This document shows positions 1 to 64,000 of a stretch of DNA of 64,000 nucleotides, in pieces. Below the pieces are notes generated by a model. That model did not search any database, was not told where the DNA came from, and saw only the letters and a program-made list of their open reading frames with translations. Within the stretch, counting starts at the first letter, position 1. Each line of letters opens with the position of its first letter. The stretch is from positions 868,001 through 932,000 of the forward strand of contig NW_026570240.1 of NCBI RefSeq assembly GCF_019649055.1. Direction: 5' to 3'. The DNA is from Paramacrobiotus metropolitanus. Taxonomy: Eukaryota > Tardigrada > Eutardigrada > Parachela > Macrobiotidae. A program made the position numbers and the translations under genes.

Positions 1-3000
1 AACAGCGATATCGCGCGCAGGAAGCTGGATATTAGCCGGCTAGATGCATGGCATGCGCCAAGCAGGACACTTAGCAGCGAAGGGGTCATTTTTTTGTCAG
101 CTGCATCCCTGAGCGCGCCAGCAGACACTGTATGCGGAAGTTCAGCTCATTTACGACTGCTCAATTGGTGCTAATGGAAAAGAAATGTTGCGTGATGAGC
201 CCTGTACACGACACATCCACAAATCCACAACACACAGATTACAACCGGTTATTAAAATGGTCTATTACGGAAAAACAACCGCTGTGATCGGCGTAGAGAA
301 TCGCTTTTTCCGCTCGTTCGTCGCATCACCAATGCACATATAATCGGGCATAGATCCAATCGCGGCACGACGAGTAATTTCATATCACCAAATAATCAAC
401 TACTCGTAATAAAGAATAACATTCCACCAGATGCTGCTTGTTCAAATCTTGCTCAGGGTGGAGTTTATGAGAACGACTGCCACTTTGTCGCCTACTCGAT
501 CGCCAACACCGATCCCTTTCGCACATATCTTGCGAACCGGGAAAAAACAAGACCCGGTAAAAATGGAATAAAAAAGAGACATGAACTGCGAGACAGCGAG
601 GATCTTGTACTGCTGTGCGGAAGATATATAGCGCAATCCATCTACGAGCTGGAATGGTAGGAAGTGCAACTTCCGTAAGGACTTCCGTTCGGCGTTATTG
701 ATTGTAACTCAATACATCAAAGACAACGGTTTGGGCGGTCCGCTAGCACCAATACAGATCGGCAAATGTGTTGCAGAGCAATTTAAACTGTCACTGTCAA
801 TCAGGATTTTTGACCAATGGGTAGCTAACGACTATTTTGCCAAACGGTCACAAATTTACTTATCAATCGCTTGCTACAGAATTATCTCTGGCTCTGTTTC
901 AACCATAAGATGCATAATTTTTACACGAAAACCAAATTTCATATATATGCTGTTACAATAATTATCTCTGACTGCCGATGAGTTAGACGACTATATTTGA
1001 GATCAGTCGCAACCTCTACAGAAGTGTTTTACATTACTGCATTAATGTTTTCACATATCATGTTCCAATCATGAGGCAACGGAAATCGTTGTACTGCGTG
1101 CGGTTAACTCAGTACAAGTTAGCACAGATTTAAATGTTTTAAATTAATACTTCATTGTAAGATGAAATCCATCATGATCTTAATTAAACCGGACTATTTA
1201 GCGCTGAATAATTAACCTAGGTTAATTTATACTGTTTAAGTTGCATAGTACAGCGTCTGTATGTGACTAAAACTGTGATTAAGCCCTAGTCGTAAAATGT
1301 GTACAAGTAGGATCATCCATTTCGGTTTGACAAAACCCTATTACTGGATGTGATATCTGTTAATGTTATATAGATCAGATTCAACGCGAATATCAAATAT
1401 ATTTTAGTGCTAAAATTTGGTTTATTATTCACAGCCAAGTTAACTGCATCTGACAGACGAGACGATCTGCATTTCTTTCCTTATCACACACCCCTCCACA
1501 AAAGCCAAGCGGTACAATCCCGGGAACATCTTTATAATACAACTATAAGCAAATTTGATGGCATTTTTTCAATCATGACAAAGTGTAACTGGTAAAGCGT
1601 ATCCGATTTAAATACGTATAGCGTTTTTTGTCTGCAAAAGCATGCAACACGGACGGAAAATAAAAATAATCGATGGCTCATGTACGATGTGCCATGTTAT
1701 GGACCGTTCAAGCCCACCAACCCGGCTCTTTAAGTACCAAAAAGTTTTACCCTGATGGCAGACACACCCGTGTTCTTATGATGTATACATAAGAAGATGA
1801 GAGTATGTAATCCCATGATCCGTTCTCGATAACGACAACTTTATTAGTTTTCTGCTACGCAGTTGCAGCAAATGCTGAAAACGTCATATTTACTAAATTT
1901 TGATGGATGACAGTCAATTAAAGCAATACGCATGCTTACATGAAATTTGTACTTGCAACGTCACGCATTCTCCACAAAATATAATTTTGAATTTTTGTAA
2001 TCAGAAAACGCAAATTTACTTTAATAAACAATAAAAGGGTGTTTGGAAAGACATGTTTTAACCTCAGTGTAATCTGACCACCGGCACCGACCCTCCAGAA
2101 GGCTGTTTTAACAACGCGTTATGGGGTCATGTGACCCATCTGTACAGCCACGTACTGTATCTGTATGCATATTATATTCCACTGTCCGTATATCCATTGT
2201 TTTATCAGTTTTAAGGAGTACGCAGTTCTATTTCTACTTGAGATACGTTATCAGCTTTAAACAGTATAAAAGAAAAAATGTTATGCATGGAGTCAAATGT
2301 AACATCTGAGGAAGATGAGTTCTGGGCGCTAATTTTTTGCAGTACTTTCGCATTCCGCAAATTTTTTAGGTTAATTCAGGCAGTTTGTACAAATAAATGC
2401 AATGTGAGACAGATGCGGTATTGAGAGGGTAATGTCGTATCAATACATGCGGCATATGTCCACAATTCGACCGGAAATCACAAGTCGGTAGCGATATTCG
2501 CAGTGTGGTACATTGCGTTTGTTTGCTTTACGAATTATTTCTGTACATACAACTCCTTATCACAACAAGCCCAGCTCGCTGAAAAAGTGGGAGTGATACT
2601 TCAGCGCCATAAAATGAAAAAAAGAGGATTCAGAAAACGGACGAACAAACAAACTGGTGGCGAAGAAAGGTTATGGAACAAAGATCGAACATATGCTCAG
2701 TACATCAAAATAATCGTACTGCCAAATGGTTTAAATTGGTTTCGTACCGTTGTGGTGCAACGCAAAGGTGTAAGAAAAATTCAAGTTTTGATCACGATTG
2801 CTGTTCTGCCGTGCAGTATATTTTAGCTCCCAAAACCTTGGACTTTATAGGTCTTTTGGCATTGGTTTTCGGTTTTCATACTGGCCAGTGGCGGTTTCGG
2901 CTTCGAATATCGATATCAGTTAAAAAACATCAATAACGTCTTAGTGGACGCCTGGTAATATCAACATCCTAACTGTCTGCAAACTGGAACTGAACGAATC

Positions 3001-3474
3001 TGGAATCTGTTTTGTACATACAAAAACCATTTTCTGCATTTCCTTTCACATCTAACGCTTTCAAACTACAAACATGAAATATAAGCTAACAATAAGCGGT
3101 ACTTCTATTAGTAACTGATTGAGAACACTACGCTTCAAAATGGTTTGATTTAACCCCCTGATTGGATAACCAGTTAAACACAGTGAAAAAATACTAATAA
3201 ATACTGATCAAGACTCCGCAGAAAATAAACACGTATAAACTGTAACTGTTCACCTTTTCTTGATTAGAAAGGCGAAACACCGATACAGAGCATCTTCCAG
3301 TTATGCAAAAAAAAACAACTGTTTGTGAGGTATAAAAATGACACGGGTTATATTATGAGATTTGAGTTCTAAAAGCAATACTTCCAAAAAAAAACATATT
3401 TCCATCTATAAAACATTTACGGTCATTTTAATATTATCAAAGCGGAATGGACAGACGCCCTGAGCCAGGAGTTT
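1..3474. other. Intergenic, no gene supported
   Basis: No open reading frame here has a recognisable domain or a coherent exon chain on either strand. The longest frames (about 60-107 codons, for example around 442-669 and 2503-2826) are low in coding character and are not bounded by convincing splice sites that lead anywhere. The right edge is the 3' flank of the minus-strand SLC33A1-like gene. Confidence 0.5.
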
Positions 3475-6018
3475 CTATTTATCGTCATCCACCTGCAAGC
3501 GCCACGAGCGCTCCGGCAGTTCCTGAAGTGTTCGAATGCGTGACCGGAAAAACTGATACCATATTAATCCGAAAGCAAAACAAACCATCACTTCCACATA
3601 AAATCCATCTAAATCCACCACACAATTGCCGCCTCCAGCTGCACAAACCTGCAAAAGCAACCAGAAATTATTACGAACAACAGGAGTGATAACTGCAAAG
3701 ATTATCCGCGAGTCCATCGCCATGAGTTAAGTTAATGTGCCCGTAATTCAACTCACATCTTTTTGCGATTTCTGGTTGCAGCTCATACCACTTGCGCCCC
3801 CTCCTTGACAGGAAGACCATGTCAGATCGTCCACAAGGCTCAACGATAACGTATTCGGCCAATTGCCACCCAGATTGTATACCGTATTCAACAAAGTCAT
3901 ATAAGTGCCACCAATCATAGGATCACTAATACGCGCGAAAAATCCCATCACTGACACGAACATTCCGTATAAAGCAATCTAAATACAAACACAACCGCCA
4001 CCAGATTAGCATTCGCAAAACCCTATTATCATCAGCTTGTGTTTTACACCGACTGCCAGGCTTACCTGATGAACTGCATAGCTCAGTAAAATTAATCCGT
4101 AATAATGCGCAGGAAATGACCCATCCGCTAGTTTCATCTTGGGTGTGATCCACACAACCAGCGCAAATTCCAAACCCATTAATAATCTATAATGAGAAGT
4201 TTCGGGTAAAATCCTCCTACACGTAACGCCCAGCTTGGAGATGATTTCCATAAAACAATGACCACAATTAAGCAATATGTATTTTCCAGCTCCCCTGTAA
4301 AATCCAACATACCTGCACGGATAGCTTTTAAGAAAAATATTCATCGGTTTCGGTCCAGCTGTATACTTGCTAATTAACACCGGAAGAATGATTTGTAAAG
4401 GAACCATCGGCACAGCAAGTAAAGCCAACTGCTCCTTATGCACACCCAGTTCAATAAGTTTCAGACCGGACACAGCTTCGGCAGCCGAGAATGCAACCTA
4501 GATTAAAAAATAACAATTCGACTTTCACAGGTAAGTCAATATTGACGGTGATATTCACCTTGGAGGTTAGCAGAATCAAACACAATCTGATAACGCTGGG
4601 CAGCCTGAGTATTTTAAGCAAGGTTCTGTATGCCGACAGCACACCCTCCGAAGCATCGTGGTCATCATCGCCTTCCTTTTTCATAATCCACACAGCCGTA
4701 GTGCTGATTATGAAGACGAATCCCCAAAACCATAAAAAGCCTAACAATTATAATAGAACTGCAATGCACTCGAAGGTTGATGCGGAATGTGTTTTCATTA
4801 AGTGCCAAACTTACCAGGGAGCGTCACCATGCCTGTGGCTTCGGGTTCATCGCGGATATACTTATTGCAGAAATCCGCTGATTCGAAAGCCAGAAACATT
4901 ACGTTCCCAATAAAGTAGCCCGCTGTCTGCCCTACGGAATTGCATGTAGAAGCGTATCCCACATTGCGTCTGCAACGAACGAGACATAGTGTACCGGATG
5001 TGACAAAACAAAAGTGTAAGAAATTTCGTAAAGGTATTTCCGATTGCGAAAACGGTACGTACAAAAGTTTAAATATGTGCCATATTTTAGCCTTTTAGTC
5101 TAAAAATCGCAAGGAACAAAAAACACCGGAATAAACTGCGAGGTGATTTTACCAGCAAGCTTTCAAAAACATTTACACGCTTTTGTACGAAGCTTCGGAA
5201 ATCCGGATTACAAAAATAAATAAATAAGTTTCCAAAACGCAATTTTCCCAAACGAGTTTACTTAGCAAGCATAGTCAGAGCCCAGCCATCCACGGCGATA
5301 TCCTGAACGGATGCCAGAAAATTCAGAGTAAAAAATATGACGGTAATGATGACAATGCTGGGAGTGGCACCGATAATATTTTTTCCATCTGGTTGGCGTC
5401 CGAGTAAGGAATCCACCGACAGAGACAAAATTAACATAAAGATTCCAATCAGATACTGCGTCGGGATCAGCCAGCTTTTCCGCCGTCCAAAGGCTTTGGA
5501 ATAAATGGAATCAATAATCGGTGCCCAGATCAATTTTAGGCTAAAGGGCCAAAATACCAAACTGAAAAATGCCTGGTCGTGATAGGAAACATGGCGACTG
5601 CTGAGAATCATCGGAATGCTGCCTCCAAGTCCCAAAGGTATGCCTGAAAACAGAAATTCGGTAAACCTGGCTAAGCAATCTGATGTTAGGAAAAGCGTCA
5701 TTGACAGCGCTACTTACTTTCATAAATGATAGATACCAGCAATAAGACTATAAGAATAAGTAATGTGGTGCACGCAATTCGACAAAGCACATTATTCAAA
5801 AATATACCTTGCAATACGTAAAGAAACAGCAGCAGAGCGACATTCCACCGGTCTTCCCTGATGTCTGGCGCGAGAATGGTGGACTGCGAATTGACCTCCG
5901 GAATAGCGCTGCCGACGTGGTTCGGTCTCAAAGGAGCTCGCCGTTTGAGGTTGTTGCGATTAATGGACAAAAGGGTCTTTTGTGCGGACGCTTCTTCTTC
6001 CCACTCTGGCAATGACAT
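3475..6018 (-). CDS. SLC33A1: Acetyl-CoA transporter, SLC33A1 (AT-1) family
   Basis: This multi-pass membrane protein of the major-facilitator-like AT-1 family imports acetyl-CoA into the ER/Golgi lumen. Eight exons read on the minus strand: 6018-5808, 5643-5262, 4969-4815, 4740-4559, 4497-4313, 4186-4066, 3978-3757 and 3648-3475. All junctions are GT-AG and in phase. The sum is 1632 nt, or 543 aa, close to the roughly 549 aa of vertebrate AT-1. Family signatures are plain: DIREDRWNVALLLFLYVLQG before the first membrane segment, YHDQAFFSLVFWPFSLK, FGRRKSWLIPTQYLIG, NVGYASTCNSVGQTAGYF, ALLAVPMVPLQIILP, SKYTAGPKPMN, and DPMIGGTYMTLLNTVYNLGG. It ends with a hydrophilic tail after YQFFRSRIRTLQ. 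The start is the first ATG upstream of an acidic cytosolic N-terminus. It is divergent from NIP7, with about 1.07 kb between the start codons. Family assignment is very secure; transport activity is inferred from the family. Confidence 0.96.
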
Positions 6019-7090
6019 TATTCGCTTTCACACCAGATAGGGAATCAGCTTTCATCAGGCGAGTTTCGCAGTAACGCAGTTTTGCTTAAATATCAAGATC
6101 GCAGTGTTCGCAGAACTGAATAAAATAAACAACTTCCAAATACCCAAGAGTCCAAATCCAATAAAAGTAAGTTAATTCAGTTAGGTGGTGCAGGAGAAAA
6201 TGTACCTCTAATCAGCGGAATTTAGGCAATAATTTGCGATACTTTATTCCTTCAAACTTTAAAGATAAACAAACATCCTGTAATACGGAATATCAAATCT
6301 GTCTACAAATGAGTCCATGACCATTTATTTACGAACAAAATACCCTTGAGGCTGCCGTGTTCTGTGTTTCATCTGTGTTTGTCGAAGTTTTTAGCGAAGC
6401 TGACAGCGGCAACACACGTAATCCGCAGTGACGTCAGACAATCCATTTGTACCTGTTAGAGCTATCTGCAACAGGCGCACCCCGCAGAAGTTTGGCACCT
6501 TCGCAGCAGTACCGTAAATTGTGGATCACGAAGAACCTGCGTTCCCAATATTTCATTGAATTTCACTTGTGAGACAGTGAGAGTAGAATTTCTGTCGAAA
6601 TTTTTATTACAACTATTCATAATTATTGCATTTGGTGTAACGTCTGATACCGCGCTTTATAATTTCATTATTTATTCATCATCACAAATCACAATTTTAA
6701 TCGTCATTGGTCTTGGGACATTCTGTTTCAGTTTGTTAGCGTTTTGCAACTTGCTGCCTTTTGCATACTGCTCTTGCGTAGAATATTTGTTCCTCTGGAG
6801 TGAAGCGGCGCGAACATTTGGAGACAACGCGATACCTGGATATTACTAATTAGTGAGATAGCTGGGTAAGTGTAACAAATCAAATGGTAGAATTCGTACT
6901 GCTTTAACAATTTGTACGTACTCGTATAGTCGTATTTGTACGAGTACAGTCAGATTTAGACGTTGCTTTTTTGTTAGGCTCAGAGCATTACCGGGGAACC
7001 GGTGTGTGTCTTCGAAAAAAAGCGCTTTGTGTGCTGTTTATCTGATGTGAGCCGGACCATTTCACAAAGTCCGCTGAACGTGATTCCAGA
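6019..7090. promoter_or_regulatory. Divergent intergenic region between SLC33A1 and NIP7
   Basis: This 1.07-kb stretch lies between two outward-reading start codons and must hold both promoters and 5' UTRs. No TATA box at a sensible spacing stood out. A 97-codon hydrophobic open frame at 6556-6849 lacks an ATG start and any domain, so I treat it as non-coding. Confidence 0.4.
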
Positions 7091-8297
7091 ATGAGGCCCC
7101 CTGACGGATGAGGAGGCCCGTTTAGTATTCGAAAAGCTCAGTAAATAGTAAGTGGTAATGTGCTGCTGGTTATGACTGTACTATTTGGACAACGTGAAAT
7201 TCCCATTAATTTAACTTCTAACAAGGTTGAACTTGTTATTTCACAGTCACTGTTAGTCGGCATCTTACTATTTTAAAATTGTTTTCTAAAATTTAATTGT
7301 GTGAGAGTCGTGATTTATTTTGTGTGTTTCGTACTTATCGTTGTACTGGTTGCACTTGTAGTATTGGGAGCAATATCAAGCGTTTGCTGGATAGACCGGA
7401 TGGATTATACTGTTTCAGACTGCATAATGACAGAATTTTCTACGCACGGTATGGCTCTCTAGTTTCTGCCTAATGTGTTTGGGTAGCAGTATTGTGAAAC
7501 ACCGAACCACCCGGTAGCGTACAAATTTTCACATTCATAGCCATAACACAAAATTTAAGTCCCTCGTTGCAGAGAATCTCTGGTTAAGCAAGCATCTGTG
7601 ATTAGTCGCGACAACCTTGCTAGCTTCGGGACATGTTTTGGAAAAATGACGAAAACAGGGAAGTTTCGCCTGCACATTACGGCATTGGACTTTCTCGCTC
7701 CTTATGCACAGGTGAGAATGGTTATCACGGCATAAGAATTATGTAAATTTACATAATACTTCAGTATTATTGTATTAAATACTTCTGTATGAACTACGAA
7801 TATTTGTGCATGGTTTCAGTTTCGTGTTTTGCTGAAACCGAATGCCGAGCAGCAGTTCCTTTACGGTCACAACATCGCAATATCAGGAATACACAGGATA
7901 TCGGACAACACACCGAAATATGCCGGAATCGTAGTTTTCTCTGCGGCGGAAACCCCATTAGTAAGTGCATGAGTGCGTTTGAAACTGTACTGAGGTTGCA
8001 TTTACATCATGGATTGTGCAGATTTTGTGAAGTTGAACCCAGTTAAAACATAAGTGTGCTGCATATCACGTTATTTTTGGCACTTTTTCAGAATAAGTGT
8101 GTACTGTGTAGCTTCTTAATGTTTATGTTTATGGTTTGTTTTGTTTATGTTTGTTTTTCTTAATGTTTATGTTTTAGGGATTTGGAGTAGCAGCGAAATC
8201 CAGCGCTGAAATTAAGCATGCCGACCCTATCGCCACAGGAATTTTTCACCAAGCTGACCTCGGAGAGTATATTCGCCAAGAAAACACATTAATCTGA
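7091..8297 (+). CDS. NIP7: NIP7, 60S ribosome biogenesis factor (frame break at start)
   Basis: NIP7 is a small PUA-domain protein needed for pre-rRNA processing and 60S subunit assembly in the nucleolus. Five exons: 7091-7147, 7362-7448, 7573-7711, 7820-7960 and 8178-8297. Diagnostic blocks include [80 protein letters not shown] and [13 protein letters not shown]. Downstream phases all agree. Exon 1 is odd: the ATG at 7091 is followed by a run of five C (7097-7101) that throws the reading into an early TGA. The conserved N-terminal frame ([15 protein letters not shown]-like) opens only one base later and has no upstream in-frame ATG. Discounting one C, the product would be 180 aa, exactly the usual NIP7 length. 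This is either an assembly indel or a real variant. The gene is convergent with eIF2 gamma, with 190 bp between stop codons. Confidence 0.93.
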
Positions 8298-8487
8298 ACA
8301 TTGTTTCTTGTAGACTTCTCTAAATATGTAGTGAGTTGTCAATTTGTCATCTTCCGTAAAGAAATTCACTTCTGCCAGAATGTTCAACGTCACCAACAGC
8401 ATTAAAGCTTTTTTTTATAGAAAGTGATTAATGAAAAACGAAACAAAAAACCATGAACAATTTATTTAGAAAAAAATAAGATACGGT
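8298..8487. other. Convergent 3' spacer between NIP7 and eIF2 gamma
   Basis: Only 190 bp separate the two stop codons, so the 3' UTRs must be short or overlap. It is A/T-rich. The minus-strand polyadenylation hexamer for eIF2 gamma lies at 8461-8466. No clear AATAAA for NIP7 was seen. Confidence 0.5.
8461..8466 (-). terminator. Polyadenylation signal AATAAA of eIF2 gamma
   Basis: On the minus strand the hexamer AATAAA lies 21 nt beyond the TAA stop of eIF2 gamma (8488). A canonical signal this close implies a very short 3' UTR. Confidence 0.5.
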
Positions 8488-10196
8488 TTAATTGCCGCCA
8501 GCGCCGACTTGACTGGGTGTAATGGTAACCCCTCGGCGGATTTGGCCCCATCCGATCAATCGCCAGTGCTTTTCGACACGACGGCTAAGGGCAATCTTCT
8601 CACCAACCTCTGTGCACACAGGACTCGTCAAGCTGATTTTGGCCAGATCCGATTTTACGGCTACCACACGGCCTCCCGTGGACAGCGATCCTATGTTGAC
8701 CATGAGAATCTCGTTCTTTGTCAACTTCGATACCTTGGCGCCTTTCTTGTCTCCCTCTGTCCGCACACCCAGCAAGCGGCGCAGTAAAAAGTAAGACATT
8801 TCCAATTCGGTGAAGATGGCCGGCAGACATCCAACAGCACCCAGAACCTGCCCTACCAAACGATCGGCACGGCACAGTGTCGGATCTATGCGGGTGCCCA
8901 CACCAATTAGGCCTCCCGGAACAGCATACTGCAGATCATTTTGCTCGGCTAGTAAGGACACCACGCGCGAGAAAATGGGATGGCAAATTAGCTTGCCGTC
9001 CGCGTCCTTCGAAATGATCCCTGGTCGCACTTCAATTTCCTGACCGACGCGGAGCACGCCCCGCAAAATACTTCCTCCGGCCACGCCACCCTTCAGTTCG
9101 TCCACTTCACATCCCGGTTTGTTGACATCGAAGGATCGAATGACAATCAGGCGCGCTTCCGATGTGAAGTCCCGCAGCGGAATAGGAATTTTCTTGACGA
9201 TCATTTCGCACAATACTTCGATATTGTACTTCAACTGGGCAGAAATGGGGATTACCGGAGCGCCTTCGGCGACCGTTCCCTGAACGAATTTCAGAATCTG
9301 GTCATACTGCTCCTTCGCTTGAGTCTCTTTGACAATGTCAATCTTGTTCTGAAGGATAATGATGTGTTTTAATTTCATGATTTCAATGGCAGCTAAATGT
9401 TCCGATGTCTGGGGCTGCGGACACGATTCGTTGCCCGCAACCAGAAGCAGTGCGGCGTCCATTACAGCCGCGCCGTTCAACATGGTAGCCATCAGAATGT
9501 CGTGGCCAGGGCAATCCACAAAAGAAACATGACGCAGTAATCGGAATTTTCCCCCGCACCCGGACCGATCGCAGGGAAACACATCCTCTTTCATGCTGCC
9601 CCCTGAACGGTAACATCCTGGTCGCGGACACTCTTCGTTATCACATTTAAAAATCTAAGAACAAGAACATCGGTGAACCAGATATATAGAGAACAAGCAC
9701 AGCACTCTGCACTCGGTCACAACATTGTATCATACAGTCTAGGTACTTTTCAGTCGCGACAGAGGTTTGAGCCCCAGAAATTTTCAAAAAATCTCCCTCC
9801 GCAAACAGTAAACATCAGAAGCCAAAAGCAAAACTAAATAAATTAAACCACATTTCGAGTTTTTGGGGCTTTCCCAAGTCCGCGAACTTCAAGGAGTCTC
9901 CCAGATTACCGTGGATAACTAACTAAGCGCGCTCGATCACTTACCTTTGCATTCGCGTATCCCAGCTTAATGGTGATATTTCTCTCTAGTTCATTTTTAA
10001 AACGGACAGTCTGGACGCCAGATATAGCTTTCACAACCGTGGATTTTCCGTGAGCCACATGGCCAATGGTGCCGATGTTGAGCGTCGCTTGCCGGCTTAT
10101 AACTTCTGGCGTCAAAGGAGTTAATTCCTTGACATTAAGCTTCTCCAGGTTCTGTTCAGCCAGGTGGCTGCTCGATACTGCAATACCATCCATCAT
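8488..10196 (-). CDS. EIF2S3: Translation initiation factor eIF2 subunit gamma
   Basis: This GTPase subunit of eIF2 carries initiator Met-tRNA to the 40S ribosome. Two exons, 10196-9945 and 9654-8488, are joined in phase 0 across a 290-bp intron and give 472 aa, the family length. GTPase motifs are present: G1 AHGKST (about residues 48-53), G3 DCPGH and G4 NKID. The zinc-ribbon insert of gamma subunits has four cysteine positions in [11 protein letters not shown] and CDRSGC. The C-terminus carries the conserved [19 protein letters not shown] block. The start chosen is the first of two tandem ATGs (10196, 10193). The frame stays open further upstream to 10283, but that stretch does not resemble the family N-terminus and is probably 5' UTR. 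Confidence 0.97.
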
Positions 10197-12423
10197 ATCT
10201 GCGGAGAACCCGATCACAAGTGTAGATTTAGGGAATTGCTGGACTGACGCAATCGAAAACTCCGAAACTGGTAAACGTAGCAATGCGCACAGTGTGCCAC
10301 CAGTCGGTATCCACCTACTGTGCCATTTTTCAAAACTAATGCGACTGATGGCGGTTGGCTGCCGAGCACACGTAAATGCCGTCTGATAGGGGCGGTTTTT
10401 CGAGATTCGTAAAAGTACTTATTTGATTTTTTGCCGCTAGGTCATCCGGCGAGGCGTGATTTGACTTCGGGAGATTACTCCCGGATAAGTTAATTGTCAA
10501 GGATCAATTTTATTAATCATAAAAATGTTTTTTTCGAAACCAAAAGAAGTCAGTGCTAGTCTTTTAATTTTGTTTATATTAAGATGTAACGTAAGGTTAG
10601 GTCAAATTCCAGATTTCCAGGTGAATTAAAAAGACTTTTTTGAATTTTTCATTGTCCTTTATTTGAGCGATGCCCAGCTATCGTGCTGTGTAGTGTGTAC
10701 ACATTGAGACATATTAAAATGTATGATTTTTCTAAAATATTCATGTAGCCTTTGTAGGTACGTATTTCACGCTTTGGGTGCTACAAATCTGGAAACCGTA
10801 GACGTCATTTAATGGCTTTGGTTCGCGCAGACCGCAGCTGCTGCATTACTTCACCTTTGCGTCAACCTTATTCTTGTCATAGAGATGGACTGAATAGCTG
10901 CTCCTCTGAAAATCCTGTTTACCGGCAAAGGAGAATTAAATTATTAGTGGTATTATGTACACACTTGAAAATCTTAAGCTGTCTTAGTGGGAACATGGTT
11001 TTATTTGTGAAACTGTATGCCTCGCTTTACAGGAAACATTCTGTCTGTATGGAATGAGCGATTTATTATGCTTTGTCCTAACGTTAATGCCACAGCGCAG
11101 TCTATTATGCAACACTATGTACTGTACAATACAATAAGAGATACATGTAATTGATGTCCTTCCCCAATATGTACAATGCAGAACTGCGTATCGCAATTGT
11201 ATCGCGGATAATGGTTGACCAGTTAAAATTAACTCAGCTTTCAGCTCGGTCACATGCGAGGGAATGGATGGCGCTTTCCCTGCCCTTTTCCCTTTATTGT
11301 CCTGATCTAATATTGCTTGTGCATCAGGCATCCATCTCTCTGGGATAGACGTACACATGATGCATCTAGAGCGCGCCAGCTAGCAGATGCAGCAGCAACA
11401 TCCCCGTTACAATGAGCAACCAAATGCGGGAGTCGATCATCTTCGGTTAGTCCTGGTGGTGCCGCTGACGTCAATGGCACGATCGGCGTGTACGAGCGAG
11501 TGCGCAGCAGCTCTCGGCTGATGCTGTGGTCACATCGACATAAAGCGAGATTCATCGTCGATCATTGCCACACATCTAGTAGACCGCATTTAGACTATTC
11601 CGAAGAAAAACCGGGCTGTTTCCGCATTCGCTGCGCATTCCTGTTTCACGGCACAGCTACTTCCTCCCCATGTATCGAACGGATCTTAAACAAGTCGACT
11701 AAGACTGTGTTCGCGCGCTGCAGTGCAGCTACGGTATATACCGATTGGCGATCGCACAGCACAGCAGTGACAGCACCCAGCAGCACATGGCCACCCTGGC
11801 GCTGCATGGATAAAGCAAACTTCACATCTGCTGCTTGTATTTCACAGCCAGTCGCTACTCCCATTGCCTGGCGGAATTAAGTTCCCGGCTCTGTTGGCGT
11901 TATGTTCGATCCCTAGCTGTTGCCGCCCGTATAGTATTATACACACTGCACAAGCCGTATCATACTGACATATCTCTGCTATGAACAGCTCTCTGAAGCT
12001 CTCTGCTATGAACAGTTTATGTGAAAACCTCCGATATACTTAAGGTCGATCTATATGATTGTATCCATAAGACAATATCTGCGATTGTCCTTCTCTTCTA
12101 AATCTCTGTCATATCTCTTCCTCCCGAATTTTCCCTGATTAACTTCTTTTTGTTTTGAATCCACTTAACACGTTATGATTGACAATTATCCTCCCGCATC
12201 TTAACATCCGGATGACCATATGCTCATGCTGCATTCAACAGGAATTGCCCCCTCAGTCATCGGCATATAATTGGCTTTATGATGACAGTTGGGATAGTTG
12301 TTTGGCCGTGGAGTGGTGGAAAGCAAAGATAGCCTGCAAGTGCAGCACTATTAGCAATCGCATTCCTGTTCTCGTTGCCGAAATCAAACGGAAAGTGCGC
12401 AGAAGGCGTCGATCGGCATCAGT
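10197..12423. promoter_or_regulatory. Divergent intergenic region between eIF2 gamma and G-beta
   Basis: About 2.2 kb between outward-reading start codons. It must hold both promoters and the G-beta 5' UTR. A 16-bp segment is directly repeated at 11973-11988 and 12000-12015. A 130-codon open frame at 11488-11880 has no recognisable domain and is not called. Confidence 0.4.
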
Positions 12424-18005
<5,582 letters not shown>

Positions 18006-20986
18006 CTCTCAACTAATGAGGGCATTACTCATGTGCTTTTTTCCAGCCTGCTGTGGCGGCCACTATTCCTCTCAACCAAACTCAAAAGCGCCTGTCTTCT
18101 GTACCTGTAACAGTATCTCAGTCTGCTTCATCTTTTATTCTTCGAAATTCTCGTTCAAGCCTCTCCCGCGGATATCTTCGATTGTTTCTTCAAATGGGAA
18201 CCAAATTTTTCGAACCTGCATCACATATTCGTATATCTTCGATAATCGATACATAGTTCGCGGTGGATATCAAAGGCACAATGTGGCCTGCTATTATAAA
18301 ACGAGCAGAAATCTCTTGTGGTTTTGTACCGATGACCTTACAAACAGAACAGTCCTCTTATGATTAGGAATTCGTACCTGTTCCTTTTCATTTTCTTTGT
18401 GCATTTGACTCTTAAGTGGAACACTACATCCACGTTGTTTGTGACCTTTTCACCTTTCTGCTTTGTTATTGTGCAGTTATGCAAGCGTGTGGTAAGTACT
18501 GATCCAACATTGCACCGAGTAGTTGATGCGGGTGAAGAGAACCAGTGGCCATATCAACATTTGCGGAGTTCCATCGGCGACCTCGGAATTTTTTTCTCTA
18601 TTTTTGTTGGCAAGATGTTGTAGAATTAGCACTATTTCTTAATAATCCAGTAAAAGGTTTTTTAAGTCAATTTATTTAGTTTACCAACTATTTGATGTTC
18701 TTTAGGATTACTCTTTGTTAACTTTTCTGTTGAACTTCCGCTCACTTGTACTATCTTATGGCAAAATTTATAATTTTTAATGGTGCACTCCAGCTAGGAA
18801 ACGTTAGGTTTCTGGTCGTTTCTCGGTAGTATCCTAATTTAATTTTTAGTGATGCCGTAATATGTACTCGAAGCGTTGAAATAAAGCCACTATAAGTTGT
18901 CGAAGTTTTGCTTTACACATTGTGAACTTACAAATACTCATTATTTTGGTATTAATTTGTACGACATAACATGGTGAGTACTTAGTACTTATTTAAATAG
19001 TAATAATATTCATAATAATAATAATGTATTGCATTGCATTTCCTTACTCCTGATCCCGAGACCAGTAAGCCGGTTGGTTAAAGACCGTAAAGCATCCAGT
19101 CCATATTCTCTTTGACAAATTCGTACAGCAGAACTGCTATACTCTACGTGCAACAGCTATGTGTTAAAAATGCACTGAATCTTATCCTGTAAGGTTAATT
19201 AATATTTTCGTACCAAAAGTGTGCAGAAAAAAAACAAGAAACAGACTTGTAACTTTATTTTTCGCATGAGATAAAACATAAATCTTTCAAAATACGATTT
19301 TCTGCTAACTTCCCACCAGAATATCAAAAGGGCATTACGTTACCCTAGTAGGCCAACTGCATTGCCTACCACATTTCCCTAAAAGTATTAACTGTGTCAC
19401 CACATCCATGCCTAACTCCCGGATCAGTAGAAAAACGCGTGTGAGGAAACGGATGAAGTCTAGAAAATTCAGCGTGAACATATTGATTTTCGATTGCGTT
19501 GCATGCAGTCGAATCGTCTAATAACACCACTGCCGCATTGACATCCCATTAATTCATCCCTTTCGGCTTCCCATAATAATATATACTAAGGCACACCGTA
19601 TTTGTTCGGCTCTCAATGTATTGTACGCGGTGAATACTTCTGTGCTGCAGCCGAATACAATTTGTAAGTTTCATAGCAAAACTTTTTGGTTTTCAGTTTT
19701 TTTTTGTAAAAGCAATACGTTATAAAATAATATGTCCGTTCTTGTAGCAAGCACCGCACTATCCCTTGTCAAAAAGTACTTTTTTAACTGCATAAAATGG
19801 CTTTGTCTGTCACAAAGTGTATCCACGACAAGATGATCAGGGCAGCCGATTTGCAATAAGGTCTAATGATAAGCAGTGCACATATTATGTATCCGCACAA
19901 ACCTGAAGTCACGCATTTGTATTCTATATAGATATTCGTAAAGCCAACGTAGTATTAAAGAAGTATCCACTATTGTAGGAACGGCGTTGGCTGAATTAAT
20001 AGAAGTATACTTTCTTATTATGATACTCATTACTCACCAAAAACTCAAAACAGCTGCTGGGCTGCTTTTTAAGACATAGAATTTTATATGGATATCTTAC
20101 CATTAGTGCACAGTGCAATTCCACACAAAACTTGTAAGTAAAATATTTCGATGCTATCAATCCTAAACCCTAAATGTAAGTACTTACTCTGTACTGTGCA
20201 GTTGTTTACATGACGCTGTGACATATGAATGTCCAGCGTAACGCTTTAGTACTTCGGTATGTAATGGACCGGACAATGGACATCCTTTCTATATTCTGTA
20301 AATTAAAACGCGGAGCGTTTGTACGTATGTGTAAACTGTACTATACACACGATAATTCACCGATCCGTTGTCTTATTCCAGTGCCCGTGCAATGAGGGTG
20401 CAGCCACGCGCTGAACAGTTATGGGTTCTGGATCGATGCTGGATTTGCACAGACAGTACAACTTTCGATTTTCCTGTTTAGCCTGAATCGCTATCCAGGG
20501 TAACTCACCAACTGTATGTTTCCCTGAAGTAGCATTGTGGGACTGGCCCAACTCAAAGGACGATTTCTCAGCAACACCGCATGTGTCGCGTGCTGTCGCA
20601 TCAGCAGATCACGTTTTCCTGCCAGTGCACAAATCGCTCAGTTGATATGATGGAATGAATATTATCAGCTTATTCAATGATCATTTCCCAAAATAAAACA
20701 ATATACACAGAGAAAATTGCTTTCCTTCCCAAAATAAACTGCTTAACAAAGCAATGGTCAATTCAGTACTTATTCACATTAAACGAAGCATTAAGCGCAT
20801 TATAACTGCGCTGCAGGCACCCAGCAGCCGCAATGAAACATTAACGCTCGCCACATTAACACAGCGGAAAACACTCGCAGTAATTCCAATACTACCTTCA
20901 ACCGTACAAATATAGAATCCTAAAAATATCTGCCAGATCCCCGAATCGTCGAAAAAATGAAGCATTCCGATAAGCAAATATCGTAT
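18006..20986. other. Convergent intergenic region between G-beta and RPB3
   Basis: About 3 kb between the two stop codons. The first several hundred bases are presumably G-beta 3' UTR, up to an AATAAA at 18880-18885. Beyond it I see AT-rich DNA with a short AAT microsatellite near 19005-19025 and no supported gene. Confidence 0.45.
18880..18885 (+). terminator. Candidate polyadenylation signal of G-beta
   Basis: AATAAA about 875 bp after the G-beta stop codon, followed by a T/GT-rich stretch. It is the first perfect hexamer I noticed downstream; an earlier site is possible. Confidence 0.4.
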
Positions 20987-22883
20987 CTAACCAATGGTTA
21001 ATGCTTCGTTTTGGACTTCAGTCATCAGAGCGCTCTGGACATTGATCAATTTCTCTTTCAGAACTCGAATGCCCGAGAGAATAATGTTTTCAGGAGCCAA
21101 CGCTCCTGTGCTCTCCACAGTGAAATAGAAGCGGTCGGCAATACCTTTCGGATTGAATGGAGCCTGATGCTCGAATTCGCCAAGTTTGGAATATTCGCTT
21201 CGCGGCCTATAATTAAATAAACAGTACTGCGGTACATACTTCGAATGCATTCCTCGAAAAAGATGAACTCCTGCCTTTAATTGGATAAAGGCAGAGTGAA
21301 CAGAATCAATTAGAATGTTCAAACTTGTTCCCGCTAATTTTGATCACCCGTTGCGCCAAGTTGTTCTGGTTAGGCTAACGTACCCAGAGTAAAAATAATC
21401 TAATCAAAACCGCTTTTACCATCCGCAAACCTGCATCATAACGTTAAAAGTCACTGTATTACAGTTTCCTGCGTTCTTTCGTGAACTTAACAAGTGCAGA
21501 CAATCGTACCGGAACTGCGTAGTGCGTAAACAAGGAATGTTTCCACAGTTTAACTTACCATTCTTCTGGTTTCGGATACCAAGTGTGGCGCAATTCATTA
21601 TCCGGATCGTATTCGAATGCTACTCCACAAGTAGGAATCCATTTGGCATGCTCTTTTCCAATTCCCTTCTTGGCATAAGCAGTGAAATTCACTTCCTGCC
21701 CTTTGCGTAATTTGACGATCTTAATATCTGCAAGACCGTTTTTATCAGCAGAAAAAAATTTGAATTTTCATTTGTCAATAGTCATCACACACATTAGTGA
21801 TTTTCAAGTGAATCATGTTTCAGTACAAGTCGTCTTGCAGTCGATTTATACCTCTTGAAGTACTTCGCTTTATAAGTGCGAGATGAAATCAAATGCATGT
21901 GTATGTACGTTACCCTTACCCCTATCTGGAATAATGTGATATGTAACTTTGTAAAAAGCAGAAACGAAAACACATCGTTATTCGGGCCGTCAGCTCGTTA
22001 ATGGAGGACGAACAGTGAATAATAACATAAACATTTCAAAACACTGAAACAATGCAGTCAAGAAACGTTTTAGCTCGGCATAAGTACAGCAAGAAACGTT
22101 TTGGAGATTACCAGAAACCACGCTTTTGTTAGCGCGGTTGAACAGTGCACGCCAGACGGCAAAACGTTCCTTATCTTATATTTTTACAGCTTAAAATTCT
22201 CCAGTTTTTACTCGTTATGTGAAAGTAGGAAAACGTCCAGAAATTATTTGTGTAAATCATATATCTGTCTGGCATAACTAACTTACGAGGAAGTAAATTT
22301 TGAGTACTTACGATCATTTTCACGTCCTTCTTCATCCATATCATTTCTCATCTTTTGCGACACAGGAACCACATCCGTACCATCGTTTTCGACCCGCATA
22401 TCGGCCGACGTCACGTCATAATTTTCATCCGAGCATTTAACCGAGCAAGCTATCTTGACGGAACAATTACTGCAGAAGGAATCGCAAGAGCAGTCCTACG
22501 ACAAGTAATTTCTAAGTGATCGACGCCACCGGATCAAACCAACTGTTCTCCGAGCATAGCCTTACTCGCGTCGCCACCATTTTGTCCACAGCGTTATCAC
22601 AGTAGAAAGGGACCATTCCCAAACGATGTGCCAGAAATTCATCGTGAAGGACCGAAGTGTTAGCGTCAAATTGCACGTAATCAATGGCCAATGTGGGCAC
22701 TTCAGCGATGAAGACGCGACGCAGTGAGTTCGCCGTGCTACGACGGTTTAAATGTTCTAATTATATCGACACACGGACCGAGTACTACGCAACGTACCTT
22801 AAGGACGTGTTTTCGATGATAAACTTGACAACTTCTTCATCCAGCTCTGTCACCGATACACGAGGCTGGTTTGCGTACGGCAT
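20987..22883 (-). CDS. POLR2C: RNA polymerase II subunit RPB3 (POLR2C)
   Basis: This alpha-like assembly subunit of RNA polymerase II dimerises with RPB11. Five exons on the minus strand: 22883-22798, 22737-22566, 22495-22312, 21727-21559 and 21206-20987. All junctions are GT-AG and in phase. The total is 831 nt, 276 aa (human 275). It starts MPYANQP. Conserved blocks are [32 protein letters not shown], the zinc-binding loop [11 protein letters not shown] (C-x-C-x3-C-x2-C), [24 protein letters not shown] and [20 protein letters not shown]. The C-terminal helix contains the [15 protein letters not shown] dimer segment. It is divergent from NUDT2. Confidence 0.96.
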
Positions 22884-24355
<1,472 letters not shown>

Positions 24356-25648
24356 TTTGCTCAAATTGAATGACTTTCCATATATTGTGTACTCTGTGTA
24401 TGTACAAGTATAACAAGTGGTTTCAGCACTTTTAATTAATATTATTATTACCGGGATCAAGGTTGTTTGTGAATTTGTGGAGTAGTTAGCGGTGATTTTG
24501 AATCAGATGTTTGAATTCTGTCGGGTTCGAGGGCTTGGAAATAGAACTGCACTTGAACATTTGCGCTTACTGCTTATTGCCAGTTGATCTGTTAGTAACA
24601 GTGTGTTACTACCACTGACCATTCGCTTCTCCATCACACTAATAATTATGCGACAGTTGCGAACTTGCGATTTCATTGCTTGTTTTTCCGAAACACGCAC
24701 TTAATACAAATATTACCATATCCGTACGCAGTATGCTACATGTGTGAACGCATTAAGTGAGATTATTAAGAAATTACCATTTTATGACAATCAAATTCGT
24801 ATTAAGGCCCGCGCAGTGTACAACTACAACAATAATAGCGCTACAACTCCTACCTAGAGTAGATCAGAAGGGTAGAAGTGCACTATTTAGCATTCGCAAA
24901 TCCCCAGCTGTATTTGTAAAACATTAATATATTTTTACTTGTGGCGCTGAATGGTGCACACTGCACAATTCGATGTCGGTGGAATTTTCGCGCTTCTGGT
25001 TGCACCTAACAGAGAACCTATGGTGCTTTAGCATGTTTTTGGATCAACTGGTTGGTTTACTAAATGCTTCGTTTTCGCTACAAGATGGCAGCCGTATTTT
25101 AAAGATTACAAAAATGTCGCGCAACAATGACACAAGCCAAGACACAAGCTACGAGGTCTCTATTTCCACATGATAGTGCAATATCGCGAGCAAAAGCATC
25201 ATGGCGCAAAGTCTTTTGAAAATCGTGGCAACGCTTTGAAATCGCGCCTCAACACATTCAACCTGGATGTTGCTTTATTTCTGACCCCTCACGAAAAGGT
25301 GGAGACCGCAGACGATTGAGTGGTCGATCGTGACCTTAACAAAACTTCCTGCAATCGCCAAATTTATGTCTTGTAAGTGGAACGATCATCCGGTTAGTAA
25401 TAAGGATAATTTCCAAGTGGTGAGCCAAAGGCCACAAAGTGCGCTGGGGCCAACTCTGACCTTAAACGCCATCGGATTGCCAGAAAGTAAGTAATTTAAA
25501 AGCTACTATAGATATAATTTGAGTACCGCCTTGAGTGCATGTAACCGCGCAGCGTTAAACGTTAGTTGCCGTGATTAGTGATGGTTAGTGATTAGCATCA
25601 TTAGCTGTCGGTGAGCATACCTAATTCAGCGATAAAAAATAGCGGATC
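24356..25648. other. Intergenic, NUDT2 to bHLH gene
   Basis: No supported coding sequence. The part nearest 25648 is presumably the bHLH promoter and 5' UTR. An upstream non-coding exon is possible (there is a GT after the AAGT at about 25490), but nothing decides it. Confidence 0.4.
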
Positions 25649-26522
25649 ATGCAACATTCTGTAGCGCACTCATGGCTGGAAAAAGTTTGTGCGGAAAAGT
25701 CCACTACGACTGCGGAAAAGGTCAAAAAACCAGTCCCTAAGCGGAAACGAATAAATAATGCTTCGCAAAGAATGGCGGCTAATTACCGAGAACGAAAGCG
25801 AATGGTGAACCTGAATGCAGCGTTTTCGCGACTGCAGCATCACTTACCTGTGAAATACACAGGCAAAAGGTACCCTAGGGTAGCTACTGTAGTCCGGTAG
25901 TGTACAATACATTGTACAATACAATGAACATATTACAGTATGCAAATTGCAAACATACACTTTACATGTGCTTTGAATACCGGGATCTGAGCTTGTTCGA
26001 TTTACAATTTAATATTTGCGGTCATTCCGCGTTCTCCTACGGTATCGATGTGATTTTTTGTTAGCGCTGCATATACCGTATTTATCGAATTAGAAGCCCA
26101 GGGTTACAAATATTACAAATGACCCACGGGGTGGGCTCCAATTACGGGCATGGGCTTGTATTTAGGGGGGGGGGCTTCAATTTTTCAAACCAGCTTTTTG
26201 GCATTTTTTAATATGGGGTTTACGGTATTTACTTAAGCCCATGGGCCTCTATTTCGGGGGGGGGGGCTTATAACTTTCAAACGACCTTAGGGGTGGGCTC
26301 TAATTACGGGGGGGGGGGCTTGTATTTTGGGGGGGGCTTCAAATTCGATAATTACGGTACATACTTGCAGCAAAGAAGTTTGAAATCAGCTTAGAAGTGT
26401 ACATGATTGTTTGCAGCTTCCACTTTCCTACTTGCAGGTTATCCCGAATTCAAACTCTCAGGTTAGCCATTTCTTACATCTTTCTGCTGACCCAACAGAC
26501 AGAGCTAATGAAGAAACATTAG
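25649..26522 (+). CDS. Short bHLH transcription factor, Fer3/PTF1A-like
   Basis: This is a class II basic helix-loop-helix DNA-binding protein. Exon 1 (25649-25869) has the basic region and helix 1: QRMAANYRERKRMVNLNAAF, then SRLQHHLPVKYTGKR. Exon 2 (26438-26522) supplies helix 2, LSRIQTLRLAISYIFLLTQ, and stops soon after. The split in the loop right at KR|LSR is in phase and gives 101 aa. The loop sequence and NLN/KRLSR signature point to the Fer/PTF1A/NATO3 group rather than achaete-scute or twist, though the orthologue is unresolved. The protein is unusually short, with almost nothing beyond the bHLH at the C-terminus. Upstream exons cannot be excluded. A MITE with poly-G runs sits in its only intron. 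AATAAA at 26684-26689 is a likely poly(A) signal. Confidence 0.85.
26074..26359. mobile_element. MITE-like element with G-run repeats
   Basis: This 286-bp element has imperfect 26-bp terminal inverted repeats (26074-26099 and 26334-26359, two mismatches), beginning TACCGTA and containing TTATCGAATT. It is flanked on both sides by CATA (26070-26073 and 26360-26363), a candidate 4-bp target duplication. The interior has no ORF. It is built from degenerate units that end in runs of 8-11 G followed by CTT (around 26165, 26255, 26310 and 26330). The whole element lies inside the bHLH intron. Superfamily not assigned. Confidence 0.7.
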
Positions 26523-27375
26523 CTCGGCATCTCGGCGCGGAATTCGAATTCAAAAGTATGCTGGAATAACATTTGCTTCAAATTTTTAGTTGCCGGATAG
26601 TTAACCAAATTATGCAACACGATTAAAATGATTTTATTTCCAATTTGCGTGACGATTCGATTTAATTTGCCGGAGCAAGCTGTAATAAATATGCAAATGG
26701 TACGCTTAGGGCTGTTGACTTTATCAAGTGCAACAGGCCAACAGCTTGAGTCGCATTAGACGATTAGTTAATATATTATGGAGACAGGTAATTTTGCAAA
26801 TGTTGCAAAGCAAGCCATCTATATGGGGGCACGGAATTAACAACAATTAAGATCCACTGGAAGTCAGGGACTGAAGTTTCAACTTCCTACAAAATGTGAC
26901 TAGCTACGAGAGCCGCATGTGTCGGGATTGTGCAACCGTTTACCCTTTGGACCACATGAGTATTGTACTATTGTACTATACTTGTGCTGAACAACAGATT
27001 CAAAATCTTTTTGTAAAATTATCCAGATTACGGCACCGTTTAAACGTTGAAGCTCCTAGCATATCACACTGATTCCCAGTTTCACACACATATACGAAAA
27101 TAATAAAATCGAGCTGATTCCGATTCTGTAATCAGAAAAAATACTGTACCTGATAAATAGAAGAAACGTTATAGTGGTTAATCGTCTCGAAAATTACCAT
27201 AACCCGCCTCTTCACTCTATAATCTGTAAAATTACACGGCATGCAGAAAACCTATTCGAAATACAGGAAGTCTAAAGATGACCCATATTTTAACGGTAAC
27301 GGGCCACAACTAACGGTAAGCTACTGTATATGCCAGCCGCCCAGGATGGCATACATACCGCGGTTGAGTGACTGC
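26523..27375. other. Intergenic, bHLH gene to LTR retrotransposon
   Basis: AT-rich, no supported gene. It contains the bHLH 3' UTR with AATAAA at 26684-26689. Before the retroelement arrived, its right edge was continuous with the flank of the P-like transposon that now starts at 39747. Confidence 0.45.
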
Positions 27376-27379
27376 CTTG
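27376..27379. repeat. Left target-site duplication CTTG
   Basis: Four bases directly outside the left LTR, repeated at 39735-39738 outside the right LTR. This is typical in length for Ty3/Gypsy integrases. Confidence 0.75.
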
Positions 27380-27755
27380 TGATAGCCATGCCACGGGGCA
27401 GGCTAGGAAGAAGAACGATTTTCTATGAAGATCTACGGGAGAAACACCGCTCAACTTCCGTTACGCTTTTATTAGTCAAAACCAGTAATCATAAGAAATT
27501 CCAGAGTTGTGCGATCATAACCTCTCGACTAAAGTTATCTGCCAAAACATCCAGCGGATCAGAACTTCAAAGCTCAGTGTTATCGCAACAGTGTAATGCT
27601 GATCGTATGTGTACTGCTCGTACCTGTCTTGACTATCGAGCCAAGTGCTGAACACAGTTAATGCGGTGCAACAGGTAATGATAAGACGTACGTGTAATGC
27701 TAATCAGTACTGCATATGCACGGGAGATGGTGACGTACTAGCGTCATCCCTAACA
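27380..27755 (-). repeat. 3' LTR of the retrotransposon
   Basis: This 376-bp direct repeat, by eye, matches 39359-39734 at every position. The repeat ends exactly where the flanks diverge, and the TG/CA borders agree. As it is the 3' LTR in element orientation, transcripts should end within it. The internal side has no purine-rich tract. Confidence 0.93.
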
Positions 27756-28383
27756 TGCCACTGGTGGGGATCCGAGGTCCTCCGAGGCTATTGCGACGGC
27801 CAAACTGGGAATTAACCAGGCGCCTTGCTATGCCTTTTTCCAGTGCATGTGCTGCAGTTTACGCTAGCTATACCGGGTCTGCCGCGGAGCTAGTCCGTAT
27901 TGCGTCAAAATTTGTATTGCTTTCATGATTATTGCTATACAATCGTTAATGCGGAAAATTTCGACACTGCGTCTGAAAAATTTTACTGCTTCAAAATCCA
28001 ATGTTACACTGTCGCTCACACAACTTACCAGTCACTGATCGGCTGTTTAATGAAAATAAAATGAAATCATGAGTTAAGCTCAATAAACTGAAGAAATATC
28101 CATCGAGATCTGTTAGTACTTTGGTTAAACAGGAACACAAAAATTATCAAAAATCCATTCCACCGTTAAATGTCCACTCATTTCGACACCGCCTATGAGG
28201 CTGCGTGTCAATTCGCGATCCACATCCGGACTGCGCCTATGAGGCTGCCAGTCTACCATCCATCGAAGAGAAATGCTGACAAATCAAGTCTATTGCGGAA
28301 TTCAAAAGAAATATTGCTTACAGAAAAATATTGCTAATTTACAAAATAAATATTGCTTAGTAATTCAGTACATGCTATTCAAA
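27756..28383 (-). other. Retroelement 3' non-coding segment
   Basis: A non-coding interval between the third ORF and the 3' LTR. It contains a 15-bp direct repeat (CGCCTATGAGGCTGC at 28190-28204 and 28234-28248) and three closely spaced AATATTGCT motifs at 28307-28360. The polypurine tract expected next to the LTR is not evident; the bases adjoining it read CCACCAGTGGCA on the sense strand. Confidence 0.5.
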
Positions 28384-30105
28384 CTACTGCTCTTTTCCCG
28401 AATGCTCCATAGTTTCTGCGGAGAAATTCAACTGCGCCACACTATCCGCCACCTGTTCAGAAACAACTGCACTTAATTTACTGTTATCATGCGAATTGCC
28501 ATTGATATTGCTATTACTACTGCTCTGATCATCTGATTTACTCGAGTCTTCGACTTCGTCCATTGCGGCATTCTCACCTGCCGGGACGATACCTTGCAAC
28601 TGTGCAGCGTTTCCTTGCGGGTTCAAGTTGAACACTGGCTGGTGCTGCGGCTGATGTTGTGCGACTTGCTGCTGTTGTCCGCCTTGCGGCTCGTACTTAT
28701 CCTTCAACTTCTGCAGCTGAGTGAGGACGTTTTCTACGGCATCATGCGGATTTGCTACCAACTGCTCAACTGGCTTTCCAGCAACTTTCTCTAAACCAAT
28801 TTCCATTGCATGACGAATGCGGTCAATCTTGTCTTGCACATTCAACGTAGGACCCAGATTCACTATTGCTTCGTGAAAGAAAGCGCTGTCTTCATGCGGA
28901 GCGTCGGCCAACTGCTTATGACATCCGTGATGTCCCAGCAATGCACCAAAATACAGACGGACATAATTCACCATAATCTGCTGCTTACGGCGGTCCATGC
29001 TGCGGAAATCTTGCTCTTCCTTCATCATAACTAACATCTCATCGGTGAATATTGCTACACGACCGGCGTACAACAGGTTTGCACCGTTCGCATCCGGACT
29101 GACGAAGTTGAACAAATACGGGATCATGCTTTTACGCGGATGGTACACAAGCTGACTCAATGCTTCAATATCGATAGTCAGAATGCTGTGTTCGAAATTC
29201 TCAGGATGTAATGCTGAGGGCATGCCATTGCTGCGAAGATAACCGTACCGGATATCGCGTTCTTCCTTCTTCGGGCGATCATCACGGTAGTTATACTTTT
29301 CTGCTTGCATCTCTTCCAGTAAACCGGAATTCGCCAAAAAGCGGTCCAGTGTGCTCATCGTACGGGTTAACATGCCTTTCATCAGTTTACGCTGCTCATG
29401 CTTGTCAAAACCCAAAGTCAACAGAATGCGGTCGGCGCGCTCATCTGCAGCAGGCAAATTAGGCATACGAGTGCTGTACTGGCGTGGCTGTGCTGCCGGT
29501 GCATCGGCTCGGCGCTGCTGCGGATTCTGAGGCACCTGCAGATATTGCTTGTTATTTTTAATAGCATGCTTGGGTTTAATTAATAAAGTGCGGTCATTGC
29601 GAGGTTTATTAATGATGGTTACCGTTGAGCGATCAGGAAAGTGGCGTGCTCCAAACGGCTGACGGCCAACGGTATTCCACTGCTGTTGAGCTACTGCGGC
29701 TGGCATTGCTACGGCAGACTGATCATGCTGGACGGGAGGCTGCTCTTCAGCGTTCAACTGCTGGCGTGCTTGCGACATGAGCTGGTGATGCTGCTGCTCC
29801 TGCGCTTTCATCTCGTCCCATGTCGGTACATGCTGTGCCTTGCTCCAGCCATCCTTCGTACTGCGGAAATGATCGACTGCGACACGAATTTGTTCGTAGT
29901 AGTCACGGTTGACGACGACATGCTCCCAGTGGGCGCGCAACAAAAGACACTGGAATGCCTGGTAATTTCCCAGCAGTGCTTCCAGGTGCAGCATAAAGAC
30001 GCGCTGCTGTACGTTCGGCGCCTGCTTGAGAATGCACGTCACACACAGGCGTCCTGTGCGGGCACAGTTCGGACACTGCTGGTCTGCCATAACTACAGAA
30101 AACAA
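28384..30105 (-). CDS. Third ORF of the retrotransposon, 573 codons, function unknown
   Basis: An uninterrupted frame lies between the integrase end and the 3' LTR, the place where some Ty3/Gypsy elements carry an envelope gene. The product does not look like an envelope: there is no signal peptide, no transmembrane segment and no cysteine-rich ectodomain. Its N-terminus has a zinc-ribbon-like pair, CPNC and CVTC, separated by six residues. It then has a helical region, a Gln-rich segment around residues 105-160, a basic stretch, a conserved-looking globular middle (residues about 220-400) and a Gln/Ser/Asn-rich acidic tail. An ATG 6 nt into the frame (MADQQ) is the more natural start. Being intact while gag-pol is broken, it may be the only full-length product besides most of gag. 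Confidence 0.7.
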   Translation of the reverse strand: MFSVVMADQQCPNCARTGRLCVTCILKQAPNVQQRVFMLHLEALLGNYQAFQCLLLRAHWEHVVVNRDYYEQIRVAVDHFRSTKDGWSKAQHVPTWDEMKAQEQQHHQLMSQARQQLNAEEQPPVQHDQSAVAMPAAVAQQQWNTVGRQPFGARHFPDRSTVTIINKPRNDRTLLIKPKHAIKNNKQYLQVPQNPQQRRADAPAAQPRQYSTRMPNLPAADERADRILLTLGFDKHEQRKLMKGMLTRTMSTLDRFLANSGLLEEMQAEKYNYRDDRPKKEERDIRYGYLRSNGMPSALHPENFEHSILTIDIEALSQLVYHPRKSMIPYLFNFVSPDANGANLLYAGRVAIFTDEMLVMMKEEQDFRSMDRRKQQIMVNYVRLYFGALLGHHGCHKQLADAPHEDSAFFHEAIVNLGPTLNVQDKIDRIRHAMEIGLEKVAGKPVEQLVANPHDAVENVLTQLQKLKDKYEPQGGQQQQVAQHQPQHQPVFNLNPQGNAAQLQGIVPAGENAAMDEVEDSSKSDDQSSSNSNINGNSHDNSKLSAVVSEQVADSVAQLNFSAETMEHSGKEQ

Positions 30106-30390
30106 TTGCGTTAATGCTTGGTATTGTTGAGTTTAACATGCTGTACTTTCATCTACTCGCAACTGCAATTTATTGCAAATTAATTAAAGGTAAATTTACT
30201 GCTTATTTTCAATAGAAGTATGGGACATTAAAATTATTCGTAAGCACGATAAGTGCTACGGTTTACATGCAGAGACTTTATGTACTCGTAGATACGAGTA
30301 CAATCAGAATTTAATGCTTGATAACAAAACAACTACTCTGTACCATGATAGCCATTGACTGCTTAATGCAATTCGAGTACTGCTTACATA

Positions 30391-33300
30391 CTACTGCGGA
30401 AACAGTGGTTTTCGGCGGGATGTACCACGTAACATGCGGTTAACAATTTCCTGATTTTCTTTACTAAACGCGTCTGCAAGTTCACGTGCGCGTAAATCAG
30501 CTATTGTTTGCTTTGGGCGTACTACTGCGGTAGTTTTCGGAATTACTTTCTTAACTATTGCGGGTTTATTAATTTTATTGCTGTTGTCGTTATCGGAATG
30601 CTCAGTACTGTAATTACTATCAGTATCTGACTGTTCCTTCTCGTTAACAACATTATTGCTATCAGAAGTAACTACAGTACTATTGCGCTCTTTCTCAACA
30701 GGTTGTTGGCCACTATTGCGCACATCGTTATTATCCACTAATTTATCAATATCAGCTGGCAAAGATTCTGCTTTTTTCAGTACGTTAGTAGGTACTGACT
30801 GCTTATTGCGTTTAATTTTCACTCTCAATGACTTGTTTTCTGCTGATGTACTAGGTACATTATTATTGCTATCACTGCTTTTATCAGTATTGCTGTAATT
30901 AAGCATTTCCGATGGCTTAAAAACAATCTTTTCGCCAGATTGTTTGCCACGATAAGGTTTCATGCGCTGGTATGCTACTTCCTGGACATTGCTCAAATCA
31001 GATAGTAATTTAATTATTGCTGTATTTGGACGAGGAATATCCTCAATCACATAAGGACCATCATAACGGCTACGTACGATTATACTGCTCTGCTGATGCT
31101 TCGTAACCTTGCTGAATATAAATACGGGCAATTTCATGCGCTCGATCTAATTTCCATTTTAAACGATCTAAATAATCTTCTACAGAGGCGTAATCTTCAG
31201 GAAGATTAGTCTTCGTAATGGTATCAATGGGCAACGTTTGCTCCCTACCATAAAGCATGTAAAAAGGCGAATGCTTCGTAGTTTTATGTACTGTCCGATT
31301 ATATGCTGCAACAACGAAAGGAAGAAACTCATCCCAGCGATCCTGGGTGCCTTTCTGCGCATACATGGATAAGCTATCTGCTATCCACTGCATTTGTCTC
31401 TCTACGAGACCTCGACCGATGCTGTGGTATGCGGTACCAAAATGGTGCTTTATCTTTGTCAACTTTGCCACTGCTTCTATTATTTGATTCATAAAGTGCG
31501 ATCCTCTATCAGAATTAAGTACTTGCGGAGCACCATACGGTAAAATCACATCATAAATGAGAAATTGTGCTACTGTTATTGCTTTTTCATCTGGTACTGC
31601 TTTCGCTATTACAAATTTAGTGAGTTCATCTATTGCTACAATAATGCATTTATTTTATTTTTCGACTGCTTTAACGGACCTTTAATGTCGATTTGCATGC
31701 GGTAAAACGGTTCACCAACGGGAACATGCAAAAGTTTACCTGGTTGCGGCTTACGTTGCGATTTCCTCAACTGGCAGTCCAAACAACTGCTTACATATTT
31801 ATCGATGTCACTGACCATATTGTCCCAGTAGAAGCGTGCGCTTATCTGATTGTACGTCCTTTGTCTGCCTAGATGGCCAGACGCCGGCACGTCATGATTA
31901 ATGCGGATGTAATCATTTACCATATGTCTTGGTACGACGAACTTTCGCACGTACTTATCATTTGCTACTGCAATGCGATACAGAACACCATTCCACAACT
32001 GGTAATGCTGCGGTTTTGCAACTATTGCTCCAGATTCCTCTTTTTCTTTTAATGAGTTAATTTCTTTTACGATATGCGGATCACGCAATTGCTCGGTTCT
32101 TAAGAACTTAAAATTATTTTCGACATCTTCACCTTCAAGCTCAGTTTCAGCCGTCCCTTCCGGGTGGGTAATGCTAACCATACGAATGTCACGAGTGCTA
32201 AAATAATCATCCCAGTCATCTTCGGGGATGGCTGGGTCAACAGGATTTCTGCTTAATGCGTCTGCGTTATCGCACATTTTACCTGGGCGATATTTAATGG
32301 TAATATCTAAACTACCCAGCTCTAATGCCCAACGCGTCAAACGACCGTTTAAACCTTGCTTGTGTGATGCAGATCTCAAAAGATTTGCTAATGCTTGATG
32401 ATCTGTCTGCACCGTAAACGGCGCATGATCAATGTACGGCTTAAACTTACGAACTGCGTAAATAACAGCTAAACATTCTAGCTCAGTTATTGCGTAGTTT
32501 TTTCAGCTGCATGCAGTAATCGGCTTGCATAGGCGATCGGATGATCGTTTTGATGCAATATTGCTCCTATGCCAGTATAACTGGCGTCACATTCTATTGT
32601 TATCGGCTTCGTATAATCAAACTTGGCAAGTACAGGTGCATTGCTCAATGCATTTTTAATATCAACAAATTCTAATGCATGCTTTTCATTCCAGTCTCTT
32701 TTCACATCGGCATCTTTTGCCAACAATGCGTACAAATCCTTAGTTTTATGCGCATATTGCTTAATAAATTTTCTATAGTAATTTGCCAATCCGAGGAAAG
32801 ATCGTAATTCTTTCTCAGTAGTAGGCTGCTTAAATTGTTCTATTGCTTTAATTTTATTTGGATCTGTAGTTATTCCATGTTTGGAGACGATATGACCCAA
32901 GAAATGCAACTCAGGCTTAGCGATATGACACTTGCTCGGTTTTACAGTAAAACCTGCTTCTTCTAGACATTTAAATAATGCTTGAATTTTTAGTTTAGCT
33001 TCAGCCAATGTTTTGGCTGGGACGATTATGTCGTCTAAATATGCAAAAATATTTAAATGCCTTAATTTAATCAATGCCTTGTCAATGGCAGCCTGGAATG
33101 TGGCTGGTCCATTGCAAACACCAAACGGCATGCGGGTAAATTCCCACAAGCCATCTTGCGTAACAAATGCTGTCTTTTCAATGCTATCTTCTGCCATCGG
33201 ATTTGCCAAAATCGACTGGCAATCAAACGTAAAATAAATGCTGTAACCTGCGACATTGCTTAGTACCTCATCTGGATTAGGAAGAGGATAATTATTCTTT

Positions 33301-35645
33301 TTAGTGACATTATTCAGTTTGATATAATTCACGCAAAAGCGCGTACCAATGCTGCCGTCTGCATTACGCTTACTCGCAAGCACAACAGGAAAACTCCAGT
33401 CGCTACTGCTTGGTCGGATAATTCCATTAATAGCATATCATTGACATGCTGCTGTATGAGTTGACGACCTCGCCAACTCGTACGATGAGGCTGGCTTTTT
33501 ATCGGACGGGCATCGCCCGTATCGATGTGATGCTTTACCGACGTATCTACCGTATTAAACATGCGGCTTTTTGTAGGAAAAACATTTCCGTACTGCAGAA
33601 ATAGTTCTTCCCATTCTTTGCGTTCATCGGGCGTTAAGCCTTCATAGAAATTCATTTGCGATATTGCTTCCTTAATTTCTTGTACCTCTTCAGGAGTACG
33701 CTCCTTAATGCTAGTTGCCAATACCAACGGACCTTCGGCCTCTTCGTACGTCTCTATAATGCCGATAAAAGTGCCTTTTTTAATAATGCGCTTCTGATTG
33801 CTGTAATTAGCAATCTGTACGTCGAATGCTCTATTCTCTGGTTTAACTAGTCCTTCTATCGGTACTAATCTTGCTTTAGAATATAATGCTGGATTAGCTG
33901 AGAACATGAATAATTCAGTCTTTAATTCTTGACCGTATTTCGGCTTAGCGCCAACAGATGTCCAAGTTACTTCTTTAGCGGGTAAAATGAACGAATCTGA
34001 TGCATACACGTTTACTGCTCTAATGCGAAATTTTTCTTTAATTTCAGGTTCTTCTATTGCTATAATGTTATTAATAAATGCTTCAGTATCTGCACTACTG
34101 TTATCCACTGCTACCGTAATATCATCAGTACTCGTACATTTCTCTAGTGGTTCACTACTGCTGACATTATTGTGGTTAATTGCTTCGTTATTATCTGTAC
34201 TCGTACACTGCTCGTTATTTGCATCGTACGGATGAGTTTTAAAAACAATAGTTTCGCTAACTTCTTTCTTAGCACGATTTTTCTTCGTAATTGGCCATTC
34301 GTACGGCTGCAAAATTAACGGCTTATCCAACGGCAGTGCGCCCTTTTTAGGCTTTGCTTTAACAATAATTTTGCGTGATTTTACAGCAGATGCTGGGCTA
34401 CTGTGGTCATAGACTTTAACCTGCGTAGTCCCTTTAAAACTAACTTGCTTTCTCATATTCATTTTAGGGCGCACTGACCTTACTTGCGGGGTGCTAAAAA
34501 ATTTGGCTCGGCATCAAATGCTTTAAACAACTGCTTTCGGAAAACTAAACCTGGTTGTCGCCAAAATTGCTTTATAGGAGTTTTAAGTATTTCCGGCATT
34601 GCAATATGTAATGCTTTTAACGAGGATTTTAGTTCTCGACGCCGTTGTACTGTATGGTAATACAGATCGGTAAACAGTTCATCATGCTCTCTGCTGAGAC
34701 GATTAAACTCTTCAATTTCATATTGCGAATAACCATGCTTTTCATACTTCTGCTTTAATTTATGCAGCTTCATAATGCTGTGGCTATAATCACGCAATAT
34801 AACATGCATTTCGCTTCCAATTTTCGCATTGACGATATGCTAATAAATGCTGCAACATTCTATCATCAAGCTCACGTATAACATTACCATTGCGTTTAGT
34901 TACAGTATGCTAGATACAGTATTTACTGCTTTATTTTGTTGCTGGTTTACTGGTACAACAATTTTATTGCTATTAATGTTCTTACACTGTACTTGTGGCG
35001 GTGCCACTGGTACAGGGAAGATTTTACTTCATGCTGCTCAAGCAAATGTGCGGAATATTTATTTATCGCCGATATAAATGCTCGTACTTTTACTTTCCTT
35101 TCAACTGCTGCATTTCCATGCTTTTCTTTGAGAGTTACATATTTCTGGGAATGTTGACAAGTACCTTCGATTTCCCTTTAGAAGGTTACTGTTTACGTCA
35201 ACCCTAGTACTGGCCAATACTACGGGTTTAGAAAAGGTCTTAGGCGCGCGCAATACCGCAGCTTTTTCCTGGACCAGTGCCACTGGTTCGGGGAAAGCTG
35301 ATACATTTCCTACAGAGGCAGTGATCAGCTGCTTTGACCGGTCGCCAGCAACCGGCTGCAGGAAGTTGATACGGACTAGTTTGTTCTCTTCGACTGTGTA
35401 CGCTGCTTGTTTAAGGAAATCCTGTCCCAGAATTAGTAATATTTTATCCGATGTTGGTTTTACATACATGCTGTGCAAAATTCTTTGCTGTCCTATTGTT
35501 ACATATTGCTGACAATAATGAGTCACGGTGAAGTAACGGCTACCACCGACTCCACAGATATGTAGTGCTTTATTTAACGGTAAAGTACGTAATTTGTTTT
35601 CAGCACAGAATGCTTGTGATATCAGGACGTTTCCGCCCCTGTATC
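30391..35645 (-). pseudogene. pol: Retrotransposon pol (protease-RT-RNase H-integrase), interrupted
   Basis: Domain order on the minus strand: protease active site DTG at 35645-35637, followed at once by a frame change. The protease C-terminal ILGQDF follows in 35526-35101, then a spacer frame (34809-34480) and an RT N-terminal region with HHIDTGDARPI (34474-33329). The RT core with YLDD is in 33383-32487 and continues into RNase H; DHQALANLL and YRPGK are in 32412-31636. An integrase HHCC finger follows, with GHLG and CLDC, then the DDE core with NSDRGS and GLVERQ (31549-31070) and the C-terminal tail (31137-30391). Frame changes near 35630, 33390, 32450, 31640 and 31100 break it into pieces. 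The RT block after the first catalytic Asp (around 33200) is locally out of register, suggesting small indels. Domain content is certain; whether breaks are real is not. Confidence 0.88.
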
Positions 35646-35868
35646 AATTAATGCTTTGACTTGCATATTGCTGATTTTAACATTATGAAACAACATCCTT
35701 TCATGCTTTGGTTCAGAAACTACAGTGCCAACTTGCTGCACAGAAGCGTGTACCAAAGTACATTGCTGTGGAATATATACTGTATATCCTTGTACATTCA
35801 CATGCTGTTTATCTGGCGGTTTACGTGGTTTGGGCTTGGCAGTGCCAGGACCTGCCGCCCTTACTCGT

Positions 35869-38220
35869 TTAAAGACTCACTGCATTCACTGCTAACGCTA
35901 CTGCTGTCACTGCTGTCTGAACTGTCTGGTTCGTTATCCGGCATAAATGCTGCAAATGCATTCTGCTGGGATACAGGCGGAGGTCCCTCGGGCATCCGGA
36001 ATACCGGCGCCCGTGGGTTCCTCGACCAATGCCGTTACCACCTTGCCTCAATACAGGCGATGTACTGCGTGAGCTGGCCGGCGACGAGGAGCCGGACCTT
36101 TCTGCTCTCCTAGCCTGGAATGCCTCAAACTGCCTGCGTGTTCGTTGTTCACCGCTAGGCCAATGGTACTTCCTATAATTAGGGTTCTGATGTTGTGGAA
36201 GGTCTTTCCACCAACAGTTCTCTGTTATGTGGCCTTCCACTACACAATGCGTACAATACGGTATACCAGGGCGCGGTGTGGTACGCACATTGCGAGGGCC
36301 CTGCTGCGGACCGGCACGCGACTGCTGTTGTGGTGCCGGTTGATTATTGCTCACAGTTGCCGGCTGCGCAGCTGCCTGCGCATACGACAGCTTGCTGTTT
36401 GCTGCTGGATTTACTCGATTACTGCTTCTAAACTGCTGTCTATTAAATTTATTTGCCGGGTTAAACGGCTTCTGCTGTACAATATTGCCGGAAGTAGACT
36501 GCTGCAGTACATTTACCGAGTACTCATCTGTACTGTATCTACTGGGCATCATTGATTCTAGGTACCTGGCCTCGCTTAGAAATTCAGCGGGCGTACGTGG
36601 CTTGCGCAGAACAATATCATCCTTTAATGCTTTAAACGTGCGTAACCCTTGGATGAGGTAATTCACGAAATGCTCCGGCGGACCGGCAAAACCTGCCCGG
36701 TCGCGCAAGGTACACATTGCTTGATAGTATGCATCAATGCTTTCCTTATTTTTATCAAATGTTCTCGTAGCTAATTTATTTAATGCGTTAATTGCTTTAT
36801 CGCGATCGCCAAAGCGCTCCACAAATGCTTTTTTCCATTCGTCGAAGCTGGTCGGTGCATCCACCGCGACAGATGCAGAACCGTACCACTGCTTCGCATC
36901 TTTCTCTAATGCATTGCTGAATTCAATAATTTTAGTTGCGTCATCCCAACCGTACGTTAATGCGGTCTTATCCAGTTGAACAAGGAACGATTCCACATCG
37001 TCCTTGTTACCGCTAAATTTGCCTTTAAAGTGTACTGCGGGCTTTACTGCCTGTAATGCGGTAATTAATTTCTGCGTAATATCATCTTGCTGAGATTCGG
37101 CTGCTCTCCGTACAACCGGTGCAGCTTCAACATCATCATCACTGATGTCAACTACTGCTGATTTATGCTGCTTATTAATGACACATTTATGCTTTAATAA
37201 TTCTGCGATACGATCCTGTGCTTCAGCATGTTCTTTATGCAAATCTTCATACAACTTTTCGTATTGCTCTCCATGTGCTTTATACATCTGCGAGGAATTT
37301 ACTGTGGCCGTTAATTCTTCTGAGATTTTTAGACGCTCAGCCTGTTCATGCTTATATTTATCCTTATATTTATTCAACTGATCAGCCATTTTAGTAATAG
37401 CCTCTGCTTGCGGTATGCTTTTATTATGCTCTTCTGCTTCTGCACGGAGCTTAATAATTTCATGCTTCCAAGAATTTAGTACTTGGAACTGCCGATCAAT
37501 TTCTGCTTTATACCTTGTTTCAGTTGCTTCATGCGCTTCAATAACTTGTTCATATTGCTTCTTCTCTTCTGACCATGCCTTGCAGACATCATTTGCATGC
37601 TTACTTTCTTCTCTACGACGAAAAATTTCATCATGTGCTTTCAGTAATTTTGCTTTTAATTTTTCATTATGCTCAGTTAATTCCTTATAGCGATTACTCG
37701 TATCTACCAAATCTTGCTGTGTCTTATGCAATAATGCTTGAATTTCATCGTAATGCTGCTGCGTATTTTCCGGTAAAAGTTCTTTAGGAGAACTATGCAT
37801 CGGAGAATGAAATGCTGGATTACTGGACAGACTCTCCTCAGATGGAGATCTGTTGACCGATAAATTGAGCGGAATATCCGACTCATTGCTAGAAGGTTCA
37901 ATATGCTCATTATTATCACCGTTATCAACAGGTAACTGCTTCGACAATGCTTGTTGACTTTTATCAATATACGTCAGTTCATGCTCGTCACCAAATGCAA
38001 TTTCTTGATCGCGATCAGAAATTGATATTAATTCTGAATCATGAGTGATATTGCTAGCGATAGACTGATACGAAACCTGCGAGGCTGATGATGCTGACCT
38101 TTCCGGTAATTTTTTCGGCATTAGCACTAAGTGCGCTAAGTGCCGATGTAGATGCTGGTGATCTTTGCAGTTTACTGCTACGCGCAAATGCTGCCGCTCC
38201 TGAATTTTGAATGGCAGCAT
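35869..38220 (-). CDS. gag: Retrotransposon Gag, with displaced 5' end
   Basis: This 783-codon frame encodes the structural protein. A long coiled coil covers residues about 155-340 (heptad-rich Lys/Glu/Gln/His). A capsid-like helical region follows (FLVQLDKTALTYGWDD to about residue 580), then a Gln/Pro/Arg-rich linker and one CCHC zinc knuckle, YCTHCVVEGHITENCWW (C-x2-C-x4-H-x4-C). The natural N-terminus probably lies upstream: a frame starting with ATG at 38457 (MEEKRSPVRDLL) runs 55 codons to 38290. An Ala/Ser-rich frame covers 38281 to about 38120, and only then does the main frame take over. So two frame changes sit near the 5' end. The ATG at 38220 may therefore not be the true start. 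Confidence 0.82.
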   Translation of the reverse strand: MLPFKIQERQHLRVAVNCKDHQHLHRHLAHLVLMPKKLPERSASSASQVSYQSIASNITHDSELISISDRDQEIAFGDEHELTYIDKSQQALSKQLPVDNGDNNEHIEPSSNESDIPLNLSVNRSPSEESLSSNPAFHSPMHSSPKELLPENTQQHYDEIQALLHKTQQDLVDTSNRYKELTEHNEKLKAKLLKAHDEIFRRREESKHANDVCKAWSEEKKQYEQVIEAHEATETRYKAEIDRQFQVLNSWKHEIIKLRAEAEEHNKSIPQAEAITKMADQLNKYKDKYKHEQAERLKISEELTATVNSSQMYKAHGEQYEKLYEDLHKEHAEAQDRIAELLKHKCVINKQHKSAVVDISDDDVEAAPVVRRAAESQQDDITQKLITALQAVKPAVHFKGKFSGNKDDVESFLVQLDKTALTYGWDDATKIIEFSNALEKDAKQWYGSASVAVDAPTSFDEWKKAFVERFGDRDKAINALNKLATRTFDKNKESIDAYYQAMCTLRDRAGFAGPPEHFVNYLIQGLRTFKALKDDIVLRKPRTPAEFLSEARYLESMMPSRYSTDEYSVNVLQQSTSGNIVQQKPFNPANKFNRQQFRSSNRVNPAANSKLSYAQAAAQPATVSNNQPAPQQQSRAGPQQGPRNVRTTPRPGIPYCTHCVVEGHITENCWWKDLPQHQNPNYRKYHWPSGEQRTRRQFEAFQARRAERSGSSSPASSRSTSPVLRQGGNGIGRGTHGRRYSGCPRDLRLYPSRMHLQHLCRITNQTVQTAVTAVALAVNAVSL

Positions 38221-38457
38221 CAGCTAATAATGCAAACGCTGACTGCGGATTATGCGCACGAGCATGCGCACGAGTATTCACATTATGTTTTACTGCTGCT
38301 GTTTTGCTGGATACTGCTTTACTTTTCTGAGTTTTCTTCCGACTGCTTCTTCTTGCTGCTTTTGTGCACCAGGTTTATTAACGACCTGGGCCGGTTTGAA
38401 AATGCGACTTCCGACAGCATTAAGCAAGTCTCTCACAGGAGACCGCTTCTCTTCCAT

Positions 38458-39348
38458 GCTGCCTACAGATTTTCACAATACTGCTTTAATTACAGATATA
38501 TCGCTTTATTGAAATTATGCACCGACAAATCAATCAGTAATGCAGGGCGCGTGCAGCTACATGCTGCACGCGTTACGTAACTTGTTTACAGTTTCAATGC
38601 AAGGCGTGCTAGGCACGTGCTTATCACGATTTAAAATCTTCAGCTGGCACAATGGATTGTGCCAGTCTGAATGACCTGCTATGCGGAAATGCTGTGCCTG
38701 GGCTGTTCACGCAGCAACAGGTTGACACTCGAGATAAATGACGCACTGCCGTTCAACGTCTGGGTCAGACGTTGCTCGTTGAATGCGGAAATTCAAAACA
38801 AATTCTGGCTTTTAAAGGTCAAAATAATGCAAAAATTAATGTTTCAATGCTAAAATACAGTATGTAAAAACTGTATTTTAATCCTGAAATATGCTGTGTC
38901 TAAATGTGTGAAATGCTGTACAAAAGATAAACTGCTGTGTATTTTGTCAAATGCGAGATTAATGCTGTGTACAATGCTGTTGTCCCTTACTTCTAGTTAA
39001 TTTTCAAAACGAAAACCAAAAAGAAAAGGAAAACTGCAGTTGTAAGGTGAAAGTTTTCAAAAAACAGTTAACCAGCCTTGCTGGCAACTCACTGCTTCGA
39101 CGATTCACAATCCTTGCTGCACGGAGTTTCGGGAACCGTGTCTCACCGCAACAACACCCCACGTCCAAACTGCACGGGTTTCGCGCACCGTGGCTCACCG
39201 CCCGTAGTCCACGAAAACCAAAACACTGCAAAATGAAAGTTCACGACGATACTGCTTTGGAGAATCAGCGTCCACCACACCAACTTCCGACAAAGATGAG
39301 ATATTGCTTCCAATATGAAATTATGCTCAGATTTGGCGGATCTTAGTA
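38458..39348 (-). other. Retrotransposon 5' leader
   Basis: About 0.9 kb of non-coding sequence between the primer-binding site and the first Gag ATG. It is rich in ATGCTG-type motifs (16 TGC against 5 GCA on the plus strand in 38641-39000). It holds two related 32-33-bp segments, at 39117-39149 and 39170-39201, each able to fold with a GCACGG/CCGTG stem; these are candidate RNA packaging or dimerisation signals by position only. Confidence 0.55.
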
Positions 39349-39358
39349 TCTGCTACCA
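39349..39358 (-). other. Primer-binding site, initiator tRNA-Met type
   Basis: Directly inside the 5' LTR the sense strand reads TGGTAGCAGA. This complements the last ten bases (including CCA) of animal initiator tRNA-Met as I know that sequence. The match is not extended beyond ten bases. Confidence 0.7.
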
Positions 39359-39734
39359 TGATAGCCATGCCACGGGGCAGGCTAGGAAGAAGAACGATTT
39401 TCTATGAAGATCTACGGGAGAAACACCGCTCAACTTCCGTTACGCTTTTATTAGTCAAAACCAGTAATCATAAGAAATTCCAGAGTTGTGCGATCATAAC
39501 CTCTCGACTAAAGTTATCTGCCAAAACATCCAGCGGATCAGAACTTCAAAGCTCAGTGTTATCGCAACAGTGTAATGCTGATCGTATGTGTACTGCTCGT
39601 ACCTGTCTTGACTATCGAGCCAAGTGCTGAACACAGTTAATGCGGTGCAACAGGTAATGATAAGACGTACGTGTAATGCTAATCAGTACTGCATATGCAC
39701 GGGAGATGGTGACGTACTAGCGTCATCCCTAACA
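39359..39734 (-). repeat. 5' LTR of the retrotransposon
   Basis: This is the 376-bp partner of 27380-27755 and carries the promoter in element orientation. The lack of visible differences between the LTRs implies a recent insertion, since they are identical at integration and diverge later. Open frames crossing the LTRs are shadows. Confidence 0.93.
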
Positions 39735-39738
39735 CTTG
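39735..39738. repeat. Right target-site duplication CTTG
   Basis: The matching copy of 27376-27379. It ends 8 bp before the terminal inverted repeat of the P-like transposon. Confidence 0.75.
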
Positions 39739-39746
39739 GTTGGGAC

Positions 39747-39840
39747 GTGTACAAACATACTACCAGTGCACCACATCATGATTGCGCAATAAAATTCTTG
39801 ACGGTGGAGCTGTTCACGGTAGCTTGTATCAACGCAGCGC
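39747..39840 (+). repeat. Left terminal inverted repeat, 94 bp
   Basis: It is the exact reverse complement of 45369-45462. Identity begins at GTGTACAAAC and stops after CAACGCAGCGC. Inside it lies a small palindrome TCACTAGTGA at 39892-39901. Confidence 0.93.
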
Positions 39841-40016
39841 ACAACATACAGTAGCAGCGTTGTGTGTGCTGCAGTGCTGATAAGTGATTAGTCACTAGTG
39901 AGAATGGTTACTATATTAGTTTTTCTGTTTCTTATGAATCTTATGATGTATGAGTGTCGTTTTGATTACTTGGGCTAATTACCTCTTCTGTACATTTTAT
40001 TTCTATCGCATTATAA

Positions 40017-40275
40017 CAGTTACAGAGTATTCTACAATTTCTGGAGTGGAAATGTGGGCAGGTACTGATTGATCTTGTGTTCTTATTTGCCTGTGAGAAG
40101 CAGCGAAAGTGCGAGGAGCCTCTCTTTGACCAACGTAAACTGCACCGTTCACGATCTCACCCGTGCAGCTGCGATCCCGAGTATAGCCCAGCGCACCCTG
40201 CTATCCGATCAGTGGTCATGGAGGCCGTAGAGGTCGGCGATCTGACGAAACTGCTCAGCGAAACGGACACCCTCG
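40017..40275 (+). other. Truncated MH1-like 5' exon of the transposase
   Basis: This open segment ends in a good GT donor (phase 1) that joins in frame to the nuclear-receptor exon. Its end, AIRSVVMEAVEVGDLTKLLS, resembles the first helices of the complete MH1 copy downstream (AVRAVVRNAQSVDDLEKLLV) at nine of twenty positions. It is preceded by a Cys-Lys-rich stretch with a C-x5-C like that of receptor finger 2. It looks like the remnant of a duplicated receptor-MH1 module. Confidence 0.55.
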
Positions 40276-43200
40276 GTAAGCAATGAGATCTACGAACCTT
40301 GCTTTAAAGTTATTCAATTGAATTATCGTTCCCCCTTTGAACGGCGGGAATCTCGATGGTCGTTGCAGAAATGATTAAAAAAATCCAAATTAATTAGGAA
40401 CGCTCCCTCCAGAGTCCGGAGTCCAGAGAGTCTATCGCCAGATATAATTATAAAAGAGCCACATATAATTATAGAAGAGCTTTACCGTTTACGTAGATTC
40501 ATTTTTGTTTTGTATTTTAGGAGTGAAAATGCAGCAAGACCGCTGCGCTGTATGCTTCGAAGTTGCATCCGGTTTGAGTTGCGGAGTGTTGACGTGCGTA
40601 CCTTGCAAACTTTTCTTTCTAGCCAACTGGAAAAAAACGGTGCGTGGCAGAATAGATGTTTCATATCATTCTCTCGATAAAATACACCGTTCGTTATCGT
40701 TTAATTATTTTAGACTTTAGAATGTAAAAAAAGCGGTCGGTGTGCGGTCGAAAATGTTTCCCGCAAGACGTGCAGCAAATGTCGTTTGGAAAAATGTCGT
40801 GCAGTCGGCATGGATATTAGGAAATCCTCAAAGCATCCAGACCGCGCCCGGTTGGAAGCGGAGCTTTTAGAACTTCGCAACCACAGAACTCCTAATCCTT
40901 TCGCAAAGAAAGCTGTCAGAGCCGTTGTTCGAAACGCCCAAAGTGTGGATGACTTGGAAAAATTACTCGTTGCGGTGAAGAAGGAAAATTTTGAGGAAAC
41001 TGAATGTGTGCCGTTCGCGCATAAAGTTATCAAGGTATCTGTTTATCATTTTAAAAATGAATAGATTAGAACTTTGCGTGGTTGAATACTACTGAATTTG
41101 TTTTTTCAGTAAATTGTTAATGCTGTTTTACATTTAGGTTAACGAAAACGAAGTCTTGAGTCATGTTCTGACCGCACGGATATTTCGATGGAATCGCGTA
41201 ACAGCAAACAACGTCTCTTCTTCACACAAGTGCACGGTGGATACCGGTTCCGTTTGCATTAATCCTTACCATTATCGTAAAGCTGAAATGGCGGATCCGG
41301 TTGGGAGCGTCTGCGTTGTGACGGGTTGCAGCAATTACACAAAAAAAAATCCCAGCCCGGGATTTTTCCGTTTGCCGGACAGAACTACAGACGAAGAGCG
41401 CTATTTGCAGTTTTTCTCCCTGTGTGCTCGTCAAGATTTGGATAAGACGGGATTCACCAAACACCACCGCATTTGTGGAAAGCATTTTCTTGAGTCTGAT
41501 TTTAATACAATGTAAAATTAATTGCAAAATTAAAGAAACAACTTCTATGCCGGCTGCTGACATATATTTTTTTGCAGAGGAAAACGGCGGATGCTTAAGA
41601 AAACGGCGATGCCAACACAGTTTATGCCTAAGCCAATCAATATCGCTCCTTTGAGAAGAGATGTTGTCCGTTTGAGCTTTGAAGAAACCGAGGCAAAGAA
41701 AAGCTGGGATTTTGGAAGTTAATGTCTTCTGATAAATACCAACATGTTCCGGGCATGGAGTGGGTACGAGTGCGCTGCAATGATTCTGTCATCGTTTTCG
41801 GACGCGTTCGAATGCTATCGGAGGAAACGACTGAAGCCGTTGCGGACACACTAACTGTTAACAAGAGTCTCAAGGCCCTGCTGAAATTGGGAGATCATGT
41901 TGTTTCCACTGACGTAATGAATTGTTTAGCAGGGTCGGACGATGCAACGAGTACTTACGGTTTACAAAAGATCTGTGATTTAGACGCTGCAGTCATTGAC
42001 AACGGTTCACGTGATGTTGAAACGCAGTGCCGAAATGTGATCGCTGGCGCCAAACGAATTATAACACATCTCGAACAAGAACAGGATGCAACGTTTGTGG
42101 ACAGTGATAATGGATTTAACGACGATGAAGATGAACAGTGTCAACGTCAAAAGAAACTCTTATGCGTCTTTCGATTTGTTGCTGAATTAATGGAGCTCTC
42201 TATTACCAGATGCCGAAGAGCTATTCGACATTCTGATGCTCTTATACGATTTTGCGGCATGCTTAAAAGTATTTCGACAGCGGCATACAATTATTTTCGG
42301 AATTTTCTGTTTGGACTTCTTCCCCATATTAACCACCTACAAAACTGCGCTTCTGTAAATTCCTATTCGGAAGGTATTCAGGATGAAAATTTGGCCAAAT
42401 TGAAGAAAATCTCGGAATCCGTTGAAGATCGCCATTTGGATGTTGAACTTATCAGCGACCAAACATTCACCGACGAGAAACTGGAGTATCGCGGAGGAGA
42501 AATAATCGGGGTTGCAAAAAACCAGGAGGACGTTGTCGCTGCGAAACATGTTTTGCTCTTGATTATTCAAAGTTTCACTGGAAAAGTTCGTAAAGTCGTC
42601 GCATATTATTTTGTTAAAAATCTGAATGGGGCTGAGATGGCTGAAATTCTGGAAGCGGTCTTGAACTCAATATCAAAAAATACGAAATTCCGGGTTCTGG
42701 TGTGTTCGTCGGATAACGGAGCCGAAAACATGGGATGCCATTCGCGCTTTATAAGCGACAAGACGAAGTTTCCATGGACTTTTCCCCATCCTTGTGCTGA
42801 CGGAAGTATTGTATATGTATTATTGGACATCGTGCACTTACTCAAACGAATTTGGACGAACTGTATTCGGGAAAATAATTCGTTCGTTATAGAGGTAACT
42901 AAATCATTTCACCTGGTGTTCATGTAAATATCTGCCTATTAAAATTTAATTAATTTCTTTTTATTTTCAGGTTGGAACTCGTCGGGTAGACTTAACGCTA
43001 CTTTTGCAGATATACGAAATAGAACGCGGTTCCGTCATAAAAAACGCGCCGGATTTGACAGCTAAATTATTTTATCCGAACGGGTTTGAAAAAATGGATG
43101 TATCGAATGCGGAAAAAGTACGTGCATTATGTTTCTTTTTGTACCGATAACATTCTTATCTCGCAAATAGAATCGTACAGATTCAATAAGGACGTTACTT

Positions 43201-44822
43201 ACTTTTGAAAGCATATTTACGTACGTAACTTATTTTCAACCAGAAAACCGAATTAATTCATTTAGTACCGTACCGCACTTACTATTTATTTTAGATTTTT
43301 TGTTCTGACCGGACTTTGGGGACACTGCAGATGCTGCTGCGAGATCAGAACATCCACTCCTAAAAGAATTAGCCAATGTGCGCAGCGAAACTCGAGACCA
43401 GTGCGTAAAGTGCTTGGATGTACTCGTCTGGTTCATTCAGACTGTGCAAAGAATTGTCATGCCTCTTACTGTACTGAATCCTCGTCAAGCTGCTCGTCTA
43501 AAGCAGCCGCTTTACGAAGCTGTTACAAAGGGCAACATCGATCGCATTTTCTCTGTAAGTTAATTAAGATGAAACAAGGGATGTTCAGTTTTTATTTTTT
43601 GTTTTATTTAGGACATGAAAGTAGCATTGTCTGAGCTCCGTCCATCGACGAACGCCAGGAAATCGTTGCCCCGACCGACGTGGACTGGTCTGCACGTTAC
43701 CGTGTACGGCACAGAAGAAGTTGCCAGAAAGCTGTTGCACGCCGGTTTTGAGTTTGTTCTTCCCGGAAAAATGTCTAGTGATCCAATAGAGGTAATCTGC
43801 TAGAACATTATGAAGCTGATGTTCGAATTTATAACTAACATTTTGCAGAGAATATTTTCTGCGTTCAAATATGGTTCTGGAAAGGTAACAGTTGGGAAAG
43901 TGAAAGAAGAAGTTGCAAGGATGGAAACATTACAGCATCTGACGGGAACAACAAACGTCAGCCGCATGGGACGACAAAAGAGAAAAAATACCGGTCTGAC
44001 TTTTTCCACATCCCCATTGAAAAAGAAACGCCATATTGACCGGCCGCTGCGCACGAAAGTTTTCAGCTTTGAAGCAGATATCGGATACCTGCGTGCGTTA
44101 GGCGAGTTGTCTGCACATGTGCCGTCAGATATATTTTCCGGACTCCAAAAAATCGATCCTCGGCTCTGGAGCGCAGCGACAATTGCAGATCTTGTTACAG
44201 CAGATCCGTATACGATTTTCAGTTGCAGAAAAGGTAATATTTTCAGAGCATTTCAGTGTCTTAGCAAAATTTATTAGCCGGCTACTCATTATGTTTTGTA
44301 GATGTCGTAGGGACTGGCTTGACTGATGTTGGCGGATATATTGTTTCAAAAATGCAAAAGGGAAAGTTTCCGTGCTCTTCGTGCAAATCTGGTATCGGAA
44401 ATCTTCTGGGTGTTTGTTTTTCGGAAACCGGCGGGTTAGTTGAAGCACGATCTCGGGTTGAATTTGGTGGCTTAAGTTTACCTTCCCCGCAGTTGGGCAA
44501 ACTGCTGCATTATGCGCTTGGATTTTTTGAGCGTTTGCAAAAAATCAGCGAATTTTATAAAGGCGACAGCCATTTGGAAAGGGCACTCAAACTCATTCTC
44601 CTCTCGATGGATCTCCACGGCTTTCATCCTCTTAGTGATATTTGTGTATGTGAATCGACGAAGTATTTAGAGTATGAATGTCTAAAGCGGTTCTTTAACA
44701 CTGCGTTTAAAAATGATGTGATTGAGCGCCGAGCCGATGCTGTGAAGAAAAAGTATGGTGCTCGGAAGTCTGTACCGATGTCGACTGATCCTGGTAAATT
44801 GAAAAAATTAAAGCAGCTATAA
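40218..44822 (+). CDS. P-element-type transposase with nuclear-receptor, MH1 and THAP domains
   Basis: Exons: ...-40275, 40521-40639, 40714-41034, 41138-41511, 41578-42894 (with a frame change at about 41683-41722), 42971-43117, about 43295-43554 (frame change near 43308), 43612-43791, 43849-44233 and 44302-44822. Domains: nuclear-receptor finger 1 (CAVC...CVPCKLFF, from 40544) and finger 2 (C-x5-C-x9-C-x2-C...KCRAVGM, from 40723). An MH1 domain runs about 40897-41285, with ligands in TECVPF, HKCTV and VCINPYHY. The THAP domain follows (about 41286-41640; CVVTGC, FFRLPD, ICGKHF, AMPTQF). The RNase H-like transposase has candidate acidic residues at 42457-42459, 42712-42714, 42826-42828 and Glu in DPIE (43780-43791). 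The first in-frame ATG is at 40218, but the frame is open from 40017 and carries a truncated MH1-like piece, so the true 5' end is unknown. All other junctions are in phase. Confidence 0.85.
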
Positions 44823-45368
44823 GCCTATAGCAGTCACTGTTGACACTTCTTCCGTTTATTGCTAGGCTTACTTTTTTTTAAATTGTTAATTAATTTTAAC
44901 CAAAAAATATTTACTCAGATGTTTTAAGTGATAGATCAAAAGTTTTAATGGTACAGAAAAGCCGGAATATTATTGATTATAATCTCCGAAATACTGTGCT
45001 GTCAAAACAGAGGATAGCATAGACAGCTACACAAAAATTTGCAGGTAAATGTGGTATGTGCAGACAGGAAAATAAATACATTTTCGCATTTTAAATTTGA
45101 AAAAATATTATTTGCTAAAATTCCTGTCAATACGTCTACGCACTTAGCTTCACAGTCATAATTCCATACCTTAAACACACATGGCTGCGCGAGCGCGGGA
45201 CCGATACGTGCAGTAATAAATGTTAAGAAACGAGTCAGAAAATTAAACAAAATAATAATAATACAATTATTACGACGTATCTCGGCAAATGTTATAATTT
45301 GCAACTTCACTTCTATCCGTAAAACAAGGCTATCGGTATTGTGGTGTGCTCACTGCGCACTGTACACG

Positions 45369-45462
45369 GCGCTGCGTTGATACAAGCTACCGTGAACAGC
45401 TCCACCGTCAAGAATTTTATTGCGCAATCATGATGTGGTGCACTGGTAGTATGTTTGTACAC
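45369..45462 (-). repeat. Right terminal inverted repeat, 94 bp
   Basis: It is the exact reverse complement of 39747-39840. Outside it the plus strand continues with a short tandem, TTGGGAAC then TTGGGACC. Confidence 0.93.
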
Positions 45463-45954
45463 TTGGGAACTTGGGACCGAGCACTTGGAAGCTGAGCACC
45501 GGCACCGATGAGTCATAATTTTCAACCAAACCAAACAGAAACTAGCACAAGAGACCATTCTTATCTCCAGCTCGAACATTTGGTCAGGAGATCTCGTTCT
45601 GAAGTATCCTAATCTTTGGCATTTTGCGATGCTTTTTGAAGTTTGGTGAATTGCATTTTCTATATTTTAACGTTGACACATTACAATTATACAACTTGGA
45701 TTTGGTGCTAATTTTGCAGATTACATCACACTTTGAAACTCATGCAGGGATCTGTTTCTGTAGTCTGGTGATTGTTGTACGCTCTGCAGGTTCAATACAA
45801 CTCTTGCAACTTTGCTTATCATTATGTTCACCGATTACCTAGGCGAATAATGGTTTCGTAGCGAGTGCTCTACAGCTGTGTACTGACCAGTGAATTTATT
45901 GCTTATTCTCCAATTGTTTGAACTGGCTGATTGAAATACCTGGCTACGATTGGC
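45463..45954. promoter_or_regulatory. Spacer between transposon and caspase start
   Basis: About 490 bp that must include the caspase promoter and 5' UTR unless an upstream exon lies elsewhere. The transposon therefore sits within normal promoter distance. No TATA box was identified. Confidence 0.4.
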
Positions 45955-48485
45955 ATGGAGTATGATGATGGGATCATCGAGCCGGATGCTGGCACACCAC
46001 AGATCTCCCAATCAGGCAGTGGTGATGGACGGTCTGTCACACAGACCAGATACCCGTGGGAAAAAGCCTCCAGTAGCTCCGCTCAAAACGAAAACGATAA
46101 CAGGACCACGAACTTACAGGATCGCTACGGGGATGGCGTTGATCCAGTTAATTGGTTAGCGAAGCTGACTGTGATGCTTGCCAATGATAATTGCTCGCGT
46201 ACGGGAGTCTCTGAAGAGTTGCGTGGAATCTTGAAGGACGAAATTGTCGTCAAATCTCTTAATTTTCCACAGAAATTTCTTCAGCGCCTTGCAGATCTGA
46301 AAGTGATTTCTGAAGACTTTCATGGCGAATTGCAGGTACAGTTGACACATAGCGCTTCGTGTATTTGCTTATTTCTGCTTTGCTTTTTCTTGCTTTTTTT
46401 TAGATTTTTACTGTGTAGTTTCTTTGATTTGATTGTACTAAATTTGCTGTCAACGTTATCTTATGGATGCTTTATTAGTATATTTTTATCAGTACTAGTA
46501 CCTAAGGTTTTTGTTCAGGAAATTTTGCTAATCGTCTTATTCGGATTGCTTGTTCCATTCTCGCATCTTATACTTGTATTTTCTGATTTTTAAAATTGGT
46601 TCTCCTTAAAATAGTGGTGAGGGGAAGTAAACGGTAGACTAGCATGTTGGCAACGGCGATGCACATCATTACAGCTACAATATTATATTTATTTACAAAA
46701 TTAACAGTTAGCTATAATGAGTGGCGTTTCGTGCCGTGCAGTGTGAAAACTGGTGATCAGATATGATGTCATTTTTCGTAGTTAATGGAAGCCAACTCAG
46801 ATTCTCTTCGGGAGGCTTTTTGGAACTACTTGATTCGCAGGGATTTGATGCCAGTGTTGAACTTCACTAAAGCTTTGTATGAAGACGAAAAATACGAACC
46901 CGTTGTGAGGATTGTGGACTTCATAAGGAAACGCAAGCTGCTTGATGGGCCTGCTAAACCGACTCCTCGATCATCTGGTATTATTATTCATTAATCCTAT
47001 GTATTTCCATTTATGAGGCAGTTTCTCACAGTCAACTGTTTTATGTTTGAAATGGTATTTTGCATCAGTGGAAGATTGCAGTGAACGTATTTAAGGGAAA
47101 CATGATGCAAATCTTTGATTTTGTAGAAGAAAGCGTGTGGGTGACCGACGGTGCGGACGTCCAGGTTCGACCGGGAAAATACCAAGGTGGATCTCGGGTG
47201 TACCGTATGGCGTCAAATCCGCGAGGTCATGTGTTGATAATCAACAATGAGAACTTCGAAAAGAGTGGTGTTTTTACGGATCGCCTTGGTACTCATGTTG
47301 ATGGGGCCAAACTGGCGCGTCTGTTTGAGCGACTTTCCTTTAAACTGTACCAGGGAAGGCAGTTCCGGGACTTGACAAGAAAGGTACGTTCTACTTGTTC
47401 GATCGTTTTTGTTAATGTTCAAGCAGTACCAGACTCTTTGTCATAACAAGCGGTCTTAACTGTCTAGCCTTCCGTGTTTGTAATTAGAAAATGGCGGAAC
47501 TGGTCAGCGATTTCGCTCTTTATGAAGACCATCAGAACGTGGACGCAAGTGTCGTTTGCATACTCTCTCACGGAGATGAAAAAGGTATCATGGGTATCGA
47601 TGGAGAACCGATTACCGATGCCCAGATACGGTCCTATTTCACCGCTGACAATTGTCCGCATCTAGCTACAAAGCCGAAAATCTTTTTGTTTGTGGCTTGT
47701 CGAGGATGTGAGTAGTCTAATTTGCGGTATTAGCATTGAAAACTGTTGATATGCTTAAAATTTTTGCAGCGTTCATCGATAATGGGCAAGCTGTGCAGGC
47801 CTCACTTCGGCACGGCATTAGAAGTGCCGGAATGGAGCTTAGATCTAACATCGATGTGAGGGCCGACGGTGTAACCGGTAGCGGCACGGATTTCCATATT
47901 TCTTCTGAAGTTAAGGTTGGCAACGATCTTGTCCCTGTTATGGAACTGCGCCACCAGCCACCCACCTCCAAAAATAAAATTCCCAATAACGTGGACTTCA
48001 TAAGTGTATATGCAACTGTTCCGGGTAAGATTGTGTCGAAACCTTGAGCTTCCTTCAGGACTTCATAACGCCTCAGGACTTCCTTTATTAGCTCACTGAA
48101 TGAAAGATACGTTTATTTTCTTAGGGTATCGATCTCTGCGCGACATTGACAAAGGCACCTGGTTCGTCCAGGATTTTGTTAATGTTATCTCGGAAGAAGC
48201 TTATCTGAATGACTTCGCGACAATGGTTTGCGAGGTATGCATCACTTTACATCGCCGTTAAATCAGTCTTAGCTTGAAAGCATCGTTTGATTAAGTTCAG
48301 TTCTTGTAAAACCGCATGCAGGCAGCGGTTCCACAAATTGATAAAACGTTTTTGTCTTAACGTGTTTTTATTTTGAGCAGGTAAATAATCGTCTCAGCGA
48401 ACGCGTAACGAGAGATGGTGAAAAGCAGTCATTGATGGTTTCCACTACACTCCGTCGCAACTTGTTTTTTAATCCTGGATTCTGA
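45955..48485 (+). CDS. Initiator-type caspase with DED-like prodomain
   Basis: This cysteine protease of the apoptotic caspase family has seven exons: 45955-46335, 46782-46977, 47127-47383, 47488-47707, 47770-48024, 48125-48234 and 48381-48485. They are in phase throughout and give 507 aa. The roughly 230-residue prodomain includes a death-effector-like fold spread over exons 1 and 2 (SEELRGILKDEI, FLQRLADLKVISEDF, then LIRRDLM matching the RxDL motif). Catalytic domain: RGHVLIINNENF, VDGAKLARLFERLSF, His306 in SHGDEKG, Cys349 in VACRG, then the small-subunit block VDFISVYATVPGYRSLRD with GTWFVQDF. The active-site pentapeptide has Val where the family normally has Gln; the catalytic Cys and following Arg-Gly are intact. 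It is presumably a caspase-8/Dredd-type initiator, but this rests on the modest DED match. Confidence 0.92.
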
Positions 48486-49407
48486 CGGTGTGATGTTATA
48501 ACTTGACAGTGTTATAAATGTAATTCGGGAGCTGTTATTTTACAGCTCTGGGCCTTGTCTTTTTAAAGCTTTATAATGTGATGGCGAAAAGTGAATTTTG
48601 GATTGCATTACTTGAATGTTTAAGTTCTGCATGCTAATTGTTTCTTGATGCTTTTGCATAATCTAAGTGTTTGGTTTTCGCACGTTTGCTTGTATAATAA
48701 AAACTTGTAATCCACTGTGCCGGATGAGTTCATTACATGTTCAGATTTAGGACCAGAGAGCTATCCCGCTCAAGGTTTTGTGAACACATGAAAGCACACT
48801 ACTGGGTAGACGAGGTAACAGTCGACGAAGCAGAGTGCAGACTGCTTACAACTGCAAAGTCGAATCCCAGTTTTTTCCCGCGCTACAAAAAGGTTGTACT
48901 GAAAAACAGTGTACCATGATTAATATCGAAACATGTCAGGTAAACCTTGGTTTTGTGTTCTGATGGTCTGTACTGACCTCCGAGCGTAAAATTTATTATA
49001 AATGACTCAATGAGCAAGATATCCATTACCGTTAGCGCAAATTCGTTCGATTGCATCGCGCACAGTGCAATATTTTTTTAGTAATAGTTCGACAACTGGC
49101 AGCCCAGTTTCTTGTTGGTGTAGCGGAAACTTGAAAGGTCATGCTTATGAGAAGGTTTTCGCTGCCGTAGTTACACAGAACATGGACAATTAACTTCACG
49201 CTTTAGTTACTAGTACCACTGCATATGTGTTCACTAACTTGTAAGTACGTACCTAAGCTGACCTTTCCGATGATACAAACCGGATGACCCTTTCGACTGA
49301 ACGCCGGTCATCAATTTAGAACCATCGGTATATTCGCTCACATAAGTTGTATCACGCTTTAATTAGTTCGGTATGCATTCCACATTTAAGGCATTATCAC
49401 TGCTGGA
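48486..49407. other. Intergenic, caspase to next gene
   Basis: It contains the caspase 3' UTR with AATAAA at 48696-48701 and about 700 bp without supported coding sequence. A 60-codon frame at 48737-48919 has no domain and no splice partners. Confidence 0.45.
48696..48701 (+). terminator. Polyadenylation signal of the caspase gene
   Basis: AATAAA about 210 bp after the stop codon, within an A-rich context and followed by TG-rich sequence. Confidence 0.5.
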
Positions 49408-50575
49408 ATGACCGCTGACATACCGGTTTCCGGTGAAACTGATCGCTTATCGCGAATTCAGAATTTGTTCCAGGATACCGCTGCTCCGCGTCCCACTTCG
49501 ACATACTCCGACAAGGTCAAAGTGGGAAACTGGTACGAAGACCAAATTCAGCGACAATATCGAGGCGATGTGAGAATGGAAGATAATAACTGTCTCTTCA
49601 TTATCTACATTGTGCAAATGCTTTCTGCAGTTATTATCAAACATTCAACCATTGTCTTACGATTGGGACATTTCGGGAAAAGTAGGGAGCTGTGATGACC
49701 ACGTCCGCAAAAACGAATACCAGGAAAAGGTTATGATTGCGCGCATATATGCCAGACATTTTGAACGGAAGCGCTACATTTTTCTTTGAACCGATTTCTT
49801 TTATTTAAAGTGTTATGTATTGGCAGATGCTTGGAGATGTGCAGCATCTTGGCGTACCCCCGAATATATGCGAAGTGAAGCCGGATACCTGTTTTCCAGA
49901 AGATGGTAAAGGTTTGGAGGCACCGCAACCACGACGACTGCATGCACCGTACAATGAGCTCGATGTGAGAAAAAGCAGTTGTTAAATCCGGTATTTATAC
50001 TACTGCTATCAATCGTTCTAAAACAATGAGCCAAGGAGCCTTCTTTTGCTGCTTAATTTTTTCTCGTTTGTCCAGGACCCCCGCTGGAACTGGGTGTTTG
50101 ATAAAAATGATGAGGATAATAGTAATGGTATGAAGACAAATTTTGGCAATCGCGCCAACCATCCGATATACGAAGGATCTGAGCCGGCATTCAAAATCCC
50201 TCCTGTATGCCAACACAAGAGAGGTCATGCCACGCATTTCATTCAGCTCGTTGTAAACCATGCTAATATAATTACTTCCTCTTCTTGTAATTAGTTGATT
50301 TTTTGATAGATTTTTTCCCGGTGAATATTAACTGGGGACTGGGATTTGATTACCGCAAAAAGGTGGCCGAGGAAAACAATACGGACAAAAATCGCTGGAT
50401 AACGACTTACCGATTGGCATATTGGCCAGTACCTCTTCAGCCATATCCATATGTAGATCCGCCTTGTTTGCCGCGACAGAAGCCCTTGGTCTTTTACCGT
50501 CGACCCGAACTTGGGAACAAGGCGGACGTCCCCATAAGTCCAGCTTTGCAACGACGACCTCCCAGGGGTCAATAA
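49408..50575 (+). CDS. Unrecognised Trp/Pro/Tyr-rich protein, four exons
   Basis: Exons 49408-49569, 49827-49964 and 50076-50204 join in phase 0, each with good GT-AG signals. A last exon from about 50312 to 50575 follows. The last join is uncertain: after donor 50204 the acceptor at 50311 leads into a stop, whereas a weaker donor after 50219 restores the frame, as would one base more in the T6 run at 50313-50318. The product is about 230 aa, with no signal peptide or membrane segment. It has KVKVGNWYEDQIQRQ near the N-terminus, DPRWNWVFDKND in the middle, and a Pro/Tyr-rich end (TTYRLAYWPVPLQPYPY). The GNWYE and TTYRLAYWP character recalls ciliary microtubule inner proteins of the CFAP107 kind, but I would not assign it on that. 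Confidence 0.65.
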
Positions 50576-52231
50576 GGTCTAAAAAAAAGCATCTGTCATT
50601 AATGAGGTAGAATTCAGTGTGATCTACGCCTTGTACTACGTATATATAAGAAGTAAATGAACTGAACGGCGGAATAATGTTCTAAAACAGTATGGCGTAG
50701 TGACCGTACAAACGTTTATGGCATCGTTTTTAGTACTACCGCAGTACCGCTATATATCAGCAATAATTTTTGTGTCGGATTACGCAGTGACTTGTTACTG
50801 AATTGATCTAATATTACTTTTGTTAACAACACGAGCCTGTTATGTATATACTTGTGCTCACTTGATTAATTAACTTAATCTTGATCGTAATAAATTTAAT
50901 AACAACGCCGTCAAATCCCAAAGACTTTTAGTGTTTTTGACATGTCGGTTAAGACTGAATAATTCCGACGTTAGCACCCCACTGCGTTTTGGGCGGATAT
51001 CACCTGAGAAAATAGATTGCTGTCATGCTATTTATGTCCATTCACAGTGAGAGAATCGCACTCTAGATTTGACACAAGTTTGAAGCAAGACTGACTGGAA
51101 TGGGGCAGATAGCGTTGCCGCATTAATTTTAGAGACCACATTATTTTATGTCGTTACGTTTCCTAACTTATCTACTCATAAAATATGATACTTTGTTTTT
51201 TATAAATATCTTCCAATATATTCTGCTGTTGCATTTCCGTCAAAGATATACATAAAAACTAATTAGATATTTTAATTACAAACTCAAAAGTAACTTCAAA
51301 TCTGCAACCTCGTTAAACGTGCCAAGAAAAATCGTAGCAACTTGTATTAAGGTTTTTATAATAACGGTTTCGATATCTGGCTAAAATATCTGGATATTTT
51401 CAGTAAGTAAAATTCGCATTGAGAGTGTGGCAATCAGTTTTTGAAACCTTTCTGTATCTGGATAATTGTTTGGCACCCGGCGCATTTCCTGAGCACCGGA
51501 AACGCATTTAAACACATGCACAACTGGCTTTACACTTAACGAAGTCAAAAGGCGAGTGAATAGTCGCTGCTGGCATAGCGTGCATTAGCTCTACTGAAGC
51601 GATGGCTTTAAGAATTCCTTCCTTTTGCACATATATACAGCCGTTCGAGCAGTTTAACCATCAATCACCCGCGGATCATTCGTTTGCCAAACAGATGCTG
51701 TTACTCTTTGTGCTTGTTTAGTTATTAGCTCGCTCTAATCTGCTGGCATGGAGACTGCATGAGCCACACATGCCGAAGACGACGTCGTCGATGTTATTAC
51801 TGGATCCAGAAGTCTGCGAATCCACATGAAGATGGCCGCGGTGCACATTATTGACACGTAGCTTATATTTGGAACGGTGTCTAGGTCTTATTTCTTAACA
51901 AGTCGTTCAACTGCCAGCCGCGCTCCATACTGTACAACGCGCGTTACAGTTTCTTACATTTTAAAATTGGCTGTTTTGGCTTTGCATCTTTGCATATTTC
52001 GGTTCTTATACTGCCTGCACGGTCCAACCTGATCAATGATGAGACGCATTTTGACAGCTGCGCCGCGCGATCATTCAAGATCTGCTCCAAACCGGTAGCA
52101 CTGGAATCGCGGTTATAGTATACTGCGCCAGATCTACTTTCTGTGCTTAAACAGCTGCAAAGAACGTAGTGCACACTGGAACGCACGTATCCGGCTCGTC
52201 TAGAAGAGGAGGAGTTGTAAAAAAATCAATA
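50576..52231. other. Intergenic upstream of PLOD
   Basis: About 1.65 kb without a supported gene. It is AT-rich in 50600-51400. It must contain the PLOD promoter; a TATATA string near 51632 is too far from the start codon to call without transcript data. Confidence 0.4.
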
Positions 52232-55200
52232 ATGTTAAAGTTACTGGGAATTCTTGTGTTATGCCTTTTCGGGAGAATCTCTACGGGAATCGGAAGCGAA
52301 GCCGGTAAGTCCAGCCATACAGTATTCGCAATACCACGCAATTAATTGTACGATCATTAGTACTTATAAACATACTGTGTAGACAATGTACGGCACGGTA
52401 TTGTCATTTTTGATGCAGTTATAATAATTACTGTTCGGTTTTAAATATTATAGTGCTTAACTTGACTTGCTTTTGAAAGTACTGTAATTAAGTGATTTTC
52501 ATGTAGGACTGCACTTGCGAATGTTTTTTTTATTATTAGCTGATACACTCGCTGGCTAAAACTTATAACAGACCCTTATAACATTCAAATTTTACTGCTG
52601 CAAGGCAGAATTGCTAATTATAATTTGAGGTGCAGTATGGTTATGGCATAATAAAGGTACAGGAATAATTATCATGAAAATCGTATTCTTTTGTTCCGAA
52701 TCGGCTTTTATTTTCTTGTCCGAAGTTTTACGCATCAAACAGCGGTGGCGACAGAGATTAAAGCTCTGCTCTTGATTTAATTTCACTAGGATAATGTACG
52801 GAAGCGAGAAAGATGAAAGTGTTACTTCCACTCATTACTGCCTCTAGAATGCGCAGTATTTAGTGCAGGTACATGACGGTGAGCACCACTTTGTAACTGT
52901 GAAAAACTTAAACAGCTTGTTATCGTGGAAAAATATTTCAAGTGTATTGAGCCGAACCGGTAAAGGCATATCACTTCACAATCACAACATTTAAACTGAA
53001 CAAGAGCTACTTCTAAACTTGCGGTTATAAACTGCTACGATCAGATAGCAATCAACTTAATGTGTTGTTGGAGATCTGTGTAGTTGGCTGCCTGAAGTCG
53101 TTCTTGAACGGCAGCACTTACGCTTATTAGTGAGTTCAATTTAATGGCGCTTGTAAAAACTGCAAACCCACTTCATGTAGCTCTATAATTTTTCTTCAAA
53201 ATAATATTGATCAAACATAATCACACAAAATAGGTTGTAATAATTGCTCATGCGGTTTTTGCGATAGTCTTACGATATGGTAATCGAATACGAAACAATT
53301 AACAATTTAGCATCCTTGAAACTCTTCTAGCGAACAAAACTCGTATGCAAAAAATGTCTTAATTTGTGCTTTTAATTTTAAACAGCCCACGAGTCCACGA
53401 TACGGTTGCTGCAACACTCTGTAGTCTGTAGATACGAGTAAATAATAATTTTATTACTGCCAAAGAAAACGAAGCCCATTAAATTATTGGTGCATAGCGC
53501 CAAATTAAATCGCAGTTATCCACCTACCGAGAAATATCTGCGCTATGCAAATGCGGGACATACTTTTTTTATATAATCGTTAGTGAAGCAGCTAGTTCGT
53601 TCGTGCAAACTGAAAACATTTCATTTACTTTTATGACTCATGTTAATGCTAAAAAGGGTAATAATCTTATTAAATAGTCCATGTACTAGAAGTGTTCCTA
53701 CTCCAGTCTTTTTTCATTTAATTTGATATATTTTAATTATTACAGCCGCCATAAAGTGTTCATCATGTACGACAAAATCTGCACTGCATGTTCCCTTCTT
53801 TTAAGTCTTTCGTTGCTGCTTACAAAATACAGATTATCATAAAATTAATATGCACAAGGCACTTGGAAGGTTTTTTATGCTTTGTAACCAATGTTCTGAA
53901 TTTGTTGAGTTTTTTATGTTTGTTTTTACTTTAAGAACATGAATTGTTGGTGGTCACTGTGGCGTCGAACGCTACCAATGGATTCGAACGCTTTATGCGG
54001 TCAGCTAAGGTTTATGGATACACCGTCGAGGTAAGTGGGTTCTAATTGAAAATAGTGAATCATTTCCAGCATCCATTTCGCTTGTCAAAACAGCCAGTTA
54101 ATCAGTCGGTTTGTTGCGTTTCAGGTGTTGGGAATGAATCAACCGTGGAAAGGTGGTGATATGACTCGGGCCGGCGGAGGATACAAAATTAATCTACTCA
54201 AGACATTTATGGACACCCGTAAGGACGATGCGAAAACCATCTACCTGGTGACAGACAGGTAAATGGAAGTCTCGCAACCGGAATTTCTACTACGAAAAGC
54301 ACATGAATCGCACACGAGAGTAGATAATCGTTCCCATGATTTACGTCTATATGTACCGGACTGTCAGAACACCATTTTTTGTCTTTATTATATAATTTTC
54401 TGATTATGTACGTTTTAAAAATTTGCGTTTATAAACGTTATTACCATTTTGCAGCTACGATGTAATGTTTTCTGCTCCGGCACGCTCTGTACTTGATCTA
54501 TTTTTGGAGAGGAAATACAAGATACTCTTTTCGGCGGAACCGCACTGCTGGCCAAACCGAGAATTAGCAGTATGTTAAAAATGGGTCATTCAGGAATATC
54601 GCAGTAGGATATTTATAGAAATATTTGTATCTAACTAGGTTTTGGTTTTCTTTGACCTGATGTATGCTTAAATACAGTTTTTGTAATTGCAGAGTCATTA
54701 TCCACCAGTCCTCAGCTCTTCGAAGTATCTAAACTCAGGAGGTTGGTTTTAAGCAGTGAATAGATCTGTACAAGTGTTGTTACTTAATTATTGCTCGTTA
54801 ATATTTACGATTTAGCTGCGGTTCAGTTATTGCGATGATAATAGACCTATTGTGATATCACAGTATCACCTTCTATGATATCACAATATAATGAAGCCAC
54901 ATTTTTTACGGTATAGAATATTTTAATGTAAACAGTAAACTGTTGTTCTATTTTTCTTATCGCACATGCTTTGCGAAGAAAACCACAAGGTTAGACAACC
55001 AATTTTTGGTGCCGGAACAACCCAAATAATAAAGAATATTTTTTTATAACTTCATAGCATTCCTGTTTTGCAGGTTTCATGGGAAACGGTAAAAGTATAT
55101 CTGAAATGCTTGCCGCTGGCACTGTAAGTGATCTGGATGATGACCAGCTCTACTACACTAAGTTGTTCCTTGATCCAAATCAGCGAGTAAGAGCCAATAA

Positions 55201-58200
55201 TTACCAAAACGCCGTTACCGAAGCATGACGTTCAAGTAACACCGGAATTTTATATTTGCAGAAAGATTTGGGAATAGTACTGGATACCGAAAACGAAATC
55301 TTCCAGACTTTGTACGATTTAGACCGTAAGTTGTTATTTTTATTTTGTAGCAAGATTAAGATCGATTAGCGATAAAATCAACAGTCATCTTAAGTATGCG
55401 CAGACACTTTGTTTGTATTTCAGACACCGTGAAAATTCGATTTAGAGATGATGATGCCTACGTGTTCAATATTGAGCACAACACCGAACCGGCAGTTGTG
55501 CATGGAAACGGACTAAGCAAAGTGAGCTGCTCTTTGAATAGACAAATTATGTTGAATGTTTGCATTTATAATTTAATATAGGTTGCCGCAGCCGGAAATT
55601 TAAAAATATTGTAAACAAAAATATTTGGTCATAACTTCGAATCTCTTTAATGGGTTCCCATTACCTTTTATAGTTATTTTTCCATGTTAACGGTTACGTT
55701 CACAACTTCACGGTCAGTCATATTGTGTTTGGTTATGTTTGTTTGACGTGACAAAACAATGCTGATTTTCCAGTAGAAGCCGTAAATCTTTATGCATGGT
55801 AGCATTTTGCCTCATTAAGCTTTTCTTCAGGTTGAATATAAAATCAGTAGCTTGTAGGAAACACTTTTTTTTACGGGCTTACCCTATGAAATATGTAATT
55901 TCATCAAAGGTATAGATATTCATACAGATGCTCCATTAAAGTAAATATTTTCAGGGCGTCTTGAATCAAATGGGCAACTATCTGGCAAAATCCTGGACGC
56001 CCACACTTGGTTGTCTGGCATGCAATGAAAGCGAATTTAAACTCGAATCTCTTTCGGTAAACATAACTAGAGAAAAGAAACTTATTTTAGTTTAACTGAC
56101 TTTTCTGGTTTGAGCTCATTTATTCAACTCTTTACAGGAAATGCCTAAACTCACAATGGGGTTGTTTATTGAGAAGCCGACTCCTTTCCTGAAAGAATGG
56201 TTTGAAAGGATAGCAGCACTCGATTATCCCAAGAAGCACATTAACGTTTTTATACACAATAACGTAATAGACATTCTACGCATTTATCCCGAATCAGTGC
56301 GTGAAACACTGCATAGTTGCATTAAGTATTATCTTAGGAAAAGTATCATGAGAAAGATGTTGCGCGCTTCATAAAGAGTGCCAAGGATTACTTGTCTGTT
56401 ACATCGAAAGGCCCGGAAGATGGAATGACGGAAGCGGAAGCGCGCACAACGGGAATGTGAGACCGAGAAACTGAACCCCAAATTTTCAGTTTGGTTTACT
56501 TTGGATTTTTGTCTGCACAGAAAGGAGTGTTTGAAGGAAAAGTGTGACTATTACTTATCCGTCGATAGCGAAGCGATGTTGACTAATGTTGAAACAATTC
56601 GGCTTTTGCTGCAGCAAAACAGGTACATGACAGTTATTCTTTAATTTGTTCATATTGATTTCTTAGCGTCGTGGTTGCGACAACATTGCTAGGTGCACAC
56701 AGGATTCTTATTATCAAATAAATAAACAGTCTTTGATTGCAATTGCAGGACAGTTTTGGCTCCAATGATGACCCGTCCCGGAAAAATGTGGTCAAATTTT
56801 TGGGGAGCTTTGAGTTATGAAGGATTTTATTCGCGTTCAGAAGATTACGGTGAAATCTTGGATTACAGTAAAATGTAAGTGAATCCGTCAGCGTCTTTCC
56901 AGATCTCGTGCATTCGGCTAGTTCGCTACAAATTCTGCTTTGAACTTCCGTTCTTCGATGGCAAACTTGTTTTCGGCTATGCAGCTGTAGATGCCCTGGT
57001 CACCTTGGGTGGTGGGGTCAATCTCCAGTTTGCTCTTTATACGCTTCTTTCCCTCGTCGTCGTCCTTCCCGCGATTCTTGCGACCTTTAAGCTTCCATTC
57101 ATGAATCTAAATATCAATTACATTTAACATTTACAAAAAGGATTTTGAACAACGAATACACAAATTTTTTTGAGATGGTACATCACGCGGATCTGTTTGT
57201 GACTTTCTTTTGTGTTTATGTCTTTTGGGCTAGGGCAATATTACGATCGTGCAAAGTCCACTGAAGGCCTCTAGATTAGGTTGCTTCATTTTTCCATAGT
57301 GTTTTTATATTACTGAATTTTTTAAAACCAGATTTCACTTCGCTTACATATCTGTACTACTTGTACTTTACTCGTATTTTTTAAAACTAGATTTGACTTG
57401 CAGCTTTGAACAAAGCAAAATGGTTTTACTTTGTCTTTACTGGTATCTCCGACTATCTTCATGCAGTGCCGCGATCTGGAGTAAAAAGTGAATTAACGTA
57501 CTGCTCCCAGTGTAGGATAAAATTCCAATAATATCTTTTACAAAAAAGGTCGTTTCAGATTTTTGTCTCACTGTCGGACTTTGTGAATATCCACTTCTAA
57601 TTTCTCACTTAAATTAGTTTACTACCAGTAACCCATTAATAAGAAGTAATTTTTTTCTTTTTTAAATATGTTTCATTCACTCATGTACGTTTTGCAGCCT
57701 AAAAGTGCATTACGTCCGCAGCCCGCTTCAAAGTGTTTTAATTTCCGTAGAGGAAAAGCCGCTTTGTTGACCACATCGCGTCAATTCAATTCTCACTCTA
57801 AAGCGCGGCGCTGCCTTGAAGTTTATTTAAATTTTTATAATATGAATATCGGTGCATTACTGCCTTAGGTACATAAAATTTTAAATTAATAGGACATGTG
57901 CGAAGTATTGAGTGCATTACTAGGTGCATAAAAATTAACACATAATGCCACACATAATTGACACAAATCTTTTCCTCTTTGACTGTTTAATGATGAATTC
58001 TAATCTCTGAATTGCATCGGGTAGCCATTAAATATTAAAACTTGCATGCTCATTGAAGTGAGTATGTATGTGAGCGTAAACTTTTTTAGTACAATATAGA
58101 TATACTTCTTGTACATGAACACGGTGTACATTTAATTGCGCATTACTATCTATAGATATAAGGTGTGAACGTGTGTACATACTGGTAAATATTAATAATT

Positions 58201-61200
58201 ATGTGGTCTGTGAAAAGGGCGATAGGTATTGTACAGGAACCAGTATGGACAATCGCATATGAATCTGTGATAATTCTAACTTGTGATACTTCCGCGCGTG
58301 TTGTGCTCGGAGTTTGTGAATTTTCTTTACTATGAATTTGTGCGCGGGTTCCCGGTAGCTAATTACGATTTACGAACGAACGTACCACGAGATTTTTGTG
58401 GCTGATTAATTCCAGACCATCCTTAAGCCACGTTATGCGCGGTAGGGGATTTCCGGTTGCGATACACAGAAACTGTAACTTGTGGCCGAGGCGATATTCA
58501 TACGCAAAGTGCGATTGCTTAATGATCCTGGCTCCCTGTGAAACAAGAAATGTAAGATATACTTAATTTCGACAATCGTACAACCCTGTTGTTATGTACA
58601 TACAATTTTCATGCATTTTTATATCTTGTCAACAGATGATTTTGTATGTTTAATTTTCGTGCCTTTTTTGTGTAGACGCGAAAACGTCTGAAAATCGTGT
58701 TTAGCAAAAAACGTTCCGTCAACTTTTCATGAATATGTTGCATATTTTATAAACGTGGTCGCTCTTTTGCATATTAAACATGCGTACCATTGCGCAACTA
58801 ATTTTGAAAAAGTGGCCGGATAGTTTGGAATACGAGTATAATGAAATCTTTTCGTTATGATTATTTATAATCTTTACATGCAGCTGTATTATGAAAAGAG
58901 AATCAAACAGAAGTTTTAAGTTTGCGCTTTCTCCTGGCACTGTCTAGACTTAGAAATCAGTTTGGCTGGCATTCAGATAAGTGAATGGGGCACTGCAGTT
59001 TAATGATACAACAAAAATCTAATTTATTATTTATCGCACTTACATTGGGATTAGAATAATATTTATCCAGTCGTTCTTGGTACGGCCGGTATACCCATTG
59101 AGTGTCATAGTTCTTCCGTTCTTGTGGCACATCGTATCGCCACGGTCGAGCCGCGTCGCTCAGAAAGCAACAAAACAAGATGACTGTCGCTGAAAGACAG
59201 ATAATTCTGATCATAATACTGCGTTTCAGTGTTATATAAGTTACGCTATATGATCAGAAATGAAAGGTCATGGAGCGTCCGCTAGTGTGCTGCTTTTTAC
59301 ATCTCAAACATTTGCTGTTATCTGATGCCGTAAAGAGCATTATTACGCCTGCTTTGAGTGTTGGCTGGCACCAGTTGGATTGCTAGAGTAGATAATCATC
59401 TGCACGGAAAACAGTAGCAGAAGCTGGTGACGTTTAAGTATGTTGTGATTCCAAAAATGTTCGATATTTCTTGTAAAAGGAAGTGCTGCGATTTTCTAAT
59501 TGATTTGATTTGATTCTGATTGTACGGGCAGTGCTGTTTAGTCGATTAAAATCCCTTTCGGTTGATGGGAGATGAGGACTTCCTTCTGTCGCGCATGCTA
59601 AAATGAGCAATCAGTTATTCTAGTGGTTCCGCTGAAGAAGCGTCCAACTGGCATAATTGAGTCCATTAAAGTAGCGGGAGAACATTCAAAGAATATGATT
59701 ATCCGTTTAATCGCCAGAACGTTTTCCGCATTTTATAAAACTCGTGGACTAGTTGCGCGTGACCATTTGGTTAACTGGCTGAAATCCAGCTTCACCGTTA
59801 TTATTGAAATTTGGTATCTTGAGTGGTCAGCTGATATGAACATTGATTAATATTAACTTCGATTGATCTAGCATTTCATACCAAACAAACATAAATCACC
59901 GAGCATCTTCTTGGGTTGTTGTGGTATATTAGGATAAGTGCATTTAATAAATGCAATCTTCAACAGTTCACAAAAAGGCAGTACAAATGCTTAAGTAATT
60001 TGGCATTTATAAGCGGGTGAAGCTGGCTCGAAGGTGCATACTGCATACATCTTTTGTTACTGCACGTTTTGTAAGTTTCTACATTAGTTTTGCTCATTTT
60101 AACGAAATTGCTGTTTGTAAGTACTAAGTATCCTACAGTTCGGAACTGTCTGTTCCGTGCCGGGCTTTCCGGCATACAAGATTAATTTCCCATCTCGCAG
60201 TACAGCTGCTGCTTGTAAATTGTAATGAAAACAGTAATCCGGGTGTACATATTGAATAATTCATTGCAAGCACAATACTCTGCATAAAGCAATTAGCCTG
60301 GAAACTAGAGGTTAAAATAAAGTTACACCGTAGGTTACATATTGGCATGATATTGCTGCTTTCGACGTCATGCGGTTCCACAGTCACTTACGATTAGTAG
60401 TAAGATAAAAGTGGGATGTGCTCTGTATATCGGTATTTGTTTTCTAGGGGGATTTGGAATGTTCCATTTATCTCAACAGCATACATGATCCGCAAAGATG
60501 CCATCGATATAGATTTCCCGCTTTTTACGAATCCTGTTGCATCCCAAGACTTTGATATGATTTGGTGTAAAGAAATGCGAGACAAGGTACAAAATTACGA
60601 TTTAGAGTTTATTTTATAACACATCGCAAAAAATTAATTAACTTTCAGCATTTACACAAACTGTAATCTGTACCTGCAAAGATTTCGAGCATCTAGTTAG
60701 ACCGGACTCCAGATATTCAACCACGCATACAAAAGCTACTCGTACATATTTAGAGGTTTGCGGTTGTGGCATGATGTATTTGTAGCGCAATGCATTCCAT
60801 GCTCGATAATTAGTAGCTTTCCATTGAGCTGTCCTCGCGCAGAAGGATAGAGATAATTTGTTGTTTGCAGGGGAAGTTTGTGATAGTTATAGTTTTTTTA
60901 CAGCTTTTTTTATATTTTGTGATCGATTGTTGTTTGCAGGGGAAGTTTCTGTTCGTTACAAATCAACAATATTATGGACATCTCGTTAACGCGGACAACT
61001 TCGATATTAAACTGAAAAAGCCCGATTTTTATCAACTTATAGACAATAAACCGGTAAGTGTAACTCACCGTGTAAGTGCGACTGGTGCATTTTTCCGTTA
61101 TCTGGCTCAAGTTCAACGTGATATAAAACCGTTAACAGAAGATATACTACTTTAATTAACAAGGCACAAACCAACTACTTCTAGGACTGGGAATACCGGT

Positions 61201-62379
61201 ATATTCATCAGGACTACCATAAAATGAAGGAGTTGGACACCGTTGTTGAACAGGTAAACAATGTGCTTTTCGGCGTCACCATTTGGCAGTTTTTGATCTT
61301 ATTTCTTATTTGCGGTAAATCAATTACACCTTACTCGAATATTGCAGCCGTGCACTGATGTGTACTGGTTCCCGGTTGTCAGTGAACGCTACTGCAAAGA
61401 TCTGATTGAAATTATGGAAAACTTCGGCCAGTGGTCATCGGGAAATAACGAAGTAATTTCATTTGTGGTCAAAACATTGCTCATATATTATGCGTCGCAA
61501 CGAATAGGACGGGACTGTTGCTTTTTGCCTAGGACAAGCGTCTTCAAGGTGGATACGAAAATGTCCCTACTCGCGATATTCACATGAACCAAGTGGGACT
61601 AGAGCGTCAGTGGATGATGTTCTTAAAAGAATATATTCGACCAATGCAAGAAAAGCTGTATACCGGATATTTCCATGATGTAAGTTTGTCGCAATTTTTC
61701 CTAACTAAATCTTTTTTGGCGTAGCAGTCGAAACCATCTGGACACTTGGACAGTTGTGGTAACACATGATAAATGTTAAAAGCAGCCGAAATGAAAAATT
61801 TTCTATTTGTAGCCTCCTCACGCCCTTATGAATTTCGTGGTCCGCTATCGTCCCGATGAGCAACCGGCATTGCGTCCTCACCACGACAGTTCCACTTACA
61901 CGATTAATATTGCACTGAACCGACCCAATGTCGATTACGAAGTATGTGAAATATGTTATGCTTAAATCATTGTCGGTTCATTCATAATTTGACCTGCGTA
62001 ATAAAGATTCAAATGCTAATTATTGCTAATTTGCTGATTAAGTACGGTACATGAGGCTAGGTTGAACGGCGTTTCACGTGCCATGCGGAGCGCGTGTTTG
62101 TAAGTATTCAGGTGCTTTATTTTTGGTTAACCTTACAAACGATCATTTGAAGTCTCTGAGCAAAACTTTTTAAAATTTAGGGTGCATATTAGTAACGTTA
62201 TATGCAACCGGACCGATTTGCAGGGTGGTGGATGCCGCTTCATTCGGTACAATTGCTCAGTGACAGACACTCGTCTGGGTTGGACTTTAATCCATCCAGG
62301 CCGACTCACTCACTTCCACGAAGGCCTTCCGGTCACAAAGGGAACGCGCTACATTATGATCTCGTTTGTGGATCCTTAA
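52232..62379 (+). CDS. PLOD: Procollagen-lysine 2-oxoglutarate 5-dioxygenase (lysyl hydroxylase)
   Basis: This ER-lumen enzyme hydroxylates collagen lysines and has N-terminal glycosyltransferase-like domains. Exons: 52232-52304, 53936-54030, 54125-54258, 54455-54569, 54693-54741, 55074-55186, 55262-55325, 55424-55521, 55955-56056, 56138-56263, 56338-56456, 56521-56622, 56749-56874, 60448-60586, 60940-61053, 61185-61253, 61348-61452, 61533-61679, 61813-61941 and 62224-62379. They total 2175 nt, 724 aa (human PLOD1 727). A signal peptide ([14 protein letters not shown]) is followed by [39 protein letters not shown] and [10 protein letters not shown]. The dioxygenase end has Fe ligands His653 and Asp655 (RPHHDSS) and His705 (LTHFHEG), with 2-oxoglutarate-binding Arg715 (GTRY). 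It ends in VDP as in the family. All phases agree. Intron 13 (3.57 kb) houses an OIG-4-like gene on the opposite strand. Confidence 0.96.
56918..59214 (-). CDS. Secreted single-Ig-domain protein, OIG-4-like, nested in PLOD
   Basis: Three exons on the minus strand, 59214-59044, 58535-58386 and 57106-56918, join in phase 0 and give 169 aa. Exon 1 encodes a signal peptide ([20 protein letters not shown]) and a short Tyr/Arg-rich linker. Exons 2 and 3 encode one C2/I-type Ig domain: [20 protein letters not shown] with the first cysteine and core Trp, then LEIDP and [13 protein letters not shown] with the second cysteine. The layout and the IHEW and FKAEFV segments fit the OIG-4 group known from nematodes and insects, where it helps organise receptors at synapses; function here is inferred. 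It is wholly inside PLOD intron 13, its last exon ending 43 bp from the PLOD exon 13 edge. Exon 3 has a Lys/Asp/Glu-rich insertion before LEIDP. Confidence 0.85.
60862..60950 (+). repeat. Duplicated splice-acceptor segment in PLOD intron 14
   Basis: The string TTGTTTGCAGGGGAAGTTT occurs twice, ending at about 60880 and 60950. The second copy is the acceptor used by the conserved exon ([13 protein letters not shown]). The first has an equally good AG context, but its downstream frame soon hits a stop. Confidence 0.7.
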
Positions 62380-62784
62380 GCAGTGCAAGATACATCTAAT
62401 TGTGATTTTTTACTGTTGTTTGTTGGCTGTCCAGGATATTTTATTGTTTGGCACTTTGATTAATCAGAAGCAATTCGAAGTGACCATGAAGTACTGCTGT
62501 TCGTATACAAGTATACCGTATGTGTTATACCAAAAACTTACTAAAGCTTTAGCTGTAGTAAGTTTTTGGTTGTACAATCTAAGTCCAGCAACACTAGGGT
62601 AGTTTTTGTTGTTGTTATAAGCCTGTAGAATGACTGCAGTGCTGTTTTATCGGTGCTTCTGGTTGTGATTAGTTTTCTGCATGTACCTGCTGAGCGTATA
62701 TTGAAAAAAAGATAGATTTTTCATCTGGAAACTTGAAGCGAATTTTACACAATAATCGATTATGGTACACCATTAATTTTCGTC
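62380..62784. other. Convergent 3' spacer, PLOD to small TM gene
   Basis: About 400 bp between stop codons. A 15-bp inverted pair around ACCAAAAACTTACTA and TAGTAAGTTTTTGGT (about 62529-62569) can form a strong hairpin. No gene supported. Confidence 0.45.
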
Positions 62785-63945
62785 TCAGTAGCGATTAGGC
62801 CGATCCAGATCATCTCCTGTGAAGAAGGTGAAAAAGATTAAAATATTACATAGATTTTAAATTTCGAAGATGCTGTTAGTCTACGTAGAACAATATAATT
62901 TCGTACTTCCTTGTTAGTCACTCGTATACACAGCTACGGTGGACTAATTCCTGTTAAAGGTCACCGCCATCCTGGTGGTGTTATTATAATGCCATATGTA
63001 TTGTAGGCAGGGCAGACAGCACTTTAGCAAAATTCCGCATTGCAGTATTTATACTGCATGCTTTCCTTACCTGCTATTCCGTACATTTATACACCCCGGT
63101 TTATATTTTGATCCATCTTACCCGTCCCAAAAATTACTTCAACCATAATATTCTCTCATGCCATGGCGCATAACAGACGTAACTGGATACGGTACATAAA
63201 GGAGGAGCCGGCAAATTTTGGAGTGCTTATGTTAGTTATGTAAAATTATAAATGCGTATATCTATATAATAATAATTGTTTGTCATTTACTTAGATCCTT
63301 AATTCTCACGGCTGCAACCAGACACTAGAGTATTACTGATAGTATTAATTTTATTATATTAATTAATGGAATACCGAACAAACTTGTAGTTATCTGCTCT
63401 TGAGCCGTAATATAATATAATAATAATAATAACAATATACGCCCCAGGGCCAGTGGGGCTAACAAACGGAGCATTAATATGGGCCGGTATTGCCCGTATG
63501 ACTGCTTCGCATTTTAAATATGTTTATTGTGATATTATTATTTATTTAATTATTATTTTAATAAATAATTATTTTATTATTTAATATTTGTTCATTAATT
63601 ATTTTAATACGGGCATTAAACGTGGGATTCATTAAAAACGGGATTTGTTTAAGTCACTGTATGTACTCTAGTATGTAGTACGTATAACGTATGCAATTGT
63701 TATTATTTTTACCGGATATTGATTTAAGCCATTGTTCAACTGTTGTTTTCGTACTTACTGAATTTGTACTGTCGCAGTGCTTGTACTGCGCACCCGGTTA
63801 GTAAGAATACGATAAAAATTTTAAAAAAATCAAAAAATCCTGTTTTTTCTATGTCCGAGGCTCCGAGCTTTGTTTTTCGAGACTTTGCCCACACTGCGCG
63901 AGTGCAGTACGATGCGCGCGTTCTGCACGTATGTGCATTGCTCAT
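62785..63945 (-). CDS. Small single-transmembrane protein, unknown
   Basis: Exon 1 (63945-63759) ends in a strong GTAAGT donor at phase 1. An acceptor at 62817 opens a 32-nt final exon in the matching phase, giving about 72 aa. The basic N-terminus is followed by GFFDFFKIFIVFLLTGCAVQ, a single hydrophobic helix, then a charged C-terminal tail ending RPNRY. There is no recognised family. The size and topology suggest a small membrane protein of mitochondria or ER, which is inference. The real start could be further in, and the two-exon model rests on splice signals alone. Confidence 0.5.
63430..63660. repeat. AT-rich inverted-repeat region
   Basis: Inside the intron of the small TM gene lies a GGGGC-type hairpin (gccccagggccagtggggc, about 63443-63461). 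A pair of imperfect inverted arms, ATTGCCCGTAT (about 63490) and ATACGGGCATT (about 63609), encloses almost pure A/T. It may be a degraded MITE. Confidence 0.35.
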
Positions 63946-64000
63946 GGCTGTTGCACGCTGCCAGCAGGAGGTGTCTGTTACTCGGTGTAAAGCAGCGAAT

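Follow-up and report, generated by a model that had tools for sequence, protein, structure and literature searches.

Does a locus in the tardigrade Paramacrobiotus metropolitanus encode a P-type transposase that carries three unrelated zinc DNA-binding domains, and if so, what would the combination do? The window analyzed here is the whole 64,000-nt stretch GCF_019649055.1, NW_026570240.1:868,001-932,000 (forward strand), and feature coordinates are relative to it. In-phase joining of exons 40218-40275, 40521-40639, 40714-41034, 41138-41511, and 41578-41719 gave a 338-aa protein that equals RefSeq LOC129586354 (P0001) at every residue. On this protein, Pfam profiles matched a nuclear-receptor DNA-binding domain (DBD; zf-C4, residues 27-93, E=4e-15), a SMAD-type MH1 domain (residues 124-214, E=1.2e-12), and a THAP domain (residues 225-306, E=2.2e-13), each exceeding its curated threshold. 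TNP-like_RNaseH_N (PF21787) matched a 452-aa core piece (41686-42894 plus the following exon) with E=8.8e-13, so that all four profile assignments implied by an earlier sequence-only reading were accepted. Among sequences of solved structures, nuclear-receptor DBDs matched the 338-aa protein from E=3.8e-11, and the SMAD MH1 5nm9 matched residues 119-214 (5.8e-9). The four MH1 zinc ligands (C, C, C, H), which that reading had listed, align in 11 of 11 rows of the MH1 alignment. The RefSeq gene model, itself a prediction, combines receptor, MH1, and THAP in a single product, which speaks against separate mRNAs for these parts. The window copy has the following features:

39740-39746, unstranded: target site duplication, left copy, TTGGGAC (6 of 7 bases equal the right copy)
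39747-39840, + strand: left terminal inverted repeat, 94 bp (100% to right repeat)
40218-40275, + strand: exon 1, start codon (identical to RefSeq P0001)
40521-40639, + strand: exon 2, nuclear-receptor zinc finger 1 (Pfam, RefSeq)
40714-41034, + strand: exon 3, receptor finger 2 and first MH1 half (Pfam, RefSeq; matches at 6 other loci)
41138-41511, + strand: exon 4, second MH1 half (C, C, H ligands) and THAP (Pfam, RefSeq)
41578-42894, + strand: exon 5, THAP end, linker, helix-turn-helix (HTH) region, initial part of RNase H (in this copy, frame break near 41700)
42971-43117, + strand: exon 6, core (147 nt, same in L011)
43295-43554, + strand: exon 7, core (in this copy, frame break)
43612-43791, + strand: exon 8, core, ends SDPIE, may hold the third catalytic residue (180 nt, same in L011)
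43849-44233, + strand: exon 9, core (385 nt, same in L011)
44302-44822, + strand: exon 10, C-terminal part, stop codon (521 nt, same in L011)
45369-45462, - strand: right terminal inverted repeat, 94 bp (100% to left repeat)
45463-45469, unstranded: target site duplication, right copy, TTGGGAA (6 of 7 bases equal the left copy)

Two Asp residues are invariant in four of four rows of the core alignment A2; we propose them, by position, as catalytic residues, with the Glu of SD(P/A)IE as the third. HTH PF12017 scored below its cut-off of 23 bits in the window (17.1), L060 (21), and L059 (22.5) and was not listed for L011. A structure prediction for the 338-aa protein from a three-row alignment had a mean pLDDT of 34 and was discarded.

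The core of the window copy is disrupted: the 338-aa frame ends after 41719, and exon 7 holds a second frame break. The complete fusion therefore rests on sister copies. The receptor-MH1 piece occurs at seven loci (the window and six more) in two subfamilies, and terminal repeats flank six of the seven (the window and L010-L014). L011, on contig C99, has a single open 10-exon path of 1223 aa with nine GT-AG introns, matches to all four profiles (Pfam; THAP 1.1e-10, PF21787 3.8e-8), and a perfect 7-bp target duplication. The sequence-only reading had drawn one path with three zinc domains ahead of a P core; Pfam and RefSeq do put these domains on one path, but THAP and core are not in one frame in the window and are open together in L011. 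Judged from these copies, the array is inside terminal repeats and is represented by two subfamilies; in the C99 copy, array and core belong to a single open protein. L014 is 99.0% identical to the window over 5.7 kb at a different site, which points indirectly to recent movement of the family; its THAP exon is in frame with the core, but stops occur elsewhere in it.

Other copies retain parts of this architecture. L009 is a deleted copy with receptor-MH1-THAP and no core, and L012 keeps receptor-MH1-THAP plus later core exons only. Two divergent elements on two further contigs, L059 and L060, have MH1-THAP-core with no receptor finger detected; in each, the second MH1 half, THAP, and core form one uninterrupted ORF. 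One finger-1 cysteine is lost in P0003. The C1 copy has an open and constrained reading frame without the core, and its left repeat was looked for and not found. At L058 (C1:1373565) the core is decayed, and no receptor-MH1-THAP match was found at the locus. PF21787 core matches number 18 genome-wide, and those at C20, C29, C99, C5, C370, C8, and the decayed C1:1373841 were read. The combination of receptor, MH1, THAP, and P-type core was not met in any other organism in the searches made here. Protein databases queried with the core and the A2 alignment gave no match at E<=0.001; because the method depends on exact word matches and comparable length, distant relatives could escape it.

Terminal repeats of the family measure 94-128 bp, and short elements with the same ends are spread across the genome (14 examined). 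Genome-wide matches number 40 for the terminal repeat and 38 for that of the second subfamily, the large copies' own ends included in both counts. The 7-bp duplication is exact in six of eight large copies, with one mismatch in the other two, and in 11 of 14 short elements (12 if the first repeat base of one is counted as changed), indicating that large copies and short derivatives alike duplicate a 7-bp target.

Like Drosophila P and THAP9, the family has THAP, the PF21787 RNase H N-terminal domain, and terminal inverted repeats, and it shares internally deleted derivatives and introns in the transposase gene with the P element as described in PMC7776569. In contrast to P and THAP9, it adds a receptor DBD and MH1 before THAP, and Pfam detected no GTP-binding insertion in the receptor-MH1-THAP lineage. 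Its 7-bp duplication and 94-128-bp repeats also differ from the 8 bp and 31 bp of P. Galileo, a P-superfamily element of Drosophila, is likewise described with long terminal repeats and 7-bp target sequences (PMC3573991), and its long repeats are reported to contain multiple THAP binding sites (PMC3688188). However, Galileo's repeats are characterized as very long, internally repetitive, and foldback-like, and the portion of its description drawn on here mentions no receptor or MH1 domain (PMC3573991). Repeat length does not track the receptor domain, because L059 and L060, in which no receptor finger was detected, also have long repeats (117-150 bp). L061, on contig C8 of this genome, is an ordinary THAP-P element that shares THAP and the RNase H N-terminal domain and also has HTH, which in the receptor-MH1-THAP lineage stays below its cut-off; it has 61-bp perfect terminal repeats and one 842-aa ORF with THAP near its start. 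That ORF differs in showing no MH1 or receptor match and in having a GTP-binding insertion that Pfam does detect.

The added domains resemble their host counterparts only in part. The receptor domain has the C4 double zinc finger of nuclear receptors, but its P-box reads CVPCKLFF or CDSCRKFF, it is fused to a transposase, and no ligand-binding domain was matched by Pfam in the 338-aa window or 1223-aa L011 protein. The MH1 domain fits the SMAD profile and has the four zinc ligands, whereas its loop between ligands two and three is short, the host hairpin pattern is lost, and Pfam found no MH2 in the same two proteins. Both domains were probably captured from the host, as the sequence-only reading supposed. 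No single donor of the DBD emerged: a 12-row tree with long branches, drawn from 63 zf-C4 matches (L078, with its DBD split three ways, was omitted), favors no host receptor. The four receptor domains from transposons do cluster in that tree, with 97% bootstrap support. Finger 2 is preceded by an intron that, in phase 0 and three codons ahead of the first cysteine, is placed exactly as in the host receptor L077 (contig C23); of three split-DBD host receptors read, one shares this intron, which is at most suggestive of the donor. Transposon MH1 domains, L059 and L060 included, fall outside the host SMAD rows (100/99 with four SMAD rows, 99/99 with nine). Minus-strand MH1 loci read SMAD-like and were included in an 18-row MH1 tree, in which SMAD_C3 lacks the hairpin stretch, three rows fill 37% of columns, and MH1_C14b has a long branch. 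MH1 and THAP were probably joined before the receptor DBD was added.

In two apparent host genes (C12 and C166), a related MH1 precedes a PRDM-type PR domain, and one of these genes has a THAP match between the two domains. Both MH1s sit inside the transposon group with moderate support, so exchange from transposon to host may have occurred too. A two-way traffic of modules is a tentative proposal: receptor DBD and MH1 would have been taken in, and MH1, at least once together with THAP, returned to these PRDM-type genes, possibly along with a whole receptor-MH1-THAP factor (the C1 copy). If true, receptor-like and SMAD-like factors could be born from transposases.

Our preferred reading, to which we assign a probability of roughly 0.6, is a P-superfamily cut-and-paste transposon in which a three-part zinc array (receptor DBD, MH1, THAP) ahead of an HTH region and RNase H-like core binds the long terminal repeats. 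Joint binding by the three domains would make recognition of the ends more specific than in the Drosophila P element, which uses a single THAP site; cutting and pasting would fall to the core. Internally deleted copies and truncated receptor-MH1-THAP products without a working core may serve as repressors or regulators, like KP for P.

The broken frame of the window copy might suit an assembly or gene prediction that joined unrelated genes, but the seven receptor-MH1 loci, the repeats at six of them, the uninterrupted exons 3 and 4, and the single MH1-THAP-core ORFs on two further contigs leave such an artefact a negligible probability. Those two exons are as the sequence-only reading described them when it dismissed a gene-prediction artefact. 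Transposons do capture host exons, and these could be passengers caught by chance and functionless in the element. Between the window and L009, dN/dS was 0.19 for exon 2, 0.23 for exon 3, and 0.23 for exon 4; between the window and L011, exon 3 gave 0.10 and had saturated synonymous sites (L013 and L014 were excluded for frame breaks or stops, and L010 was used for exon 3 only). These ratios indicate purifying selection on the receptor, MH1, and THAP exons. Receptor finger 2 by itself is under weaker constraint in the window-L009 comparison (0.57 over 33 codons), as a passenger might be. Because whole-exon dN/dS is well below 1, passengers are already disfavored; moreover, exons 2-4 are kept in both subfamilies, the borders and phases of exons 1-4 are identical between them, and the family MH1 groups with that of L059 and L060 against SMADs. 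We regard this explanation as very improbable.

Alternatively, the main product could be a short receptor-MH1-THAP protein that controls the element, the core being joined occasionally. RefSeq models at C20, C1, and C89 stop shortly past THAP, L009 and L012 retain the array with the core absent or reduced, and Drosophila P makes THAP-bearing repressors, a 66-kDa protein and KP (PMC7776569). We nevertheless consider it unlikely, since the short window model ends at a frame break absent from L014 and L011, and MH1-THAP and core share one ORF in L059 and L060. Less probable still is a steering role, in which host response elements for receptors or SMADs would be bound by the transposase and insertion would follow nearby. 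Receptor DBD and MH1 are DNA-binding modules of host transcription factors, and insertion sites do show a pattern, G-T-N-N-N-A-C in 17 exact duplications (G1 11/17, T2 11/17, purine6 17/17, C7 12/17), with C two bases before position 0 in 11/17 and the mirrored G in 10/17; these counts have no random control. The pattern is, however, a palindrome centered on the duplicated 7 bp, which a dimeric core could produce, and to our knowledge it matches no receptor or SMAD consensus. The P-box and MH1 hairpin residues, positions that contact DNA in receptor and SMAD structures, differ from those of host proteins, and no receptor half-site or SMAD box stands out in the left ends of five elements, compared without statistical control. 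The targeting near receptor or SMAD sites that had been suggested for this locus was thus not borne out.

One practical consequence is an annotation hazard, since the core-less C1 copy carries the RefSeq name nuclear hormone receptor. The direction from transposon to host, in which transposase domains become transcription factors, is known, as surveyed in PMC10027918. In this family, a transposase also seems to have received domains from host transcription factors and to have retained them under selection, suggesting that pieces of transcription factors can be acquired and transmitted by transposons. The family offers a testable system for asking how transposases come to recognize different ends and how novel combinations of domains originate.

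The N-terminal part of the protein was followed in the genome assembly of Paramacrobiotus metropolitanus (533 contigs totaling 169.8 Mb; the window is C20:868001-932000). Window exons 40218-40275, 40521-40639, 40714-41034, 41138-41511, and 41578-41719 join in phase, and a protein search with this spliced path returned an identical 338-aa RefSeq protein from the species, LOC129586354. In the 338-aa protein, Pfam accepted zf-C4 (4e-15), MH1 (1.2e-12), and THAP (2.2e-13), and in the core piece downstream of THAP it accepted TNP-like_RNaseH_N (8.8e-13), bearing out the receptor, MH1, THAP, and P-type core matches proposed from the DNA. Among sequences of solved structures, the protein matched nuclear-receptor DNA-binding domains (DBDs; best 3.8e-11) and SMAD MH1 (5.8e-9). 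Receptor finger 2 and the first MH1 half do share exon 40714-41034, and the second half and THAP share 41138-41511. The finger cysteines are present as claimed, spaced C-x2-C-x13-C-x2-C and then C-x5-C-x9-C-x2-C, and all four MH1 ligands align with those of host SMADs. The sequence-only reading had also run a single path through to the catalytic core; this is false for the window copy, whose frame is broken near 41700 and again within exon 43295-43554.

Besides LOC129586354, the same search gave two more proteins at E<=0.001, both from this species: P0002, annotated in RefSeq as "nuclear hormone receptor family member nhr-10-like isoform X2," has zf-C4, MH1, and THAP, and P0003 is listed with zf-C4 and MH1. 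We found no description of a transposase combined with nuclear receptor, MH1, and THAP domains in open-access full text, a body of literature that mostly excludes subscription papers; the terms "mh1" and "nuclear receptor" are absent from the main text of a survey of transposon-derived transcription factors (PMC10027918).

A single open protein that includes the core is predicted from the copy on C99 (L011), where 10 exons and nine GT-AG introns give one reading path of 1223 aa, with start codon and splice sites assigned by homology to the window and P0003 rather than from transcripts. Pfam finds zf-C4 (1.5e-8), MH1 (5.1e-12), THAP (1.1e-10), and the RNase H N-terminal domain (3.8e-8) in this protein; exons 6, 8, 9, and 10 have the same lengths as in the window, and the first four introns have the same phases. 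L059 and L060 are divergent elements, each bounded by terminal repeats of its own, and in both a single ORF (644 and 700 aa, respectively) runs from the second half of MH1 through THAP into the core (MH1 profile 16.4 bits in L059, under the cut-off of 25, and 28.4 in L060, over it). No receptor finger was seen in their upstream ORFs or listed for them in the zf-C4 genome search, but a degraded finger may still be present, because that search also failed to list the fingers of L010, L011, L012, and L014. By eye, a similar short stretch replaces the finger in the ORFs upstream of MH1 (L060, 6415-6648 minus; L059, 6310-6522 minus).

Perfect 94-bp inverted repeats flank 39747-45462 in the window, so the receptor, MH1, and all other exons lie inside an element of 5716 bp. 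When exon 3 was searched against the genome, the receptor-MH1 piece turned up at six further loci (C29, C33, C99, C2, C89, and C1); at five of them (L010-L014), inverted repeats of 94-128 bp flank it. Identity between the C29 and window elements is 99.0%. L010 and L012 are related to L011 (95.9-99.5% identity) but carry internal deletions, and L012 retains receptor-MH1-THAP and later core exons. Internally deleted copies of the Drosophila P element can encode repressors such as KP (PMC7776569), and by analogy the deleted copies here may have a similar role. A search with the window element's terminal repeat gave 40 matches, including the ends of large copies, and 14 short elements sharing these ends were examined (546-686 bp). 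The repeat of the second subfamily gave 38 matches, a number of them in pairs ∼550 bp apart. The sixth locus retains receptor-MH1-THAP without the core:

L009, C1:2050600-2060500, 5246-6754, minus strand: open receptor-MH1-THAP gene lacking the transposase core, RefSeq name nhr-10-like.

A right-end repeat fragment is present at its coding end, and no left-end repeat was found at the locus. L009 is a candidate for either a domesticated transcription factor or a deleted transposon copy.

By eye, a 784-aa retrotransposon gag-like ORF with a zinc-knuckle-like motif (35869-38223, minus) and ORFs resembling parts of a caspase gene adjoining the element (46782-47720, plus) also occur in the window. 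Elsewhere, C17:1.20-1.41 Mb holds a very large THAP cluster (by a count made by eye, ∼80 of the 150 genome matches scored), where several ORFs exceed 1000 aa and each contain many THAP matches.

The four transposon receptor domains cluster together in 97% of bootstrap trees, with no neighbor resolved among eight host rows. Both transposon subfamilies and a host receptor on C23 have a phase 0 intron before finger 2, three codons before its first cysteine, a position that one of the three host receptors whose DBD is split has in common with them. In the MH1 tree, a branch (support 100/99) separates four SMAD rows from five transposon rows together with two apparent host genes:

L056, C12:1812000-1821900, 2063-5520, minus strand: apparent host gene with MH1, THAP, PRDM2-type PR/SET, and C2H2-like ORFs in series.
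L057, C166:65500-75400, 2069-5556, minus strand: apparent host gene with MH1, PRDM2-type PR/SET, and C2H2-like ORFs in series.

These host rows nest among the transposon rows (82/84), which by themselves form one group in only 7% of bootstrap trees; an 18-row tree with nine SMAD rows gave the same split (99/99) and nesting (85/85). Successive ORFs on one strand of L056 match MH1 (2.3e-11), THAP (4.4e-7), the PRDM2 PR domain (1.2e-21), and, weakly, C2H2; in L057 the matches are to MH1 (5.6e-9) and PR (4.3e-18), and the ORF scanned there has none to THAP. From ORF order, we read each set as probably one gene.

Nei-Gojobori dN/dS between the window and L009 is 0.19, 0.23, and 0.23 for exons 2, 3, and 4; exon 3 gives 0.10 against L011, where synonymous sites are saturated. 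At the whole-exon level, the receptor and MH1 parts are conserved about as strictly as THAP. Counting against strict constraint are finger 2 alone (window vs. L009, 0.57 over 33 codons) and the loss of one finger-1 cysteine in P0003.

Exact 7-bp target duplications flank six of eight large copies (L010, L011, L012, L014, L059, and L060); the window and L013 copies are each off by a single base. Of the 14 short elements, 11 have exact 7-bp duplications, one more does if a change at the first base of its repeat is allowed, and two do not. The 17 exact duplications are biased toward GTNNNAC with mirrored C and G outside (counted with no random control), a palindromic pattern. Duplications of 7 bp are likewise described for Galileo of the P superfamily (PMC3573991), whereas those of the Drosophila P element are given as 8 bp (PMC7776569).

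Insertion near receptor or SMAD sites, which the sequence-only reading had suggested, is not favored. In known receptors and SMADs, the P-box-type stretch and the MH1 hairpin hold the DNA-contacting residues. The window receptor reads CVPCKLFFLA where CEGCKGFFKR is usual, and the MH1 hairpin, which lies between the first ligand and FRW, does not show the SMAD pattern. Because these contact residues are altered and the left ends of five elements, read with no statistical control, show no conspicuous receptor or SMAD consensus, targeting to host response elements loses favor. Most likely, binding of the long terminal repeats would fall to the three zinc domains, and cutting and joining to the core.
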